From positions 62,001 to 126,000 of the forward strand of contig JAGNKU010000008.1 of the NCBI GenBank assembly GCA_017999985.1: DNA of 64,000 nt, in the 5' to 3' direction. Numbering within the stretch: the stretch's first letter is position 1; every line of letters begins with the position of its first letter. The notes beneath the pieces are model-generated. The model was not told the DNA's origin, did no database searches, and was given only the letters and a program-made list of their open reading frames with translations. Below, piece after piece: positions 1-64,000 of the stretch. The translations under genes were made by a program, and so were the position numbers. This DNA is from Phycisphaerae bacterium. Lineage in GTDB: Bacteria; Planctomycetota; Phycisphaerae; UBA1845; Fen-1342.

Positions 1-160
1 GCTCGCTCGGCGGGCACGGGCCGGCGATGAAGCTCTCCTTCATGTACTTATGCGCCGCGTCCCGCCCGGTGAAGATCACGCCGGACAGCAGCACCTGGTC
101 GCCAATCTTCAAGGCGCGGATATCCTTCTCACTGATCGGAACGCTCAGCTTCGTCGCCAT
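1..160 (-). CDS. Class I fumarate hydratase, beta (C-terminal) subunit, partial
   Basis: This is the N-terminal part of the beta subunit of a two-subunit, iron-sulfur fumarase (fumarate to malate, TCA cycle, cytoplasm); the rest lies beyond the window edge. The 53 visible residues start MATKLSVPISEKDIRALK and include SGVIFTGRDAAHKY, which is typical of the Fumerase_C / tartrate dehydratase beta fold. The ATG at 158-160 follows a GAGG seven bases upstream. It lies downstream of the alpha subunit on the same strand, separated by 186 bases that carry two oppositely oriented octamer arrays. A tartrate dehydratase beta subunit is the alternative, but the alpha subunit supports fumarase. Confidence 0.85.
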   Translation of the reverse strand, partial: MATKLSVPISEKDIRALKIGDQVLLSGVIFTGRDAAHKYMKESFIAGPCPPSE

Positions 161-181
161 CGCATAGCCTCTGCATGAAAC

Positions 182-213
182 GTAACAAGGTGCGCAGGTA
201 ACAAAGTAACAAC
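182..213. repeat. Octamer array, four 8-bp units of GTAACAAR type
   Basis: Four head-to-tail 8-bp units (GTAACAAG, one degenerate unit, GTAACAAA, GTAACAAC). They lie between the two fumarase subunit genes and are inverted relative to the array at 280-311, so the two arrays could pair in a transcript. The same unit type occurs at 3782-3813 and 9841-9872. Confidence 0.8.
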
Positions 214-279
214 GGGGGCCCGTCTGGCCTCAACACCGTTACCTCGCCCGCAGCACGTCAGATCGCCACCAACGCTCAC

Positions 280-311
280 TTTGTTACCTTGTTACTTTGT
301 CACCTTGTCGC
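280..311. repeat. Octamer array, four 8-bp units of YTTGTYAC type
   Basis: Four consecutive units TTTGTTAC, CTTGTTAC, TTTGTCAC, CTTGTCGC. This is the reverse complement type of the array at 182-213 and ends about 35 bases before the stop codon of the fumarase alpha gene. Together the two arrays could form a long imperfect stem in the intergenic mRNA. Confidence 0.8.
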
Positions 312-346
312 TCGCGGGCGCCTTCACAGTGCGGCTGGGTCACGCC

Positions 347-1225
347 CTACGTCGGTGCTGTAATCTCCACCTTCCCGTTCCTGACGGTCATGAGCTTCCG
401 CCGATCCGCCCAGCACATGTACGCGATCGACACGAAGAAGCTCGCCGGCAACCGATGCAACTCGGCCATTTTCACCGCCAGCACCGTCGTCTTGCCGCCG
501 AAGCCCATCGGCCCGATGCCGAGCTCGTTGATCTCGCGCAGGAGCTGCTTTTCGAGCGCGTCAAGCTCCGGGTTCGGATTGCTGTCGCCCAGCGGGCGGA
601 AGAGCTGCTCCTTCGCCTTGATCACCCCGGTCGCGCGGTCGCCGCCGATGCCCACGCCGAGGATGCCCGGCGCACAGCCAAAACCCTGCGCCTTGTTGGC
701 CGCGTCGAGAACGGCTTTCCGCACGCCCTTGATGTCGCGACTGGCGGCAAACTCCGGCGACGGCACGCTGTACGTGACGCCACAGTTCTCCGACCCGCCG
801 CCCTTGAGCATCAGCCCGATGCGCAGGTAGTCGTGCTCCCACTCGTCGAAGTGGATCGTCGGGAAATCGATGCCGACGTTGTCGCCCGAGTTCTTGCCCG
901 ACAACGCCGCGACCGCGTTCGGCCGCAGGAACGCCTGCTGCGTCGCGGCCCGCACGGCGGCTTCGATCTGCGTTCGCATGGCCCGCTGCGACCAGCCAAC
1001 CGGGTACCACACGTAGAAGTTCGGCGTACCCGTATCCTGGCAGATCGGGCGACCCTTCTCACGCGACATGCGCACGTTTTCCAGGATGGTCTGCAAGGCC
1101 CCGTGCGCCGCCGATCCCGCCGCCTCGCGCCCCAGCGCCGCGGTGACTGCCTGCTCGATGTCCGGCGACAGGTCCGTGGACGTGGAGTTGATCAGCTCGA
1201 TCACATGTTGGGTGATGTCTTCCAT
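347..1225 (-). CDS. Class I fumarate hydratase, alpha (N-terminal) subunit
   Basis: Alpha subunit of a heterodimeric, oxygen-sensitive [4Fe-4S] fumarase. It is 292 residues from the ATG at 1225, which has GAGGTGG just upstream; a longer upstream reading adds 14 arginine-rich residues with no homology feel. Three cysteines expected to bind the cluster are visible: Cys62 in GRPICQDTGTPN, Cys148 in GGGSENCGV and Cys184 in GFGCAPGILGVGIGGDRA. The length matches other two-subunit enzymes (about 280-300). The beta subunit follows downstream. A class II, iron-free FumC is encoded at 41199-42689, so this genome carries both types. Confidence 0.93.
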   Translation of the reverse strand: MEDITQHVIELINSTSTDLSPDIEQAVTAALGREAAGSAAHGALQTILENVRMSREKGRPICQDTGTPNFYVWYPVGWSQRAMRTQIEAAVRAATQQAFLRPNAVAALSGKNSGDNVGIDFPTIHFDEWEHDYLRIGLMLKGGGSENCGVTYSVPSPEFAASRDIKGVRKAVLDAANKAQGFGCAPGILGVGIGGDRATGVIKAKEQLFRPLGDSNPNPELDALEKQLLREINELGIGPMGFGGKTTVLAVKMAELHRLPASFFVSIAYMCWADRRKLMTVRNGKVEITAPT

Positions 1226-1330
1226 AGCCACCTCGCGCCGAGCCCGGCCCGGCCATTCGCGCCCCACCGCCCATTATCCGGCCGGCGGAATTGCGGTCAA
1301 CCGCGCAATGGCGGCAGGATAGCGCTGCGG

Positions 1331-1417
1331 CCGGGGAGAGCAGAGCTCCGCTTCGCTGTCCTGGAGAAGAGTGAAGCTCTGCTTTGCGGTCCGCGTGCCA
1401 CTGCTCTCGAGCAGTGC
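1331..1417. repeat. Intergenic dispersed repeat with perfect palindrome
   Basis: The 239-base gap between the fumarase and lipoprotein genes has no gene. It holds a stretch starting GGGGAGAGC and containing TCCGCTTCGCTG (1333-1360), a related second copy around 1367-1391, and a perfect palindrome CACTGCTC-TC-GAGCAGTG at 1399-1416. A clearly similar sequence (GGGGAGAGC then TTCCGCTTTGCTG) occurs at about 38871-38900, in another intergenic region. This suggests a small dispersed repeat family. Confidence 0.6.
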
Positions 1418-1464
1418 CGCTACGGGCCCGCCCCCGTTACGGCACCGCGCAGTGCACGCAGCTC

Positions 1465-2298
1465 CTAACGTGCCGCGCGCGTGCGCTGTCCCCCGGGTAG
1501 CTCCTCGCACAGCAGCGGATACACCACCTTCGCGATGAACTGCGGCGACGTGCTGTCCGCGTGCAGGCCGTAGTATCCGTACGCCGCGTACTCCGACTTG
1601 TACGGGCGGTTCCGCAGCTTGCTCCGGTACCAGTCGCGCTTCGCGTTGTCCGCCTTCGCCGGCAGCGTGAAGCCGTACAGACCGGCGGCCGAGGTCTCCC
1701 CGTCCTTCCGATCGACCGAGCCCGTGATCGGCAACCCATAGCGCAGCAGCGGATCATCCGCCGAGTAGAAGCAGTACAGATGCCCATCGATCTTCTGCAT
1801 GGCCGCGCTCAGGTCGTAGTTGCGCGACAGCGCACTGCCCAGGAACACAACGGTCCCCACGCTCCGCTCTTTCGGCAACGCCTCCAGCGCCCACGTGGCG
1901 ATGCCCGTCCCCGCCGACAGCGCCACGATGTTCACCCGCCGGCCCGGGTACGCATCCATGTATTCTTCGATCCGCGCGGCAAGCCGGCGGGCCTGGCCCT
2001 CGTTGCGGTCCCGGTCCACCAGGTCGCGCAGCGTGCCGCCGAGCACGGCTTGCCACGCGAACACCTCGATCGAGCCCTTGTAGCGCGCTTCGCGCAGCCC
2101 CTTCGGCACGTCCACCGTGCCCACCGCGTTGCCGATCCCGCCCGCCCCGCCGACGAAATACGTCCGCCCGTGCTCGCTGCCGCGCGTGTCCGTGCCGAGG
2201 TACGACATCCATGTGCAGCCACCCGTCGCGCCCAGGCCAACCAGCAGCCCAGCCACGCTCAGCCAGCGACCGACAGTCCCGGCACGTGTTCGCTTCAC
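1465..2298 (-). CDS. Lipoprotein with alpha/beta-hydrolase-like serine motif
   Basis: A protein of about 277 residues starting at the GTG at 2298. It has a hydrophobic lead and a lipobox (LGATGGC) near residue 28, so it is probably a lipid-anchored envelope protein. Residues around ALSAGTG match the G/A-x-S-x-G nucleophile elbow of alpha/beta hydrolases, preceded by VNIV and followed by a helix (WALEAL). A region rich in Tyr near the C-terminus (YKSEYAAYGYYGLH) contains a possible catalytic His. No precise family is recognised and the substrate is unknown. It is downstream of the DUF151 nuclease gene on the same strand with a gap of only 28 bases, so the two are probably co-transcribed. Confidence 0.7.
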   Translation of the reverse strand: MKRTRAGTVGRWLSVAGLLVGLGATGGCTWMSYLGTDTRGSEHGRTYFVGGAGGIGNAVGTVDVPKGLREARYKGSIEVFAWQAVLGGTLRDLVDRDRNEGQARRLAARIEEYMDAYPGRRVNIVALSAGTGIATWALEALPKERSVGTVVFLGSALSRNYDLSAAMQKIDGHLYCFYSADDPLLRYGLPITGSVDRKDGETSAAGLYGFTLPAKADNAKRDWYRSKLRNRPYKSEYAAYGYYGLHADSTSPQFIAKVVYPLLCEELPGGQRTRAAR

Positions 2299-2326
2299 GC
2301 CACTTGTCCCGTTACACCCCGCACCG

Positions 2327-2725
2327 CTACTGCGACGCAGCCTCGTCGAGCACGTGGTCCTCGACGTAAATCGGCACCTCGTTGGCGACACCCAGCGCGA
2401 TCGCGTCGGACGGCCGGCTGTCCACCTCGACCAGCTCGCCGCCGTGCCGGATGACCAACTTGGCGTAGAAGGTATGCTCCTGGAGATCGTTGACAACGAT
2501 CTTCTCGAGCTCGCCGTCGAGCGTCTCGATCACGTTGGCCAGCAGGTCATGGGTCATGGGGCGTTGCAGTTGCACGCCCTTGACGCGCCGGTCGATCGCC
2601 AGCGCCTCGGTCAGGCCGATGACGATCTGCAGCAGCCGGGCCCCGTTCCGCTCGCGCAAGACGATGACCTGGTGGTCGTGCGATTCGGAGATCCGAATCT
2701 GCGCCAAGTCCATGCGGACTTCCAT
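2327..2725 (-). CDS. Bifunctional nuclease (DUF151/BFN) domain protein
   Basis: About 132 residues forming a complete BFN/DUF151 domain. The segment QVIVLRERNGARLLQIVIG, then EALAIDRRVKG, RPMTHDLL and the closing SRPSDAIALGV are characteristic of this family, known from plant and bacterial proteins reported to have nuclease activity. The usual start is a few residues before the first strand. I chose the ATG at 2725, preceded by GAGGAG; an ATG at 2713 is equally possible, and a longer start at 2740 would place the SD inside the gene. It is the first gene of a small minus-strand unit with the lipoprotein. Biological role in planctomycetes is unknown. Confidence 0.85.
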   Translation of the reverse strand: MEVRMDLAQIRISESHDHQVIVLRERNGARLLQIVIGLTEALAIDRRVKGVQLQRPMTHDLLANVIETLDGELEKIVVNDLQEHTFYAKLVIRHGGELVEVDSRPSDAIALGVANEVPIYVEDHVLDEAASQ

Positions 2726-2741
2726 ACACTCCTCGCACAAA

Positions 2742-3201
2742 TCGGCAGCGCGAAACTAGCCCGCGCCGCACACAGTGTCAAGCCACGTCCCATCAGAAGC
2801 CGAAGCGGCGGCAACGGGTCCTTGTGCCCGCCGCCCAATCCAAGCCCGAAGCGCCAGCGAGGGCCCCCAAAGGCACGGAGGCAGAGAGGAAAAACAACGA
2901 AGCAACGACAACCGAATCCCAAGCGGCCGCGCCGGGGGCCGCGCAGCGCGCCCGCTGCTCGCCCCGGCGGGGCTCGTCCAAGAAAGAAGGGAGAAAGTGG
3001 GGCGCCCTGGGCTACGACCAAACGCCCGCTGCGCGGGCTCTGTCGCTGCGCGGCTTCTCGTCGTGCCTGCATGCCTTGGCGGGCCCTCGTTGGCGCTTCG
3101 GGCTCGAATGCCTTCGCGCTGCGCGGACCCGCTCGCTGGCGCTCGGGGCTCTGCCTCCGTCCCTGCGTGCCTGCGTGCCTCTATGCCTGCGTGGCTCCTG
3201 G
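2742..3201. repeat. Gene-free 460-base region with dispersed repeats
   Basis: No convincing gene is present. A repeat of about 26 bases occurs three times: inverted at 2841-2867 (AAGCCCGAAGCGCCAGCGAG core), direct at 3081-3106 and, more diverged, at 3128-3152. The first two could form a long-range stem. A run of octamer-like units (GGCACGGA, GGCAGAGA) lies at 2872-2903, and a cleaner octamer array (CTGCGTGC twice, CTCTATGC, CTGCGTGG) at 3163-3194, just before the stop of the DUF35 gene. Any open frames across this stretch are by-products of high GC and repeats. Confidence 0.7.
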
Positions 3202-3675
3202 TTACGCCGGCACCCAGGCCAGATCGAGAATCGTGTGCGTCGGCTTCTGCGTGTTGAAGACCGCCTTCACTTTCATCCCGAACTCCGGCTTACCATCTTT
3301 CAGCCAGCCCATCAGCTTCGTGCATACGCCGGCCAGCTCGACACTGATCAGCGGCGTGCCGGGCCCCAGGCGGAACAGCTCGCCGGGGTATGTCACCGTG
3401 GAGAACGTGTAGATGGTGCCGGTCTGCGGCGCTTCGACCCATTCCATGGCGTGCCAGCAGTCCGGGCAGTTCGTCCGCGGCGGCAGCCACAGGCGCTTCT
3501 CGCCGCACTGCGCATTCGTGCAGCGCGTCGCCAGGATCTTCTTTTCCTGCAAGCCCTTGAAGAACTTGCCCCAGCCGCCGTAGCTGTGAATGTGGTACCA
3601 GAACTTCTCGTTCTTGATCACGAGCGGCTCGTCATTGAGCACTTCCGCCGCCCGGGTAGGCCACTCAATCGCCAT
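3202..3675 (-). CDS. Zn-ribbon / OB-fold DUF35 protein (acyl-CoA-associated)
   Basis: A 157-residue protein with the DUF35 layout. After an N-terminal helix, a rubredoxin-like zinc ribbon shows two Cys pairs (CTNAQC and NCPDC), followed by an OB-fold (GTIYTFSTVTYPGELF ... ISVELAGV). DUF35 proteins partner thiolase-fold enzymes, for example ChsH2 with the aldolase Ltp2, and archaeal HMG-CoA synthase/thiolase complexes, where they help bind acyl-CoA. Here it lies directly downstream of a thiolase-fold gene on the same strand (146-base gap containing an octamer array), so the two proteins probably form one complex. Substrate is unknown. Confidence 0.85.
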   Translation of the reverse strand: MAIEWPTRAAEVLNDEPLVIKNEKFWYHIHSYGGWGKFFKGLQEKKILATRCTNAQCGEKRLWLPPRTNCPDCWHAMEWVEAPQTGTIYTFSTVTYPGELFRLGPGTPLISVELAGVCTKLMGWLKDGKPEFGMKVKAVFNTQKPTHTILDLAWVPA

Positions 3676-3781
3676 TGTCTTGTCCTTTCGTCCCGCAAAG
3701 ATCGGTCATCAGGCAACCGGGCCACGCAGCGACCACGGGCTTCGCATCGCAGGCCCGCGCCGGTCGCACCGTGTGGCTCCA

Positions 3782-3813
3782 CTTGTCACCTTGATACCTT
3801 GTCACCTTGTCAT
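3782..3813. repeat. Octamer array, four units of CTTGTCAC type
   Basis: Units CTTGTCAC, CTTGATAC, CTTGTCAC, CTTGTCAT run head to tail in the gap between the thiolase-fold gene and the DUF35 gene, eight bases past the thiolase stop codon. Same family as the arrays at 280-311 and 9841-9872. Confidence 0.8.
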
Positions 3814-3821
3814 GCCGCCGC

Positions 3822-5192
3822 TTACGGCTTCTCGAGAATCGCGCAGGTCACGTGGCTGCCGGTGCCGGCGTGGCTGATCGCGCAGCCGCGCTTCGCCTTC
3901 TGCACCTGCAGGCTCTTCCAGTCCGCCGGCTTGTGCTTGCCATAGCGCGTCCACATCTGCGGATCGCCGTGGAACTGGTCGTACTTGCCCTGGAGTTGCC
4001 AGAGCAGCTCGACAATCTGGAAGATCCCGGTCGCGCCGACGGCGTGCATCGTTCCGATCAGGCCGCCGGACAGGTTCGTCGGCAGCTTGCCCTCAAAGTA
4101 CGCCTCGCCGGACTCGATGAACTCGCGGCCGCGGCCGTACGGTCGCAACCCGATGTCTTCGTAGGTCTGCACGTCGCTGATGGTGAAGGCGTCGTGCGTC
4201 TCGAGGATATCGAAGTCCTGCACGGGGTCTTTGATGCCGGCCATGTTGTACGCCAGGTACGCCGCCATCCGCGCCGCCAGGAACGAGCTGAAGCCCGGCC
4301 ACTCGGTGCGCTTGTGCGTGAAGTACTCCTGGTAGGTCGCCTCGGTCTCATTCGGCAGCAGCAGGATCGGCATGTGCCGCCGGTCCGCGGTGCGCAGCGT
4401 GTGCGAGCCGCCGCAGATGGCCTTGAGCTGAATCGGACGGTCGGTGAGCTTGTACGCGGTTTCCTCGTCGGCGAGCAGCAGCACCGCCGCGCCAACGCTC
4501 ATCACACAGCATTCGAGGAACGTCAGCGGGTCGGAGACGATCTCGTTCTTGAGCACATCCGTGACCGTGTACTTGCCCGGGTTCTGCGCGAAGGGCGAAT
4601 AGTACGCATAGAGGTGGTTCTTGCACGCGATCTTGGCCAGCGTCTCGTGTGGAACGTTGTTCTCGTACTGGTAGCGCTTCGCCATCAGCGCGTAGTACGC
4701 GGCGTACATCCAGCCCAGCTCGCTCTCGAAATCCTTGCATGCCGCGGAAGCGATGTACGAGTTGCCGACCTTCGTCGAGACCTCGTCCATCCGCTCCCAC
4801 CCGACGACCGGCACGCAGTTGGCATAGCCCGACGCCACCGCCTGCGCCGCGGCCAGCACCGCCGACCCGCCGGTGGCCCCGCCGGTCTTGATCTCGACGT
4901 TGCCGAGCGGATCGAAGCCGAGGTAGTCGTGAATCTTGGCGGCCGCGAGCAGTTGATCGCCGAAGTGGTCGGCGAACTGGGAGTAGACGACCCAGTTCAC
5001 CATCCGGCGATACTGCTCGGGATCAACCTTGAGGTTGTTCTCCTCAACGGCCATCCGCAGGGCCTCGGTGCACAGCTCGCAGGTGTTCTTCTCGGGGTAG
5101 CGTTTGCGGAAGTCGGTGAGGCCGCCGGCCACGATGTAAACCGGCTTCTGGAACTTCGGAATGCGCAGATTTCCGGGACCAAACTTGATCAC
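3822..5192 (-). CDS. Thiolase-fold protein lacking the nucleophilic Cys (SCP-x/Ltp2-like)
   Basis: A 456-residue thiolase-superfamily protein of the SCP-x/acetoacetyl-CoA thiolase type. The start is the GTG at 5192 with AAGGAGG seven bases upstream; the open frame continues further but without homology. Where thiolases have the nucleophile (CATGG), this has GGATGGSA, so Cys is replaced by Gly at about residue 105. The later motifs remain: HDAF (His333) and NLSGG...MHAVGATG (His383), plus an AGTGSH end. It therefore probably does not perform standard thiolysis. Ltp2-type retro-aldolases, which also work with DUF35 partners, are the closest functional analogy. The adjacent DUF35 gene supports a joint complex. 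Confidence 0.8.
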   Translation of the reverse strand: MIKFGPGNLRIPKFQKPVYIVAGGLTDFRKRYPEKNTCELCTEALRMAVEENNLKVDPEQYRRMVNWVVYSQFADHFGDQLLAAAKIHDYLGFDPLGNVEIKTGGATGGSAVLAAAQAVASGYANCVPVVGWERMDEVSTKVGNSYIASAACKDFESELGWMYAAYYALMAKRYQYENNVPHETLAKIACKNHLYAYYSPFAQNPGKYTVTDVLKNEIVSDPLTFLECCVMSVGAAVLLLADEETAYKLTDRPIQLKAICGGSHTLRTADRRHMPILLLPNETEATYQEYFTHKRTEWPGFSSFLAARMAAYLAYNMAGIKDPVQDFDILETHDAFTISDVQTYEDIGLRPYGRGREFIESGEAYFEGKLPTNLSGGLIGTMHAVGATGIFQIVELLWQLQGKYDQFHGDPQMWTRYGKHKPADWKSLQVQKAKRGCAISHAGTGSHVTCAILEKP

Positions 5193-5472
5193 TGCCCTGC
5201 CTCCTTCATGACGCGGATGTGCCTCGGAGCGGCATCGGCGCCCCGCCCCGCCGTGTGACTCGCCGACCGACGCCTTGCGGGTGCTGCCGCAGCCGACGAT
5301 CTGCGTACAAGTGGCGGAGAGATGCCGGAGTTCCGTTTCGAGCCGGCGCTGCCCAATGCCCAGGCGCCGGATACGCACTACAACGGAACCGCGGAGACGT
5401 GTCAACCCGGGCCGCAGAATCGGCGGAAATCGTGTAAGTTTCCCGCTGGTGCCGGCTCTAATGAGGGTGGCT
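5193..5472. other. Divergent intergenic region upstream of thiolase and sigma factor genes
   Basis: 280 bases separating the minus-strand thiolase gene from the plus-strand ECF sigma gene; no gene is seen. An imperfect inverted repeat GCGGAAA / TTTCCCGC at 5423-5446 lies about 30 bases before the sigma start and could be an operator or an ECF-type promoter element. I cannot identify a clear -35/-10 pair. Confidence 0.35.
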
Positions 5473-6048
5473 ATGCCGGATGACCCGCGCAGCACGATGG
5501 CGGCAGCGCCCGCCGCGGACGACGTGGCCCGCGCGACCGACAATGCGCAGCGCGGACCGGTGACTTTCGCGCAACTCGTTGCGCAGCAGCAGGATCGAAT
5601 CACAGCCCTGGTCTGGCGCCTGCTGGGCTGGCGGCGTGCGGACGTGCAGGACGTGGTGCAGGACGTGTTTCTGACGGCGTTCAAGAACCTGGCGAAGTTC
5701 CGCGGCCAGGCACGGCCGGCCACCTGGCTGTACCGCATCGCGGTCAATCAGTGTCGCCGGCAGCGGCGAAGGCGGTTTCTGCGGCTGCGGTTCTGGAGCG
5801 CGACCGAAGCTCTGCCGGCGCGGTCAAGCGGTCCCACGGCGGATGCCGAGATGCGCGCCCGAGTTCGCCGCAGCATCGCGGACCTGCCGCGGCACTATCG
5901 CGAGGTGATTGTGCTGCGTTATCTCGAGGGGCTGACTACGCCGGAGATCGCGGTGATCGTCGGCCGTTCGCCGAACGTGGTGGACGTGCGTTTGAACCGG
6001 GCGCGGGCCGCGTTGCGCGCGACGCTGGGCCCGCTTGTGCAGGAATGA
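5473..6048 (+). CDS. RNA polymerase ECF-type sigma-70 factor
   Basis: A 191-residue extracytoplasmic-function sigma factor. Region 2 is seen around ADVQDVVQDVFLTAFKNL and the following FRGQARPATWLYRIAVN. Region 4 is at the C-terminus (DLPRHYREVIVLRYLEGL, TTPEIAVIVG, VDVRLNRARAALR). There is no region 3 or C-terminal extension. The ATG at 5473 has GAGGGTGG immediately upstream; an earlier in-frame ATG at 5461 overlaps that site. The gene is three bases upstream of a membrane protein gene that is a plausible anti-sigma factor, giving the usual sigma/anti-sigma operon layout. Confidence 0.9.
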   Translation: MPDDPRSTMAAAPAADDVARATDNAQRGPVTFAQLVAQQQDRITALVWRLLGWRRADVQDVVQDVFLTAFKNLAKFRGQARPATWLYRIAVNQCRRQRRRRFLRLRFWSATEALPARSSGPTADAEMRARVRRSIADLPRHYREVIVLRYLEGLTTPEIAVIVGRSPNVVDVRLNRARAALRATLGPLVQE

Positions 6049-6051
6049 CGT

Positions 6052-6621
6052 ATGCCTTCCGACCCATTCGAGAAACTGCTGCGTGAAACCGACAACCATG
6101 CCGGCGAACCGCCGGCGGCGCCCGCCGATCTGGCGGCGCGGGTGGTTCGGCGGGCAGAGGCCCAGCGCCGCCGGCGGCTGGCGATCGGTTCCGCCGCCGC
6201 GGCAGTGTTGCTGGCTGCGGGGCTGACGCTGCCGACGTGGCGCGGACGCGCACGCGTCACGGCGGGCCCCGTGGACACGGCCGCGCTCGCCGCGCAGGCC
6301 GCGCAGCTCCGGGCCGAGGCCGACTGGCGGAGTGCGGTCGCCCGGCGGACGCGCGAGCTGGAGGCCCGTCACGCACGGCTCGCCGCGCTGCGCGCCGTGG
6401 CGGCCCAGCCGGACCCGGTGCAGCAGTCGCGGAGTGCGGTGGAGCAAGCGGCGGGCATCATCTTCCAGCAGGGCGACCGGCTGTATCGCGATTTCAAGCT
6501 GCCGCAACAGGCGGCAGAGAGCTACCGCGAAGTGCTGCGGCTGTTCCCGACGAGCCTCTGGGCCGCACGGGCACGGGAGCGACTGACTGAAATCGAGACA
6601 AGGCAAGGAGAGATATCATGA
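6052..6621 (+). CDS. Single-pass membrane protein, candidate anti-sigma factor
   Basis: A 189-residue protein with a short cytoplasmic N-terminus (DPFEKLLRETDNHAG), one membrane segment at about residues 42-62 and an outer domain with a coiled-coil stretch and a TPR-like helix pair near the end (PQQAAESYREVLRLFPTS). It follows an ECF sigma gene by three bases and overlaps the next gene by an ATGA, which is why I call it an anti-sigma candidate. However, it lacks the HxxxCxxC zinc motif of classical ZAS anti-sigma domains, so the sigma-binding role is an inference from position. Confidence 0.6.
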   Translation: MPSDPFEKLLRETDNHAGEPPAAPADLAARVVRRAEAQRRRRLAIGSAAAAVLLAAGLTLPTWRGRARVTAGPVDTAALAAQAAQLRAEADWRSAVARRTRELEARHARLAALRAVAAQPDPVQQSRSAVEQAAGIIFQQGDRLYRDFKLPQQAAESYREVLRLFPTSLWAARARERLTEIETRQGEIS

Positions 6622-7790
6622 GGCAGACTTGGCGGATCTGGGGATTGATCGGATGGCTGCTCATCTCGACGGCGGCCCGCGCGGACGAGCCGACCACGGC
6701 GCCGGCCGCGTATGAATCCGCGAGCGCGGTCGTGCGGATCACGTCCATGCACGGGTCGATGCAAACGAATCCCGACCTGGTCCAGGCGCTGCTGAGCAGC
6801 ACGGCGGTGATGCAGGCTGCGGCCCGGGACATCAAAGGGCTCGCGCCCGGTTGGGAACGGTCCTATGATGTGCGCGTCTTGTCCGCGGGCCCTTCGCTGA
6901 TTGAAGGCGACCGGGCGAGTTCGGCCCTCAACATCCAGATCCGCGCCTGCCACGAAGGCCGCGCGACGCGGACGGAGTGCGCGCAACAGGTACAGCAACT
7001 GCTGGTGGGGTTGACCCGGGAGCTGCAGAGGGCCATGCAGGACGCGGGAGGACGCGAGGCGCAGCGCCTGAACGACGCGGTTGCGGCGAGCGAGCAGGCA
7101 AGTGCGGAGGCGCAGCAACGTCTGAAGGACTTGCAGGCGCGCCAGCAGGAACTCCTTGAGGCGGCCGGCTGCGGGGACCTCAATCGAGAGCGCCTTGCGG
7201 AAGAGCAGACTGAGCTGGAGATACGGCTGCGTGATCTCGATCTCAGGCTGGTGTCGCAACGCGCCCGGCAGACGGCCCTGGGCGAGCAGATCGCCCGCCT
7301 GGGCAGGGAAATCGGCGAGAACGTGGAGACCAATGCCGCCGTGACGGAGCTCACCAAGGTTGCGCAACTCCGCGAGAGCGCCCTCGCGCGGATACGGGAG
7401 CAGCATGAGGCGGGGCGGGTCGCGCAGCAGGAAGTTCTCGAGCAGGAGGAGCTGCTCGCCCGGGCGCGGGCCGAACTGGCCCAGCAGCGCCAGGCGGCAG
7501 CCCAGGCCGCGGGCGGCGCACTCGTCGCGGACCTCAACCGGAGCCTGCTGCAGCAGTCCGTGGATTTGGCTGAGACGGAAGCCGAGCGCGGGGCGGTGGC
7601 GCAGCTCCTGGCCGAGATGCGCGAGCGCAAGCTGCTCGACCTGGCGGACCAGTACGAGCGCGACGTGCGGATGATCCTCCCGACGGCCCGCGCCGCGGTC
7701 GAAGATGCCGGCCGCCAACTCCTCCGCGCGGTGAACGATCGCAACCGTTATCAGCCACCGCAGGTCGTCGTGCTGGGCCAAGGCCAGTGA
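6618..7790 (+). CDS. Secreted or periplasmic coiled-coil protein
   Basis: 390 residues with an N-terminal signal peptide (MRQTWRIWGLIGWLLISTAARA). A small folded segment of about residues 30-115 contains SAVVRIT and a Cys, and long heptad-rich coiled coils run from roughly residue 130 to 370 (many AQQ, LEEE and ERL repeats). It is the third gene of the sigma operon, with an ATGA overlap with the preceding gene. The start part (SAVVRI, VLSAGPS...SSALNIQIRA) is loosely reminiscent of chain-length/Wzz-like proteins, but this is not certain. It may act as an envelope sensor or structural component controlled by the upstream sigma factor. Confidence 0.6.
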   Translation: MRQTWRIWGLIGWLLISTAARADEPTTAPAAYESASAVVRITSMHGSMQTNPDLVQALLSSTAVMQAAARDIKGLAPGWERSYDVRVLSAGPSLIEGDRASSALNIQIRACHEGRATRTECAQQVQQLLVGLTRELQRAMQDAGGREAQRLNDAVAASEQASAEAQQRLKDLQARQQELLEAAGCGDLNRERLAEEQTELEIRLRDLDLRLVSQRARQTALGEQIARLGREIGENVETNAAVTELTKVAQLRESALARIREQHEAGRVAQQEVLEQEELLARARAELAQQRQAAAQAAGGALVADLNRSLLQQSVDLAETEAERGAVAQLLAEMRERKLLDLADQYERDVRMILPTARAAVEDAGRQLLRAVNDRNRYQPPQVVVLGQGQ

Positions 7791-7895
7791 CGGCACGCGG
7801 CCGCCAGGCAATTGCCGGATCGGCGCTTGAATCGCCAGCCTGAATTCGCGACACTGGAGTTGAATCATCCACCCGTTTTGGAGGGTGCAAGCCCC

Positions 7896-9800
7896 ATGGA
7901 TTCGACTACAGCGACGCGATCTTCGAACACCATGTCCATCCTGGCCAGCCTGCTCGCGATCTGCCTCACCGCTTGCGCTCCCGCGCGGGCCCAGGTGGCC
8001 TTGTTCACCGATGACTTCGACGCGGGCAATTCCGCCGGCAACTGGGTGCTCTTCACCCACGCCGGCGACTACACGGCCGACTTCGCCTTCGACTACAGCA
8101 CGCGCGGCATCCCCCCGGCACCGAACTCCGCCGGCGGCACGACGATCGGCCTGCACTTCACCGTCAACAACAACGACGCCACGCCGGCCGCGGATGCTGT
8201 CAGCGCCTACCCCATCGGCGTCGTGCTCGCCGGGAGCCGCGTGCTGAAGTTCGACATGTGGATGAACTACAACGGCGGCGCCGGCGGCGGCACCGGCTCC
8301 ACGGAGTTCGCCACGTTCGGGATCGACCACGCCGGCACGCAGGTCGTCTGGGCGAACAACGCCAACAGCGACGGCTTCTGGTTCGCATGCAGCGGCGAGG
8401 GCGGCGACGCGGACGATTACCGCGCCTACCGCAACGCGTCGCTGTTCGCGGTGACCCCCGGCGGCTACGCGGCCGGCAGCCGCAACCACACGGCCGCGTT
8501 CTACCAGACGCTGTTCCCCAGCCCGACGTACGAGACGGCCGGCGCACCCGGCAAGCACTGGGTGGAGGTCGAGATCAGCCAGCGCGCCGGGGCCATCGAG
8601 TGGCGCCTGAACGGCATGCTCGTCGCGTTCCGCTACGACACGACGCTCACGACCGGCAATCTCATGCTCGGCTACATGGACACGTATGCCTCCATCGCCA
8701 ATCCGGCGGCGGACAACTTCGTGATTTTCGACAATGTCCGCGTCGAGGGGCCCGACTGCAACGAGAACAATACGCCGGATGACATCGACCTGAGCAGCGG
8801 CACGAGCCTGGACTGCAATGCCGACGGCCGACCCGATGAATGCGAGACGATCCCATTCGGCGATTTCGACGTCGATGGCGACGTGGATTTCGACGACTTT
8901 GCGATCGATGCGGACTGTCTCGGCGGGCCGGGAGTCCCGCCGATCCCGAACGCACCGAACTGCATGTCGGCGTGCCTGGCCGCGTTTGACTTCGACAGCG
9001 ATCAGAGCATCGACCTGCGCGATTTCGCGGCGTTTCAGCCGGAAGCCACGCTCGGCGCCATCCCGCCGCGTGCGACCGGCGCACCGCTCGGCAGCCAGTT
9101 CATGGCCGAAGCCGCCACGCTCACGCAGACGGCCCGCGAGGTGCGCGTGCAGGATGAAATCACCGGCGGCAACATCCCCGGCTTCCTGCGCACGTTCGTC
9201 CCGGTAAACGTCAGCGCGGTCATTGGCGGCAACACCGTCAACGCGACGTTCTACGTCATGCCCGATTACCTGTGTATCGGCCGCGACGACGACTTCGCGC
9301 GCATCCCGATGACGCCGCTCATCGCGCAGCCGATCGCGGACGCGTTCGAGTGTCTCCTGCCGACGCGCAAGATGGTCAATGCCATCTACTCCGCGGCCAC
9401 CGTCAAGCTCGCCCCCGTGCCGATCAGTCCGGCGACGGTTGACATCATGCTCGCGACCACGTTCTACCGGCACCATCAGATCATCGAGGACCAGCGGGCC
9501 GGTCAGCCGCTGGGCCTGCTCGTCGGCGGCATCAAGAAGGACGTGGTGATCACACCGCTGCTCGCCAGCAATCCGGGCAAGGTCGCGATCTACGGCTGGC
9601 ACCAGCTCAACGGCGTGCCGATCCAGCCGTTGTATCTCGGGCACGTGGACTGGTACGTCGACTACAGCCACGGCATCCGGCTCGTGAGCCAGACGATGAT
9701 CGTCAACGGCGTCGAGACCACGGTCGCCGCCGTGCTGGCGGACCCCAACCTGTGCGTACTACTGAGTGACGAGGGCGTGGTCACGAATCCGAGCTACTAG
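7896..9800 (+). CDS. Secreted multi-domain protein with internal dockerin-like calcium repeats
   Basis: 634 residues from the ATG at 7896 (GGAGG about 12 bases upstream). A signal peptide (LLAICLTACAPARA) is followed by a concanavalin/LamG-like beta-sandwich region (to about residue 285). Then come EF-hand-type repeats (DCNENNTPDDIDLSSG, DCNADGRPDECE, DVDGDVDFDDFAIDADC, DFDSDQSIDLRDFAAF). A C-terminal domain of about 230 residues contains YVMPDYLCIGRDDDFARIP, LPTRKMVNAIY, GGIKKDVVITP, AIYGWHQLNG and DYSHGIRLV. I have seen this domain in other secreted bacterial proteins but know no function for it; conserved His/Asp residues suggest an enzyme. The gene follows the sigma operon after 105 bases and may share its control. 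Confidence 0.7.
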   Translation: MDSTTATRSSNTMSILASLLAICLTACAPARAQVALFTDDFDAGNSAGNWVLFTHAGDYTADFAFDYSTRGIPPAPNSAGGTTIGLHFTVNNNDATPAADAVSAYPIGVVLAGSRVLKFDMWMNYNGGAGGGTGSTEFATFGIDHAGTQVVWANNANSDGFWFACSGEGGDADDYRAYRNASLFAVTPGGYAAGSRNHTAAFYQTLFPSPTYETAGAPGKHWVEVEISQRAGAIEWRLNGMLVAFRYDTTLTTGNLMLGYMDTYASIANPAADNFVIFDNVRVEGPDCNENNTPDDIDLSSGTSLDCNADGRPDECETIPFGDFDVDGDVDFDDFAIDADCLGGPGVPPIPNAPNCMSACLAAFDFDSDQSIDLRDFAAFQPEATLGAIPPRATGAPLGSQFMAEAATLTQTAREVRVQDEITGGNIPGFLRTFVPVNVSAVIGGNTVNATFYVMPDYLCIGRDDDFARIPMTPLIAQPIADAFECLLPTRKMVNAIYSAATVKLAPVPISPATVDIMLATTFYRHHQIIEDQRAGQPLGLLVGGIKKDVVITPLLASNPGKVAIYGWHQLNGVPIQPLYLGHVDWYVDYSHGIRLVSQTMIVNGVETTVAAVLADPNLCVLLSDEGVVTNPSY

Positions 9801-9840
9801 GCCGGGATTGCGCGGTCTGGCGCAGCCAGGCCGTGGCGCA

Positions 9841-9872
9841 TTGACAAAGTGATGACGTGATAAGGTGATAAG
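9841..9872. repeat. Octamer array, four units of GTGATAAG type
   Basis: Units TTGACAAA, GTGATGAC, GTGATAAG, GTGATAAG in the convergent gap between the secreted protein gene and znuB. A small palindrome GGGCA-G-TGCCC follows at 9906-9916 and could act in termination for either strand. Reverse complement type of the 280-311 array. Confidence 0.75.
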
Positions 9873-9919
9873 GGAGGCAACGCCTTCTTCGTCGCTTCTG
9901 TTAGTGGGCAGTGCCCGCC

Positions 9920-10777
9920 CTATAGATTCGCGTGCGCCCTTCGCAGCCGCAGCACCTGCGCCCCCAGCACAAACAGGATGTAGACCACTCCGGCGAGCAG
10001 AATCGTCGTGGCGCCCGCCGGCAGATCCGGCGAGTAGCTCAGCGCCAGGCCGCTGGTCGTGAACAGGGCGCTGAGCACCGCCGACGCCACCATGAGCTGC
10101 CAGAGCGTCTTGCAGAAGTGCCCGGCGATCGCGACCGGCAGCGTGAGCAGCGCGATCACCATCACGATGCCGACCACGCTGACCAGCAGCACGACCGTGA
10201 GCGCGGTCAGGCACAACAGCAGGATGTAATAGAACTCCACGCGAATGCCGCGCAGCCGCGCGAATTCCTCGTCAAAGCACACGGCGAGGAACGGGTGATA
10301 GAAGACCAGGCCAATGCCGACGATCAGCACATCCAGCGCGGCCAGCAGCCACAGCTCGCCGCGACTGACCATCAGCACGTTGCCGAACAGGTAGTTCATC
10401 AGGTCGATCTGGTAGCCGGGCGTGCGCGCGATGAACAGCACGCCGATGGCCATGCCGATCGCCCACAGCGCCCCGATCACCGTGTCCTCGCGCTGCCGGC
10501 CGCGCAGGCTGACGACGCCGATGATGACCGCCGCCAGCAGCGCCGCCGCGACGGCCCCCATCAGCGGATGCAGCCACGTCCAGCCATACACCACGGAGCA
10601 GTACCGTGCCGCGCCGAGCCCGCCCAGCACGCAGTGCGCGATCCCGCCCGCCAGATACGTGATGCGGCGCACGACGACGTAGCTGCCGATCACGCCGCAG
10701 GCCACGCTGGCCAGCAGCCCGGTCAGCAAGGCGACCTGCAGAAACCCGTATTCATGCACGGCCCGGACGAATTCCAT
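9920..10777 (-). CDS. znuB: Metal ABC transporter permease (ZnuB family)
   Basis: A 285-residue inner-membrane permease of the ABC-3 family, with about eight hydrophobic segments. Typical family features include an early GVIGSYVVVRRITYLAGGIAHCVLGG, in which the helix with His faces the substrate path, a central MNYLFGNVL, and a C-terminal GLALSYSPDLPAGATTIL. It is the last gene of a minus-strand unit with ATPase (11-base gap) and His-rich binding protein, so it forms the membrane channel of a divalent-metal importer. Zinc is most likely because of the His-rich binding protein and a nearby Fur/Zur regulator; manganese cannot be excluded. Confidence 0.88.
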   Translation of the reverse strand: MEFVRAVHEYGFLQVALLTGLLASVACGVIGSYVVVRRITYLAGGIAHCVLGGLGAARYCSVVYGWTWLHPLMGAVAAALLAAVIIGVVSLRGRQREDTVIGALWAIGMAIGVLFIARTPGYQIDLMNYLFGNVLMVSRGELWLLAALDVLIVGIGLVFYHPFLAVCFDEEFARLRGIRVEFYYILLLCLTALTVVLLVSVVGIVMVIALLTLPVAIAGHFCKTLWQLMVASAVLSALFTTSGLALSYSPDLPAGATTILLAGVVYILFVLGAQVLRLRRAHANL

Positions 10778-10788
10778 CGACCGCCACC

Positions 10789-11553
10789 CTAATGCGAGTG
10801 CGGGTGCGAGTGTCTGTGCTGCACCATGCGCACGTCATGCCCATACAGCTCACGAATCGAATCGCCCGTGATCTCACTGGCGGAATGCACGAGCACCGTG
10901 CGGTTCACGCACACCACGCTCTTCACGTGCTGCGTCACGAAGCCGACGTCGTGCGAAACCAGCACGATGGTCAGGCGCCGATTCAGCTCGTGCAGCAGCT
11001 CGTGCATCTCGTCCTGCACCAGCGGGTCAAGGTTCGCGGTCGGCTCGTCCATGAGCAGCAGCTCCGGCTCGCTGACGAGCGCCCGCGCGATGAGCACGCG
11101 CTGCCGCTGTCCGCCCGACAGTGCCGCAAACGGTCGCATCGCCAGCGGCGCCAGCCCGACCTCCGCCAGCGCTTCACGTGCCTTGGCCTTGTCCAACCAA
11201 TCCAGCGGTCCCCAACGCCCCCCGCGCAGCCGCCCCATGAGCACCACGTCCTGCGCCCGCACCGGAAACTGCGGGTCGAGCTGCGCGTGCTGCGGCATGT
11301 AGCCGATGCGCTGCCGCGCCTCGACCGGCGTCTGCCCGAAGACGCGCACCGTGCCGCGCGTCGGCGTCAACAGCCCGAGGATCAACCGCAGCAGCGTCGT
11401 CTTGCCGCCACCATTGGGGCCGACCATGCATACGTAATCCCCCCGCGCGATCGTGAAATTGACATCCTCCAGCACCGGCGTCTGCGGGTACGCGAAGGAC
11501 AGGTCCCGCAGCTCAACGATCGTCTCCGGCAAATCGACGCCCGGCTCACTCAT
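10789..11553 (-). CDS. znuC: Metal ABC transporter ATP-binding protein (ZnuC family)
   Basis: 254 residues containing all ABC motifs: Walker A GPNGGGKTT, Q-loop YMPQHAQLD, signature LSGGQRQRVLIARAL, Walker B LLLMDEPTANLDP and a switch His in LVSHD. The C-terminus is short and His-rich (HRHSHPHSH), which fits a role with metal ions. ATG at 11553. It sits between the binding-protein gene (28 bases upstream) and the permease gene (11 bases downstream). It energises metal uptake at the inner membrane. Confidence 0.9.
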   Translation of the reverse strand: MSEPGVDLPETIVELRDLSFAYPQTPVLEDVNFTIARGDYVCMVGPNGGGKTTLLRLILGLLTPTRGTVRVFGQTPVEARQRIGYMPQHAQLDPQFPVRAQDVVLMGRLRGGRWGPLDWLDKAKAREALAEVGLAPLAMRPFAALSGGQRQRVLIARALVSEPELLLMDEPTANLDPLVQDEMHELLHELNRRLTIVLVSHDVGFVTQHVKSVVCVNRTVLVHSASEITGDSIRELYGHDVRMVQHRHSHPHSH

Positions 11554-11581
11554 GCTCGTTCACCGCGATTCGCACCGGGCC

Positions 11582-12520
11582 CTAGCCCGGACGCTTTTCC
11601 AGCCCGGTTTTGATCTGCGCGGCCATCGCCTCCAGGTTCTTCAGATAGTCGCGCGCCAGGTCGTCCATCGGCACGACCGCCCCGCCGATCGCGTTGGCCA
11701 CCGCCTCGGCCGATTTCCGGCCGAACTGGGGCTGCACGAAGATGACGCGCACCCCGGCCGACCTGGCCCGCGTGATCAGCTCCGCGAGCTGCCGCGCCGT
11801 CGGCTCCTTGCCCTCGATCTCGACCGGCACCTGCTTCAGCCCATAGGCGTCCGTGAAGTAGCCGAACGCCGGGTGATACACGAAGACCTCCCGCCCCTTC
11901 AGCGGCGCCAGGGCTTCCGTGATGCGGGCGTGCACGCGGTCCAGGTCGGCGTGGAACGCGGCAAGGTTGGCACGAAACTGCTCGGCGTGCGACGGGTCGA
12001 ACTCCGTCAGCGCAGCACAGATTGTCTGGGCCTGCGTTTTCACGAACAGCGGATTCAGCCAGATGTGCGGGTCGGGCCGACCGGTCGGAGCGTGATCGGC
12101 GTGCTTGTGATCCGCGTCGTGATGGTGGTCATGACCGTGCTCGTGCGCCGCCTCCGCCTCGGCCTCCGTCGCCGTCATGCTCCTCAGCGGCACGCCGGCT
12201 CGTGTGTCCACGACCTTCAGGTCGTTAAACATCTGCCGGATGCGTGGCAGCAATGCCTCCTCGAAGTCGATGCCGACCGTGAAATACACCCGGGCGCGCG
12301 ACAGGCCCTCGAGCTGTTTCGGCGTCGGCTCGAACGCGTGGGGCGATTGCCCCGGCCCGACCAGCACCTCGACGTTGACATGCTCGCCACCGACGCGCTC
12401 CACGAAGTACGCCTGCGGCAGAATGCTCACCGCGACGCTCAGACGTCCGGCGGACGGCTGTTGCGCACGCGCGAACGCTACGGTGCTGATCAGCACGACG
12501 GAAATTACCAGCCTCTGCAT
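11582..12520 (-). CDS. znuA: Zinc-type metal-binding protein of ABC importer (ZnuA family)
   Basis: 312 residues: signal peptide (VISVVLISTVAFARA) and a cluster A-I solute-binding fold. Metal-ligand regions are visible: SPHAFEPTP (first His), DPHIWLNP (second His), VYHPAFGYF (third His) and the late IFVQPQFGRKSAE. A His/Asp-rich loop at about residues 128-146 (HEHGHDHHHDADHKHADH) is typical of zinc-binding ZnuA rather than manganese proteins. The ATG at 12520 has GAGG six bases upstream; a TTG two codons earlier is less likely. It is the first importer gene after the small ribbon-helix-helix gene (36-base gap). Confidence 0.9.
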   Translation of the reverse strand: MQRLVISVVLISTVAFARAQQPSAGRLSVAVSILPQAYFVERVGGEHVNVEVLVGPGQSPHAFEPTPKQLEGLSRARVYFTVGIDFEEALLPRIRQMFNDLKVVDTRAGVPLRSMTATEAEAEAAHEHGHDHHHDADHKHADHAPTGRPDPHIWLNPLFVKTQAQTICAALTEFDPSHAEQFRANLAAFHADLDRVHARITEALAPLKGREVFVYHPAFGYFTDAYGLKQVPVEIEGKEPTARQLAELITRARSAGVRVIFVQPQFGRKSAEAVANAIGGAVVPMDDLARDYLKNLEAMAAQIKTGLEKRPG

Positions 12521-12556
12521 AAGCAACCTCTACCCGACGTGTTCAGGCCCCGACCA

Positions 12557-12847
12557 TTACGACTCCGCGTGTCCATGCGGCCCCTCATCCTGCGCGCAGA
12601 CCAGGTGCACCTCGTGGCAGTCGCCGCACTCACGCAGGGGGTGCGCCAGCGCGAACGTCTCCCAGTGTTTCTTCTGGTTGGGCGTGAGCACGCCGGTGCC
12701 ACCACACAGCGGACAGTGGTTGTCGAGCGCCTGGAGGATGGCCGCCCGGATGAACTCGGAGCGGTTCGGGATACTCCGCAGCGCCTCCAGCAGTGAACTG
12801 TCGGCCTTGAACGTGACGACACTCTCTTTCTGCCTCGCACTACCCAC
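12557..12847 (-). CDS. Ribbon-helix-helix regulator with Cys-rich metal-binding tail
   Basis: 96 residues. The N-terminal 45 look like a ribbon-helix-helix DNA-binding domain (ESVVTFKADSSLLEALRSI, then SEFIRAAILQALD). The C-terminal part carries a CPLCGGTG motif, then CGDCHEVHLVC and HGHAES, so four or five Cys and several His can bind metal. Position just upstream of znuA, and downstream of a Fur-type gene, suggests a metal-responsive repressor or sensor of the importer operon, analogous to NikR in logic though not in sequence. A pair of direct repeats in its promoter (12888-12905) is a candidate operator. Confidence 0.75.
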   Translation of the reverse strand: MGSARQKESVVTFKADSSLLEALRSIPNRSEFIRAAILQALDNHCPLCGGTGVLTPNQKKHWETFALAHPLRECGDCHEVHLVCAQDEGPHGHAES

Positions 12848-12885
12848 GCGCGCACCTCAAACCGGCGGCATTGCCACTAACCCTG

Positions 12886-12916
12886 ATTGTATTACCGTGT
12901 ATTACAGGTGTGTCAA
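12886..12916 (-). promoter_or_regulatory. Promoter with tandem TGTATTAC operator before the RHH-znu operon
   Basis: On the minus strand a consensus -35 TTGACA (12916-12911) overlaps the stop codon of the Fur gene. An AT-rich -10 region lies 16-19 bases on (TAATAC or TACAAT). Two identical copies of TGTATTAC (plus strand 12888-12895 and 12898-12905) lie exactly 10 bp apart inside the spacer. Two sites one helical turn apart inside a promoter suit cooperative binding of a ribbon-helix-helix dimer pair. Confidence 0.6.
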
Positions 12917-13329
12917 GCGTCGGCGGTCGGCTGGGACGACGAGCGCTTCGCGCCCCGCGCGCAGTCGGCACACTGCCCGCTGAGGACCAGATCGCGGCTA
13001 TCGAGCACAAAGCCTTTGGGGGCAAGGCCTGAGAGCAGCTCATCCCGGACCGGCAGTTCAAACAGCCGCCCGCAGTCACGGCAATGGAAGTGATGATGGT
13101 TCGGCTTGCCGGCGAGCTCGTAGCGCGGCGGCTCGCCAGGGAGACTTACACTCGTGATCCAACCTTCTTCCAGTAATAGCTTTATGGTTCTGTAGACGGT
13201 GGCAACCCCCAGCCCCGGCGTCTGCCCAACCGCACCGTCCAGAATCTCCTGGATGTCCAGCGGGCGATCCGCGTTGGCGATCGCATCCCGAATCGCTCTG
13301 CGCTGGTTCGTGTTACGCCTGATCGCCAA
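12913..13329 (-). CDS. Fur-family metal repressor, probably Zur
   Basis: A 138-residue Fur-family regulator. I place the start at the TTG at 13329 (GGCGGAG six bases upstream) because no ATG is in frame and the family begins with a short helix before the winged helix (NTNQRRAIRDAI, DGAVGQTPGLGVATVYRTI). The dimerisation half has HHHFHCRDCGRLFEL and a second CADC near the end, the two CxxC pairs that bind structural zinc. Neighbouring znu genes point to Zur, the zinc-sensing member. A Fur-box-like sequence overlaps its own promoter at 13359-13373, so it is probably autoregulated. Confidence 0.85.
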   Translation of the reverse strand: MAIRRNTNQRRAIRDAIANADRPLDIQEILDGAVGQTPGLGVATVYRTIKLLLEEGWITSVSLPGEPPRYELAGKPNHHHFHCRDCGRLFELPVRDELLSGLAPKGFVLDSRDLVLSGQCADCARGAKRSSSQPTADA

Positions 13330-13358
13330 GGGTCGCTCCGCCAGTATGAAAAATGGAC

Positions 13359-13373
13359 GATCATTATCATTAT
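13359..13373 (-). promoter_or_regulatory. Fur/Zur-box-like operator before the Fur-family gene
   Basis: Minus-strand sequence ATAATGATAATGATC lies about 30 bases before the TTG start. It matches the left 11 bases of the classical 19-bp Fur box (GATAATGATAATCATTATC) exactly, and the right half only partly. GATAAT within it could serve as the -10 box, so bound repressor would block transcription. Confidence 0.6.
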
Positions 13374-13409
13374 GCGACCCTCCCAGGTGGCGTCCAAGCG
13401 CGGTCGGCG

Positions 13410-14735
13410 CTATGGCCGCCCCCCGGACGCCGCCCCCGGCGGTGCGTCCACAAGGAAGACCGCCAAGCGGCGAATGCACGGTTCCGCCACGGCCCGGACC
13501 GCGTGCCAGCGCACTTTCGCGACTTCGATGGGCGCAAACCGGTCGATCTTCTTGTGTCCGATCGACGTGCCACAACACAGCGCCTGCCACTGCCCGTTCA
13601 CAAGTCCTTCGACAACGTACTCCCGCACACGCGCCCCTTCCGTGATCTGCTCCATCGTGATGACGTGATCGATCCGCGTCGGCTTGTCGAGGGACAACTC
13701 GACGGTCTCTCCTGTGCCGCTGGTCTCGGCGATGCACTTGTCGAAACGCCGCCGCAGCTCGGCGCCGAATTCGGCCGCCCGCGCGGCGGCATCCTCGGGA
13801 ATCAAGCCGTCCGTGTTCGGCGTCTGGTTCAAGAGCAGCACGGCACCATGCCCCACCGAACGGTAGTAGACGTCGAGCAACTCCTCGACACTGCGAAGCT
13901 TTCGCTCCGGCTTCGTGCCCCAGAACCAGTGATGCGGGCTGACGTTGACCGTGTCACACTCCAGCGGCATCCACACGTCGCCGTCGGGATCGCTGTGCTC
14001 CGCCGTGGCTTCGCCGGTGCGGGCGGCGGCGGCCGGCAGCGTGTTCCAGGCGGGATCCGGAGCATAGCCCTGTTCGTTGCCCACCCACCGAATCGTGGCG
14101 TGCGGCCCCTGGAAGACCATCGCATCCGGGGCGCGCGCTTTCAAAATGTCGCCCACGGGAACCACGATGCTGCCGTCGAACCACACCTCCACGATCTCGC
14201 CGTAACGCGAGAGCAGCTCGGTGAGCTGCTGGCGATACAGCCGGTTGTACGTTTCCTGGGCTTCCGGCGTCGCGCACTTGCCGCCAAGCTTGACGCCGTG
14301 CTTGACGTCGGCAGGGCTGAGGTAGACGCCGAGGCGCATGCCACGCGCGCGGCACGACGCGGCGAGGTCGCGCATGACGTCGCCGTTCCCGTTGCGCCAC
14401 GGCGTGTTGCGCACGCCGTAGTCAGTGCTGTCGGTCTGCCACCAGCAGAAGCCGCCGGTGTGCTTCGCGACGAAGACGATGTACTTGGCACCGAGGCTCT
14501 CGGCGACGCGGACCCACTGGTCGGTGTCGAGTTTCGCGGGGTTGATGTCGCTCAGGGGAGTCGAAAGGTCGTCGTACTCGCGGTTCTGCCAGGTCGCGGG
14601 GCCAAAGTGGATGAACATCCCGAACTCGAGGTCATGCCAGGCGGCCTGCGCGGGTGTCGGGCGCGCCAAGGGCGGGGGGTCGGTCGCCAGCGCGGCCGCA
14701 GGAACCAATCCGAACAACAGGGCTATTCGGCACAT
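13410..14735 (-). CDS. Secreted alpha-L-fucosidase (GH29)
   Basis: 441 residues with a signal peptide (MCRIALLFGLVPAAALA) and a GH29 catalytic domain. Visible landmarks are FGMFIHFGPATW, AKYIVFVAKHTGGFCWW (the family has KHHDGF here), and VEVWFDGSI with the nucleophile Asp, followed by PHHWFWG. The last 100 residues form a beta-rich segment (SLDKPTRIDHVI ... EVAKVRWHAVRA) like the galactose-binding-type domain found after many GH29 domains. Predicted to release alpha-linked fucose from glycans outside the cytoplasm. It is followed on the same strand by the Fur gene, which appears to have its own promoter. Confidence 0.88.
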   Translation of the reverse strand: MCRIALLFGLVPAAALATDPPPLARPTPAQAAWHDLEFGMFIHFGPATWQNREYDDLSTPLSDINPAKLDTDQWVRVAESLGAKYIVFVAKHTGGFCWWQTDSTDYGVRNTPWRNGNGDVMRDLAASCRARGMRLGVYLSPADVKHGVKLGGKCATPEAQETYNRLYRQQLTELLSRYGEIVEVWFDGSIVVPVGDILKARAPDAMVFQGPHATIRWVGNEQGYAPDPAWNTLPAAAARTGEATAEHSDPDGDVWMPLECDTVNVSPHHWFWGTKPERKLRSVEELLDVYYRSVGHGAVLLLNQTPNTDGLIPEDAAARAAEFGAELRRRFDKCIAETSGTGETVELSLDKPTRIDHVITMEQITEGARVREYVVEGLVNGQWQALCCGTSIGHKKIDRFAPIEVAKVRWHAVRAVAEPCIRRLAVFLVDAPPGAASGGRP

Positions 14736-14959
14736 CGCGACGCTCCTCTGGGATGAACCGGTCTGCGCGGCGAACCGCTCCCGCGGCCGGGACTATCCTG
14801 ACCCGGCTCACGGTGTCTTTCCGAACAGGCAGTTCGTCGCGCGGCCGTGGACGCCCACGACCGCGTGTGCGATGATACCATGTTTGTGCAGCGTGACGCG
14901 CTGGGTCCTGGCCGCCGGCCGGGGGTGGCGCCGGTCGCGAGTCTGTCCGAGACTGTTTG

Positions 14960-15388
14960 ATGGGTCGTGCGACCTACTATTCGCCGCTGTGGCTGGGGGC
15001 GTTGCTGGTGCTGGCGCTGAATGAGCCGCTGCGCGTGGGCCTCACGCTCCCCGATGCGACGGAGTGGCTGATCGTGGCGGCTTTGGCGATTGCGGCCGGC
15101 CTGCAGAGCCAAGTACTGCTGGTGGGGGCCCAGGGCGCGTTCGCGCAGGTCCTCCCAGTGCCGTGGGGCCGCTCGGTTCGCGGCCGCAGTGCCGCCCTGG
15201 CCGGCTGGCTCCTGATTGCCTGGGTCTGGCTCAGCGTGGTGACGGTCATGCTCGGCTTCGAGACCGTCACGCAAGCTGCGTTGGTGGTGGGCGTGCTCAG
15301 TCTCGCCGCGCTGGCCGGGGCCCTGATCGTGTACATCTGGAACATCCCGGCTGCGGTGCGTGACTTCGCGACCGACGAACGACGCTAG
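14960..15388 (+). CDS. Small integral membrane protein, four predicted helices
   Basis: 142 residues from the ATG at 14960 (a TTG one codon earlier is possible). Four hydrophobic segments are visible at about 8-25, 35-55, 80-98 and 103-125, with a charged C-terminal tail. No family is recognised. It lies 24 bases upstream of an FtsX-type permease and ATPase pair on the same strand, and probably belongs to that transport unit. Confidence 0.55.
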   Translation: MGRATYYSPLWLGALLVLALNEPLRVGLTLPDATEWLIVAALAIAAGLQSQVLLVGAQGAFAQVLPVPWGRSVRGRSAALAGWLLIAWVWLSVVTVMLGFETVTQAALVVGVLSLAALAGALIVYIWNIPAAVRDFATDERR

Positions 15389-15412
15389 GCGCTCGCCGCG
15401 CAAAGGACCGGC

Positions 15413-16615
15413 ATGCTCGCGCTCGCCTGGGCCAACTTGACGCACCACAAGCTCCGCACGGCGCTCAGCGCGCTCGCGGTCGGCATCGGCATCATGCTGA
15501 TGCTCGTGTCGCGCGGGCTGGCCGACGGCTCGCTGGCCGAAGTGAACCAGCGCATGCAGAGCGTGAACGCCGAGCTGGTCATCCTGCCGGCCCAGGACAA
15601 CATCATTTTCACCAACGGGGCCCCCTTCCGCGCCAGCCACGAGCGGCGCCTGCAGACCCTCAGCGACGCGCACGGCCCGCTGGCGACCGCGGTCATCCCC
15701 GTCTTCTTCGGCCAGGTGCAGATGGGCGGGCAGCAGCAACGGCTCTTCGGTGTCGATCCCGCGCAGATGCCGCTCTTCCTGGCATCGTATCGCGTCGTAG
15801 CCGGCGGGCTGTTCGACCGGGCCAGCGCCTTCGCCGACCGCGTGCGCGCGGGGGCCACCGCGCCCGCGAGCATGAGCGATCCCGCCTACGCCGCGTACAT
15901 TGCCGACGGGCTCGAACTCGTGATCGACGAGCGGTTGCAGCGCGTAGGCAACTACCAGCTCGGCGACCAGGTCCAGATCATGGGGCAGGTCTTCCGCATC
16001 GTGGGCATCATCGAGACCGGTGTCGCCGGCCGCGTGTTCGCCCCGCTCCAGACGCTGCGCGAGATCGTGGTCGCCGGCGAGCCGACCGCGAGCATGTACT
16101 TCGTCAAGCTGCGCCCCGGGCTGGACGCCGCGGCCACGGCCGACCGCTTCCAGAGCGAGTTCGCGGCCGACGTGCGCGTCGAGTTGAAGAGCGAGTACGG
16201 CCATCTGCTCCGGGCCAGCTTCGCGTCGGTCAGCCTGTACCTGAACGCGTCCAGCGGCGTGGCGCTGGCCGCGTGCTTTCTGTTCATCCTTCTGACGATG
16301 TACACGATGGTCATCGAACGCACGCGCGAGATTGGCATCCTCAAGTCGCTCGGCGTCACGCGGTTGGGACTGGTGCGGCTGTCCGTCCACGAAGCCCTGT
16401 TGATCTCGCTGGGCGGCGTCGCGATCGGCCTGGCGCTGGCGTATGGCGTCCGGGCGCTGCTCGCGGTCATCAAGCCGCTGCTGACGGTCGACTTCGGTGG
16501 CGACGATTGGTTGATTGCCGTCCTGGTTGGCGTGGCCGGCGGGACGCTCAGCGCGCTGTATCCCGGATACCGGGCGGCCCGCCTCGATCCGGCCGTGGCC
16601 TTGAGTCGCGAATGA
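15413..16615 (+). CDS. FtsX/MacB-type ABC transporter permease
   Basis: 400 residues with the MacB/FtsX topology. There is one N-terminal membrane helix after LAWANLTHHKLRTALSALAVGIG, a large periplasmic domain (about residues 45-280) and three C-terminal helices beginning near residue 285. The conserved MVIERTREIGILKSLGVT motif follows the second helix, and the last segment ends ALYPGYRAARLDPAVALSRE. These permeases power lipoprotein release or efflux rather than import. Stop overlaps the ATPase start (ATGA), which strongly implies translational coupling. Confidence 0.9.
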   Translation: MLALAWANLTHHKLRTALSALAVGIGIMLMLVSRGLADGSLAEVNQRMQSVNAELVILPAQDNIIFTNGAPFRASHERRLQTLSDAHGPLATAVIPVFFGQVQMGGQQQRLFGVDPAQMPLFLASYRVVAGGLFDRASAFADRVRAGATAPASMSDPAYAAYIADGLELVIDERLQRVGNYQLGDQVQIMGQVFRIVGIIETGVAGRVFAPLQTLREIVVAGEPTASMYFVKLRPGLDAAATADRFQSEFAADVRVELKSEYGHLLRASFASVSLYLNASSGVALAACFLFILLTMYTMVIERTREIGILKSLGVTRLGLVRLSVHEALLISLGGVAIGLALAYGVRALLAVIKPLLTVDFGGDDWLIAVLVGVAGGTLSALYPGYRAARLDPAVALSRE

Positions 16616-17286
16616 ATGACGCCCTGATGATCGACGTCGCCGGCCTGCACCATGCGTACACGCACGGCGCCGTGGTCGAACCCGTGCTGCACGGCCTGCA
16701 ACTCCAGGTGCGGCGCGGCGAGTTCGTCGTCATCATGGGCCCCTCGGGCTGCGGCAAGACGACGCTGCTGAACGTGCTGGGCCTCATGCTCACGCCCACA
16801 CAGGCCGAGCGGCTCTGCATCGCCGGTCGCGACACGCGCGGGCTGAGCGACGCCGACCGCACGGCCTTGCGGCGCGCCGCCCTCGGTTTCGTCTTTCAGC
16901 GCTTCAACCTGTTGCCGACGTTGAATGTGCGCGGCAACGTCGGTCTGCCGCTGCGGCTGCGCGGCGCCGTGGCCGACGGGCAGGTGGACCGGTTAATCGA
17001 GCGCGTCGGGCTGAGCGCCTACGCGCACAAGAAGCCCGCGTACCTCTCCGTCGGGCAGCAACAGCGCGTCGCGATCGCCCGCGCCGTGGTGGGCGCCCCG
17101 GCGCTGCTGCTTGCGGACGAGCCGACCGGCAACCTGGATTCGGCCAACGCGAGTGCAATCCTCGAGCTGCTGTCCGAGCTGCACCGCGAGCAGGGCCAGA
17201 CGGTCGTCATGATCACGCACAACGAGCAGCTCGCGATCAAGGCGGATCGCGTGCTGCACATGCGCGACGGGTGTTTCGTTGACTGA
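16612..17286 (+). CDS. ABC transporter ATP-binding protein (MacB/LolD type)
   Basis: 224 residues with Walker A GPSGCGKTT, Q-loop FVFQRFNLLPTLNV, signature region YLSVGQQQRVAIARAV (LSVGQ in place of LSGGQ), Walker B LLLADEPTGNLDSANA and switch His in MITHN. The sequence DEPTGNLD and NLLPTL are typical of the LolD/MacB/FtsE group. Starts at 16612 in an ATGA overlap with the FtsX-type permease, so the two form one transporter. The Ser-Val in the signature is an unusual but tolerated change. Confidence 0.9.
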   Translation: MNDALMIDVAGLHHAYTHGAVVEPVLHGLQLQVRRGEFVVIMGPSGCGKTTLLNVLGLMLTPTQAERLCIAGRDTRGLSDADRTALRRAALGFVFQRFNLLPTLNVRGNVGLPLRLRGAVADGQVDRLIERVGLSAYAHKKPAYLSVGQQQRVAIARAVVGAPALLLADEPTGNLDSANASAILELLSELHREQGQTVVMITHNEQLAIKADRVLHMRDGCFVD

Positions 17287-18064
17287 CGGCGCAGGCAGCC
17301 CGGACGGCCCGGCCGCGGAACACAGCCTGCCCGGCCTGCGCGCCTGGTTCGCCTTCTTCATCATGTGGATGCTCGCCTGGGCGCTCGCGGCGCTGGCATC
17401 CTTCGAGCGCTCCGAGCAGGGCGACGCGTTCGCGCTGCGCGTGTGGGTGCTGGCGCTGACGTGCTTCTATCTCTCGCTGTGCAACGCCTTCCTGCCGCTG
17501 CCGACCGCGTGGATCGTCTTCCTCGCCGCGCTGCCCGAATACACGCTCGTGCAGACGGCGTGGCTACGCGTGCCGCTGGTCGCCGGCGTGCTCAGCCTGG
17601 CCACCGTCGTCGCGAACCTCAACGAATACCACCTGCTCACGTATGTGCTGCGGTTTGGCCTGGGGCGGCGCATCCGGCGGGCACGCGTCTATGGCTGGGC
17701 GCTGCGCTGGTTCGACCGCAGCCCGTTTCAGTTGCTCGCACTGGTCGCGTTCATTCCGATTCCGGTGGACGCCGTGCGCTGGCTGGCGATTCTGCGGGAA
17801 TACTCGCGCGTGCGCTTTGCCCTGGCGTACTTCGTCGGCCGCGGGGCACGCTACCTGCTCTTCGCACTCTGCGCGTTGTGGTTCGCGCTGACCCCGCGCC
17901 AGGTCCTGGTCCTGCAGATCGTGCTGGTCGTGCTGGCCGGATTGAGCCGACTGGCGTGGCGGCTACTGTGGCCTGCGCGCCGGGCTGGCGCAGCGCCGGA
18001 CGCCACCACGGTTGAGGCCGTCCTGGCCCCGGCCGGGACCGCCGGCCAACAGAGTACGAAGTGA
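17279..18064 (+). CDS. VTT-type (DedA/TVP38-like) integral membrane protein
   Basis: 261 residues, start TTG at 17279 overlapping the ATPase gene. At least five hydrophobic segments are visible. The region LLALVAFIPIPVDAVRWLAI followed by FALAYFVGRGARYLLFALCA resembles the VTT/SNARE-associated domain, a family linked to phospholipid movement across membranes. The 25-residue tail is hydrophilic. The overlap with the ABC genes suggests the product works with them, but the substrate is unknown. Confidence 0.65.
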   Translation: MTDGAGSPDGPAAEHSLPGLRAWFAFFIMWMLAWALAALASFERSEQGDAFALRVWVLALTCFYLSLCNAFLPLPTAWIVFLAALPEYTLVQTAWLRVPLVAGVLSLATVVANLNEYHLLTYVLRFGLGRRIRRARVYGWALRWFDRSPFQLLALVAFIPIPVDAVRWLAILREYSRVRFALAYFVGRGARYLLFALCALWFALTPRQVLVLQIVLVVLAGLSRLAWRLLWPARRAGAAPDATTVEAVLAPAGTAGQQSTK

Positions 18065-18077
18065 CCGCCCCCGGTCG

Positions 18078-18581
18078 TCAGTGGCCCGCCTTGGGCGCCG
18101 CATGTTCCGCCGGCGGCGTTTGGGCTGCCGTCGCCTGTGCAGCGGGGCGCGGCACGAGTTCGCGCGGCGGAAACACCCGTGGCAGCACCAGCACCGCCGC
18201 CACCGCGACGGCAAGCGTGGCCAGCGCGACCAGCCCGATTAGTCGCCGCACGGGCAGCGGGATCCACCCGAACGGCCAATTCGCCGCCGCCAGCAGGGTG
18301 TCCAGAAAGCGATAGACCAGCCCGTGGGCCGTGTCTGTGGGCGGGGCCTCGGGGGCAGCTTGCGGTTCGGGACCGGGCGGCATGCTCGGGGGCGGCACCG
18401 GGCGCGGCGGCGCGCTGACCAGCGGCTCGCGCGGCGCCGGAGACATCCGCGGCCCCTCCACCGGAATCACTGTGCCGTCGTCCAGGCTCGGAATCCCCGC
18501 GGCCTGTCGCTCGGCTTCCGCCAGCGCAGCCTGGATCTCGTCGTCGCTGACGATGGAGGAACTCGGCTGCTGATCGGACAT
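18078..18581 (-). CDS. Proline-rich single-pass membrane protein
   Basis: 167 residues from the ATG at 18581 (AGGA eight bases upstream). The N-terminal half is acidic then proline-rich (many PPxP) with no folded domain visible. One hydrophobic helix lies at about residues 112-138 (LIGLVALATLAVAVAAVLVL) after a short amphipathic segment FLDTLLAAANWPFGWIPLPV. A Pro/Ala tail follows. No family recognised. It converges with the VTT-type gene with 13 bases between the stops. Confidence 0.5.
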   Translation of the reverse strand: MSDQQPSSSIVSDDEIQAALAEAERQAAGIPSLDDGTVIPVEGPRMSPAPREPLVSAPPRPVPPPSMPPGPEPQAAPEAPPTDTAHGLVYRFLDTLLAAANWPFGWIPLPVRRLIGLVALATLAVAVAAVLVLPRVFPPRELVPRPAAQATAAQTPPAEHAAPKAGH

Positions 18582-18835
18582 TGCCTGCATCCTGGACTGG
18601 GCCGCGCGCGGCCGTCTCCAGGTAGCATCGACCGAACGCCGGTCCGTCTGCAAGAACCAGCCCCGGCGGGCCGACAGCGTCCGATAGCGTACCGCCGCCG
18701 CCAGGTCGCCGGGCTTGTCGAAAGTTGTCCACGCCGGATCGACTTTGCGGTCCAGTCACGATCTAATCAGGTGGACGCTCGAGCGAGACCATGGCGTGCT
18801 GGCACCTCGAGCATGCATGTCGCAGGAGACGAACC

Positions 18836-20569
18836 ATGCGAAGGATGCTGGCGTTGGCGGGGCTGGCATTCGGGTTGCCGTGGGTGGCATGGGGCCAGGC
18901 GCCGACCAGCCAGTCGGCGGCGTTGCCGGCAGGCGTGGAACGCGTGTTGAAGTACGTCCCCGATGACACACACTTGCTGATCATCGTGCCGAGCATGGAC
19001 GGCCTGGCGACCGGCGTGGCGGCTTTCGGCAAGGCGATCGTGCTGCCGGAGCTGGCCGAAGTGAACGCCCGCGAAATGCTGACCGAGATGCTAGGTGCCA
19101 ACGCGGCCGCGCTGGACACGCACGGGGCGCTGGTCCTCGCGCTGTCGGCGGCGCACGATGAGCCGCTGCTGCTCGCGACGCTCGCGCGGGACGAAGGCTG
19201 GAAGGGCACGACGCAGCCGACCCGGCTGGACGACGAAACGCTTGTCTACGAGTTCGGCCCCGAGCGGTTCCTGGCGGCCAGCACGAACGGGGTGGCCATC
19301 CTGGCGCGTGAGAAATCCGAGCTGCGACGGGCACTCGAGGCGCGCGGCAAGGGCGGCGAGCGCTGCGCCGCGGCGCTGGCGCCGTGCCTCGCGCAGCGGC
19401 AAGTCGCGCTGTACGTCGATATCCCGGCGTGGAAGAGCGTGATCGATGCACAGATGACGCTGGTCTCACAGGGCATGTACATGGGAATGGCGGCGGCCGG
19501 GCCGGACGCCGAACTCGGCATGCAGGTGTGGAACTGGATGCTGGAGCAGGTCAAGAACATCGTGGCCGAGTCACGTACCTTCGTGGCCACCGTGCGCATC
19601 GACGCGCAGGGGGTTTGCGCGGACGGCCGGGCGACTTTCGACGCCGACGGCCAGGTCGTGCGCTATCTTCAGGGCGTGCAGCGCCCGCGGCGGGACCTGC
19701 TGCGCGGCTTGCCGACCACTACGGCCCCGGTGCTCATGGCGTTCGAGTGGGAGGAAGCCCCCGGCGCCGTGGGGCCACAGGAAGCGATGTCCAGGGCCAT
19801 CCTACGGATGGACGCGGTGAAGGAGAAGATCGACGGCGAGAAGCTCGCCACGGTCATGAAACAGACCATCGAGATGAATCGCCGCGTGCCCGGCAGCAGC
19901 GCCGTGTTCAGCTTCAGCCCCGAGGAGCGCGGCCTGCTCTACTGGGGCCTGTATCTCACGCGCGAGGGACCGGCGGTGCAGCGCGAGATGCGCTCCATCT
20001 GGGAACTCACACCCGAGCTGGTCAACGCCTGGGGCACGTTCCCCGGCGCGCTGGCCCGCGGCGAGCCGGAGAGAATCGGTGGCGTGGACGCCGACGTGTA
20101 CAAGTTCGATTTTGACACCGATGCGGCGCTGCGCCAGCCCATGCTCCAGGCGCTCTACGGCAGGGATCCCACGCTGTACATGGCGCCGCACCCAGAGGGG
20201 CTGGCCTATGCGTTCGGCCCGCAGACCGAGGCCCGCGCCCGGCTGGCGGACATCCTGGACACCGAACGTCCGCCGTTGCGTACCGCCGCCCGGGTCACCA
20301 GCCTGTTCAAACACTTCAGCGCCGATCCGCAATGCTGTCTGGTGGTCGATCTGCCCGCGGTTTTCCGCAGCGTGAGTGGCATGCTGGCCCAGTTCGGGCT
20401 GCCCGTGCCCGCGGTGGAACTGAAGGACGAGCAGCCGCCCCTGGCTGGCGCGACGCTCTACCTCGAGCCCGAGAGCATCCGCACCGAGCTCTTCGCTCCG
20501 GCCGAGCCCATCAAGGACCTCATCAAGGCAATCGGGAGTCTAGACGGCGGTAAGAGCGAGGCGTATTAG
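18836..20569 (+). CDS. Large secreted protein of unknown function
   Basis: 577 residues from the ATG at 18836, where GGAG lies seven bases upstream; 15 earlier Arg/Cys-rich residues of the open frame are not part of it. Signal peptide MRRMLALAGLAFGLPWVAWG, then a mixed alpha/beta protein starting VERVLKYVPDDTHLLIIVPS. This opening, with repeated segments of the FLAASTNGVAILA and LYVDIPAWKSVID kind, is similar to DUF3352-like envelope proteins that I associate with planctomycetes, but I cannot assign a domain firmly. No catalytic motif is evident. Confidence 0.55.
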   Translation: MRRMLALAGLAFGLPWVAWGQAPTSQSAALPAGVERVLKYVPDDTHLLIIVPSMDGLATGVAAFGKAIVLPELAEVNAREMLTEMLGANAAALDTHGALVLALSAAHDEPLLLATLARDEGWKGTTQPTRLDDETLVYEFGPERFLAASTNGVAILAREKSELRRALEARGKGGERCAAALAPCLAQRQVALYVDIPAWKSVIDAQMTLVSQGMYMGMAAAGPDAELGMQVWNWMLEQVKNIVAESRTFVATVRIDAQGVCADGRATFDADGQVVRYLQGVQRPRRDLLRGLPTTTAPVLMAFEWEEAPGAVGPQEAMSRAILRMDAVKEKIDGEKLATVMKQTIEMNRRVPGSSAVFSFSPEERGLLYWGLYLTREGPAVQREMRSIWELTPELVNAWGTFPGALARGEPERIGGVDADVYKFDFDTDAALRQPMLQALYGRDPTLYMAPHPEGLAYAFGPQTEARARLADILDTERPPLRTAARVTSLFKHFSADPQCCLVVDLPAVFRSVSGMLAQFGLPVPAVELKDEQPPLAGATLYLEPESIRTELFAPAEPIKDLIKAIGSLDGGKSEAY

Positions 20570-20587
20570 CGGCCGGCGTTCGCAGGC

Positions 20588-21232
20588 TCAGGCACGCACA
20601 TCGAATCCGAGCGTCGCGGTGCCGTTCGCGGCGCCATAGGCGCCCACCGCCGCCCGCTGAACCATCCCCCTTGAACCGCGCGCCGCTTCAGCCGTGGCAG
20701 CGGCCTGTTCCGCCCGCGCTCGCTGCATCGCCGCTTCGGCTTCCGCCGCCACCCGCATGTCCTGCGCCGAAGGATCGGCCGGGGCGAGCGCCGCCGCCCG
20801 CACGGTCTCCATCTTCCGGATGGTGGCTGCCGGATCGTCCTCGATGGGCGACGTATCGATGTGCACCTCGCCGGCCGTCGCGTACTGACGCCCATCGGGG
20901 CCGGTCTCGTACTCGAACTGGGCGCCGCCGTGTGCGTGGGCCCCGGCCGCGGCCTGGTGGGCCGCCTCGTGCCGGCGCACTTCCGCGTCGCGTTGCTTCA
21001 ATTCGGCGACGCGTTCCTGCTCCTCACGACCGAGCTGCTCCGCGCGCTGCGCGGCCCGCGCCGCGGGGCTCAGCTCGACCGTGTCACCGTCCTCGGTCGC
21101 GGCTTCCTCAGACGGCGTTTCGGGGCGCGTCCCCACGGCGCGCAACGGTTCGATCCGTGCGGCCAGACGCGCGAGCGCAAAGCCGCTCCCAAACGGATCG
21201 ACCAGTCCCGATAACACTCCGCTGATCGTCAC
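20588..21232 (-). CDS. SprA-related putative metalloprotease-like protein
   Basis: 214 residues beginning at the GTG at 21232 (GGAGA five bases upstream). After a low-complexity N-terminus and an Arg/Glu-rich helix ([20 protein letters not shown]) the conserved core [13 protein letters not shown] (an HExxH-like HEAAH) leads into [24 protein letters not shown]. This combination defines the SprA-related family (PF12118), which is described as a putative zinc metalloprotease domain. An Ala-rich helix closes the protein. No signal peptide is seen. It converges with the previous gene and is divergent from the next one. Confidence 0.8.
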
Positions 21233-21373
21233 AGCACTCTCCGGCGCGCGGGCGAGTGGCACACCCTGCACAGATCGGTCGCCGGTGCATGGCCCTTGAC
21301 CGCCTCCAGCCGAACCCGCGGCCGGAACCGCCCAAGCACGCGCCGGCGTCTCGCCGGCTATCCCCGGAGGCCC

Positions 21374-21412
21374 TATAATGGCCGCCGGGAACGCGGGTCG
21401 CAGTGCGACCCG
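21374..21412 (+). promoter_or_regulatory. Consensus -10 box and hairpin before the Shine-Dalgarno site
   Basis: TATAAT at 21374-21379 lies about 47 bases before the ATG at 21426. A perfect 8-bp stem CGGGTCGC (21394-21401), loop AGT, GCGACCCG (21405-21412) sits in the likely leader, and its 3' arm touches the Shine-Dalgarno GGGAGG (21412-21417). Folding could limit ribosome access. No clear -35 is seen. Confidence 0.5.
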
Positions 21413-21425
21413 GGAGGTAGAGCGC

Positions 21426-22172
21426 ATGGCCGCGCAAGTCTCATTCTGGCAGCGGGTGGGCAGTCTGTTTCGCACCGACTCGGGAATGGGCCGGGACCGC
21501 CGACCGGGCGCGCTCGAGTCCAGCGGCCGGCTGGAAAGTTCGGTGGCCGCCCCGCTCGACCGCAGCGGCAATCACGCCGAGCCGTTCTGGCGCCGGCCCG
21601 CGGCGCGCAGCGCGCAGGCCCGCGAAACCGCGCTGCGCGTCGTCGAGCTGGCCGAAGCGCTGCAGCAACACTTCCGGCAGCAGGACCAGCGCGCGGCCGA
21701 GCTGGCCGGGTCGCTCGACCGCGTCGGCGGCACTCTCGAACAACTGGCCGCGGCGCAGCGCGCCCACGGCGAGTATCTGCGCTCGATCGCCGAGCACACC
21801 GAGTCTGCGGGCAAGAATGCATCGTCGCTCACGGCCACGCTCAGCCGCGTGCCCGAGTCCCTGCTCGCGCAGGCCGAGGCCATCCGCACCGTGGCGCGGC
21901 ACCTCGAGATCGCGCAGGAGTCCGACACGCAGCTCATGCACTCGCTGCAGCAGTTCGGGCGGGCGGTCGACACGCTGGGCTCGTCCGGCACGGCCCAGGT
22001 CGAAGTGCTGCAACGCCTGCATGCGGCCCAGCATGAGCAGCAGGCGGCCATGATGGCCCTGGTGCGCGAACAAACCCGGCGCTATCTGATCGTGCTCGTC
22101 GTCACCGGCGTGCTGGCCTTGGGTGCGCTGGTCGCGCTGATCACGCTGTTGTTCCTGCGCTGGTCGCCGTAA
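21426..22172 (+). CDS. Tail-anchored coiled-coil membrane protein
   Basis: 248 residues from the ATG at 21426 (GGGAGG, eight-base spacing). An N-terminal basic region ([14 protein letters not shown]) is followed by long coiled coils from about residue 70 to 210, with spaced Gln/Glu/Leu heptads, and a single C-terminal membrane helix ([25 protein letters not shown]). The overall shape is like membrane-bound, methyl-accepting-like coils, but no signalling motif is seen. Function unknown. Confidence 0.55.
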
Positions 22173-22225
22173 CCGCCGGCCCGTCGGCCGTGGCACCGCC
22201 GCGCGGCGCCGGATAAGCTGCCCGC

Positions 22226-23869
22226 ATGAAGATCGCGCTCGTTCAGACCAATCCGACCATCGGCGACATCGCGGGGAACACGCAAGCGGTGCTGCGCGGG
22301 ATGCGGCGCGCCGCCGCCGCGGGGGCCGAGTTGGCGGTATTTCCTGAGCAGACCCTGATCGGCTATCCGGCCCGGGACCTGCTGCTGCGCCGCGAGGTGA
22401 TCGAACGCAACCTGGCAGCCCTCGCAGAACTGGCGGCCGCCGCGACGGACGTGGCCGTGATCGTCGGCTACGCGGAGCCGAGCACGCGCGCGTTCGGCCG
22501 GCCGCTGTTCAACGCGGCGGCGCTGCTGCACCGCGGGCAAGTTCTGGCCCGCTGGCAAAAGCGGCTGCTGCCGACGTACGACGTGTTCGACGAGGTGCGC
22601 TACTTCGAACCGGGCGGACTGCAACCGGTCGTCGAACTGGGCGGCCTGCGTCTGGGCGTGACGATCTGTGAAGACATGTGGTCGCGCGAGGAGATGCTCG
22701 GCCAGCCGCTGTACGACTGCGACCCCATCCAGGATCTCGCGGCCGCCGGGGCCCAGGTCGTGCTCAATATCGCGGCGTCTCCGTACTTCCTCGGCAAGCA
22801 TGACCTGCGCTTCGGGCTGATGGCGGAGCACGCCCGGCGCCATCGCGTGCCACTGCTGTTCGTCAACCAGGTGGGCGGCAACGACGAGCTCATCTTCGAC
22901 GGCTCGAGCACGGTGGTCGACGCCGGCGGCCGGCTCGTCGGCCAGGCCGCGGCGTTTGCCGAGGACCTGCTGCTCGTGGAACTGAGCAACCTGCCGGCCA
23001 CGCGGCGCGCGCTGCAGCCCGACGGGCCAGCCAGCCTGCACGCGGCACTTGTGCTCGGCCTGCGCGACTACTTGCGCAAGTGTGGGTTCCACGCCGCCCT
23101 GGTCGGGCTCTCGGGCGGCATCGACTCCGCGGTGGTCGCGGTACTGGCGGCGGAGGCGCTCGGCCCGCAAAACGTCCAGGGCGTCGCGATGCCCAGCCGT
23201 TTCAGCAGCGACCACAGTGTCACCGACGCCCGCGTGCTCGCCGAAAACCTCGGCATCCAGTACGCGCAGATCGAGATCGAGCCGATGCACGCCGCGTTCG
23301 AGCGCACGCTGCAGCCGCATTTCGCCGGCCGGCCGCCCGACATCGCCGAGGAGAACATCCAGGCCCGCACGCGCGGCGTCATTCTCATGGCGCTGTCCAA
23401 CAAGTTCGGCCGCCTGCTGCTGACGACCGGGAACAAGAGCGAATTGGCCGTGGGCTACTGCACGCTGTACGGCGACATGGCCGGCGGGCTCGCGGTGATC
23501 AGCGACGTGCCGAAGACCATGATCTACACGCTGGCACGGTATATGAACGTGCGGGCCGGCCGGCCGTTGATCCCCGAGGGCACGCTGACCAAGCCACCCT
23601 CCGCCGAGCTGCGTCCCAACCAGACAGACCAGGACACGCTGCCGCCCTACGAGGTGCTGGATGAAATCCTGGAGCGCTACGAAGTCCGTCTGCAAGATGC
23701 TGACGAGATCGTCGCCGCCGGCTTCGAGCGGGCCGTGGTCACGGACGTGCTGCGCAAGATCCAGCTCAGCGAGTACAAGCGCCGGCAGGCGGCCCCCGGT
23801 CTGAAGGTCACCTCGCGGGCTTTCGGCTTCGGGCGCCGCATGCCCATCGCCGCGCGGTACCCGCAGTGA
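22226..23869 (+). CDS. nadE: Glutamine-dependent NAD+ synthetase
   Basis: 547 residues with two domains. The N-terminal nitrilase-type glutaminase has its triad in place: Glu41 (FPEQTLIGYP), Lys112 (WQKRLLPTYD) and Cys148 (TICEDMW). The C-terminal synthetase has the ATP pyrophosphatase loop LSGGIDSAVVAVLAAEALG at about residue 290, then GNKSELAVGYCTLYGDMAGG and KPPSAELRPNQTDQDTLPPYE. Catalyses the last step of NAD biosynthesis with glutamine as the amino donor. Start ATG at 22226. Confidence 0.95.
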   Translation: MKIALVQTNPTIGDIAGNTQAVLRGMRRAAAAGAELAVFPEQTLIGYPARDLLLRREVIERNLAALAELAAAATDVAVIVGYAEPSTRAFGRPLFNAAALLHRGQVLARWQKRLLPTYDVFDEVRYFEPGGLQPVVELGGLRLGVTICEDMWSREEMLGQPLYDCDPIQDLAAAGAQVVLNIAASPYFLGKHDLRFGLMAEHARRHRVPLLFVNQVGGNDELIFDGSSTVVDAGGRLVGQAAAFAEDLLLVELSNLPATRRALQPDGPASLHAALVLGLRDYLRKCGFHAALVGLSGGIDSAVVAVLAAEALGPQNVQGVAMPSRFSSDHSVTDARVLAENLGIQYAQIEIEPMHAAFERTLQPHFAGRPPDIAEENIQARTRGVILMALSNKFGRLLLTTGNKSELAVGYCTLYGDMAGGLAVISDVPKTMIYTLARYMNVRAGRPLIPEGTLTKPPSAELRPNQTDQDTLPPYEVLDEILERYEVRLQDADEIVAAGFERAVVTDVLRKIQLSEYKRRQAAPGLKVTSRAFGFGRRMPIAARYPQ

Positions 23870-23878
23870 CGGTGGCGG

Positions 23879-24448
23879 TCAGCGCCGGTTGATCGCGCGC
23901 CAGCTCGGCCGGTCATAGCCTCCAACGTGCAGCGCGTGAATCTCGCCGATGCGCCAGCCTGCGGGCGTCCGCACGAACCGCAGCGACCACGCCGTGTTGA
24001 GCGTGCCCGCATAGGAATCCAGCCGCACATCCGACAGGTAGGTGACGGAGACGTGGAACGCCTCCGCCTGCGACTCGCGGACGTTGAGTTCCCACCGATC
24101 GATCCAGTTGACGCGCACATGGTCCAATTGGTGGCGGACATAGGTCAGGAAGTCATCGCGACCCAGGCCCTCGCTCTCGAAGTCTGGCGCCAGAGCCGCT
24201 TCCAGGGCGGCCGTGCGCGCGGCCACGATGTCGCGCTCAATCGCCGCCAGGATACGCCCGGCGTGCTCGCGACGCGTGACCACCAGTACCTGGACCAGCA
24301 ACAGTGCCGCAGCCACGCCGAGGCCGAGCAGCAGGGGGCGGACCTGACCGCTGCGGCGCCAGTGCACCAGCAGCGCGAACAGCACCAGCCCCAGCACGGA
24401 CCCCAGCGCCGCCACGGATTCGAACAGCAACCAGGTGACCCACTCCAT
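23879..24448 (-). CDS. Membrane protein with NTF2-like C-terminal domain
   Basis: 189 residues. Two hydrophobic helices at about 5-27 and 36-58, then a soluble domain opening RREHAGRILAAIERDIVAARTAALEAALAPDF and continuing YVRHQLDHVRVNWIDRWELNVRE ... VSVTYLSDVRL ... WSLRFVRTPAGWRIGEIHA. That pattern of helices and a long curved sheet fits the NTF2/SnoaL-like fold. No catalytic residue is evident. Ends nine bases from nadE (convergent) and faces away from tmk. Confidence 0.55.
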   Translation of the reverse strand: MEWVTWLLFESVAALGSVLGLVLFALLVHWRRSGQVRPLLLGLGVAAALLLVQVLVVTRREHAGRILAAIERDIVAARTAALEAALAPDFESEGLGRDDFLTYVRHQLDHVRVNWIDRWELNVRESQAEAFHVSVTYLSDVRLDSYAGTLNTAWSLRFVRTPAGWRIGEIHALHVGGYDRPSWRAINRR

Positions 24449-24547
24449 GCTCGTCCCCGCTCATGCCGCCATTCATGCTGCCGCCACATTTACCCGCGCC
24501 GCACTCCGCGGTTGCTGCCCACGCCCGTTTCCACTAAGTTTCACACC

Positions 24548-25225
24548 ATGAGTCTCGGCGGAAAATTCATCGTCATCGACGGCCCCGACGGCTCCGGCAA
24601 AGGCACGCAACTCACGCGCCTCGCCGCTTGGATCGACGGCCAAGGCGGTCGCTGCCGCCGGGCCCGCGACCCGGGGGGCACCGAGATCGGCGACCGCATC
24701 CGTCACATTCTACTCGGTTACGACCTGTCCCGGATGGACCCGCGCTGCGAAGCGCTGCTGTTCATGGCCTCTCGCGCCCAGCTCGTCGCCGAGGTGATCC
24801 GCCCGGCACTCCAGGCCGGCGAGACCGTGCTCTGCGACCGGTTCATCTCCGCGACCTGTGCGTACCAGGGCGCGGTCGGCGTGCCGGCGACCGAGATCAT
24901 CGCGCTCGGGCGGCTGGCCGTGGGTGACACGTGGCCGGACCTGACCATCGTGCTGGATCTCCCGCCGGAGGTCGGCTTCGGTCGCACGGGCCGCAAGCCG
25001 CACCACGTCGGCAAGCGCGACGATGCCGGCCAGACGACCATGTTCGACGGCGCGACCGCCGACGCGATGGAGCGGCGACCGCTCGAGTTTCACCGCCAGG
25101 TGCGCCAGAACTTCCGCGACCTGTCGGCGGTCTATCCGACGCCGGTCGTGCTGATCGACGCCAGCCGCGACGCGGACGCAGTCTGGCAAGACGTCCAGGA
25201 GGCGGTGCAGCGTGCAGCTCAGTGA
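24548..25225 (+). CDS. tmk: Thymidylate kinase
   Basis: 225 residues. P-loop DGPDGSGKGT (residues 11-20), DR motif in CDRFISATCAYQG, and a lid with GRTGRKPHHVGKRD. Phosphorylates dTMP to dTDP for DNA synthesis. The ATG at 24548 is chosen because it immediately precedes FIVIDG; the open frame upstream has no homology. The end overlaps the holB start by 14 bases, the common tmk-holB arrangement. Confidence 0.95.
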   Translation: MSLGGKFIVIDGPDGSGKGTQLTRLAAWIDGQGGRCRRARDPGGTEIGDRIRHILLGYDLSRMDPRCEALLFMASRAQLVAEVIRPALQAGETVLCDRFISATCAYQGAVGVPATEIIALGRLAVGDTWPDLTIVLDLPPEVGFGRTGRKPHHVGKRDDAGQTTMFDGATADAMERRPLEFHRQVRQNFRDLSAVYPTPVVLIDASRDADAVWQDVQEAVQRAAQ

Positions 25226-26378
25226 GGTCCGCCACCAGGAACGCGCGGTGTCCATCCTCCGCCGGGCCCTGCGCAGCGGTCGCACGCATCACGCCTACCT
25301 GTTCGAGGGGCCGGCAGGCGTCGGCAAGGAACTGGCCGCCCGTGCGCTGGCGGCCCAGCTGCTCTGCGAGGACGACCAGCGCGCGGCCGACGCCGACGCC
25401 TGCGGACGCTGCCCCGCCTGCCGGGTGTTCGCCGCGGGCAACCACCCCGATTTTCACCTGATTCACCGCGGACTGCACAAGCTCCATCCCGAACCCAAAA
25501 TCCGCCGGCAGAAGGGCCTGTTCCTGGTCATCGACGTCGTCCGCCACTTCCTCATCGAGCCGGCGACCATGAAGCCGACGCAGGGCCGCCGCCGCGTGTT
25601 CGTCATCCGCGACGCCGAGCGCATGAACGACGAAGCCCAGAACGCCCTGCTCAAGACGCTGGAAGAACCCCCCGGCACGGCATGCCTGATCCTGGTGACG
25701 TCTTCGGCCGACCGCCTGCTGCCGACGATCCGCTCGCGCTGCCAGCGCATCCCCTTTGGGCTGCTGCCGACGACGTTCGTCGCCCGGGAATTGCAGTCGC
25801 GGGCCGGGCTCGATCCGACGGACGCCCGCGCGCTGGCTGGCCTGGCTGATGGCCGGCTCGGCGTCGCGCTGCAGTGGCACGCGTTCGACCTGCTCGCGAC
25901 CCTCAGCGACGTGAACACGTGCCTCGCGCGCGTGCCGGACGCCGATCTGGAGACATTCGGAAAGACGCTCGTCGCGCTGGCGACCGAATTGGCCATGCGG
26001 GCACAGCCCGAGCCGACGGATGAAGCGGACATGGAGGACGACGAGGACGAGGACGAGGATGAGGACGACGACACGCCGTCCAAGTCATCCCGCAAGGTCC
26101 CCACGGATGTCTTGCGCGACGCGTACAAGCTTGTGCTGCTGCTGATAGGCGCCACGTACCGCGACGCCCTGCTGATTCAGAGCGGCGCCGCGGCGCTGCG
26201 TGTGTTGCCGCAGGCCACCCGGGCCGAGACGCTGGCGCGGGAGGCGTCGCCCGCGCTGCTCGACCAGTGCATTCTGGCCATCGGCGAAGCCGAAGTGATG
26301 CTGGATCGCAACGTCGCTCCTCAGCTTGTCGGCGAGCGCCTGGCCGTCGCCCTGCTCGGCGAGCTGCCGGTCACGTGA
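25212..26378 (+). CDS. holB: DNA polymerase III delta' subunit (clamp loader)
   Basis: 388 residues from the GTG at 25212, inside the end of tmk. P-loop GPAGVGKE (delta' proteins do not require ATPase activity, and the usual T/S is Glu here). Zinc module made of LLCEDD...CGRCPAC (about residues 57-73). Then RVFVIRDAERMNDEAQNALLKTLEEPPG and IRSRCQRI. A striking 15-residue acidic tract (DEDEDEDEDD) lies near residue 280, before the C-terminal collar domain. It takes part in loading the sliding clamp. Confidence 0.92.
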   Translation: MQLSEVRHQERAVSILRRALRSGRTHHAYLFEGPAGVGKELAARALAAQLLCEDDQRAADADACGRCPACRVFAAGNHPDFHLIHRGLHKLHPEPKIRRQKGLFLVIDVVRHFLIEPATMKPTQGRRRVFVIRDAERMNDEAQNALLKTLEEPPGTACLILVTSSADRLLPTIRSRCQRIPFGLLPTTFVARELQSRAGLDPTDARALAGLADGRLGVALQWHAFDLLATLSDVNTCLARVPDADLETFGKTLVALATELAMRAQPEPTDEADMEDDEDEDEDEDDDTPSKSSRKVPTDVLRDAYKLVLLLIGATYRDALLIQSGAAALRVLPQATRAETLAREASPALLDQCILAIGEAEVMLDRNVAPQLVGERLAVALLGELPVT

Positions 26379-26391
26379 TGCCGGCCGCCGC

Positions 26392-28539
26392 TCACCGGCG
26401 GCGCAGAAACTCCAGGCGCTGCGCGACTACCCGTTTGAGCGGGTCATCCGCGTCCAAGCCGCGTTCCACGCGCTGGTACAGCTCGATGGCCGCGGCCCGC
26501 TGGCCATTCTGCTCGTATGCTTCCGCCAGGTTGATGCCGGTGCGGGGCTCGCCTGGGCGCAGCTCGTGTGCCCGCAGCGCATGCCGCAGGGCGGCCGCGG
26601 GATCGTTGTGCGCAAGTAACGGCGCCAGGTTCGTGTGTGCCTCCCAATCCTCCGGATCCAGTGTCACGACGCGCTCGAAGAGCGCCCGGGCCTCATCCTC
26701 CGCGTGGGTCAGGTACAGCACCTTGGCCAGCTCGCGCAGGGCGACGGCGTTCTCGGGGGCCAGCTCCACCGCCCGGCGCAGCGCGGCGCGGGCTTCCTCG
26801 TACAATCCGCTTTGTAGCAGCGCGCGGCCCAGTTCCAGCCGGGCCTGCGGATCGTCCGGCTGCGCGGCGGCCTGCGCGCGCAGCGCGGCCAGGCGCCGCC
26901 CCGCATCGCCGCCCTGCAGCAGCGCCTGGCGCGTCGCCCGCGCGTTGCGGTTGCGCGGATCCAGCTCGAGCGCCGTCTCGACATCGAGCAGCGCCAGATC
27001 CAGTTCTCCATGCTGGGCATGCAGTTCCCCGCGTAGCGCCAGGGCCTCCGCGTAGCTCGGGTGCAGACGCACCGCCGTGTCGGCATAGCGCAGCGCTTCC
27101 TGTAAGATGGCCAGGCGCTGCTCGGGCACCTCGGTCCGCGCCGCGAGCTTTAGCAGTTCAACGGCACAGCCGAAATTCAGGTACGCCCCGGCCGGGTACG
27201 TCTGCACGTCGCTGCCGAACAGCCGCGCCGTGTTGCTCCAGTCGCCGTTCCGCAGCGCCGCGCGCAGCCCCAGCACCGCCACGAGCAGCACGCCGAGCAG
27301 GCGCAGCAGCCGCGCGCTCTGCGCCAGCGCCTGGCCGGGCGCGCAATGGCGCCGCCACAGCTCGACCACGCCCAGCGCCACCAGCATCAGGATCGGCACG
27401 GATGGCCAGTACATGACCCGCTCCGCCACCGCGACGCCGATCAGCAACAGCGTGTTCGAGAACAGCCCATAGCTCGCCAGGCTCAGCGCCGTCAAAAGCG
27501 CCAGCGTCCGTCCGAGCGCACCGCCGCGCCAGAAGCCGACCAGCGCCAGCAGCAGCGCCAGCGCCGCGACCAGGCCCAGCAGGCTCAGCGCCGTCACGCC
27601 GTGGCGCGGATCGATGATCGCCAGACCGTAGTCGCAGCTCAGCTTGGCTGGCACGAGTATGAGCCGCGCATAGTGCCCGAGCACGGTCAAAGCGCCCACG
27701 GCGCGCTGCCAGGCCGCCGCCGTCACCAGCGGATTCATCAGCACGTCCGCCGGCTCACCGCGAAACAGCACGTGATCCAGCGCGAGGTAACGCAACGGGA
27801 AATACACGAGCAGCGGCGGCAGCAGGACCGCCAGCGCACCCGCCCACCAGCGCCATGTCCGCCGCGCGCCGCGCTGCGCGAACCACAGTACCAGCAGCGC
27901 CACCGCCGGGTAGCAGACCGCGGACTCCTTCGACAAGAGCGCCAACAGGAACAGCGGCGTCGCCCCGGCGACGCGGCCCAGCCCCGGCCGGCCCGCCCGC
28001 GGCAACAGCACGAGCAGTCCGAGCAACAGGAACAGGGCCGCCAGCACTTCCGCCCGTCCCACGACGTTGGCGACGGCCTCGGCGTGCACCGGGTGGACCG
28101 CGAACAGCACGGCCGCCACCGTGGCGACGGCCTCATCCTGCACGAGCCGCCGCGCGAATTGCCACACCAGCAGGCACACGGCGGCATGCAGCGCGATGTT
28201 GGCCACGTGATAACCGAGCGGTCGATACCCGTGGACCGCGTAATTCAGCGCCAGGCTGAACAGCGTCAACGGGCGATACAGGCGGTCGCGGCGCGGGTTG
28301 GACTCCGGGCCGCTCTCGGCCAGCTTCCACCAGTCGGAGAGCCAGAGCGCACGGAAATCGGTGAGGTTGCGGATGCGCGGATTATCGACGATCAGCGGCT
28401 GGTCGTCGTAGGCGAAATGATTGGTCGCGCTGCTGGCGAAGCACGCCAGCCCGAGCACCGGCGCCAGCCACCACCCGACCCGGCCCAGGCGCCGCGGGCC
28501 CGCGCCGCCCGGCGCCGGCTCACTTGGCCGAGCGCACAT
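26392..28539 (-). CDS. Multi-pass membrane protein with C-terminal TPR repeats
   Basis: 715 residues. About ten to twelve hydrophobic segments occupy residues 20-415. An early loop holds FAYDDQPLIVDNPRIRNL and the sequence PLTLFSLALNY, both found in the TMTC/DUF1736-like glycosyltransferase superfamily. The remaining 280 residues carry about six TPR units (for example AYLNFGCAVELLKL, EEARAALRRAVELAPENAVALRELA). TPR membrane enzymes of this kind are often O-glycosyltransferases. The ATG at 28539 lies 20 bases inside the end of the TolC-like gene, so the two are translationally linked. Donor and acceptor cannot be told from sequence. Confidence 0.75.
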   Translation of the reverse strand: MCARPSEPAPGGAGPRRLGRVGWWLAPVLGLACFASSATNHFAYDDQPLIVDNPRIRNLTDFRALWLSDWWKLAESGPESNPRRDRLYRPLTLFSLALNYAVHGYRPLGYHVANIALHAAVCLLVWQFARRLVQDEAVATVAAVLFAVHPVHAEAVANVVGRAEVLAALFLLLGLLVLLPRAGRPGLGRVAGATPLFLLALLSKESAVCYPAVALLVLWFAQRGARRTWRWWAGALAVLLPPLLVYFPLRYLALDHVLFRGEPADVLMNPLVTAAAWQRAVGALTVLGHYARLILVPAKLSCDYGLAIIDPRHGVTALSLLGLVAALALLLALVGFWRGGALGRTLALLTALSLASYGLFSNTLLLIGVAVAERVMYWPSVPILMLVALGVVELWRRHCAPGQALAQSARLLRLLGVLLVAVLGLRAALRNGDWSNTARLFGSDVQTYPAGAYLNFGCAVELLKLAARTEVPEQRLAILQEALRYADTAVRLHPSYAEALALRGELHAQHGELDLALLDVETALELDPRNRNARATRQALLQGGDAGRRLAALRAQAAAQPDDPQARLELGRALLQSGLYEEARAALRRAVELAPENAVALRELAKVLYLTHAEDEARALFERVVTLDPEDWEAHTNLAPLLAHNDPAAALRHALRAHELRPGEPRTGINLAEAYEQNGQRAAAIELYQRVERGLDADDPLKRVVAQRLEFLRRR

Positions 28540-30412
28540 CGGACACGGCCACGTTGTTGTATTCCAGCAGCGTGCCCTTGGCCTTCTCGAGCTCCACGAT
28601 GCCGATGTTGTAGTCGGTGACCACGGTCAGCAGCGTGGACCGCGTGCTCGCAAGCTGCTCCACCGCGCCGAGCTCCGTCTGCAGGTAGTTCGGGTCGATC
28701 CGCTGCGTGCGAGCCTGCAGCGCCCGCAGGTTCAACGAGGCCGCCTTGACCGATTCGAGCGCCGGCGGAAGCTGTTCGTATCGCACCATCAGCGTGCGAA
28801 TGTCAAGGTTGACCTCCTGCACGATCGCGTCCGTGATCTGGTTCAGCGACACCACCGCCTGCTGCTCCTGCAGTCGGGCCCGCCGGTGCGCGGCCCGCGC
28901 GGCCCGCTCCCCGAAGTTGTAGACAAAGCTCGCGCCCAGACTGTACGAGATGAATCGGTTGGTGGTCAGGTTGTCGAAGCTGTTGTCCGCCGTGTCCTTC
29001 AGCCCCTGCACCTCGTACTGGAACGTCACGTCCAACTGCGGCAAGATCGCGTTCTTGGCCGCCGCCGTGCCGATGCGGGTCTGGTCGATCCGCTTGCGAG
29101 CCTGGATGATCTCGGTCCGCCGGTCGAGCGCCGTACGTACCTCGGCGAAGTGGTCCACCACCGTCGGCGCAACGTAGGGCGTCTCGGTCGGGATGATCTC
29201 GATGGCGTCCGACAGCTTGAGCGTGGGGTCGTTCAGCACGTTCTTGAGCTGGTCTTCCGCGTCGCGCACCAGCTTCACCGTCTCGAGGTAGCTCACGTAC
29301 TGGCTCTGCCAGCGCGAGCGCGAGTTCTCCACCTCGACCTGCGTCGCATCGTGGTCGAGCCGCTCAACCATGTTCTGGTACGTCACCAGGTACTGCGCGG
29401 TCGACAGCGCGAAGATCGCCACGCGCCGCCGGGCCTGCGCCAGCTGCCAGTATGTCCGCTCGACTTCCAGCAGCGTGTCACGCACCTGCTGAACGAACGC
29501 CTCCTGGCTGATCTCGAAACTCAGCCGGTTGATGTTGATCTGCGCCCGGTTCACGTCCAGCCCGAAACCCCGCAGCAGCGGCTGGCGCAGCTCGGTGATG
29601 AAGTTCGTCGAATAGGAGGGGTTGAGCGTCTGGTACTGCTCCGGCAGATCGTTCTTTGACCGCGTCAGACCGGTCGAGACCGAGGCCTGCATGCCGGTGG
29701 GCAGCAGCTTGCGGATCCCGCCGCTGATGGCACGCGTGTCACTGGTCCCGGGCACGAACGACGACGCGGTGGCCTGGTCGCGCTTGGCCCACGAGGTGTC
29801 CAGGAAAAACGCCGCGTCGAACGCCGCCTCGGCCTCCACCACCTGCGTCTGGGCGATGGCCGGGTTGTGCGCTTCGATCCGGATCGTGTAGTTGTTCTCG
29901 ATCGCGCGCTGGATGCACTCGGACAGGCTCAGCCGCACCTGCTCCGGCCGCGCCAGCATCGCCAGATACTCGTTCGCCTGCTGATACATCCGCTCGCTGG
30001 CACGCACGATCCGCTGGTCAGGCCGGTTGGCCTCCTCCTGCCGCAGCCGCTCCAGCCGTCGGGCCTGCACCGCCGGTGCGTCGCTCGGGTCGGGAATTTC
30101 GTCGAGCACCTCGGCGGGGGACGGCTGCGACGTCGCGGCGGGCTGGGTCATCAGCGACGCGCGGGCCGGCAATTGCGCTTGCGCCGCCACGGGCTGTACG
30201 AGGGGGCCGCCCCGCCGGCGCATGGGCGCCGCATCGTCCGGCGGCGTCGCCTGCTGCTGGTGTTGCACGAGCATCCGGTCCCGATACGCCGAGATCGACT
30301 TCTCGACGTCGGATGACTCGATCTGGCACCCAAGCAGGAGCGCCGCCAGCACCATGATGAGGATCTGCCGCCCCTGCCCGGCCCGTTCTGTGCTCGACAA
30401 CTCGGTCTTCAT
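28520..30412 (-). CDS. TolC-like outer-membrane efflux lipoprotein
   Basis: 630 residues starting at the ATG at 30412. A short lead ends in a lipobox (LAALLLGC), followed by a low-complexity linker (about residues 30-120) and a TolC/OEP domain. Helical hairpins are visible around LSECIQRAIENNYTIRIEA, ELRQPLLRGFGLDVNRAQIN, YWQLAQARRRVAI and a later repeat EVRTALDRRTEIIQARKRID. The length exceeds the common 450-500 residues because of the N-terminal linker. It would form an outer-membrane exit duct; no inner-membrane pump genes adjoin it here. The downstream TPR protein overlaps its end. Confidence 0.82.
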   Translation of the reverse strand: MKTELSSTERAGQGRQILIMVLAALLLGCQIESSDVEKSISAYRDRMLVQHQQQATPPDDAAPMRRRGGPLVQPVAAQAQLPARASLMTQPAATSQPSPAEVLDEIPDPSDAPAVQARRLERLRQEEANRPDQRIVRASERMYQQANEYLAMLARPEQVRLSLSECIQRAIENNYTIRIEAHNPAIAQTQVVEAEAAFDAAFFLDTSWAKRDQATASSFVPGTSDTRAISGGIRKLLPTGMQASVSTGLTRSKNDLPEQYQTLNPSYSTNFITELRQPLLRGFGLDVNRAQININRLSFEISQEAFVQQVRDTLLEVERTYWQLAQARRRVAIFALSTAQYLVTYQNMVERLDHDATQVEVENSRSRWQSQYVSYLETVKLVRDAEDQLKNVLNDPTLKLSDAIEIIPTETPYVAPTVVDHFAEVRTALDRRTEIIQARKRIDQTRIGTAAAKNAILPQLDVTFQYEVQGLKDTADNSFDNLTTNRFISYSLGASFVYNFGERAARAAHRRARLQEQQAVVSLNQITDAIVQEVNLDIRTLMVRYEQLPPALESVKAASLNLRALQARTQRIDPNYLQTELGAVEQLASTRSTLLTVVTDYNIGIVELEKAKGTLLEYNNVAVSDVRSAK

Positions 30413-30574
30413 CGCCTGCCCACGCCCCCCCGACGCATCGCCGCGCCTCGATGACTCCACATGGCGGCGATGATAGGTAGGGCCTGTGCGGGTGTCAAAC
30501 CGCCGCCGGTGCGTCGCGTGCCGGCCCCCGCCGGCTATCATGGTCGGAAATCGTCAACCGAAAGGAGCCGCCTT

Positions 30575-31096
30575 GTGAATGCCGACCTCGCCCGCGATTT
30601 CACGCAGCACGCGAGCACCAAGCTCCGCGAGCAACTCGGTCAGATCACGCGCTGCGCCGAACTGCTCAGTCCCGCCGAAATCTGGCACCGCGCCAACGCC
30701 CATACCAACAGCGTCGGCAACCTGATCCTCCACCTGACCGGCAACGTGCGTCAGTGGCTTATCGCCGGGCTGCACGGCGCAGCCTTCGCGCGGGACCGGC
30801 CGGCGGAATTCGCCGAACGCGGCCCGCTGCCGACCGCGACGATCCTGGCCGGGCTGACGCAGGCGGTCACGGACGGGCTGGCCGTGCTGGCACAGGCGGA
30901 CGGGCCCGCCCTCGCGGCCCGCTACGTAATCCAGGGGTACGACGTCAGCGGACTGGTAGCGGTCACGCACGTCGTCGAGCACTTCTCCGCGCACACCGCC
31001 CAGATCGTGCACATGACCAAGGTGTTCAAGGACGTGGACCTGAGCCTCTACGATGCGCACGGCCACAAGTTGGCCGGGCAGCCCCCCGCACCATGA
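30575..31096 (+). CDS. DinB-fold protein (DUF1572-like)
   Basis: 173 residues from the GTG at 30575 (AAGGAG eight bases upstream). The four-helix DinB fold shows as RDFTQHASTKLREQL ... LSPAEIWHRANAHTNSVGNLILHLTGNVRQWL ... VVEHFSAHTAQIVHM. Conserved His residues (NSVGNLILHL, HVVEHFSAHTAQ) lie at the positions that bind a metal in DinB/MDMPI/BstA-type proteins. Some members are thiol-S-transferases or isomerases that use mycothiol or bacillithiol. It converges with the symporter gene (seven bases) and is close to tandem-GNAT and PIG-L genes. Confidence 0.78.
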   Translation: MNADLARDFTQHASTKLREQLGQITRCAELLSPAEIWHRANAHTNSVGNLILHLTGNVRQWLIAGLHGAAFARDRPAEFAERGPLPTATILAGLTQAVTDGLAVLAQADGPALAARYVIQGYDVSGLVAVTHVVEHFSAHTAQIVHMTKVFKDVDLSLYDAHGHKLAGQPPAP

Positions 31097-31103
31097 CCAC
31101 CGC

Positions 31104-33416
31104 TCAGCACGACGGTCCCTCGCCCCAGCGCCGCTCAGAGAACATCCGCGCCGTCAGCCAGCCCAGCACCGCGCCGACCGCCAGCAGCGCGCAGCCCAGC
31201 CAGCGCGCCGGAATGCGCGGGTCGGGCGTGAACGCGTCGCCGACGATCAGCAGGCCGCTGCCGAACAGCACGCAATAGACCGCGCAGGTGGCGATGAGGA
31301 AGCCGCGCGCGGCCGCCCAGGTCAGCGGTGTCGCACAGCGGAACCCCGGGTCCGTCCGGCGGATTTCGGCCTCGATGTGGCGCCAGCCGGGGCCGCCGGG
31401 CTGCACCTTCCGATAGAACGCGATGAGTTTCTCACGCGCGACGGGTTTCGTCAGGTACGTCACGACCAGGGCCGTGCCGACCGAGTAGGGCACGAGGTAG
31501 AGCAGGTTCAGCGGCAGCGGCTGCTCGATGCCCGCCAGCGCTCCCGGCCACAGCTTGAGCACGATGGGGTAGATCAGCAGGGACACCAGGCAGGCGATCT
31601 CGCTCCAGGCGTTGATCCGCCACCAGAACCAGCGCAGCAGGTAGATCACGCCGATACCGGCGCTGATGGTGCCCAGGAAGAACCAGGCGCCGGAGATCGA
31701 GCTGTAGAACAGGCTCACGCCCAGGCCGATCACCGTGATAGCTACCGTGGCCAACTGGGACACGATGACATAGTGTCGTTCCGATGCGCCGCGGCGCACG
31801 AACGGACGGTAGAAGTCATTCACCAGGTACGACGCCCCAACGTTGAGCTGCGTCGCGATCGTCGACATGTACGCCGCCAGGAACGCCGCCAGCAACAGCC
31901 CCAGCAACCCCGGTGGCAGCACGGCGAGCATCACCCGCACGTAGCCTTCCTCGGCGACGGCCTCCGGCGGATACAGGCCCGTGATGGCGTCGCGCGTGTA
32001 TGGAAACATGACCGCCGCCGCGAAGCCCACGATGATCCACGGCCACATCCGCAGGCAGTAGTGCGCCACCGCGTACCACAGGTAGCCCAGCGCAGCGTGC
32101 CGCTCGTTCTTCGCCGCCAGCATCCGCTGGGCGAAATAGTAGCCGCCGTCGCTGAATTGCGTGGCATAGGAATAGATCAGAATAAAGGCCAGGAAGTGAC
32201 TCCAGGGCATGAGGTCCAGGTCGCTCGCGCCGGCGCTGGGCAGCAGGTTGGACATGCCGCGCGCCCGCTCGACCGAGTAGATGTCCGCCATCTGCTGGAG
32301 CGTGGCGTCGAGCCCGCCGAGCTTGCCGACGGCGAGCACGGCGAGGAACACGCAGCCGCCCATCGCGATCCAGAACTGGACGAAGTCCGTCACCATGACG
32401 CCCCACAGGCCCGAGATCACGGTGTAGCCGCTCACGATGAGGAATAGCAGCAACAGAATCCGCAGCTTGTTGACCCCGGCAATCGCGAGGTCCACGTTGC
32501 GCAGCAGCGCCAGCGCCGCCGGTGGCTCGAATTCGGCGTGCGCCGGTTGCAGGCGCGTCCAGGTGGCGTGCAGGTCGGCCGCGCGCTGGCCCAGGCCGAG
32601 CTTTTCCAGGTAGGGCTCCGCCTGCACGGACGCGACGTACGCCCGCAGCCTGTCAACCTCGTCCGCGGTCGGGGCGCCAGCGCCCGGAGACTGTCGATAT
32701 GCCCCGTTACGCTCGCTGGCATATGTGCAGCGGGCGAAGACCCGCTCGACTTCACGCATGACGCCGGTGCGCTCGGGGCGCTGGAGCAGCCCCCACTCGT
32801 CGTAGTACAGCTTCAGCGGATTGAGCGCGCCCGTCCGCATCGCCGTCCGCGCCTGCGGGGCCAGCTCGTTCGAGAGCGGCGTGTTCAGATACGTCCACAG
32901 CATGGCCTCGTCCACGCCGGCGACGTGCGGGATGTTCGGCAGCGTCAACTGCACGATCTTGGTCATTGCCAGGTTGACCCAGCCCATGATCAGGTTGCCG
33001 TAGACCAGTGCGAAGAAGAGCGCCTTGAACCCGCGCAGCACGGCGGCGGACCGGCCCGAATAGCGCACATCCACCAGCTCGGCGTCCGTCACCAGCGCGG
33101 CCCGCCGCCAGAGTGCCGCGATGAAGAACACGCCCAGCATCGTCACCGGCACCTGGCACCACCAGAACCAGTTCTGCGCCACCCCCTTCGTCACGACCCA
33201 ACCAGCCAGCGTCAGCGGCGTGTCGGCCGCGAACGTCGTCGCGACCATCGACGTGCCCAGCAACCACCACGAAGTCGAGCCGCCCGAGGTGAAGTACTCG
33301 CGCACCGAGCGCCGGGCACGGCGACTGAGCACCACGCCGATGCCAACGGACAGCACGATGAACGCGAGGATAATGAGCCAGTCGATGCGGGCCAGGTGGG
33401 GCGTTACTTCGTTCAT
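31104..33416 (-). CDS. Sodium:solute symporter (SSS family)
   Basis: 770 residues with about 13-14 membrane helices. The family signature regions are visible: an N-terminal SVREYFTSGGSTSWWLLGTSMVATTFAADTPLTLAGW, later ADFVxx-like segments (VMVTDFVQFWIAMGG) and GLLGLLLAAFLAAYMSTIATQLNVGASYL. Compared with 500-600 residue family members it has a long hydrophilic insert (about residues 170-300) between early helices. Substrate is unknown. It is 45 bases downstream of the tandem-GNAT gene and probably belongs to the same unit. Confidence 0.88.
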   Translation of the reverse strand: MNEVTPHLARIDWLIILAFIVLSVGIGVVLSRRARRSVREYFTSGGSTSWWLLGTSMVATTFAADTPLTLAGWVVTKGVAQNWFWWCQVPVTMLGVFFIAALWRRAALVTDAELVDVRYSGRSAAVLRGFKALFFALVYGNLIMGWVNLAMTKIVQLTLPNIPHVAGVDEAMLWTYLNTPLSNELAPQARTAMRTGALNPLKLYYDEWGLLQRPERTGVMREVERVFARCTYASERNGAYRQSPGAGAPTADEVDRLRAYVASVQAEPYLEKLGLGQRAADLHATWTRLQPAHAEFEPPAALALLRNVDLAIAGVNKLRILLLLFLIVSGYTVISGLWGVMVTDFVQFWIAMGGCVFLAVLAVGKLGGLDATLQQMADIYSVERARGMSNLLPSAGASDLDLMPWSHFLAFILIYSYATQFSDGGYYFAQRMLAAKNERHAALGYLWYAVAHYCLRMWPWIIVGFAAAVMFPYTRDAITGLYPPEAVAEEGYVRVMLAVLPPGLLGLLLAAFLAAYMSTIATQLNVGASYLVNDFYRPFVRRGASERHYVIVSQLATVAITVIGLGVSLFYSSISGAWFFLGTISAGIGVIYLLRWFWWRINAWSEIACLVSLLIYPIVLKLWPGALAGIEQPLPLNLLYLVPYSVGTALVVTYLTKPVAREKLIAFYRKVQPGGPGWRHIEAEIRRTDPGFRCATPLTWAAARGFLIATCAVYCVLFGSGLLIVGDAFTPDPRIPARWLGCALLAVGAVLGWLTARMFSERRWGEGPSC

Positions 33417-33461
33417 GACGTCTGCACGGGCCTCCGCGCGCTGCGCCGCTTGGCGCGATTC

Positions 33462-34400
33462 TCAGCCCCGTCGCAATACCACGAACCGCCGCGTCACGCG
33501 CAGTCCGAATCGCTCGTAGAACTGCCGCGCGCGGTCATCGGCCCAGTTGAACCACACGGTGCGGCCGTCCGCCGCCCGGATGCGGCACACGGCCTCGATG
33601 AACAGCTTGGCCCCGACGCGCTGCTGGCGCGCCGCCGGCGCCACGCCAAACGGCCCGAAATGCTCGCCGGTCCATTGGCAGTAGCCGACCACCACGTCGC
33701 CATCGATCGCCACCAGCAACTCGTGCAGCGCCCCACTCTGCACCTTTGCCCGCGCGGCCATGTTCCACGCCCCCGGCAGCGACGCCGCCAGAAACTCGAA
33801 CAGCGCCGGCACGCGCGCCGGCGTCAGCGTCTCGACGCGCACCGACAGTCCGGTCTGCCAAGCCCACGCGCGAAACGCCGCCGCGTCGAAATCCACGACC
33901 TCGCGGGCCATCGAGAACGCCGGCTGGTCCTCCACGAACCCGTGCCGCGCGAACAGCCGCCGCGCTCCGGGGTACGCCTCGTCGTCCGCGCCCGGCATGA
34001 TCGAGCCCGGCGCCGACGTCGGCGTGCCGCACACCCACACACGCTGGCGCCCGTGGCGCGCGAAGAACTCCAGCCCCGCCGCCAGCAACGCCGTCCCCAC
34101 GCCGCGCCGTTGCCGCTCCGGCGTCACCGCCAGGTACGGAATCCACCCATCCGCGGGCTCCAGGCCCAGCCGGTCGTTGGGCCAGTACCGGATGATCGCG
34201 CGCAGAAAGCCGATCGGCTCGTCGCCGTCCGTCGCGACGAAGAAGCCGGAGTCGCCGCCGGGGCGATAGTCGGGGTCCGCCAGGATCGCCGAAACGAAGC
34301 GCCCGGCGCTCATCGGATTGCGCCGCAGCGCGCGGTTCCAGACGGTCAGCACGCCCGGCACATCCGGACCACGGAGCGTGCGAATGGCGATCGCGCCCAT
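33462..34400 (-). CDS. Tandem GNAT acetyltransferase (paralogue 1)
   Basis: 312 residues carrying two GNAT domains in tandem. The first has motif A around PERQRRGVGTALLAAGLEF and the second a more degenerate copy around AARQQRVGAKLFIEAV. Between them lies MAREVVDFD. It closely resembles the protein at 35161-36102 along the whole length (WNRALRR, GWIPYLAV, VWVCG, GYCQWTGEHFGPFGV, VWFNWADD). Tandem-GNAT proteins of 300-320 residues include mycothiol synthase MshD. Start at the ATG at 34400 with GGGAG upstream. Acyl acceptor is unknown. Confidence 0.82.
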   Translation of the reverse strand: MGAIAIRTLRGPDVPGVLTVWNRALRRNPMSAGRFVSAILADPDYRPGGDSGFFVATDGDEPIGFLRAIIRYWPNDRLGLEPADGWIPYLAVTPERQRRGVGTALLAAGLEFFARHGRQRVWVCGTPTSAPGSIMPGADDEAYPGARRLFARHGFVEDQPAFSMAREVVDFDAAAFRAWAWQTGLSVRVETLTPARVPALFEFLAASLPGAWNMAARAKVQSGALHELLVAIDGDVVVGYCQWTGEHFGPFGVAPAARQQRVGAKLFIEAVCRIRAADGRTVWFNWADDRARQFYERFGLRVTRRFVVLRRG

Positions 34401-34422
34401 GGCAACTCCCGCCAGCGGCGGC

Positions 34423-35157
34423 TCAGAAGATCAGCACCGGCTCCGTGGCAATCGGGAAGTAATCGACTTTCCGCTTGCGCGAGATCGGCGGCAGGCTGAC
34501 CGCGACCGCGTATTTCACGCCGACTTCCGCCCCGCGCTGCGCCGCCAGCCCGGTGTAGTAGTGCAGATAGTCGAACGAAATCTCCCCGCGCAGCAGCTCG
34601 TGCTCCCGGCACGCCGCCACCCACGTATCGAACACCGCGCTCACATCGACCCACAGGTCGGGGTGATAGTCCTCGCGGTCCTCCCAGTTCTCGAGGTAGT
34701 ACAGCCCGCGCACCAGGTGTGCCGGCTGCGCCCGCTCGATCCCCGGCAAGGCCGCCAGAAACCCGCCCTCCATCGTGATCTCGTACGCCGCCCGATGATC
34801 GCGGTGAAATGACCCGCGCCAATGCGTGAGCACGATGTCCGGCCGAAGCTGGCGGATGAGGTCACACATCTCGTGAATCGTCGCCTGGTCCGCGTGCAGC
34901 TCGCCGTCGGGATGGTCCAGCACGATGCAGTCGGCCGCGCCCAGGATTCTCGCCGTCGCTTCGGCCTCCCGAATCCGCTGCTGCCGATACTCACGCACGT
35001 CCTTCTGCGGATTGCCCTTCTCGCCCGCGGTCAGGTGCAGCATCGTCGCCTTGTGACCCGCCGCCGCGTATTTCGCCACCAGCAGGCCGGCCGTGATCTC
35101 CGCATCGCCGATGTGGGCGCCGATCGCCAGCACGTGTTGCTTCTTGTCAGCCGCCAT
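34423..35157 (-). CDS. PIG-L family deacetylase
   Basis: 244 residues of the LmbE/PIG-L family, which includes MshB and BshB, the deacetylases of mycothiol and bacillithiol precursors. The zinc motif reads AHIGDAE: the first Asp of the usual AHPDDxE, the catalytic base in MshB, is Gly, while the metal-binding second Asp remains. The second His is in HRDHRAAY and further residues in LDHPDGEL. So the protein may be less active or use another base. It lies between two tandem-GNAT paralogues, four bases from the upstream one, as one transcription unit. Confidence 0.82.
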   Translation of the reverse strand: MAADKKQHVLAIGAHIGDAEITAGLLVAKYAAAGHKATMLHLTAGEKGNPQKDVREYRQQRIREAEATARILGAADCIVLDHPDGELHADQATIHEMCDLIRQLRPDIVLTHWRGSFHRDHRAAYEITMEGGFLAALPGIERAQPAHLVRGLYYLENWEDREDYHPDLWVDVSAVFDTWVAACREHELLRGEISFDYLHYYTGLAAQRGAEVGVKYAVAVSLPPISRKRKVDYFPIATEPVLIF

Positions 35158-35160
35158 CGC

Positions 35161-36102
35161 TTACAAGTCCTTCCGCAGAATCGCAAACCGCCGCGTCGGC
35201 CGCAGGCCGAACCGCGCGTAGAACCGCGCCGCGCCTTCATCCGCCCAGTTGAACCACACGCTCCGCCCGTCCGCGGCCCGTATTCGCCGCACCGCCTCGA
35301 CAAACAGCTTCGCCCCGATCTTCTGGCTGCGCTGTGACGCGACCACGCCGAACGGGCCGAAATGCTCGCCCTCCCACTGGCAGTAGCCAACGATCTGCCC
35401 CGCCCGCGACGCGATCAACACCTCATGCAGCGCCCCGCTCCGAATCTTCGCCCGCGCCGCCATGTTCCAGTCGCCCGGAAACGCCTCGGCCAGGAACGCG
35501 AGAAAGTCCGGCACCCGCGCTGGCGACAACTCCGCGACCTCGATCTCGCGTCCGACGTCCCACGCCTGCCGGTGATACGCGTCCACGTCGAAATCGACCG
35601 CCTCGCGGGACATCGCGACCGGCTCATGATCCACGACGAAGCCCGCCTTCGTAAACAGCACCAGCGCACCGGGGTATGCGTCGCGATCGACCCCGGGGAA
35701 TACGTAGCCCGGTGCCGAGCCCGTGTTGCCGCACACCCACACCCGGCGCCGGCCCGCCGCGCGCAGGTAATTCAGCGCCGCCTCCAACAGCGCCCGCCCC
35801 ACCCCCTGCCGCTGCTGATCCGGATCGACTGCCAGCACCGGAATCCAGCCGTGCTCCGGCTCGATGCCGAGACGATCGTTCGGATAACGCCGGATGATCG
35901 CGCGCGCAAACCCCACCGGCGTGCCGCCGCGTGTCGCTACGAAGAATCCGCACTCCGGCCCTGGCCAATAGTCCGGATCGCCAAACAGCCACGCACGCAG
36001 CCGCCCCGGATTGATCGGATCCCGCCGCAGCGCCCGGTTCCAGATCGTGCCGACGGCGTCCAGATCGGCCCCGGTGAACGCGCGGATCTCTGACTTGGCC
36101 AT
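35161..36102 (-). CDS. Tandem GNAT acetyltransferase (paralogue 2)
   Basis: 313 residues from the ATG at 36102 (GAGAGG eight bases upstream). Two GNAT domains: DPDQQRQGVGRALLEAALNYL in the first half and SQRSQKIGAKLFVEAVRRI in the second. A clear paralogue of the protein at 33462-34400, sharing runs such as NMAARAK.RSGALHE and EHFGPFGV. Duplication of a gene on both sides of a PIG-L gene suggests two different acylation steps, or functional divergence. It follows the lipoprotein gene after five bases. Confidence 0.82.
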   Translation of the reverse strand: MAKSEIRAFTGADLDAVGTIWNRALRRDPINPGRLRAWLFGDPDYWPGPECGFFVATRGGTPVGFARAIIRRYPNDRLGIEPEHGWIPVLAVDPDQQRQGVGRALLEAALNYLRAAGRRRVWVCGNTGSAPGYVFPGVDRDAYPGALVLFTKAGFVVDHEPVAMSREAVDFDVDAYHRQAWDVGREIEVAELSPARVPDFLAFLAEAFPGDWNMAARAKIRSGALHEVLIASRAGQIVGYCQWEGEHFGPFGVVASQRSQKIGAKLFVEAVRRIRAADGRSVWFNWADEGAARFYARFGLRPTRRFAILRKDL

Positions 36103-36107
36103 CGCGG

Positions 36108-37061
36108 CTACCTCTCCGCCAACACTTCCTGCACGATCTGCAGCACCGCCGCGTGACACGCCGGATACTGCGCCAGGTAACGCAAGTCATCCGGCTGAAT
36201 CGCGAAACTGCCGGGTTCGCGCGTGCCGACCGCATCCCCCGTCGCTTCATCCCAGTTCATCCGCGTCTGGTCGCGCCACCGCCGCAGCGCTGTCCGGATC
36301 CCGTCCGTGTCGCCGGTCACCCACAGCCAGTAGAGCAGCCCGCGCGGATTGCCACGCCAGCCCACAAGAACCTGCTTTGCATAAAACCCCGTGTCCGCCT
36401 TCATCTCCGGCGTGAGCTTCGTCCAATCCCCGTCCGGCGGCGTCGGCAGCACCGACTGGTCCCACGCGCCGCGGCCGATCCAGCCCCGCACATACGCCTC
36501 CAGCCAGAAATAGCGCTGAATCCCGTACGGCCCGCGCGCTCCGTACTTCGCGTACGCCTCCTGGATGTAGTCCGCGATCATCCGCACCTGGATTTCGGGA
36601 TGATCGCGGCAGTACGCGTACACCTGCGCATCCGACCAGTCCCGCTGCACGCCGTAGGGCAACCCATACTTCGTCTTCACATTCGTGACGGTAATCTGCC
36701 ACGGCCCGATCGTCGTCTGGCCGATCATGTCCTTCGTCTCTTCGGCGGTCGTCTTGCCCCAGCGCCGCTCGGGGGCGTTGAACAGCCCGCGGCCCTCCTG
36801 GATCGCCTCGACCCACAAGTCCTCCAGCCCGACCAGCGGCCACTTGCCTTCGGCCCGGCCCGCCCGCAGCGTCCGGTACGCCGTATCCAGCACGATCCGT
36901 CCGCCGGGGCCGAAATCGCTGCTCTGCGCGAGAATCGCCGCGTAGCGCCGGTCGAGATCGTCGAGCCCGGCCCGATTCACTTCGGGCTGCGGGGCGCGAC
37001 ACCCACCGCACGCGATCGCCACACCGACCACCGCCACGCTTGCGCAGAGAATCTGACGCAT
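36108..37061 (-). CDS. Lipoprotein of unknown function, first gene of the GNAT/PIG-L unit
   Basis: 317 residues from the ATG at 37061 (AAAGGAGG nine bases upstream). Signal and lipobox MRQILCASVAVVGVAIACGGC. The mature protein is helical, beginning LDDLDRRYAAILAQSS, with WEAxx-like central parts (AIQEGRGLFNAPERRWGKTTAEE), many Trp/Tyr (KYGLPYGVQRDW, WIGRGAWDQSV) and PYGIQRYFWLEAYVRGW. It may be a helical enzyme such as a lysozyme-like protein, but no catalytic motif is certain. It is divergent to the NAGPA-type gene, sharing a 135-base upstream region. Confidence 0.55.
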   Translation of the reverse strand: MRQILCASVAVVGVAIACGGCRAPQPEVNRAGLDDLDRRYAAILAQSSDFGPGGRIVLDTAYRTLRAGRAEGKWPLVGLEDLWVEAIQEGRGLFNAPERRWGKTTAEETKDMIGQTTIGPWQITVTNVKTKYGLPYGVQRDWSDAQVYAYCRDHPEIQVRMIADYIQEAYAKYGARGPYGIQRYFWLEAYVRGWIGRGAWDQSVLPTPPDGDWTKLTPEMKADTGFYAKQVLVGWRGNPRGLLYWLWVTGDTDGIRTALRRWRDQTRMNWDEATGDAVGTREPGSFAIQPDDLRYLAQYPACHAAVLQIVQEVLAER

Positions 37062-37147
37062 ACTCCGGGCCTCCTTTCCAGGTGCCACACATTGCGCCCA
37101 CACCCGGCACGCTTGTCAACGGCAGCGCGCCAGACACGCCGGCGCGG

Positions 37148-37153
37148 TATAAT
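37148..37153 (+). promoter_or_regulatory. Consensus -10 box TATAAT
   Basis: A perfect TATAAT about 44 bases before the start of the NAGPA-type gene. No consensus -35 lies 16-18 bases upstream; a TTGTCA at 37113-37118 is too far away (29 bases). Confidence 0.45.
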
Positions 37154-37196
37154 GACGGTCAGGCACTGTCGCTCACGGGTGACCAGGAGGAGAAGC

Positions 37197-38819
37197 ATGC
37201 TCACACGCACACGCCCGTTCGTCGTCGGATTCTGCCTGGCCGCCGTTCGCAGCACCGCGCTGGCCCAATGGACGCCGGCCGCACCCGGCATCGACTACCA
37301 GGAATTCATCGTCGCAGGCCCCAACAACGTCTACGTCGCCCGCATGGACCGCGGCAACCTGGATTGCACCATCGACAGCATGATCGCGCAGGGCCGGCTC
37401 ACCGGCGGCACCGAGACCGTCAGCAGCATGGCCACGCGCCACGAGGACGCCATCGGCTACTGGGGCCAGACCTGGGGCACGCGCTATGACCTCGTCGTCG
37501 CCGTCAATGGTGATTTCTACAGCAGCGGCATTCCGACCGGCGGGCAGATTTCCGGCGGCTGGTACGCCAAGCGCTTCGGCGATCTGGGCGGCGCCAGCGG
37601 CTTCGCCTGGCAGCTGGACCGTGACGCGTTCATCGGAGAATGCGTCTATCACATCCCCAGCAAGCAAAAGGTGACCTATCTCGCCACGGGACAGTCGCAG
37701 GAACTCGACGGCCTCAACCGGACGCGCGGCAGCAACGAGCTGATCCTCTACACGCACCACTACGACCTAACGACGCTCACGGACAACAGCGGCGCGGAAG
37801 TGCTCGTGAAGTTGTCACGCCCGGCGATGATCCTGCCGCCGCCGTCAGGCGCCGTTGGCACCGTAATCGAGATCCGGCCTAATGCCGGCTCCACACTTGT
37901 CCCGTTCGATCACGTCGTGTTGTCAGCCCAGGGCTCCGCCGCAACCACGCTGCTGGCGAACGTGACCGTCGGCGCCGAGGTGCGCATCGCCCAGGAGATC
38001 ACGCACTACGAGCACGATTGCAGCACGCCGTATGCGTGGGACTGGACCAAGACTTACTCCAGCATCGGCGGCAGTTTCCACTTCCTGAAGGACGGCGTCA
38101 TTCAGCCGTCGAGCGACCCCGGGGCGACGCAGCGCCACCCGCGCACCGCCATCGCGTTCGACAGCAGCTACATCTACTTCATCGTCGTCGACGGCCGTTC
38201 GACGCAAAGCGTCGGCATGAGCATGACCGAGCTGGGCACGTTCTGCATCGATTACCTCGCGGCGGTCGAGGGTCTGAACCAGGACGGCGGCGGATCATCG
38301 ACGATGTGGCTCAATGGCACGGTGATGAACGTGCCTTCGGACGGCAGCGAACGCGCCGTCGCCAACGGGCTGTTCATGGCCACGGTCGCGCCGGTGGAGC
38401 AGTCCACGCGGTTCACGACCGGCGCCCTGGTGCGTGCCACCGGCAGCGCGGCCCTGCGTATCGGACCGGGCATCAACTACAACTCCTCCGGGTCGGTCGC
38501 CGCCAACACCGAAGGTGTCGTTCTCGATCACACCCTGAATGGGCTGCGCGCGTCGAATACGCACTGGTGGTATTGCGCGTTTCCGAGCGGCAATGGCTGG
38601 GTCGCCGACTCCAGCCTGCTGGAGAGTGGCTGCGCGGGCGATTACACCGGCGACGGGCGCGTGGACGCCGCGGATCTGCCGCCGCTGGCGTACTGCCTGC
38701 GTGGCCCAGGGCTGATGTACAACCCCGGGACGTTCTGCCTGGGCGGCGACAGTGATGCCGATCGCGACGTGGACGCGCACGACCTGGCGGTGATTCAAAC
38801 GTGCATCACGGCGCCGTGA
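37197..38819 (+). CDS. Secreted phosphodiester glycosidase (NAGPA) domain protein with SH3-like and dockerin-like tails
   Basis: 540 residues from the ATG at 37197 (AGGAGG five bases upstream). A signal peptide (VVGFCLAAVRSTALAQ) leads to a NAGPA/DUF2233 domain. Its hallmarks are the early VARMDRGNLD, NGDFYSSG, the middle RHPRTAIAFD and the late EGLNQDGGGSSTMWLNG. Then comes an SH3-like segment (VRATGSAALRIGPGINY ... WWYCAF) at about residues 410-475, and finally two calcium-binding EF-hand-type repeats (GDYTGDGRVDAADL, SDADRDVDAHDLAVIQ). The DNA around it has the same codon style. The likely activity is cleavage of a sugar-1-phosphate diester in an exopolymer, though family members also act on glycans or peptidoglycan. 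Confidence 0.85.
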   Translation: MLTRTRPFVVGFCLAAVRSTALAQWTPAAPGIDYQEFIVAGPNNVYVARMDRGNLDCTIDSMIAQGRLTGGTETVSSMATRHEDAIGYWGQTWGTRYDLVVAVNGDFYSSGIPTGGQISGGWYAKRFGDLGGASGFAWQLDRDAFIGECVYHIPSKQKVTYLATGQSQELDGLNRTRGSNELILYTHHYDLTTLTDNSGAEVLVKLSRPAMILPPPSGAVGTVIEIRPNAGSTLVPFDHVVLSAQGSAATTLLANVTVGAEVRIAQEITHYEHDCSTPYAWDWTKTYSSIGGSFHFLKDGVIQPSSDPGATQRHPRTAIAFDSSYIYFIVVDGRSTQSVGMSMTELGTFCIDYLAAVEGLNQDGGGSSTMWLNGTVMNVPSDGSERAVANGLFMATVAPVEQSTRFTTGALVRATGSAALRIGPGINYNSSGSVAANTEGVVLDHTLNGLRASNTHWWYCAFPSGNGWVADSSLLESGCAGDYTGDGRVDAADLPPLAYCLRGPGLMYNPGTFCLGGDSDADRDVDAHDLAVIQTCITAP

Positions 38820-38840
38820 TGCGCGGGGTTGCCCAGCCCA

Positions 38841-38876
38841 AGTGACGAAGGAAGCCACGGAGCCACGGAGGGGGAG
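38841..38876. repeat. Octamer-type repeat (GCCACGGA twice) in convergent gap
   Basis: Two exact GCCACGGA units (38854-38869) sit inside a longer degenerate octamer run. This is followed at 38871-38900 by a sequence similar to the 1331-1391 repeat. The 107-base gap is convergent (NAGPA-type gene and beta-helix gene), so promoters are not expected. Confidence 0.6.
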
Positions 38877-38926
38877 AGCGAAGTTCCGCTTTGCTGCCTG
38901 TGGCACCGGCGTCCCGCCAGTAGGCC

Positions 38927-40339
38927 TCACTTGCCCCCCGTCAGCACCGCCACGAACGGATTGATGTCGCCGAAGCCGACTTCGCCGTTGGCATCCAGAT
39001 CACCATGCGGCGGCGGGCAATCCGGGTACATCTGTGCATACGCCGGCGGATTGCTCAGGACCAGCACAAATGGATTGATGTCGCCGAAGTCGATCGTCCC
39101 GCTGCAATCCAGATCACCGAACGGGATTTCGTACGCGCCCATATCCACGACGAACCGCGCAATCCGCGGATGCCCGTCGAGGTCGAGCGAGCCGGCGGGC
39201 ACAACGCTGTTGTCGCCAACGTCGAGACACGGCGAATCGAACGCCAGCCGGTAGTCGTTGTCCCCCACGGTATTCGGATCATCATCCGGCCCGTCCGGAT
39301 CGCGGAACAGCGGGTCGGCGTTAATGTTACCGTCGCCGCTCCAGCCACCCTGGGCGTTGCAGTGGGTGAGCAGAGTGTTGACCCCCGTATCGACCGAGAT
39401 CTCCTGTGGCGTGTCAGCCCAGAGGATGCAGTTGGTTAGCGTCGGGCTGGATGCGTAGTAGCAGAACATGCCGCCGCCCGAACCGGCTTCGTTGCTGGTG
39501 ATTGTGCAGTTGATCAACGTCGGGCCGGAGTAGTAGTCGCACCACACGCCGCCGCCGATGGCCGTGTTGCCGGCGATCGTGCAGTTGGTCAGCATCGGCA
39601 TGGAGTAGTCGTCGAAGAACACGCCGCCGCCACAACTGATGGTGATGTTCCCCGCGATCGTGCAGCCGGTCAGGGTCGGACTGGACCTGTCGCAGTACAC
39701 GCCGCCGCCGTTGCTGCTGCACGTGTTGCTCGTGATCGAACAACGGACCAGCGTCGGACTGGAAAAGTGGCAGAACACGCCGCCACCGTTGATGCTGGCC
39801 ATGTTGCTGGCGATCGCGCAGTCGGTCAGCGTCGGGTTGGAGGAGGAGGAGCAGACCACAGCGCCCCCGTAGCCGCGGGCGAGGTTACCCTGGATCGTGC
39901 AGTCGGTCAGCGTCGGGCTGGCGTCGTATACGCATACGCCGCCGCCCGTGCGGGCAGTATTGCCCGTGACCGCACAACTGATGAGCATCGGGCTGGAGGA
40001 GTAGCAGTATACGCCACCGCCGTTGCCGTTAGTCACGTTTCCGCTTCGTATCGTCAAGCCCTGGACAATTGAGTCTGCTCCTTCGCTGTTGTGAAAATAG
40101 AACCCCCGCCCGCTCCCCTCGCAGTCAATGACGCATGTGGCCGGGTCGCCGCTCGCCGAACGGACCGTGATCGCCAGCCCGTGAAGTTCGAGGCTCGTGT
40201 TACCGACGCCCGTATACGTGCCGTCGGCGATGATGACCTCGTCACCGGCGAGGCAGGCGTCGATCGCCGCCTGGAGCGTCGCGTACTCGCCCGGCACGTG
40301 CCGCTCCGCCGCCGCCGCGGAGGCGACACACAGAGCCAC
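38927..40339 (-). CDS. Right-handed beta-helix protein with FGDINPFV C-terminal module
   Basis: About 470 residues with a parallel beta-helix of around twelve turns (repeating GGGVYC..SSPTLTNCTI.GN-type units of about 23 residues), starting from EYATLQAAIDACLAGDEVII. The C-terminus carries two dockerin-like units, DLDCSGTIDFGDINPFV and DLDANGEVGFGDINPFV, the first followed by LVLSNPPAY. The start is uncertain. The only in-frame start is a GTG at 40339 inside an octamer array, giving a truncated signal peptide (MALCVASAAAA). A GTG at 40362 in another frame would give MLRVFAPL; removing one 8-bp unit would join it in frame (see findings). Confidence 0.75.
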   Translation of the reverse strand: MALCVASAAAAERHVPGEYATLQAAIDACLAGDEVIIADGTYTGVGNTSLELHGLAITVRSASGDPATCVIDCEGSGRGFYFHNSEGADSIVQGLTIRSGNVTNGNGGGVYCYSSSPMLISCAVTGNTARTGGGVCVYDASPTLTDCTIQGNLARGYGGAVVCSSSSNPTLTDCAIASNMASINGGGVFCHFSSPTLVRCSITSNTCSSNGGGVYCDRSSPTLTGCTIAGNITISCGGGVFFDDYSMPMLTNCTIAGNTAIGGGVWCDYYSGPTLINCTITSNEAGSGGGMFCYYASSPTLTNCILWADTPQEISVDTGVNTLLTHCNAQGGWSGDGNINADPLFRDPDGPDDDPNTVGDNDYRLAFDSPCLDVGDNSVVPAGSLDLDGHPRIARFVVDMGAYEIPFGDLDCSGTIDFGDINPFVLVLSNPPAYAQMYPDCPPPHGDLDANGEVGFGDINPFVAVLTGGK

Positions 40340-40359
40340 AAAGGCGCGAAGACACGAAG
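40328..40359. repeat. Octamer array overlapping the beta-helix gene start
   Basis: Plus-strand units ACACAGAG, CCACAAAG, GCGCGAAG, ACACGAAG: four units, 32 bp. The first unit overlaps codons 1-4 of the beta-helix gene on the minus strand, and the rest lies just upstream. An 8-bp length change shifts the frame, so this array may control whether a complete signal peptide is made. Confidence 0.75.
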
Positions 40360-40504
40360 CACGTCAATCGGGGCGTGTTCGCATCCTGCGGACAGTGTGA
40401 ACGTGCGCGATCGCCCGTGCGTTGACTCTCCCCCTGCCCCTTCGCTGGGCGGGGGGGGTGTTACTGCGCGCGGCGAGCGCGCTGGATTCCGCTAGAATGC
40501 GCGC

Positions 40505-41065
40505 ATGGCCGCCGAAGGTGATCCAACGCACAGCGACGTCGCGGCCAGTCGGCGACTGGCCCGGCGGGTGCTGTACAGCTTCCTGCTGACGTTCATGGCG
40601 TCGCGCGTGGTGGTCTTTCTCATCATGGCGCACTGGCTGCCGGACCTGTACGTCAACGTACGCGGCACGCACGTGCATCATCTGAACTTCGGTATCATCC
40701 TGCTCGCCGGCACGGGGGCTTATCTGCTCTTCGCGCGGCCGGTGGGGCGGGGCCTGTCGTGGGCGGCGGCACTGTACGGCGTCGGACTCGGGCTGACGTT
40801 CGACGAGTTCGGCATGTGGCTGCACCTCGGCGGCTCGTACTGGCAACGGGCGAGCTTTGATGCGGTGGTGGTGGTCGCGGGGATTCTGGTGCTGATCGCA
40901 TATACGCCGGCCGCGACGTTGATTCGGCAACGCCGGTGGCGTGCGGCGCTGCTGATGTCGGTCGCCGTGGTGATTTTCGGGGCGCTACTGTTCAAGTCGC
41001 TGGCTTGGGCCGGCCAGCGGCTGGGGCCGCGGGTGCAGCAACTGGAAGATCGCGGCCCGCGCTAA
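40505..41065 (+). CDS. Multi-pass membrane protein with HVHHLNFGI motif
   Basis: 186 residues from the ATG at 40505. About five hydrophobic segments, including one containing HVHHLNFGIILLAG, then GLGLTFDEFGMWLH, and RAALLMSVAVVIFGALLF near the end. The His pair followed by FDEF/GMW suggests a conserved metal or substrate site within the membrane. I have seen similar HxHH...DEF proteins but do not know a function. It is 133 bases upstream of fumC on the same strand. Confidence 0.55.
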   Translation: MAAEGDPTHSDVAASRRLARRVLYSFLLTFMASRVVVFLIMAHWLPDLYVNVRGTHVHHLNFGIILLAGTGAYLLFARPVGRGLSWAAALYGVGLGLTFDEFGMWLHLGGSYWQRASFDAVVVVAGILVLIAYTPAATLIRQRRWRAALLMSVAVVIFGALLFKSLAWAGQRLGPRVQQLEDRGPR

Positions 41066-41198
41066 CGCGTGTTTGAGCCGCACGCCGATCCGCGCGCGAC
41101 GCGCTTCCCATCGCCGAGTAGCCGATGCCCCGCTACACTCCGGTATGGGTCCAGTACGACCGGGCCGGTGGAGAGACAACGCTATGCAAGGAGAACCG

Positions 41199-42689
41199 AT
41201 GGCCGAATCACGAATCGAACGCGACTCGATGGGCGAGATGGCGGTTCCCGCGGCGGCGTTGTGGGGGGCTTCGACGCAGCGGGCGGTGCTGAATTTTCCG
41301 GTTAGCGGCTACCGCTTCGGCCGGCGGTTCATCCGGGCGCTGGGGTTGGTGAAGTACGCCGCCGCGGAGGCGAACAAGCGGCTGGGCAAGCTCGATCCAC
41401 ACGTCGGGGCGCTGATTCAGCAAGCGGCGCGCGAGGTCATCGACGGGCGGCTCGACGATCATTTCGTGCTGGACATCTTTCAGACGGGGTCGGGCACCAG
41501 CACGAATATGAATGCGAATGAGGTCATTGCGCGGCGGGCGGGGCAGATCGGGGAGAGGCACGAAGGCACGGAATCCAGAAGGCACGAAGGGGGGGCGGGG
41601 ATGAGGGAACAGGGAACGGGGAACAGGGAACAGGCCGTTCCCACGCCGCACATTCACCCCAACGACCACGTCAACATGGGGCAGTCTTCCAATGACGTGA
41701 TTCCGACCGCGATGCATGTCGCCATTGTCGAGGCGCTGCATGGCGACCTCATGCCGGCACTGCATGGGCTGCAGAAGGCGCTCGCGGCGAAGGCGCAGGA
41801 GTTCGACGCGATCGTCAAGATCGGGCGGACCCACCTGATGGACGCGACGCCGATCCGGCTGGGACAGGAATTCAGCGGGTACGCGAGCCAGATTGCGCAC
41901 GCCGACCGGCGAATCATGCAGAAAATCATCATCCTGCGCGAGTTGCCGATCGGCGGGACGGCGGTCGGGACGGGCATCAACACGCATCCGCAGTTCGCGA
42001 AGCTCGTCTGCGAGATTCTGAACCACGAGACGCGCGAGGCGTTCCACGAGGCAGCGAACCATTTCGAGGCGCAGGCGGCGAAGGATGCGGTCGTGGCGGC
42101 GTCGGGCGTGCTGCGGACCATCGCGGTCAGCCTGACGAAGGTCGCGAACGACATTCGCTGGCTCGGCAGCGGGCCGCGCTGCGGGTTGGGCGAGCTGCGG
42201 CTGCCGGCGACGCAGCCGGGCAGCTCGATCATGCCGGGCAAGGTGAACCCGGTGATTTGCGAGTCGGTGCTGCAGGTGTGCGCGCAGGTGATCGGGAATG
42301 ACGCGGCGGTGACGTTCGCGGCGGCGATGCTCGGCAATCTCGACCTGCACACGGGGATGCCGGTGATGGCGCACAACATGCTGGAATCGATCCGGCTGCT
42401 GAGCAACGTGTGCCACGTCTTCGCGGACAAGTGCATCCACGGGCTGACGGCGAACACGGAGCGCTGCACGGAGCTGATCGAGCAGTCGCTGGCGATGTGC
42501 ACAAGCCTGGCACCGCTCATCGGCTATGATGCCGCCGCGGCGATTGCGAAGGAAGCGGCCCGGACGGGCAAGACGGTGCGGCAAGTGGCGCTGGAGAAGA
42601 AGGTGCTGGACGAAGCGCGGCTCCGCGAGGTGCTCGATCCGCGGTCGATGACGGAGCCGAGCGATAAGGCGCTGCCGGGGGCGGGGTAA
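41199..42689 (+). CDS. fumC: Class II fumarate hydratase with in-frame repeat insertion
   Basis: 496 residues from the ATG at 41199 (AGGAG five bases upstream). The catalytic His lies in GRTHLMDATP and the flexible signature in GSSIMPGKVNPV. TGSGTSTNMNANEVIA precedes the active-site region. Between RAGQIG and HPNDHVNMGQSS about 26 extra residues appear (GERHEGTESRRHEGG, then MREQGTGNREQ), encoded by four 8-bp and four 7-bp repeats at 41557-41632. FumC proteins have a short loop here, and the frame is kept. The enzyme (fumarate to malate) is iron-free, in contrast to the two-subunit enzyme at the window start. Codon use either side of the insertion looks alike. Confidence 0.9.
   Translation: MAESRIERDSMGEMAVPAAALWGASTQRAVLNFPVSGYRFGRRFIRALGLVKYAAAEANKRLGKLDPHVGALIQQAAREVIDGRLDDHFVLDIFQTGSGTSTNMNANEVIARRAGQIGERHEGTESRRHEGGAGMREQGTGNREQAVPTPHIHPNDHVNMGQSSNDVIPTAMHVAIVEALHGDLMPALHGLQKALAAKAQEFDAIVKIGRTHLMDATPIRLGQEFSGYASQIAHADRRIMQKIIILRELPIGGTAVGTGINTHPQFAKLVCEILNHETREAFHEAANHFEAQAAKDAVVAASGVLRTIAVSLTKVANDIRWLGSGPRCGLGELRLPATQPGSSIMPGKVNPVICESVLQVCAQVIGNDAAVTFAAAMLGNLDLHTGMPVMAHNMLESIRLLSNVCHVFADKCIHGLTANTERCTELIEQSLAMCTSLAPLIGYDAAAAIAKEAARTGKTVRQVALEKKVLDEARLREVLDPRSMTEPSDKALPGAG
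41557..41632. repeat. Octamer and heptamer arrays inside fumC
   Basis: Units of 8 bp (GGCACGAA, GGCACGGA, ATCCAGAA, GGCACGAA; 41557-41588) are followed after a G-run by four heptamers (GGGAACA, GGGAACG, GGGAACA, GGGAACA; 41605-41632). They encode an Arg/Glu/Gly-rich loop at residues 120-145 of FumC. The total length preserves the reading frame. Confidence 0.85.
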
Positions 42690-42715
42690 GTGCGGGCCTT
42701 TTCACGCGCTGCGCT

Positions 42716-42737
42716 CGGCCGACTCGGGGGTCGGCCG
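42716..42737. terminator. Bidirectional hairpin between fumC and YmdB-type gene
   Basis: Perfect 8-bp stem CGGCCGAC (42716-42723), loop of six (TCGGGG), GTCGGCCG (42730-42737) in a 95-base convergent gap. No U-tract follows, so it may act as a 3' stabiliser or need Rho. A TGGAGCCTCGCCCTCCC sequence downstream (42752-42768) looks like a dispersed planctomycete repeat. Confidence 0.5.
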
Positions 42738-42784
42738 CTACTGGCTCGGCTGGAGCCTCGCCCTCCCGACTACGAGGATTAGCG

Positions 42785-43597
42785 TTATTCGTCCGGGCCG
42801 GCCGGGACTGGTTGGGGGTCGGGGATGTTCACGCGTTCGATCCAGCGGGCCTGGCCGGTGCGGTCGTCGGTCTCGATGATCACGCCGCAAACGCGGGCAT
42901 CGTCGGTGGCGACGACGTACTGACGGGGGACGCCGGTGACGAGGGAGTGGATCACCGCGTCCTTGTCGCGGCCGAGGACGGAATCGTACGGGCCGGTCAT
43001 GCCGAGATCGGTGATGTAGGCGGTGCCACGCGGGAGGATGCGTTCGTCGGCGGTTTGCACGTGCGTGTGCGTACCGACGACGGCGGAGACGCGGCCATCG
43101 AGGTACCAGCCGAGCGCGACTTTTTCGCTGGTGACCTCGGCGTGCATGTCAACGACGACGGTCTTCACGCCGTCGCCGAGATGCGCGAGCAACCGGTCGG
43201 CGGCGTGGAAGGGACAATCGGCGCGGACGTTCATGAAGGTGCGGCCGAGCAGCGAAATCACGGCCACGCGCACGCCGTTGCGGGCTTCGATGATGGCGAT
43301 CTCGGCTCCGGTCGCTTCCGGCGGCAAATTCGCGGGGCGGACGATGCGGTCGGAGGATTCGAGCAGCGGGAGGACTTCACGCCGGCGGTAGATGTGGTCG
43401 CCCATGGTGCAGACGTCGATGCCGTAGTGGCGGAGCTTGGCGAACATTTGCGGAGTGAGGCCGCTGCCGGACGCGGCGTTCTCGGCGTTGGCGATCACGC
43501 AAGAGATTTCGCGCTCGGCGATGAGCTTGGGGATGACCTGCGAGCAGGCGTGCTTACCCGGCCGCCCGACGATGTCCCCAATGATCAGGAGTCGCAT
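42785..43597 (-). CDS. YmdB-type metallophosphoesterase
   Basis: 270 residues from the ATG at 43597. It begins MRLLIIGDIVGRPG and contains VIANAENAASG, TMGDHIYRRR, VVVDMHAEVTSEK and VVGTHTHVQTAD, the metal-ligand motifs of the TIGR00282/YmdB family (GxxxE, GNH-like, DMH and GTHTH). YmdB of Bacillus is a cyclic-nucleotide phosphodiesterase with effects on biofilm and sporulation. Here the substrate is not known. The nuclease-like gene begins 864 bases upstream on the same strand and ends 101 bases before it. Confidence 0.88.
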   Translation of the reverse strand: MRLLIIGDIVGRPGKHACSQVIPKLIAEREISCVIANAENAASGSGLTPQMFAKLRHYGIDVCTMGDHIYRRREVLPLLESSDRIVRPANLPPEATGAEIAIIEARNGVRVAVISLLGRTFMNVRADCPFHAADRLLAHLGDGVKTVVVDMHAEVTSEKVALGWYLDGRVSAVVGTHTHVQTADERILPRGTAYITDLGMTGPYDSVLGRDKDAVIHSLVTGVPRQYVVATDDARVCGVIIETDDRTGQARWIERVNIPDPQPVPAGPDE

Positions 43598-43697
43598 GCT
43601 CGCGCTTTCTAGCGTCCCGCACGGCGCAGCACGAACGGGGGACGACCATGGGAGTATAGCCGCGCGGTACAGCGCGCGACAACTGAACGTGCTTGGA

Positions 43698-44462
43698 CTA
43701 GGGCGGGGGCTTGCAGCGGGCGCAGGGGGTGAGGCCGAGGGCTTTCGCTTCGCGCAGAGTGACGGCCCGGGCATTGCTCGCGAAGCGGCACTCCTGCGTG
43801 TGATATTTCCGGCCGTGCTCGGTGATGTAGACGATCGTCTCATCCACGTTCGCAGCGGCCGGAGCCGGCTGCGTGGCAGGCGGGGGCGGTTTCTGTGCGC
43901 GCGGCTGGGACGTCGGTGCGTCGTCGTGACCGGCCGGCGGCGCGGCCCAGATGCCTTTCTGCCGCTGCTGCGCGAGCCGTTCGTAGGCGCGGAGCAGCTT
44001 CTGATGCTCGAAGGGCTGCGCGGCGGCACAGCGCGCGTAGCCCTGGCGGATGAGCTCCAGGTTGATGAAGAGCCCGTCCGGCGCGCGGTACACGTAGGCC
44101 CAGATGCGGCCGTCATCGGATGTTGGCCAATCCGGGTCGGTCCGCACATAGACGGACTCGCCATCGAGCAAGCGTGCGATGTATGCGCGGGCGGCGTCCG
44201 CAGCGGCACCGCTGCGCGGCACGTAGACCCCGATCAGGCGGACCGCGGTCTCCTCCGCCGCGCGGCGGACTCTCAACTCGGTGCTGGCAGTCACGGTAAG
44301 CACGTCGCAGGCGGAGTCGGTGGTGAAGTCGTTCTTCGGCACCGGCGGCAGTGAATCATCGCCGGTCACCTGTCCGCCAGCGGGCGGCATGAGCACGAGT
44401 GCTGCGATCAGTAGTGCGAGTTGCCCCGCCCGCGGCCACCCCATCCGTTGCAGTCTGGCCAT
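43698..44462 (-). CDS. Secreted staphylococcal-nuclease-like protein with Ada-type Cys tail; active site altered
   Basis: 254 residues from the ATG at 44462 (GAGGG seven bases upstream), with signal peptide ending about residue 30. An SNase fold runs from about residue 45 to 165: VRLIGVYVPR, RIWAYVY, LINLELIRQGYARC-type end. Arg75 and Arg119 match catalytic Arg35 and Arg87 of the S. aureus enzyme. However, the Asp40 position is Tyr80 and the essential Glu43 position is Arg83, so standard activity is doubtful. After a Pro-rich linker, the tail YHTQECRFASNARAVTL ... LTPCARC resembles the Ada metal-binding-like domain common in secreted nucleases. It is divergent from the redoxin-like lipoprotein. 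Confidence 0.8.
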   Translation of the reverse strand: MARLQRMGWPRAGQLALLIAALVLMPPAGGQVTGDDSLPPVPKNDFTTDSACDVLTVTASTELRVRRAAEETAVRLIGVYVPRSGAAADAARAYIARLLDGESVYVRTDPDWPTSDDGRIWAYVYRAPDGLFINLELIRQGYARCAAAQPFEHQKLLRAYERLAQQRQKGIWAAPPAGHDDAPTSQPRAQKPPPPATQPAPAAANVDETIVYITEHGRKYHTQECRFASNARAVTLREAKALGLTPCARCKPPP

Positions 44463-44592
44463 GTGCGAACCCTCTGGTTGTGCCAAGTTCCCGGAAATGA
44501 AAGCGGTGCGCACCCGTGCGCCCCCGTGCCGATTCTTATACGCCGGCGCCGCTCATTCGTCGAGTCCGGGCAGAGCACGCGCGCGAAGGTTG

Positions 44593-44598
44593 TATAAT
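44593..44598 (+). promoter_or_regulatory. Consensus -10 box close to the redoxin-like gene start
   Basis: TATAAT ends nine bases before the GTG at 44607. If used as the -10 box, transcription would start at or next to the start codon, giving a leaderless mRNA, or the real start is GTG 44619. No -35 match 16-18 bases upstream. Confidence 0.45.
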
Positions 44599-44606
44599 GC
44601 TCCGCC

Positions 44607-45227
44607 GTGGGAACTCGAGTGCACACGTCGAAAGGGGCACGGTGGGCGTTTGTGATGCTGACCGCGGGGCTCGCGGGATGCGCAGCGCCGCTGCGGGTGA
44701 TTCCAACGGCGACAGCGCTGCGACCGTACGGGGAGGCGGAACTGGGCGTGGGCGATCAGTTTCGCGACTTCGCGTTCAGAGGCGCGGACGGCGTGGTTAC
44801 ACGCCTCAGTGCCGTCCACGGCCGGGTGACGATCCTGGCGTTCAGTGACGATCCGGCGTGGCCGAGTTGCGACGCGGTGCGCGAGCTGTCCGAGCTGGCG
44901 CGGCGCGCGAGCCAGTGCATGGTCGCAGTGCGGGTCGTCTGCGTCGGTCGCGCGGACGCGCCGTGTGAGGAGGTCTTGCCGCGCGTGGTGGATTGCAGCC
45001 TGCCGGCGCCGAACGTGATCCTGGTGTGCGATCCGTTCGAGCGGGTGTACCGCCTGTACGGCCCGACGAACGGGCGGTTTTACGTGTTGACGAATTTCCT
45101 GAAGATCGTCGCGGTGGGCGACCTCGCGGACCGGGAGACGCTCCAGGCCGCCGCCCGGCGCACCGTGGAGGAGATCTACGATCAGGACATACGGGAGGGC
45201 CTGTACTACCGGTGGAACTGTCGCTGA
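44607..45227 (+). CDS. Redoxin-like lipoprotein (thioredoxin fold), degenerate active site
   Basis: 206 residues (start GTG 44607; GTG 44619 also possible). Signal with lipobox AGLAGC near residue 25. The rest resembles AhpC/TSA and SCO-type folds: GVGDQFRDFAFRGADGVVTRLSAVHGRVTILAFSDD is the usual opening, and the strand VYRLYGPTNGRFYVL matches the end. The peroxidatic Cys position reads PAWPSCDAVREL, one Cys close to the expected site, and a further CVGRADAPCEEVL is found. Probably a periplasmic thiol-related protein; exact activity unknown. Confidence 0.65.
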   Translation: MGTRVHTSKGARWAFVMLTAGLAGCAAPLRVIPTATALRPYGEAELGVGDQFRDFAFRGADGVVTRLSAVHGRVTILAFSDDPAWPSCDAVRELSELARRASQCMVAVRVVCVGRADAPCEEVLPRVVDCSLPAPNVILVCDPFERVYRLYGPTNGRFYVLTNFLKIVAVGDLADRETLQAAARRTVEEIYDQDIREGLYYRWNCR

Positions 45228-45239
45228 GGGCGGGGTCCG

Positions 45240-46532
45240 TCAATCGCACGCGCGGACAATCAGCGTGTCATTCTGGCCGCCGAAGCCGAAGCTGTTGCTC
45301 AGACAGGTGCGGACGGTCGCCTTGCGGGCCTGGTTGGGGACGTAATCCAGGTCACAGTTCGGGTCAGGCTCGTGGTAGTTGATCGTCGGCGGGATCATGC
45401 CATCGCGGATCGCCAGCACGCACGTAATCAGCTCGACCGCGCCGGCGCCGGCGATCAGGTGGCCCAACATGCTCTTCACGCTGCTGATGGGTACTTTCCT
45501 CGCGTAGTCGCCGAAGACGGTTCGAATCGCGAGCGTCTCGATCTTGTCGTTTTCTTCCGTGCCCGTGCCGTGCGCGGAGATGTAATGCACGTCCTGTGGC
45601 TGAATCCGGGCGTCGTCCAGGGCGCCGCGCATGGCGGCGATCGCGCCGCGACCGGTTTCGTGCATGTCCGTCACGCGGAAGGCGTCGGCCGTCGACCCGT
45701 AGCCGGTGATCTCGGCCAGGATGGGTGCGCCGCGGCGCCTGGCGCACTCGTATTCCTCGAGGATGAGGATGCCGGCGCCCTCCCCGAGCACGAACCCGTC
45801 GCGCGTGCGGTCAAAGGGGCGCGACGCGGAGACGCAGCTATCGTTGCGCGTCGACAGGGCCGTCAGGCGATTGAAACCGGTGACGCCCAGCGGATGGATC
45901 ATGCTGTGCGCGCCGCCGGAGATCATCACGTCGGCATCGCCGCGGCGGATGAGCGTGGCGGCCTCGCCAAGCGCTTGCGTACTGGCGGCACACGCGGTCA
46001 GCGTGTTGAAGTTCGGCCCCTGCGCGTTGAAGCGGCAGGCGATGTGGCACGCGGCGCAGTTCGGATCCTGCTCGAATTCCTTGACGGCGGTCAGGCGGGC
46101 TGCGGCGACCTCGGCCCAGCGCACGGCGTCGAGCTGGCGCTGCGCTGGGTCCCAGCCGGCGATGGCGGCCGCGACGAAGTTGTCGAAATCGATCGGGCCT
46201 TCGCCGCCGCCGAGATAGACGCCGACCCGGGTGGGATCAACGTCTGGCCGGCCGTTCAGGCCGGCGTGGCGCCAGGCCCGCTCCGCGGCGGCCAGGGCGA
46301 AGCCGGCGTTGCGGCTGCACGTGGCGTGGTCGGCGTAGTGCGCGCCGAGGAAACTGCGCACGTCGAAGTCCTTCACCTCGGCCGCGAACTGCGTCGGGAA
46401 AGTGCGCGCATCGAAATTCGTGGTCGGCGCAATGCCGCTTTCGCCGGCGAGCAGCCGCCGCCAGACGCCTTCGATGTCATGGCCGAGAGGCGTGATCCAA
46501 CCCATTCCGGTGATGACGACACGACGAGTCAT
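45240..46532 (-). CDS. Beta-ketoacyl-ACP synthase II (FabF-like), intact
   Basis: 430 residues from the ATG at 46532. The catalytic triad is complete: Cys181 (NTLTACAAST), His321 (SAHGTGTEEND) and His358 (KSMLGHLIAGAG), with Lys353. The opening RRVVITGMGWITPLG and the end SFGFGGQND are standard. It condenses malonyl-ACP with acyl-ACP in fatty acid or polyketide synthesis. It lies last in a nine-gene minus-strand run, 40 bases after a degenerate KAS, so the pair may form a heterodimer. No stop-start overlap, but the same direction and closeness suggest one transcript. Confidence 0.9.
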   Translation of the reverse strand: MTRRVVITGMGWITPLGHDIEGVWRRLLAGESGIAPTTNFDARTFPTQFAAEVKDFDVRSFLGAHYADHATCSRNAGFALAAAERAWRHAGLNGRPDVDPTRVGVYLGGGEGPIDFDNFVAAAIAGWDPAQRQLDAVRWAEVAAARLTAVKEFEQDPNCAACHIACRFNAQGPNFNTLTACAASTQALGEAATLIRRGDADVMISGGAHSMIHPLGVTGFNRLTALSTRNDSCVSASRPFDRTRDGFVLGEGAGILILEEYECARRRGAPILAEITGYGSTADAFRVTDMHETGRGAIAAMRGALDDARIQPQDVHYISAHGTGTEENDKIETLAIRTVFGDYARKVPISSVKSMLGHLIAGAGAVELITCVLAIRDGMIPPTINYHEPDPNCDLDYVPNQARKATVRTCLSNSFGFGGQNDTLIVRACD

Positions 46533-46572
46533 ATTTCTCTACCTGTTCGAGGCCGGCACCTGCCGACCGACG

Positions 46573-47913
46573 TCAGCTCCGGAACCGCTTGAGCACGAGC
46601 GCGGCGTTCTGACCACCGCCCAGTGCGTATGCGACCGAGACGGCTTGCTCCAGGCTGGCGTCCACCGGCCCGTTGGTGATGACGTTCAACCCGCATTCGG
46701 GATCGGCCGGCGTGCTGTTGATCGCCGGCGGGATGGTGCCGTGATGCACGGCCAGCACGGCCGCGATGAAATCAATGGCACCGCTGCCGGCGCCGCTGTT
46801 GCCGAGCCCGGCCTTGATGCTCATCACGGGGACAGGCGCGGAGCGCGCGGCGAACACCGTGCGGATCGCGGCGGCTTCGGAGCGGTCGTGCTCACGCAGG
46901 CCGGCGCCGAACGCGGTGACGAGGTCGGTCTGCGCCGGCGTGACGCCCGCGTCGGCGAGGGCCTTGTTCAGGGCCACCGCCAGGCCGCGGCCCTCGGGGT
47001 GCGGGCGGCTGGGCTGAGCGGCCATGTAAGCGTCGTGGCCGGCACCGAAACCCACCAATTCCGCGTAAATCCGGGCATTGCGCCGCCGTGCGTGGTCGAG
47101 TTCCTCCAGGATGACGAGCCCGCCCCCCTCGGAGACCACGGTGCCGTCGCGGTTGGCGGCGAACGGCCGGCAGGCCTGCGCCGGCGTATCGTTGTGCGTA
47201 CTGAGGCGCCGGCCCAGGCCTTGCCGCAGCAGGGCCATCGGGTTCGCCTTGCTTTCCGCTCCGCCGCAGATGCACACGTCGGCGGCGCCGCGGGTGATGG
47301 TGCGGAACGCCTCGCCGATCGCCAGATGGCTGCTGGCCTCGCCGCAGGTGATGGTGTTGCTGGGCCCCTGCGCGTCATGCACGATCGTGACATGGCAGGC
47401 GAGCATGTTGGGCAGGAACTTGAGCAGCCACAGCGGCGTGAGGTTGTTCATGCCCTCACTGCCCCAGCGGGCGAAGCTGAACTGGCCGTCCTGGCTGGCG
47501 CCGTGGAGGGCTTCGGCCAGCTCCGGCAGGTCCGCGCAGATCAGGCCGGCGCCGATGTTCGCGCCGAAACGGGCGTTGTCCACGCCCGGCGGGCCCTGCG
47601 TCTCGCCGCGCTCGATGAGGCATTTGGTTGTGAGTCGGGCGTCGCTGACGGCCTGGTGGGCGGCGGCGACGGCGAGCATGATGTCGCGGGCCATGATCTT
47701 CGCCGCCTTGCGATAGCTCTTGGGCACGTAGTCGCCGACGGCCAGGTTGGCGATCTCGCCGCCGATCTGCGAATCGAAGCGGGCCGGGTCGAAGCTGGCG
47801 ATGCGCTGGATGCCGCAGCGGCCTTCGAGCAGGGCGCTCCAGAAGGCGCTCACGCCGATGCCCAGCGGCGTAACGGGGCCGAGACCGGTGATGACGACGC
47901 GGCGGCTGTTCAC
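46573..47913 (-). CDS. KAS-fold protein with both catalytic His replaced
   Basis: 446 residues (GTG at 47913, in a GTGA overlap with the dehydratase stop). Fold matches FabF: RRVVITGLGPVTPLG, Cys190 in NTITCGEAS and Lys367. But the first His is Phe335 (TAFGAGL) and the second is Asn372 (LGNSGAG). Cys without the two His cannot decarboxylate malonyl-ACP in the normal way, so this may be a chain-length-factor-like or structural partner for the next KAS, as seen in type II polyketide systems (where the Cys is usually lost instead). Confidence 0.85.
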   Translation of the reverse strand: MNSRRVVITGLGPVTPLGIGVSAFWSALLEGRCGIQRIASFDPARFDSQIGGEIANLAVGDYVPKSYRKAAKIMARDIMLAVAAAHQAVSDARLTTKCLIERGETQGPPGVDNARFGANIGAGLICADLPELAEALHGASQDGQFSFARWGSEGMNNLTPLWLLKFLPNMLACHVTIVHDAQGPSNTITCGEASSHLAIGEAFRTITRGAADVCICGGAESKANPMALLRQGLGRRLSTHNDTPAQACRPFAANRDGTVVSEGGGLVILEELDHARRRNARIYAELVGFGAGHDAYMAAQPSRPHPEGRGLAVALNKALADAGVTPAQTDLVTAFGAGLREHDRSEAAAIRTVFAARSAPVPVMSIKAGLGNSGAGSGAIDFIAAVLAVHHGTIPPAINSTPADPECGLNVITNGPVDASLEQAVSVAYALGGGQNAALVLKRFRS

Positions 47914-48398
47914 AGGCGGATCCTTTCGGCGCCACGTGGCGTATACGTCTTGAGCAGGGCCATGAAGTCCTCGGTGAAGACGAAGTTCTCCTCGGGGAAT
48001 TCCAGGCCGCTGATGTTCTGATCAATGTGCGAGAAGACCAGCTCGACCTCGCCGACCAGCTCGTCGCCGCAGCGGATCTCCCCGCCGGTCATGGCGGCGG
48101 CGTCGTGGACCTGCTCGATGTGAGCCACGAAGCGGATCTGGTCGCCCGGCCGGACGAGCTGGTAAAAGACGGCGCGTTTGACCTTTGCGAGGATGACCTT
48201 TTCCTCGAAGTTACGGGCGTGACCCACGAGGATGCCGGCGGTCTGGGCCATGCCCTCGATCATCAGGCTGGCGGGCATGACCGGAAAACCCGGAAAATGG
48301 TCGTGCAGGTGGTCTTCGGCCAGCGTGACGTTCTTGAGCCCGACGGCCCGCACGCCCGGGACGAATTCCTCGAAACGATCCAGCCAGATCCAGCGCAC
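47910..48398 (-). CDS. FabZ-like 3-hydroxyacyl-ACP dehydratase 1
   Basis: 162 residues from the GTG at 48398 (GAGG six bases upstream). Hot-dog fold with the helix DHFPGFPVMPASLMIEGMAQT: the catalytic His and Glu of FabZ are present. A long last strand and a 25-residue extension (FPEENFVFTEDFMALLKTY) follow, beyond the usual 140-150 residues. It removes water from 3-hydroxyacyl-ACP. It sits between the ACP and the degenerate KAS, with overlap at the latter. Confidence 0.85.
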   Translation of the reverse strand: MRWIWLDRFEEFVPGVRAVGLKNVTLAEDHLHDHFPGFPVMPASLMIEGMAQTAGILVGHARNFEEKVILAKVKRAVFYQLVRPGDQIRFVAHIEQVHDAAAMTGGEIRCGDELVGEVELVFSHIDQNISGLEFPEENFVFTEDFMALLKTYTPRGAERIRL

Positions 48399-48406
48399 GG
48401 TCCGCC

Positions 48407-48805
48407 TCAGGGTGTCGCGGCCAGCTTGGCCTCGACGAAATTGACGATCGTCCCCACGGTGAAGACATCCAGGATCTTGTCGATGTCCGGGTCCTGCTCG
48501 AACTTGGACCAGTCCGCGTGCTGGACACGCTGCTTGAGGGCGGCCAGGCCCGCGGCGTTGAGCTTGCGGTTGTTGACGTACTCGGGGTTGCTGAGCACGT
48601 CGCGCGGCGTGAGCTCTTCCTGCGAGATCTTGATGTTGAACGCCTTCTCGAGCCGGAACACGATATCGAGGATGTCGATCGACTCGGCCTGCAGGTCGCC
48701 GGTGAGCGTGGCCTGTTCGGTCACCTCGTCCTCCTCGACGCTCAGCGCGTCGACTAGCGCCTGGCGGACCTTGTCGAAAATCTCTTCCCGGGGAATCGTG
48801 GGCAT
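48407..48805 (-). CDS. Acyl carrier protein with a C-terminal insert (132 residues)
   Basis: 132 residues, compared with 75-85 for typical ACPs. The 4'-phosphopantetheine site is Ser42 in DLQAESIDILDIVFRLE (DSLD of others is ESID). Helix II and IISQEELTPRDV are as usual, but before the final helix (VGTIVNFVEAKLA) there is an insert of about 40 residues (PEYVNNRKLNAAGLAALKQR, DWSKFEQDPDIDK). I recall such elongated ACPs in planctomycete operons but cannot verify it. Carries acyl chains between the neighbouring enzymes. It is eight bases upstream of the dehydratase. Confidence 0.85.
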   Translation of the reverse strand: MPTIPREEIFDKVRQALVDALSVEEDEVTEQATLTGDLQAESIDILDIVFRLEKAFNIKISQEELTPRDVLSNPEYVNNRKLNAAGLAALKQRVQHADWSKFEQDPDIDKILDVFTVGTIVNFVEAKLAATP

Positions 48806-48831
48806 ACGCGTGTTCCTCCACGCACGGGCCG

Positions 48832-49341
48832 CTAGCCCGCGCTCGTCGTTTCGGCCGGCTGACTCGCCGGGCAACCTTTCCAGAGCAGTTTGAGCTGGGC
48901 ACGCTGCTGCGCGCGCAGGCGGGTGTCGAGCTCGGCGTACCCGGTGTCGAGCGTTACCAGGTCCATGTGCCGCAGCGTCAGGCGACCCTTCACGATCTCG
49001 CGCCCGTCCAGGTCGCCGTGCGCCGCAAAGACGCTCTGGCTGGCGTCCAGCTCCTGGCAATTGGATGTGATCGTCAAGACCTGGCCGGGGGCCACAAAGC
49101 TCTTATAAGTAACGTTGCGGGCTTCCTTGAGCAGCACAAGCGTAGGCGCGAAGTCCAGCCGCTCGCGCACGAGCCAGGCGGACGCCTGCACCAGTGCCTC
49201 GACCATCAGGACCCCGGGCAGCACCGGGAATTTCGGAAAGTGGTCGGCGAGGTACTCCTCCGCCAGCGAAACCGCCTTCTGGGCGACGATCCGGCGGCCG
49301 GAGTCCAGCGCCACGATCCGATCGATCAAGACAAACTTCAC
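48832..49341 (-). CDS. FabZ-like 3-hydroxyacyl-ACP dehydratase 2
   Basis: 169 residues from a GTG at 49341 (AGGA seven bases upstream), giving MKFVLIDRIVALD, which matches the family opening; a GTG five codons earlier is possible. Hot-dog helix DHFPKFPVLPGVLMVEALVQA with His and Glu conserved. Ends in a tail with CPASQPAETTSAG. Two FabZ-type genes flanking one ACP suggest either a heteromeric dehydratase or separate chain steps. First enzyme gene of the ACP cluster, 153 bases after the acyltransferase. Confidence 0.83.
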   Translation of the reverse strand: MKFVLIDRIVALDSGRRIVAQKAVSLAEEYLADHFPKFPVLPGVLMVEALVQASAWLVRERLDFAPTLVLLKEARNVTYKSFVAPGQVLTITSNCQELDASQSVFAAHGDLDGREIVKGRLTLRHMDLVTLDTGYAELDTRLRAQQRAQLKLLWKGCPASQPAETTSAG

Positions 49342-49494
49342 GCGTCCATCCTGCACTCTAAGCCCGGCGGGCGGTATGGGCCGCCACGCACCGACCGCGC
49401 CGGCGGCCAGAACGCCGCCAGCTTACAAGTGGCCGGGATTCTACCGGGAGCCGCCGTCCCGTTCCAGCCGGCGGCGCGCCGCGCCGGGCGCCCG

Positions 49495-50469
49495 TCAAAC
49501 CCGGCTGATGTGGTCCGGATGCTCGCGGACGTGCGCTGCGATCCCGTCGGCGTACGCCTGCATCAACTGGCCGATCAGGTCCGGGCTTTCGCCGCGCGCG
49601 TCTTCGGCCGGGACGTGCAGCGGGGGGTTCACGATCAGGCGGAAGTAGAAATTCGGGCGCGACACCACGAATGCTTGGCAGATGGTCGCGCCGCACCGCA
49701 GGGCCACCTGCAGTGTGCCGGTGAGGAACTCGCGGGTCTGGCCGAAAATCCGCACGGGGCAGGTCTTCAGAGCCAGCCCGCGCACACGACTCACGTCCAG
49801 CGCGCTGCCGAGCACGCGGTTTTCCTGGAAGCACCGGTAAATGTCGCGCGGAAAGCTGTCGGCGTAGAGCATCCGCACCGCGGCGTACTCGGGGAACGTC
49901 TTGGTGTACTTGTCCTGGACGTAAATGCGCAGGTAGCCCTCGTTCCGGTCGCGGACACCGGCGCAGCGATAGCCCAGCAGCGCCATCAGCAGCCCGGCCA
50001 CATGGTGGGAGCCATGGTGGCTGAGCATGACATACACGCCGCGGTTGCGGGCCAGCGCCTCGTCCAGGTAGTGCCGGCCGTGAAAACGAATCCGCCGCAT
50101 GATTTTTTCGCGCGGCAGGCGATCGAAGATCAGGTAGAAGAGGCGGTCGCAGCGCGTGCGGCGGAAGTAGTCGAGGATGATGCGCCGCTCGCGGGTTTTT
50201 GGCAGACCTTCGGGGAAGACGCCCTGCAGCTCGCGCCGATAGCGGGCCCGCCGCTTGAAGTTGATGAGATACTCGACCAGTCCGAACCAGCGGCCGAAAA
50301 GGTAAAGGCCCTTGAGGCTGAAGACGGCCACCCAGGCCGCAAGGAAGCTGCGAACCACGCTGTACTTGGCGCGCTCGTACCAGGGCACGCGTTTTTCGCC
50401 GCGGGCGGCGTCCCGAGGGGGTGCCGCGCGGGTGGGCGCGTTCTCCAGCATCGTTTCAGCGCGCGTCAT
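49495..50469 (-). CDS. LpxL/HtrB-like lysophospholipid acyltransferase family protein
   Basis: 324 residues from the ATG at 50469. After a basic N-terminus, a membrane segment lies near residues 40-62, and the region RRIILDYFRRTRCDRL...FDRLPREKI resembles the LpxL family. The conserved H-x4-D/E of the family is not found: the site reads LSHHGSHHVAG, so His replaces the acid. SRPNFYFRLIVNPPL and QAYADGIAAHVREHPD continue the family pattern. It may acylate lipid A, another lipid or a carrier, using acyl-ACP from the downstream genes. Confidence 0.75.
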   Translation of the reverse strand: MTRAETMLENAPTRAAPPRDAARGEKRVPWYERAKYSVVRSFLAAWVAVFSLKGLYLFGRWFGLVEYLINFKRRARYRRELQGVFPEGLPKTRERRIILDYFRRTRCDRLFYLIFDRLPREKIMRRIRFHGRHYLDEALARNRGVYVMLSHHGSHHVAGLLMALLGYRCAGVRDRNEGYLRIYVQDKYTKTFPEYAAVRMLYADSFPRDIYRCFQENRVLGSALDVSRVRGLALKTCPVRIFGQTREFLTGTLQVALRCGATICQAFVVSRPNFYFRLIVNPPLHVPAEDARGESPDLIGQLMQAYADGIAAHVREHPDHISRV

Positions 50470-50564
50470 GACTGCAGGCTCGGCGGCACAATCGGCTATT
50501 GTCACGCATTGTGCGGCTTGCCGCTTGGACACGCAATAGGAGCCGAGGTTAGAACGGCGGATCG

Positions 50565-51962
50565 TCAGGCCGGTGGCGACGGATCGGCCGGATCTGGCCG
50601 GCGGGGCGGGGCACTGGCCGAAGGGCCGCGCTTTGCCTGCCAACTGCGGATTTCGAGGCACAGGCGATTCAGGGCCGTCCGGACGTTGCCGATGAAGCGG
50701 TCCAACTGGTTCTGCATCTCGCCGCCCGGGTCGTCCAGATCATCCAGCAGCGTTTCGAGTTGCAGGACGAGGCCGGTCAGCCACTCGGTATCCAGCCGGC
50801 GGATTTCCTCGACGGCCCGCCGGTAGTTCACTTCGGCGCGGCGATAGGCGTTGTGCTCGGGAGGCAGTTTCGCGGCCAGTTCGTGGAAGCGATGGATGAT
50901 CCCGGCCAGTTCCTTGATCTTCTGGACCACCGCGCGCTGGCGCTCGCGCATCTCGCGCGAGGCTTCCTCCGAATCGTGCGTGGCGCTGCTGCGCGAGATC
51001 TCGTCGCGCAGCCGATCCAGTTCCGGCACCGGTAGCAGCGTCGGCAGCAGCATGTTGATGGCCTGCAGACGCCGGATGACCCAGGCGGCCGTGGCGTCAT
51101 CGCCGCTGGCGGCCGCCTGGCGGCCCTGTTCGGCGAGTTCCCGGATCTGGCGTCGATAGGTGCCGGCCCGCTTGGACAGGCGGTCATATTGCTCTTCGCA
51201 GCGCTGGAGGTCGGCGGCGGGGATGTGCACCGGGAAGCGCTGGCGGAGCAGGCGCATTTTGTCGAGGACGAACTGGGCGCGATTTTCCTCGAATTGCGAC
51301 AGATAGGCGTCGAAATCGCGTTGCAGTCGGGCGAAGTTGACCAGCAGCTCCTCGCGCGTCGGAAACCGGGGACCCGCGTCGAAGGCGTGCCGGAGCTTGG
51401 AGGTCTGCTCGTGGTCGGCGTGTTTTTCCGCCGGCGTGCGGCCCACGCGCAGTGAGGCCTCCCGCTGGGCGATGAAGCTCTGAATCATCGAGCCGAGCAC
51501 CGGATCGGCGCAGACGTCCGGGTGGTTCAGCGCGCGCGCGGCGATGCTGTGGAGGGACGATTCGTCCACGGCGCCGCTCATGATCTCGGCGCAGAGCTGC
51601 TGATAGACGTCCTCGCGGTGCTTGTCGCGATAGGAAATGCCCTGGCCGGGGAGGCCGAACAGGGCCAGCCGCGCCAGCTCGCGCACCGGACCGCGGAAGA
51701 TTCGCGGGCAGTCCGGGCGCTCGAGTACGTTGAACGGCACGCGCGCGACCGGTGCAAGCCATCCCTGGCGGGACATATTTCGTAAGATCATCCTTGCTAA
51801 TGGTTTAGGAATTGCCCGTGCGACGAGCGCGGCGACCCGGCGGGCGGGAAGCTCGCCGGTCCGCTGGCATTCGGCCAGGAGCGCTGCGCGCGCGCGAGCG
51901 CACAATACCCCCCAGTCGTACGGGGCGCTGCGCGGCGAGTGTGCCTCCGGGCCGTCAGGCAT
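50565..51962 (-). CDS. Coiled-coil protein of unknown function in the lipid operon
   Basis: 465 residues from the ATG at 51962 (AGGAGG just upstream). The N-terminal third is alpha-helical with VPFNVLERPDCPRIFRGPVREL and PGQGISYRDKHRED. From about residue 200 onward a highly charged helical region is likely coiled coil (FARLQRDFDAYLSQFEENRAQFV, RDEISRSSATHDSEEASREM). The C-terminus is Pro-rich. No signal or membrane helix. It lies between lpxI (117-base gap) and the acyltransferase (96-base gap), on the same strand. Confidence 0.5.
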   Translation of the reverse strand: MPDGPEAHSPRSAPYDWGVLCARARAALLAECQRTGELPARRVAALVARAIPKPLARMILRNMSRQGWLAPVARVPFNVLERPDCPRIFRGPVRELARLALFGLPGQGISYRDKHREDVYQQLCAEIMSGAVDESSLHSIAARALNHPDVCADPVLGSMIQSFIAQREASLRVGRTPAEKHADHEQTSKLRHAFDAGPRFPTREELLVNFARLQRDFDAYLSQFEENRAQFVLDKMRLLRQRFPVHIPAADLQRCEEQYDRLSKRAGTYRRQIRELAEQGRQAAASGDDATAAWVIRRLQAINMLLPTLLPVPELDRLRDEISRSSATHDSEEASREMRERQRAVVQKIKELAGIIHRFHELAAKLPPEHNAYRRAEVNYRRAVEEIRRLDTEWLTGLVLQLETLLDDLDDPGGEMQNQLDRFIGNVRTALNRLCLEIRSWQAKRGPSASAPPRRPDPADPSPPA

Positions 51963-52078
51963 TGCGCCTCCTCTTCTGCCCGCACTGAGGCGACGACTAC
52001 TGGAGTGTAACACGCGCCGCCGCGCCCGGCCACTCAGGCGACGATTCGCACCGGAACCGACGGCAGCGTGGCGGCGTG

Positions 52079-52945
52079 TCAGGCGTGCGCGGCCGCGGGC
52101 TCGGCGCGCGCGATGACGGCGATGTGGTAGCGCTGGGCGAGGGCGAGCAGCTTCTCGCGCTCGAGAATGATGGTTTTTCCGGCCTCAACCACGACCGCGG
52201 CCGCGCGGGCCGCGTGCAGGTTCTCAATGGTGTCCGGGCCGATCGTGGGTACGTCGAAGCGCATGTCCTGGTTGGGCTTCGCGATTTTGACCAGCGTCCA
52301 GCCGCCGGCGGGGCACAGTTCCCCGGCTCGCGCGATCAGGCGGTCCGTGCCTTCGATGGCTTCGACGGCGATGATTTCGCGCTCTTTGACGGCCACCGAC
52401 TGGCCGATGTCGAGCGCCGCGATTTGGCGGGCGAGCGGCCAGGCGAAGTCCGCGTCGTCACACACGGCGCGGGGCGGCGCGCCGGGCGTGAGCACGCCCT
52501 CCGGCGCGAGTGCTTCCGGGCAGTACTTCGTGGAGTCGATCAAGGTCAGCCCTCGCCGCTGCATTTCATCCGCGACGGCGGACAGCAGCGAATCGTTGCG
52601 CTTGTCGCGGGCGTGAAAGTACCACACGCGTATGCTGGTCAGGTCGGGCAGGTACTGCAACCACTGGAGCCAGCGCGGGCCGGCGAACATGTCGGTCTTG
52701 CGCACGCGGCCGACCATGATGACTTCGCGACAGCCGGCCCGCTTGAAGGCGCGAATCCAGCGGCCGAGCTGGACGATGCCGCGCCAGCAGAACACATCCG
52801 CCAGGGCGCGCAGGCTCGGGTCGGCGCAACCGCGCAGCGCAACGACGACGACCGGGCGACCGGCCTGCCGCGCACCGCGGGCGACGAGCTTGGGCAGCTC
52901 GCCTTCGCCAGCGATCAGGCCAAGTGGTGCGGGCAGTGGCGGCAT
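52079..52945 (-). CDS. lpxI: UDP-2,3-diacylglucosamine pyrophosphatase LpxI
   Basis: 288 residues, the full length of the LpxI (DUF1009) family. It begins PLGLIAGEGELPKLVARGARQAG and contains VIMVGRVRKTD, DDSLLSAVA-type (RNDSLLSAVADEMQ) and IEGTDRLIARAGEL and KPNQDMRFDVPTIG. LpxI releases lipid X from UDP-diacylglucosamine in lipid A synthesis and replaces LpxH in many lineages. It lies 43 bases downstream of lpxD. Together they show that this organism makes lipid A or a related molecule. Confidence 0.92.
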   Translation of the reverse strand: MPPLPAPLGLIAGEGELPKLVARGARQAGRPVVVVALRGCADPSLRALADVFCWRGIVQLGRWIRAFKRAGCREVIMVGRVRKTDMFAGPRWLQWLQYLPDLTSIRVWYFHARDKRNDSLLSAVADEMQRRGLTLIDSTKYCPEALAPEGVLTPGAPPRAVCDDADFAWPLARQIAALDIGQSVAVKEREIIAVEAIEGTDRLIARAGELCPAGGWTLVKIAKPNQDMRFDVPTIGPDTIENLHAARAAAVVVEAGKTIILEREKLLALAQRYHIAVIARAEPAAAHA

Positions 52946-52988
52946 GAGCTACAGGATACGTCGACCGCTTCGCGGCGCACAGGCGAAG

Positions 52989-54056
52989 CTAGACTTGCTC
53001 GGCCCGCTCGGCGAGCCGGGCCCGCAGCTCCGCGATTTCCTTCTCGAGACGCCGCACGGTGTCGTTCAGCTCGGGCAGGCGCATGATATAGGCGACCTGC
53101 CGGCGTTTGTCGCGGATGGGGATGGCCGGGGCGCCGAGCACGGTCTCGCCGTCGGGGATGCTGTTCGTGACGCCGGCCTGGGCGCCGATCGTGGCCCGGT
53201 CGCCGATGCGGATGTGCCCGACGACGCCGGCCTGCCCGGCCAGGGTGACGTGCTCACCGACGGTAACGGAGCCGGCGATGCCGACCTGCGCGACCATGAG
53301 GCAGTGCGCGCCGACCTGTGTGCCGTGGCCGATGGCGATCAGGTTACTGAATTTGCTGCCGCGGCCGATGCGCGTGCGGCCGAGCGTCGCGCGGTCGATG
53401 GCGCAATTGGCGCCGATCTCGACGTCGTCCTCGATCTCGACGTGACCGATCTGCGGGATTTTCACCCAGCGGTCGTGGACCGGCGCATAGCCGAGGCCGT
53501 CCTCGCCGATCACCGTGTTCGAGTGGATCGTGACACGGTGGCCCAACACGGTGTCGTCGTACAGCACCACGTTGGGGTAAAGCAGCACATCATCGCCCAG
53601 CCGGCAGCGCGGTCCGATGTAGCAGCCGGGGTAGAGAACGACGTTGCGGCCGATCACCACGTGCTCGTCGATCGTCACGCCGGGGTGAATGGTGGCATTC
53701 TCGCCGATCTGGGCGGTTGGGTGGATGTTGGCCGCCGCCGTGGGGGCGACCCGGCGGTGTTCGCGGTAGCCGTGCAGCTTGACGATGAGGACGGTGATGG
53801 CGGCGTAGGGGTCGTCGACCTGGATGAGGTCGAGTTGGTCGGGGGCCGCGACATCGGGGCGGAGGACGATCGCCGACGCGCGGGTCGTCTGTAACATCTT
53901 TTCGTATTTCGGGTTAGAGAGGAAGGACACGTCGCCGCCGGTGGCATCTTCGAGTGTGGCGACGCGCCGGATCCGTGTCTCGGGGTTCCCGCGGAGCGTG
54001 GGCTTCATCCCAAACTGTTCCAGCGCGGCGCAGAGTTCTCGGAGTGACGCTTCCAT
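52989..54056 (-). CDS. lpxD: UDP-3-O-acylglucosamine N-acyltransferase LpxD
   Basis: 355 residues from the ATG at 54056 (GGAG five bases upstream). N-terminal uridine-binding domain (DVSFLSNPKYEKML), then about nine left-handed beta-helix turns with hexapeptide repeats (IGENATIHPGVTID, IGRNVVLYPGCYIG). The catalytic His is in AIGHGTQVG. A C-terminal helix (RRLEKEIAELRARLAE) follows. It adds a second acyl chain from acyl-ACP in lipid A synthesis. First gene of the nine-gene lipid run and divergent to apgM, with the promoters in the 161 bases between them. Confidence 0.93.
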   Translation of the reverse strand: MEASLRELCAALEQFGMKPTLRGNPETRIRRVATLEDATGGDVSFLSNPKYEKMLQTTRASAIVLRPDVAAPDQLDLIQVDDPYAAITVLIVKLHGYREHRRVAPTAAANIHPTAQIGENATIHPGVTIDEHVVIGRNVVLYPGCYIGPRCRLGDDVLLYPNVVLYDDTVLGHRVTIHSNTVIGEDGLGYAPVHDRWVKIPQIGHVEIEDDVEIGANCAIDRATLGRTRIGRGSKFSNLIAIGHGTQVGAHCLMVAQVGIAGSVTVGEHVTLAGQAGVVGHIRIGDRATIGAQAGVTNSIPDGETVLGAPAIPIRDKRRQVAYIMRLPELNDTVRRLEKEIAELRARLAERAEQV

Positions 54057-54217
54057 CTTGGCTCCCGGGACACCAAAGACCGGCAACGCTCGGTAAGCGC
54101 CGGCATTGTACGGGTGATGCCGCGGTGCGCAAAGTAGGCGGTGCGGCGGGGCCGACGAGCTTTGCGTCTTCGCGGCCAGGCGCTAAGATGCGGGTGATGA
54201 TCCCGAGGCCATGAACT

Positions 54218-55420
54218 ATGAAGTACGCGATTGTGTTGCCGGACGGGGCGGCGGATGAACCGCTCCCGGAACTTGGCGGACGTACGCCGTTGCAGGTTGC
54301 CCGCACTCCGCACATGGATTGGGTGGCGCAGCACGGCCGGCTGGGGCGCTCCGTGACGATACCTAATGGGTTCACCCCTGGGACGGATGTGGCGACGCTC
54401 AGCGTCTTTGGATATGACCCGCACGTGTGCTACAGCGGGCGGGCGCCGATCGAAGCTGCGGCTCGGGGGCTCGCAGTCCAGCCCGACGAGATCATTTTCC
54501 GGTGCAACTTCGTCAGCGTGCTGGACGGTCGCATGCGGGACTTCACGGCGGGTCACATCGCGCAGGCCGAGGCGGACGCGCTGATCGCCGCGCTGAATGC
54601 GGCGGGGGAGCGTGGCGATGCGGCGCTGCATGGATGCGTGTTTCACAGTGGTGTGAGTTACCGAAATCTGATGATCGCCGCGGGGGCGGATGAGCTGCAG
54701 GTGCGCTGCACACCGCCACACGACATTCCGAATCAGCCGGCGGCGGATCATTGGCCAACGGGACCCGGGCAAGCCCGGGTGCGTGGGATCATGGCGCGGG
54801 CCGGGGAGTTGATTCAAGAGCATGAAGTGAATCGCCGCCGGCGGGCGGCTGGTCGGGACCCGGTGACCGGCATTTGGCTGTGGGGGCAGGGGCGTCCGAC
54901 GGCGCTGGAGCCATTCGCTAAGCGCTTCGGCGTGCGAGGTGCGGTGATTACCGGGGTGGACATCATCCGCGGCCTAGCCGTGCAGATGGGGATGAAGCTG
55001 ATTCACGTGCCGGGTGCCACGGGGTACATCGACACGGACTACGCCGGCAAGGGCCGGGCAGCGGTCGTGGCGCTCGACGATTTCGATCTCGTGGTGGTGC
55101 ACGTCGAAGCGCCGGACGAGGCCGCGCATCAAGGCAGCGCCCAGATGAAGATTGAGGCGCTCGAACGCGTGGACGAGCACGTCGTGGGGCCGCTGCTGGA
55201 CAAGCTGCGCCGACGGGGCGAATGGCGGATGCTGATTGCCCCGGATCACGTGACGGCTGTGTCGAGCACGGCGCATGGCGCGGCGCCACCGCCGTTCTGC
55301 TATGCGGGGCAGGGCGTGGCGCCGGTCGAGGGGCGGCCTTTCTCCGAGGCGGATGCGGCGGCGGGCGGGCTGTTGCTCGATCCCGGTACGCGGCTGATGG
55401 ACTTGTTCTTCGGGCGTTAG
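54218..55420 (+). CDS. apgM: Cofactor-independent phosphoglycerate mutase (ApgM family)
   Basis: 400 residues from the ATG at 54218. Alkaline-phosphatase superfamily metal sites are visible: LPDGAADE at the start, GTDVATLSVFGYDP with the nucleophile region, DEAAHQGS and DHVTAVSSTAHGAAPPPF near the end. The length is that of the archaeal-type enzyme. Interconverts 3- and 2-phosphoglycerate in glycolysis without bisphosphoglycerate. Monocistronic by context. Confidence 0.92.
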   Translation: MKYAIVLPDGAADEPLPELGGRTPLQVARTPHMDWVAQHGRLGRSVTIPNGFTPGTDVATLSVFGYDPHVCYSGRAPIEAAARGLAVQPDEIIFRCNFVSVLDGRMRDFTAGHIAQAEADALIAALNAAGERGDAALHGCVFHSGVSYRNLMIAAGADELQVRCTPPHDIPNQPAADHWPTGPGQARVRGIMARAGELIQEHEVNRRRRAAGRDPVTGIWLWGQGRPTALEPFAKRFGVRGAVITGVDIIRGLAVQMGMKLIHVPGATGYIDTDYAGKGRAAVVALDDFDLVVVHVEAPDEAAHQGSAQMKIEALERVDEHVVGPLLDKLRRRGEWRMLIAPDHVTAVSSTAHGAAPPPFCYAGQGVAPVEGRPFSEADAAAGGLLLDPGTRLMDLFFGR

Positions 55421-55802
55421 AAAGGCGTATGTGTCTGGCATGCACACGTCGCGGGCCGCGCGGCGCTGCATCAAATGGGCGCAGCGAATTTCTCCCGCGC
55501 TTACCGCGGCAAGTTCGTGTGGGCCGATAAGATCGCCTCTTTCAGCGGCAATTCTGCGATGATCTCCCTCCAGCGCCGGTAGCGCTGAAGCGTGCGGCCA
55601 CTTGGCCGGCGCGGCGGGTCAATGCGCCACGCGGCGCCTTGAACGCAAGGGCGCCGACGACTAGGCTGAGAGATGTTCGGCGGGGTGTGATAACCTCCGC
55701 GCGGCCGCGTCGCTGAACACAGGGGCGTCGTTCCGGTCAGGACGAGGGCCCTGTTGCGTCGGCGGCGTCAGGGCCGCCACATCTTTGGGAAAGGAGCGAA
55801 AC
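55421..55802. other. 382-base intergenic region with three hairpins
   Basis: No gene is seen. Hairpins: CAGCGC-CGGTA-GCGCTG (55571-55587); GGCGCC...GGCGCC with inner CTTG/CAAG extension (55633-55655); GGCCCTG...CAGGGCC (55747-55775), the last ending 27 bases before the start codon of the next gene. The first may end transcription of apgM. The third lies in the likely leader of the secreted protein gene and could affect translation. Confidence 0.4.
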
Positions 55803-57608
55803 GTGCAACAAAGCGCTGGAAGTGGGCAGCTCATGGAGTGTGCATTGATCCTGGTGGTCGCCGGGCTGGCGGTTCCGGCCGGCGCATTCGTGGGCGATGA
55901 AACGGTGGCGGGCGGTTTGCCGGCGTCTTGCGCGTCGCGCCCCGCGGTGGCCGCTGCGCCCCTGGGGCTGGATGACATGCTGATGCCCAGCGCGGAGCCG
56001 GCGTTCGCGGCGCAACGCAGCGCGCGAGTCGCGCAGGATTCCGGTGCTGAGTCAATGCCCCCGGCGCCGGCGCTGGCAGAGCGGCTGGCAAGCTGGGACG
56101 CGCGCACGCGTGGCAACGCGCTCGTGGAAGTGGAATTGCCGACGGACGCCCCGGTGACGCTGCTGGCGACGGCGCGGACCGCCGAAGCGCTGTGGAATGC
56201 CGGTGACTATGACGAAGCCATCGCACTGGTGGCGCAGCTCGAAGCGGCGGGCGTCGGCGTGGCACTGGGGGTGGGATGGAAAGAGCCGCTGGACGTCGGT
56301 GGCGGGCGCGACTGGGCGGACGTGCGGATCGGGACGCGCACGGGTGGCAGTTTGACTGAGCTCGACTACGACGTCGACAGTGGCGCGCTGTTTGCCGTTG
56401 TGCGCTGGACGACCGATCGCGGCTGGGCGTTGTACCGGTCCACGACCGACGGCGCGAGCTGGGCGGAAACGTATTGGTGGTACGCGGGTCCGAGTGCGCA
56501 GGCCGTGGATGTCAGCATGGCCGTGGTCGCCGGATACGTCTATGTCGGTTACGTCGCCTCGGACTTCGCGGACGAACTGCGGCTGCGCCGCTGCTTCGCC
56601 GCGACGGGGCTCCCCGACACCGTGTACAGCTTCCAGGTTCCGTTGGACGCCAGCCCGTCCACGTTCACCGAAGTCGCGGTTGAGTCCAACGTGGACTCGT
56701 TCGACAACCGCATCTATTGCGCCGGTCGCCAAGCCACCGGCGCGCTCCGTTGGGCGTGGGCCGAGGGGGCCGACGGACTGCCGCCGTTTGACGAGCAGTC
56801 TCCCTCCGGCGTAAACGCTGCCGGCGGACTCGACATGCACTGGAATTTCAGCTACACGACCTGGTTCCTCATGCTCTCGTACGTTGGGGACGACGGTCGC
56901 GTCCATGTGTTGCGCAGAGCGCAGTCCGCGACCTCATGGGAGGACCTCGTGGTGGACAATACGTTCACCGGGTCGCACATGCGCACGTCCATCTCCGCCT
57001 GGGATGATGTCGTGATCTGCGCGTATGAGGAAGTGTACGCTAACGGGCAGGGCATCATTTACCGCATCAGCTACAACGCCGGTAATACATGGAACTTTGG
57101 CGACCTCGCGGTGCCCGGTGTGGGTGAGGCCGCGTATCAGATGGTGGATGTCACGGCCCGCGGCGGGCGCGGTACGGCCGTCGTGTATACGCATGAGACT
57201 GGTGAACCGGACGACGTGCTGGTGCGATACCGGCGCGGCTTCGCGCCGGGTCTGTGGATCCCCGCGCAACGGATCAACGACAACGACGTTGCGACCGGCA
57301 GTTGGACGGCGTTGAACTGGACGCCGCCCGAGTCCGCTATCGCGAGCGAGTTGAGCTACGGCTTGGTGTACTTCTTCGGGAGCACGCCGTACTTCCATCG
57401 GTTCCAGCGGCTGCCGGGCGACATGAATTGTGACGGCGTGCTGAACTTCGGCGACATCAACCCGTTCGTGCTGGCGCTGAGCAACCCGGCCGCCTACGAA
57501 GCCGCGTTCCCCGACTGCGATCTGGACAACGCCGATTGCAATGGTGACGGCGCCGTGAACTTCGGCGACATCAACCCGTTTGTGACGCTGATGACGACCG
57601 GCGGCTAG
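55803..57608 (+). CDS. Secreted protein with exo-sialidase-like region and FGDINPFV dockerin-like module
   Basis: 601 residues from the GTG at 55803 (AAGGAG six bases upstream). Signal peptide (ALILVVAGLAVPAGAF), an Ala-rich region, and then repeated strands around DYDVDSGALFAVVRWTTDRG, WALYRSTTDGASWAET, YVYVGYVASDF and VVYTHETGEPDDV, similar in rhythm to BNR/sialidase-type propellers. The C-terminus has two dockerin-like units, DMNCDGVLNFGDINPFV and DCNGDGAVNFGDINPFV, the first followed by LALSNPAAYEAA, nearly identical in layout to the beta-helix protein at 38927. Target glycan unknown. Confidence 0.8.
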   Translation: MQQSAGSGQLMECALILVVAGLAVPAGAFVGDETVAGGLPASCASRPAVAAAPLGLDDMLMPSAEPAFAAQRSARVAQDSGAESMPPAPALAERLASWDARTRGNALVEVELPTDAPVTLLATARTAEALWNAGDYDEAIALVAQLEAAGVGVALGVGWKEPLDVGGGRDWADVRIGTRTGGSLTELDYDVDSGALFAVVRWTTDRGWALYRSTTDGASWAETYWWYAGPSAQAVDVSMAVVAGYVYVGYVASDFADELRLRRCFAATGLPDTVYSFQVPLDASPSTFTEVAVESNVDSFDNRIYCAGRQATGALRWAWAEGADGLPPFDEQSPSGVNAAGGLDMHWNFSYTTWFLMLSYVGDDGRVHVLRRAQSATSWEDLVVDNTFTGSHMRTSISAWDDVVICAYEEVYANGQGIIYRISYNAGNTWNFGDLAVPGVGEAAYQMVDVTARGGRGTAVVYTHETGEPDDVLVRYRRGFAPGLWIPAQRINDNDVATGSWTALNWTPPESAIASELSYGLVYFFGSTPYFHRFQRLPGDMNCDGVLNFGDINPFVLALSNPAAYEAAFPDCDLDNADCNGDGAVNFGDINPFVTLMTTGG

Positions 57609-57628
57609 TGCCGGGGAGCATTGGTAAA

Positions 57629-57676
57629 GCCGGTCAGGGTCGAGTCCGTGGACTTGGCGCTGGCCGGCGTTTTTTT
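57629..57676 (+). terminator. Rho-independent terminator after the secreted protein gene
   Basis: GCCGGTCAG (57629-57637) pairs with CTGGCCGGC (57660-57668, one G-U) around an inner AGTCC-GT-GGACT stem, followed by seven T (57670-57676). It isolates the secreted protein gene from the blaI operon. Confidence 0.8.
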
Positions 57677-57728
57677 GCGCCCGGTCCGCCGGCCGACAAA
57701 ATCCGACAAGGGGCGGGCCAGTTTTTTT

Positions 57729-57769
57729 TTGACAGCCTCCGACATGTGTAGTAGACTTATCCTACGACA
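57729..57769 (+). promoter_or_regulatory. blaI-type promoter with inverted-repeat operator
   Basis: TTGACA (57729-57734), 17-base spacer, TAGACT (57752-57757). An imperfect inverted repeat TGTAGTAG (57747-57754), seven bases, CTACGACA (57762-57769) overlaps the -10 box, which suits repression by a BlaI/MecI dimer (known operators have TACA/TGTA half-sites). The half-site GACA(T/G)GTGTAG also occurs as a direct repeat at 57741 and 57766. Confidence 0.7.
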
Positions 57770-57800
57770 GGTGTAGGAGGCTTGGTGCGGCGAATCTGCG

Positions 57801-58190
57801 ATGACGGCACGCGAATACGAGTTGGGAACGGCTGAACTCGAGGTCCTCAAGGTCCTGTGGGACGAGGGCCCGGGCAGCGTGCGCGATGTGCTGGAGACGC
57901 TGCACGCCCGCTCGCGGATGGTGGCCTATACGACCGTGCAGACCATGTTGACGCGTCTGGCACAAAAAGGCTTCGTGCGGGCCGACAAGTCCGGGGCGGC
58001 GTTCGTGTATCGCGCCACGATCACGCGGGCTGAGATCAGCCAATCGCGCCTGCGCCAACTCCTGGACCAGTTGTATGACGGGGCGGCGGGCCAACTGGTG
58101 CTGCAACTGCTCAAGACCGAGCGGCTGAAGCCCGGTGAGATCGAGGAATTGCAGAAGCTGATCGAGCGCCTCGACGCCAAGCGGAAGTAG
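57801..58190 (+). CDS. BlaI/MecI/CopY-family transcriptional repressor
   Basis: 129 residues from the ATG at 57801. Winged helix with ELEVLKVLWDEGPGSVRDVLETL, YTTVQTMLTRLAQKGFVRADK, followed by a dimerisation helix SQSRLRQLLDQLYDGAA and QLLKTERLKPGEIEELQKLIE. The family represses its own operon and is inactivated by a membrane M56 protease (BlaR1/MecR1), encoded 52 bases downstream. An operator is visible over its promoter. The regulated stimulus is unknown; beta-lactam sensing is not implied because no sensor penicillin-binding domain is seen in the neighbour. Confidence 0.92.
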   Translation: MTAREYELGTAELEVLKVLWDEGPGSVRDVLETLHARSRMVAYTTVQTMLTRLAQKGFVRADKSGAAFVYRATITRAEISQSRLRQLLDQLYDGAAGQLVLQLLKTERLKPGEIEELQKLIERLDAKRK

Positions 58191-58242
58191 ACGCGCTCCC
58201 GGAGCGGAGCGCGGACGGCGGTTCCCTCCGTGGAGGTCCACC

Positions 58243-61200
58243 ATGGCGTGGATCGATTTCCTGGCAGCGCAGCTCTGGCAGCACGTCTGGGCCGTGATTC
58301 CCCTGGCCCTGATTGCCGCCGCCGCGTGTCGCCTGTCACGGTGCGGGCCGGTGACTCGGCACGGCCTGTGGGTGGTTGTGCTGCTGTGGTTCATCCTGCC
58401 GCCGCTGCTGCCCAAGGCGCCGTCCGCGGGCTGGCTGCGGGGGATCGAAGCGGATCTCGCGGCGGAAGCGCGACCAGAACCGTCCGCGTCGAAGGAAGGG
58501 GCTGCGCAAGCGAATGACATATCGGTGACGGCGCCAAAAGCGCCGGCCTCATACATCCTTCTTCGCCGGCCCGCGCGCACGATCCCGCCGCAGGCCAGTA
58601 ATGGCGCGCAGTGCGCGCGGGCGGCCGTTCCGCACCAAGAGCACCCGGCGGATCGGGCGCTGGTGAACGCCAGCGAGCGTCTGCGCCCTCTGTCCGTTGA
58701 GCCGGATGCGACCCTGGAGATCGGTCGCGACGGCGTTGCCATAGACCCCTTCGAGTTGGCTGCTGACGCTGCCGCGCCGCCACGCGCATTGAACACGGAC
58801 GGCGCGGCCTCCGTGACCGGCACCACGCCACCGACCGACCGACACAGCGCGATCGCGACGCGCTCTGTCCGCCCGCGGACTGGTGGCTGGTCCCAGCCGG
58901 CGACCGCACCGCCCGTGCGATCGCCCGTCGGGCGCCCCGCCGAAACGCAGGGCGTCACAGCCGCCGAGCCGCAGTCGCTGCGCGATAGCACGGTCGCCGT
59001 GCCGGCGCTGCAGCCGTGGCAAGTGTGGTGGCGCTCGTGGGTGGCGGCGGCGCTGGTCGTGCGGGCGACGCTGGCCCGGTTGCCGGCGATTCCCGCCGGC
59101 GTGTGGCTGGCGGGCGCGGCGCTGGTGCTGTGCTGGAACATGCTCGGAGTCGCGGTGTTCTGGCGGCGGATGCGTCGCAGTGTGCGGCCGCCGGCCTGGG
59201 TGGTGTCCGAGGTCCGCTGGGTTGCACGGCGTCTGAAGCTGCGCCAAGTCCCGACGATCCGCATGGTCCACGCGCGCATCCCGCCGCTGGTGTGGTGCGG
59301 CTGGCAGCCCGTGCTGGTTCTGCCCGTCGAACTGTGGCGCACGCTCGATTCGATCGGACGCTGTGCGATTCTGTGTCACGAGTTGGCGCATCTGCGTCGT
59401 CGGGATCACTGGGTCCGGCGGCTGGACATGCTCGTGGCGCTGTTGTTCTGGTGGCATCCGGTAGCGTGGTGGACGCGCCGGCGTGTCGAGGACGAGGCGG
59501 ACACCTGCTGTGATGCGTGGGTCACCTGGTTGATGCCGCGTGAGCGGCGCGCCTACGCGGAGGCGCTGCTCAAAACGCGGGTGTTCATTGAGAAGACCAA
59601 ACGGGCGACGCCCGTCCTGGGTGCCGCCGTGACGACGTCGGGCGCCAAGCGCCTGGCGAGGAGAGTTACCATGGTCATGACACAGAGTGTGCGGCCACGT
59701 CATTCCGTTTCGGGGTTCATGCTGGCAGTGGTGGTGGTAGGGCTGGGCTGGATGCTGACGCCGGCCGTATCGGTTGCACAACAGGCGACCGCGGTGGCTC
59801 CGGCCGCCGCGGCCGATGCGCCGGACGTGGCGGTCCTCGTGGCAAGCCCGCCGCCACCGGATAGGGCCGCGCCGGCCGCGCCGGCCGCGCCGGCCGTGCC
59901 GCTTTTCACGCCACCGGCGCGCGAGGCGCCCGCGGCGCCGTGGGTGGCGGTTGGCGGAACGTCGAGTAGCGAAGGAGCCGCGGACCCCGTCACGCGAGCG
60001 TACAAGCTGGCGCCGGGCAAGCTCGAAGCGCTGGCCGACCTGCTGGCGCGCGAGGACGTGCCGCTGAAGATCCGGCGACAGGCGGATGCGATCGAGGTGA
60101 TCGCGCCAGCACGCGACCAGGAAGCATTCGCGGCGTTCGTCCGCGCGATTGACGCGCAGGAGGAAACGAAGGAATGGCGCGCGTATCCGCTGCCGGCGGG
60201 CAAGCGCGCGGCGCTGTACGCGCTGATGGCGCGACAAGATGTGCCCATCATGGTGAGCGAGGACGACGATGTGCTGCGGGCCGAGGTGACGCCGACGCAG
60301 GACGCGATTCTGCGGGATTTCTTGGCACTGATCAACCCGGAAGGCGCGACGCCACTTCCGCCGCGCGCGACATCCCGCGGTGGTCGGCAGCGCCGCACTG
60401 GTCTGGCGATTCCGGCGCCGGCGCCAACTCCGACACCGATGCGGTTCGGTGTGCCAGTGCCGACTCCGCCTGTGCCGCCGGTGGCTCCGACGCCCCCTGT
60501 TCCGTTGGTGGCTCCGACGCCCCCGCCGACACCGCCGCCGGCTCGGCCGAGTCGTCCGGAGGGGTTCGCGCGGGCGCGCGCCGAAGCGCGGCAGGCGTAC
60601 GCCGAGCAGCTCCGTGCGCGTCAGGAACAGAAGCGCGAGCAGGCGGAGGCGAAGGCAGGGCGGCTGCGCCAGAAAGCGGCCGAAGTGCTGGAACAGGCGG
60701 CGCAGCTCGAAGCGCAGATTGAGAAGCTTCAGGCGGAGATCGAGCGTTTGTCCGACAGCGCCGGTGAGGGCCCCGACAATGCGGCGCGGGAGCGACAGCT
60801 CAGGGCGCAGGCCCGCGAGCTGGAGCGCAACGCGCGGCAGCTCGAACGGCAAATGGAGCGGCTGAATACGCTCTCCGAAGACCTGGAAGAACAGGCGGAC
60901 GAGGAGGACGCGCGCGTCGATGAACTCAACGCCCGGATCGAGGAGTTCGAGGCACAGCTCGAGGAGATGGAAGACGAGCTCGACGAGGGCGCCGACGAGG
61001 AAGCGGACGACACCAGCGTGAGTGTGTGGGGCGCCGCTGACGCGGTCGTGCTGTCCGACCTGGCGCCCGCGTTTGCCGACCTGGCCGCCACGTATGGCAG
61101 CGAGAAGTTCTGGCAGGACGCATATCCGTTCAATGCACTGAAGGAAACATACTCCATCGGCACGCCGGGACTGCCGCTGGTCGTGCAGCCGCAGGTGAAC

Positions 61201-61542
61201 ATCGCGCTGCAGAAGGCGCTGGCGGGCGTGCGTTCGGCGGCCGGTGGGATGCGCACCACGGTGCGGGACGAGGTACGGCAGAGCCTGCGGACAGCGTTTG
61301 AGAATGCGGGCCGCGTGGTCGATCTGGCCGACCGCGATCTCGAGCAACTGGCGGAGCAGATCAGCGCGCTGGTAGATGCGAAAATCAGCGCGGCGATCGA
61401 ACGCGCGCTGGCGGGCGTGGAACTCCGCGTGAGCGTGAGTGGACTGCCGTGCCAGGTGACGGCTGAAGCGGTGACGAGCGGTTGCCGGGCGGCGGGGACA
61501 CATGCGGCCAGCGAGGCCGAGGAGCGGGAACCGTTGCCCTGA
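58243..61542 (+). CDS. BlaR1-like M56 metalloprotease with a very long C-terminal extension
   Basis: 1099 residues. N-terminal helices (residues 5-60), a long linker, then the M56 peptidase core: HELAHLRRRDHW (HExxH near residue 379), WWHPVAWW and the third ligand EDEADTCCD. One more membrane helix lies at about residues 488-510. The rest (about 590 residues) replaces the usual penicillin-binding domain: two similar beta-alpha repeats (YKLAPGKLEALADLLAREDVP; YPLPAGKRAALYALMARQDVP), a Pro-rich spacer and a coiled coil (residues about 780-930). The protease presumably cleaves the upstream BlaI-type repressor in response to a signal read by the extension. Confidence 0.85.
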   Translation: MAWIDFLAAQLWQHVWAVIPLALIAAAACRLSRCGPVTRHGLWVVVLLWFILPPLLPKAPSAGWLRGIEADLAAEARPEPSASKEGAAQANDISVTAPKAPASYILLRRPARTIPPQASNGAQCARAAVPHQEHPADRALVNASERLRPLSVEPDATLEIGRDGVAIDPFELAADAAAPPRALNTDGAASVTGTTPPTDRHSAIATRSVRPRTGGWSQPATAPPVRSPVGRPAETQGVTAAEPQSLRDSTVAVPALQPWQVWWRSWVAAALVVRATLARLPAIPAGVWLAGAALVLCWNMLGVAVFWRRMRRSVRPPAWVVSEVRWVARRLKLRQVPTIRMVHARIPPLVWCGWQPVLVLPVELWRTLDSIGRCAILCHELAHLRRRDHWVRRLDMLVALLFWWHPVAWWTRRRVEDEADTCCDAWVTWLMPRERRAYAEALLKTRVFIEKTKRATPVLGAAVTTSGAKRLARRVTMVMTQSVRPRHSVSGFMLAVVVVGLGWMLTPAVSVAQQATAVAPAAAADAPDVAVLVASPPPPDRAAPAAPAAPAVPLFTPPAREAPAAPWVAVGGTSSSEGAADPVTRAYKLAPGKLEALADLLAREDVPLKIRRQADAIEVIAPARDQEAFAAFVRAIDAQEETKEWRAYPLPAGKRAALYALMARQDVPIMVSEDDDVLRAEVTPTQDAILRDFLALINPEGATPLPPRATSRGGRQRRTGLAIPAPAPTPTPMRFGVPVPTPPVPPVAPTPPVPLVAPTPPPTPPPARPSRPEGFARARAEARQAYAEQLRARQEQKREQAEAKAGRLRQKAAEVLEQAAQLEAQIEKLQAEIERLSDSAGEGPDNAARERQLRAQARELERNARQLERQMERLNTLSEDLEEQADEEDARVDELNARIEEFEAQLEEMEDELDEGADEEADDTSVSVWGAADAVVLSDLAPAFADLAATYGSEKFWQDAYPFNALKETYSIGTPGLPLVVQPQVNIALQKALAGVRSAAGGMRTTVRDEVRQSLRTAFENAGRVVDLADRDLEQLAEQISALVDAKISAAIERALAGVELRVSVSGLPCQVTAEAVTSGCRAAGTHAASEAEEREPLP

Positions 61543-61651
61543 CCGCTGGGATGGCGCGCCAATCCGAACCTGAGTGAATTGGGCCGTGGACCGGACGGTT
61601 CTGCGTCCGCGCGAACACTGAGTGATAGGCAGAGCCTGGACGAGGATCACC

Positions 61652-64000
61652 ATGTTCCCTGGGATGCTGCGCGCGTCGCTAGGGTTGCTGACGCTGTTGA
61701 CGCTGGTGCCGGCGGTTGGACGCGCCGACGGGCCGGGCGCGGGCGATGCGAGCGAGTTACGCGACTACTACAGCGCGAATGGGTTGCTGAATCGTGGCCT
61801 GACTGAGCTTGCCGCCGTGGAGTATCGCAAGTTTTTGGACGAGCATGGCGACCATGCGAAGGCGCCGGTGGCGCGGTACGGGCTGGCGGTGTGCTTGTGC
61901 CGGATGGAGCAGCCGGTGGCGGCGGCGCGGGAGCTGGTGCCGCTGGTGGCGCTGCGTGATTTCGAATTCGCGGGCGAGGCGGCCGTGCTGCTCGGCCAGT
62001 GCCGGCTGGCCGGCGGCGAATTCGACGCGGCGGCGCGGGTACTCGATGAAATGCTGACGGCGCGGCCGAGTCATGCGCTGGCGGCCGACGCGCTGGCGCT
62101 GCTGGTGGAGGCGTTGTATCGCGCCGACAAGTTCCAGGCGGTGGAGCAGAAAGCGGCCGTGTTCATCGAGCGTTGGCCGACGCATGCGGCGCACGAGCGC
62201 GTCATGCTGTTTCGGGCGCTGGCGCTGATGGGGCGGAGCGAGTGGGCGTCGGCGGCTGAGCGGCTTACGGAATTGCTGCGCGCCGCGCCGGCGGGACCGC
62301 TGGCCGAGCAGGCGGAACTGCGGCTGGCACAATGCCATGAACGGCGTGGCGCAGACGACGAGGCGGGGCGGGCCTATCAAGTCGTGCTGCAGCGCGAGAA
62401 GGGGCAGTATGCGCCGGATGCGCACCTTGCGCTGGCCGGGATCGCGCTGCGCAAGAACAGCCCGCGGGACGCCGTGCCGCTGCTGGAGCGCCTGCTCAAG
62501 GACGTGCCGGAGAGTCCGCTGCGCTGTGCGGCCGTCATCCTGCGAGCGCGGGCCGCACTGGCGTTGGAGCAGCCACAAGACGCACTGGCGGTGCTGAAGG
62601 ACGTTGGGGCGCGCTGCGCAGAGTCCGCTGACCAGGTGGCGTACTGGCTGGCCAAGGCGGAGCTGCGCTCGGGTGCGGCGGCTGCTGCGGCGCAGCGGTT
62701 GGCGGAGGCGCTGGAGAAGCATCCGCAGAGCCCACTCGTCGCGGAGATGCGGTACGACCGGGCCGCGGCACTGGCGCAGCTGGGCGACGATGCGGCGGCC
62801 GCCCGCGCGATCGAGGAGTTCCTCGCACAACACGCGCAACATGGGTTGACGCCCGAAGCACTGTACTTGCTCGCGACGCTGGAGTGCCGGCAAGAGCGCT
62901 ACGCGCCGAGTGCCGCGTTGGCGCGGTCGCTGCTGGAGCGTTTTCCGAAGCATCCGCGAACTGCCGCTGCGGAGTTTCTCGTAGCGGAAAGCCTGCTGCT
63001 TGGCAAACACGATGCGGAGGCCGCGACGGCGTACCAGCGATTTCTGGAAGGGCATCCAGATGATCCGCAGGCGCCAGCGGCGACGTTCCGGCTGGGCACC
63101 GTGCTGTATCGGCTGGGGCGCTTCGAGGACGCCGTGGCACCGCTGACGCGCGCGGCAGAGCAAATCGGACAGCATCCGGAGTTTCGCGACAGCCTGCTGC
63201 TGCTCGGCGACGGTTGTCTGCAACGCGGCGAGTGGAAGACCGCGGAGACGTGGCTCGCGAAATACCTGGCGACGCCGGACGCACCGGCGGCAGATGAGGC
63301 GCTGCTCAAGCTGGGCCTGGCGCGTGCGCGGCAGGGGTCGTCGGAGGCGGCGCTGGGGACGTTCGACGAACTGCTGGCGAAGCACACGGAGAGCGGGTAC
63401 CGGGTGCAGGCCCTGTTCGAGCGCGGGCAGGCGTTGCTGGCGCTGGGACGCGCGGACGAGGCAGCGACGGCATTCGAGCGCGTGCTGGCCGACGACGCGG
63501 CCGGCGATTTCAAGCCCTATGCGCTGTCGCACTTGGGCGCGATCGCGTTGCAGCGGAAGGACTTCACGGCGGCGGCGGAACGTTTCGCGGGTGCGGCTGG
63601 CAGAGCACCGAACGATGACGCCGCCGCCGCCGCACTGCTGCAGCAGGGGCAGGCGCTGTTGGCGGCCGAGCAGTACGCGGACGCGGAGGCGGCGCTGGCG
63701 GCGGTTGTACAGCGCTTCCCCGCGAACGACCGGGTGGGCGTGGCCCGCGCGCAGCTCGCCCTGGCGCTGGCGCGCCAGGACAAGCCGGCCGCGGCGTTGA
63801 GGCTGATCGAGCAGGTGGAGCAGAGCGGTGGGGCATCGGACGAGTCATTAAAAAGTGGTCTGCAATATGAGAAAGCCTGGTGCCAGCGCAAGCTGGGGCA
63901 GACGGATGCGGCGGCGATGACGTACCGGGCGCTGCTGAAGGACGGTGGTGGGTCACAGCGGGTCTATGCGGCGTTGGAATTGGCCGAATTGCTCGCGGGG
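61652..64000 (+). CDS. Secreted TPR-repeat protein, partial at window end
   Basis: At least 783 residues from the ATG at 61652 (GAGG six bases upstream); it runs off the end. Signal peptide MFPGMLRASLGLLTLLTLVPA. From residue 45 on it is built from TPR/BamD-like helix pairs (for example GLTELAAVEYRKFLDEHGDH, DAVPLLERLLKDVPESPL, RLGRFEDAVAPLTRAAEQIG), at least 15 of them. It is likely an envelope scaffold. It follows the BlaR1-like gene by 109 bases in the same direction and may belong to its operon. Confidence 0.8.
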   Translation, partial: MFPGMLRASLGLLTLLTLVPAVGRADGPGAGDASELRDYYSANGLLNRGLTELAAVEYRKFLDEHGDHAKAPVARYGLAVCLCRMEQPVAAARELVPLVALRDFEFAGEAAVLLGQCRLAGGEFDAAARVLDEMLTARPSHALAADALALLVEALYRADKFQAVEQKAAVFIERWPTHAAHERVMLFRALALMGRSEWASAAERLTELLRAAPAGPLAEQAELRLAQCHERRGADDEAGRAYQVVLQREKGQYAPDAHLALAGIALRKNSPRDAVPLLERLLKDVPESPLRCAAVILRARAALALEQPQDALAVLKDVGARCAESADQVAYWLAKAELRSGAAAAAAQRLAEALEKHPQSPLVAEMRYDRAAALAQLGDDAAAARAIEEFLAQHAQHGLTPEALYLLATLECRQERYAPSAALARSLLERFPKHPRTAAAEFLVAESLLLGKHDAEAATAYQRFLEGHPDDPQAPAATFRLGTVLYRLGRFEDAVAPLTRAAEQIGQHPEFRDSLLLLGDGCLQRGEWKTAETWLAKYLATPDAPAADEALLKLGLARARQGSSEAALGTFDELLAKHTESGYRVQALFERGQALLALGRADEAATAFERVLADDAAGDFKPYALSHLGAIALQRKDFTAAAERFAGAAGRAPNDDAAAAALLQQGQALLAAEQYADAEAALAAVVQRFPANDRVGVARAQLALALARQDKPAAALRLIEQVEQSGGASDESLKSGLQYEKAWCQRKLGQTDAAAMTYRALLKDGGGSQRVYAALELAELLAG

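Follow-up and report, generated by a model that had tools for sequence, protein, structure and literature searches.

Deacetylase is the routine annotation for a PIG-L protein. GalB, the 4-oxalomesaconate (4-carboxy-2-hydroxymuconate) hydratase (PDB 5cgz), has the same fold, and in this enzyme Ala replaces the general-base Asp, a Glu activates the metal-bound water, and His164 is the proposed catalytic acid. In the PIG-L motif HXD1D2, D1 acts as the general base (PMC4101496). SwsB, a muramic-delta-lactam cyclase of the CE4 fold, shows that a deacetylase relative can work on muramic lactam after losing its catalytic Asp (PMC12444981). Fungal RmNag acetylates glucosamine (PMC4680927), and Tannerella MurT imports MurNAc by means of a sodium symporter (PMC5790795).

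We analysed a stretch of 64,000 nucleotides from a Phycisphaerae bacterium (the window), in which a PIG-L gene lies between two tandem-GNAT paralogues, an arrangement noted in a preliminary description of this DNA and borne out by Pfam matches and coordinates. The features are as follows:

30575-31096, plus strand: DinB-fold/DUF1572 gene (best match DUF1572, 1.5e-9), judged to lie outside the module
31104-33416, minus strand: SSS (SLC5-like) Na+/solute symporter of the sugar-transporter type (PF00474, 5e-33)
33462-34400, minus strand: tandem GNAT 1, paralogue of GNAT 2 (312 aa, several Pfam GNAT models)
34423-35157, minus strand: PIG-L-fold metalloenzyme of the HxGD clade (PF02585, 7.6e-27)
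34678-34692, minus strand: E156-N157-W158-E159-D160 of PIG-L, signature of the HxGD clade (from the alignment)
35104-35115, minus strand: H15-I16-G17-D18 motif of PIG-L, with Gly17 at the general-base Asp position in alignments
35161-36102, minus strand: tandem GNAT 2, predicted member of the GlmA-like glucosamine/glucosaminide N-acetyltransferase family (313 aa, several Pfam GNAT models)
36108-37061, minus strand: orphan family C31, first gene of the operon, with a secretion/lipoprotein-like N-terminal signal

Read on the minus strand from 37061 to 31104, the order is C31, GNAT 2, PIG-L, GNAT 1 and the SSS symporter. Since the intergenic gaps in that order measure 5, 3, 22 and 45 nt by their coordinates, the five genes look like one operon. 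A check of co-occurrence across genomes, which the preliminary description had suggested, showed that, among 200 related genomes, the 12 with GNAT are also the 12 with PIG-L (on different contigs in two of them), while the remaining 188 have neither gene. Given these identical sets, together with the adjacency of GNAT and PIG-L in several other phyla, the arrangement is more than chance.

The preliminary description had taken the locus as a hint of a novel small-thiol pathway. Although the combination of PIG-L and a tandem GNAT recalls MshB and MshD at first sight, the genome gave no support to this idea. The search of the source genome for BshA, BshC and MshC homologues, also proposed there, returned none over cut-off: BshC gave an 11-bit chance match only, the best BshA match reached 94 bits against 273.7, and MshC reached 238 bits against 485. 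Because similar sub-cut-off matches occurred in 14 of 14 control genomes, the 238-bit match is probably a cysteinyl-tRNA synthetase. The operon's own proteins also fell far below the cut-offs, PIG-L scoring 28 bits for MshB (cut-off 224), 109.7 of 182.5 bits for BshB1 and 37.7 of 195.25 bits for BshB2, and the GNATs, which had been compared to MshD, 33-37 bits against 163. With no ligase, no match over cut-off among BshA, BshC, MshC and the NCBIfam thiol families, and GNATs of a different family, a novel low-molecular-weight thiol pathway is extremely improbable. The DinB-fold gene, the remaining element of that proposal, is indeed present nearby, but it is unlinked to the operon: it lies on the other strand in convergent orientation, and no tblastn match was found in the 20 extra stretches searched. 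We thus rejected it as a module partner. Beside DUF1572, it shows only weak MST/DinB/MDMPI matches.

The two GNATs are 59% identical and belong to the same family, and each matches Pfam GNAT models in two stretches. Searched against the PDB, the GNAT profile matched 5kga/5kf1, which we take to be the glucosamine/glucosaminide N-acetyltransferase GlmA of C. acetobutylicum, at 1e-32 over residues 9-307 and the GNAT region of RmNag (4zm6) at 1e-23; mycothiol synthase was absent from the matches at 1e-4. Like GlmA and RmNag, the two proteins are tandem GNATs over their full length, have an FPGV-type loop in the first domain and are linked to GH3 enzymes of the NagZ type and to the recovery of cell-wall sugars. 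Y295, W212 and W286 of GNAT 2 align to Y842, W735 and W835 of RmNag, which are the catalytic Tyr and the stacking Trp pair, and Y295 is invariant in the family alignment. Judged by sequence, the GNATs belong with the glucosaminide N-acetyltransferases. In contrast to GlmA and RmNag, however, they have a PIG-L partner, and the sugar-pocket D834 of RmNag is replaced by N285 in the Planctomycetota GNATs and by other residues elsewhere, so that glucosamine may not be the acceptor.

The Pfam match, the structure model (pLDDT 90; Z 28 to 5cgz/2ixd) and the alignment place PIG-L in the PIG-L/LmbE superfamily with a His-Asp-His zinc site. In a 28-row alignment of the clade, the zinc ligands His15, Asp18 and His121 are all invariant, as is Glu46. 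The general-base Asp of HxDD, in contrast, is Gly in every row (Gly17 at D1 in our protein), giving the motif H[IV]GD, and ENWED (E156-D160) is invariant in 28 of 28 rows. The pattern used in the genome-contig scan, GAH[IV]GDAE, partly selects for the motif, and HxGD conservation was therefore rechecked on sets gathered without it, including loci L072, L074 and L075, whose PIG-L proteins have a GGH start and fall outside the pattern. The clade forms one side of a single tree branch with a support of 100/100 and ranges over Planctomycetota, Sumerlaeota, Bacillota, Mycoplasmatota, Spirochaetota, Actinomycetota and archaea. On the alignment, the metalloenzyme has lost the standard catalytic residue.

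How far this loss changes the chemistry bears on two alternatives. PIG-L could be an ordinary N-deacetylase of GlcNAc, MurNAc or their phosphates, in which Glu46 replaces Asp, standing in for NagA while the GNAT tunes acetylation. Its model does share the fold of BshB and diacetylchitobiose deacetylase (Z 26-28) and their His/Asp/His site, the zinc ligands and Glu46 are invariant, and the source genome has no clear NagA match. Yet it differs from these deacetylases in having Gly for the base Asp throughout the clade, the extra ENWED and a sub-cut-off BshB1 score; if a deacetylase and the acetyltransferase beside it worked on the same group, the two would run a futile cycle; and 11 of 29 carriers of the pair also have NagA above cut-off, for which reason we also rejected PIG-L as a plain NagA substitute. 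We consider such a deacetylase unlikely. With the usual base gone, the PIG-L protein might instead be a GalB-like hydratase or lyase whose substrate is an amino-sugar intermediate, either unsaturated or anhydro. GalB is the best PDB match for the single sequence (1e-15), shows HSAD at the HxDD position and, like our protein, lacks the base Asp and keeps the Glu after strand 2 (Glu48, equivalent to Glu46). However, BshB equals GalB in score when the clade profile is searched, and the structure search does not separate the two (Z 28.4 for GalB, tied best, and 27.7-28.4 for BshB). Identity to GalB is 24-27%, its His164 aligns approximately with Trp158 of PIG-L in the HMMER alignment, and aromatic-pathway genes were not seen near the pair. 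A GalB-like reaction appears unlikely.

The gene company of the pair points to the cell wall. In Oscillospiraceae, its neighbours are an RpiR/SIS regulator, a sugar ABC transporter, MurQ (5e-97 to 4s12), AnmK, NamZ, GH3 and a BadF kinase; a second Oscillospirales group has the order MurQ-BadF-GNAT-PIGL-betaLactamase-NamZ, and Sumerlaeia locus L074 the order GNAT-PIGL-NamZ. A Treponema (L092), Defluviitaleaceae (L097) and Tenericutes (L088) also carry the pair in cell-wall-sugar gene contexts, and across these three lineages, Oscillospiraceae and Sumerlaeota the adjoining gene types are NamZ, MurQ, AnmK, GH3, beta-lactamase-fold and LD-carboxypeptidase. When 29 loci with a PIG-L outside the clade, taken from the same scan, were compared, the counted genes were near only one (L122, motif HPDE). 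Two contexts count against a cell-wall role: at one archaeal locus, the pair adjoins an MFS transporter, and at the Phycisphaerae loci, neither MurQ nor NamZ adjoins the pair. In Phycisphaerae, these genes lie elsewhere in the genome; a single region of the source genome has MurQ and NamZ together with a muramoyl-alanine amidase and an SSF symporter. Outside Planctomycetota, the pair thus keeps the same company as NamZ-MurQ-AnmK MurNAc salvage operons, with sodium-symporter import as a further likeness to MurT, but the GNAT/HxGD PIG-L pair itself is not described in the literature found on PIG-L/LmbE in MurNAc operons, a limited library whose silence is not proof of absence.

Genome-wide, the exo-muramidase NamZ occurs in 12 of 12 module-bearing relatives against 32 of 188 others (p = 3e-9, uncorrected for kinship), an association that is weaker when counted family by family among Phycisphaerae. 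A test of 16 distant genomes found NamZ in 14. Related Planctomycetota commonly have MurQ whether or not they carry the module, and it is over cut-off in 8 of 12 carriers; PIG-L as a MurQ substitute was rejected on these grounds. A module whose substrate is not peptidoglycan but free glucosamine or chitosan oligosaccharides would agree with the glucosamine acetylation by RmNag and the C. acetobutylicum enzyme and with a symporter of the glucose type, but we regard it as quite improbable, given that in several lineages the pair lies next to the muramic-specific genes MurQ, NamZ and AnmK.

From the co-occurrence of GNAT and PIG-L, the GNAT profile matches, the MurQ, NamZ and AnmK neighbours, the presence of NamZ in carriers and the unity of the HxGD clade, we infer, with a probability of about 0.65, that the operon serves to salvage amino sugars of the peptidoglycan type. 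The data show the genes and their layout, the loss of the base, the unity of the clade, the strict co-occurrence and the connection with NamZ and MurQ operons; the pathway placement is well supported by inference from these, the substrate class is deduced, and the exact reaction is hypothetical. Such a module agrees with the looser alternative in the preliminary description, in which the genes belong to some other N-acyl metabolite pathway and the symporter may import its precursor. In our proposal, the symporter would import an amino sugar derived from the cell wall. PIG-L, holding zinc on His15, Asp18 and His121 and using Glu46 to activate water in place of the lost Asp, would act on the 2-N substituent, where it would most plausibly open a muramic delta-lactam or remove some other N-acyl group that is not plain acetyl. 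Acetylation of the freed amine by the GlmA-like tandem GNAT would follow, sending the sugar into the ordinary GlcNAc/MurNAc route.

That PIG-L and GNAT exchange N-acyl groups at all is a tentative suggestion, possible rather than probable. The narrower proposal, a reaction undescribed for the fold (muramic delta-lactam opening or unusual N-acyl removal) from which the GNAT finishes the repair to MurNAc, is rather doubtful, and the muramic lactam version of the PIG-L chemistry, taken by itself, is improbable. SwsB offers a precedent for a base-less deacetylase relative, but its fold is unrelated and it makes the lactam instead of opening it. The whole HxGD clade is without the residue that makes PIG-L a deacetylase, and its annotation would be corrected. 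That the clade is strictly paired with the GNAT and found within MurNAc operons indicates a step in the breakdown of cell-wall sugars that has yet to be described, and such a step would suggest how some bacteria and archaea use modified peptidoglycan. If the narrower proposal is true, the reaction would be the piece so far missing for bacteria and some archaea to live on peptidoglycan that is N-modified, as in the spore cortex or otherwise.

The SSS symporter has its best PDB matches in vSGLT and SGLT1 (1e-20), and symporters adjoin the GNAT/PIG-L pair in relatives too. C31, in the first operon position, has no place in the salvage reading. Its signal peptide was judged by eye, with the start set at MRQIL (37061). 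From its motif, C31 may be a lysozyme-like enzyme, but it has neither a Pfam nor a PDB match, and its structure model (pLDDT 60) is too poor for use. C31 sits upstream of a GNAT in genomes G016, G026, G045, G096 and G103 and at loci L075 and L076 as well.

The PIG-L gene of the window lies between two tandem-GNAT genes, with a symporter gene beside them, as the preliminary description had proposed from sequence and as Pfam matches and coordinates bear out. Together with an orphan gene of family C31, these form a five-gene series on the minus strand with gaps of only 5, 3, 22 and 45 nt in the order C31, GNAT 2, PIG-L, GNAT 1, symporter:

36108-37061, minus strand, C31 orphan protein whose N-terminus resembles a secretion or lipoprotein signal, without Pfam or PDB match
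35161-36102, minus strand, tandem GNAT 2 (Pfam)
34423-35157, minus strand, PIG-L protein (Pfam)
33462-34400, minus strand, tandem GNAT 1 (Pfam)
31104-33416, minus strand, SSS symporter (Pfam)
30575-31096, plus strand, DinB-fold gene (DUF1572), convergent to the symporter

The DinB-fold gene, previously taken as a possible partner, is an accidental neighbour: it lies on the opposite strand, and no homologue was found in 20 extra stretches searched, including the neighbourhoods of eleven orthologous loci. The C31 family, with members in the window (36108-37061, minus strand) and in loci L075 (7104-8081), L076 (4057-5016), L139 (9579-10598) and L140 (7901-8854), recurs upstream of the tandem GNAT and occurs without the GNAT/PIG-L pair in genomes G001, G034 and G175.

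PIG-L orthologues were found in 12 of 200 related genomes at 78-100% identity, after which identity drops to 30-36%; the closest named relatives are Phycisphaerae MAGs. The gene co-occurrence that the preliminary description suggested checking is strict, with the tandem GNATs (E < 1e-100) present in exactly these 12 genomes and in 0 of the other 188. The carriers come from three families in a scattered pattern, which common descent by itself would not account for. Moreover, the two genes sit on different contigs in genomes G042 and G054, so that the link is functional and does not just reflect proximity. In these two genomes (loci L049 and L048, respectively) the PIG-L gene is beside an M3 peptidase gene, and the GNAT is near beta-helix and fn3 proteins. 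Outside Planctomycetota, GNAT and PIG-L are adjacent in most loci.

Every orthologue carries H[IV]GD where PIG-L deacetylases have HxDD, a motif whose first Asp is the general base and whose second is a zinc ligand (PMC4101496). Because Gly replaces the first Asp and the second remains, the general base is gone but the zinc site is intact. Relatives from Sumerlaeota, Oscillospiraceae, Acholeplasmataceae, Spirochaetota, one actinobacterium and two archaea show this motif as well, and 28 alignment rows all share His15, Gly17, Asp18, Glu46, Asp84, Arg102, His118, Asp120, His121 and an ENWED motif. As the distant relatives came from a scan whose pattern contained the motif, we re-checked conservation on pattern-independent sets (the search of related genomes; loci L072, L074 and L075, whose sequence falls outside the pattern; and an Oscillospirales profile search), and all members have Gly at the base position. 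In a tree of 75 PIG-L proteins, a branch supported at 100/100 sets the 35 HxGD rows apart from the others. A zinc site that stays invariant in different domains of life speaks for an active enzyme rather than a pseudoenzyme.

A single-sequence search gave 4-oxalomesaconate hydratase GalB as the closest solved structure (1e-15); BshB and GalB tie both in a clade profile search and in structure comparison (Z about 28, predicted model with pLDDT 90). GalB has Ala instead of the general-base Asp, uses a Glu to activate the metal-bound water, and has a His as acid. That Glu is retained as Glu46, whereas the acid His aligns to about Trp158; the protein may be a hydratase.

A search with the GNAT family profile hit 5kga/5kf1, an acetyltransferase of C. 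acetobutylicum, at 1e-32; the entries are labelled "predicted acetyltransferase", and we take them to be that organism's glucosaminide N-acetyltransferase. Fungal RmNag is matched at 1e-23 over its glucosamine N-acetyltransferase region. The 35 sequences listed at 1e-4 do not include mycothiol synthase, which reaches 1e-5 with a narrower profile. RmNag acetylates glucosamine, requires Y842 for activity, and has a sugar pocket lined by Trp735 and Trp835 together with Asp834 (PMC4680927). In the alignment, Y842, W735 and W835 correspond to Y295, W212 and W286 of GNAT 2, so that fold, catalytic Tyr and stacking Trp are kept, but Asp834 corresponds to Asn285. This combination points to an amino sugar as the probable acceptor, though perhaps not to glucosamine itself.

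The neighbours point to MurNAc salvage. In Oscillospiraceae the pair is clustered, in an arrangement resembling an operon, with genes for an RpiR/SIS regulator, sugar ABC transporter, MurQ, esterase, AnmK, the exo-muramidase NamZ, GH3 and a BadF-type kinase; in other Oscillospirales the gene order runs MurQ, BadF kinase, GNAT, PIG-L, beta-lactamase-fold protein, NamZ. Neighbours are MurQ, NamZ, RpiR and GH3 in one Treponema locus, RpiR, NamZ and GH3 in one of Defluviitaleaceae, M19 dipeptidase, LD-carboxypeptidase and beta-lactamase in one of Tenericutes, and NamZ in one of Sumerlaeia. For PIG-L proteins outside the clade, any of the counted genes was present in only 1 of 29 loci of the same scan (L122, motif HPDE). 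All these neighbour counts come from simple script-based gene calling on contigs of limited length. A separate cluster in the Acholeplasma oculi genome (L152) holds MurQ, NamZ, GH3, a BadF-like kinase and ABC permeases; Acholeplasma lack a cell wall.

NamZ occurs in 44 of the 200 relatives, including 12/12 carriers (Fisher p 3e-9, kinship ignored); the signal is weaker within each family, where NamZ is common. Of 16 distant genomes searched for it, 14 carry it as well, archaeal ones among them. Two archaeal MAGs (L090, L091; G209, G210) have both the pair and NamZ, a hint, MAG contamination being possible, that archaea use bacterial cell wall.

Neither MurQ nor NamZ adjoins the pair in the Phycisphaerae loci. 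On another contig of the window's genome, about 25 kb (G000:C1 about 425-449 kb; L160, L155) hold NamZ, an SSF symporter, MurQ, GHL10 hydrolases and a muramoyl-alanine amidase (Amidase_3); a transglutaminase/beta-lactamase fusion lies there too. The sodium-symporter-type MurNAc importer known in Tannerella (termed MFS elsewhere in the same paper; PMC5790795) supports an importer role for the window's SSS symporter.

Judged from sequence, the most likely role of the module is salvage of a peptidoglycan amino sugar with a modified nitrogen. The sugar would be imported, the PIG-L enzyme would act on its 2-N substituent, the GNAT would re-acetylate the amine, and the product would enter the usual MurNAc/GlcNAc route. 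The PIG-L protein may also be a plain deacetylase, yet a deacetylase beside an acetyltransferase is sensible only if the removed group differs from the added one; we therefore favour the hypothesis that PIG-L removes a non-acetyl acyl group or opens the muramic delta-lactam of spore cortex. Altered chemistry after Asp loss has a precedent in SwsB, a CE4 deacetylase relative turned muramic-lactam cyclase (PMC12444981).

The preliminary description had seen a hint of a novel small thiol or another N-acyl metabolite pathway, with the GNATs of MshD length. In the window's genome, BshA gave nothing over cut-off, BshC an 11-bit chance match only, and MshC a match far below cut-off; all control genomes also show MshC matches under the cut-off. 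NCBIfam MshD, MshB, BshB1 and BshB2 scores are all far under curated cut-offs. On these families the thiol reading largely falls, and the GNATs group with glucosaminide-type acetyltransferases rather than MshD.

Next to the series, a secreted phosphodiester glycosidase-like protein (NAGPA, PF09992; 37197-38819, plus strand) and a repeat-rich protein (38927-40339, minus strand) share, by eye, a similar Asp-rich dockerin-like tail at the C-terminal end. In a fumarase-like gene (41229-42689, plus strand), an in-frame stretch of ~34 codons at 41547-41649 (IGERHEGTESRRHEGGAGMREQGTGNREQAVPTP) breaks the fumC-like sequence and reads like an inserted repeat element.
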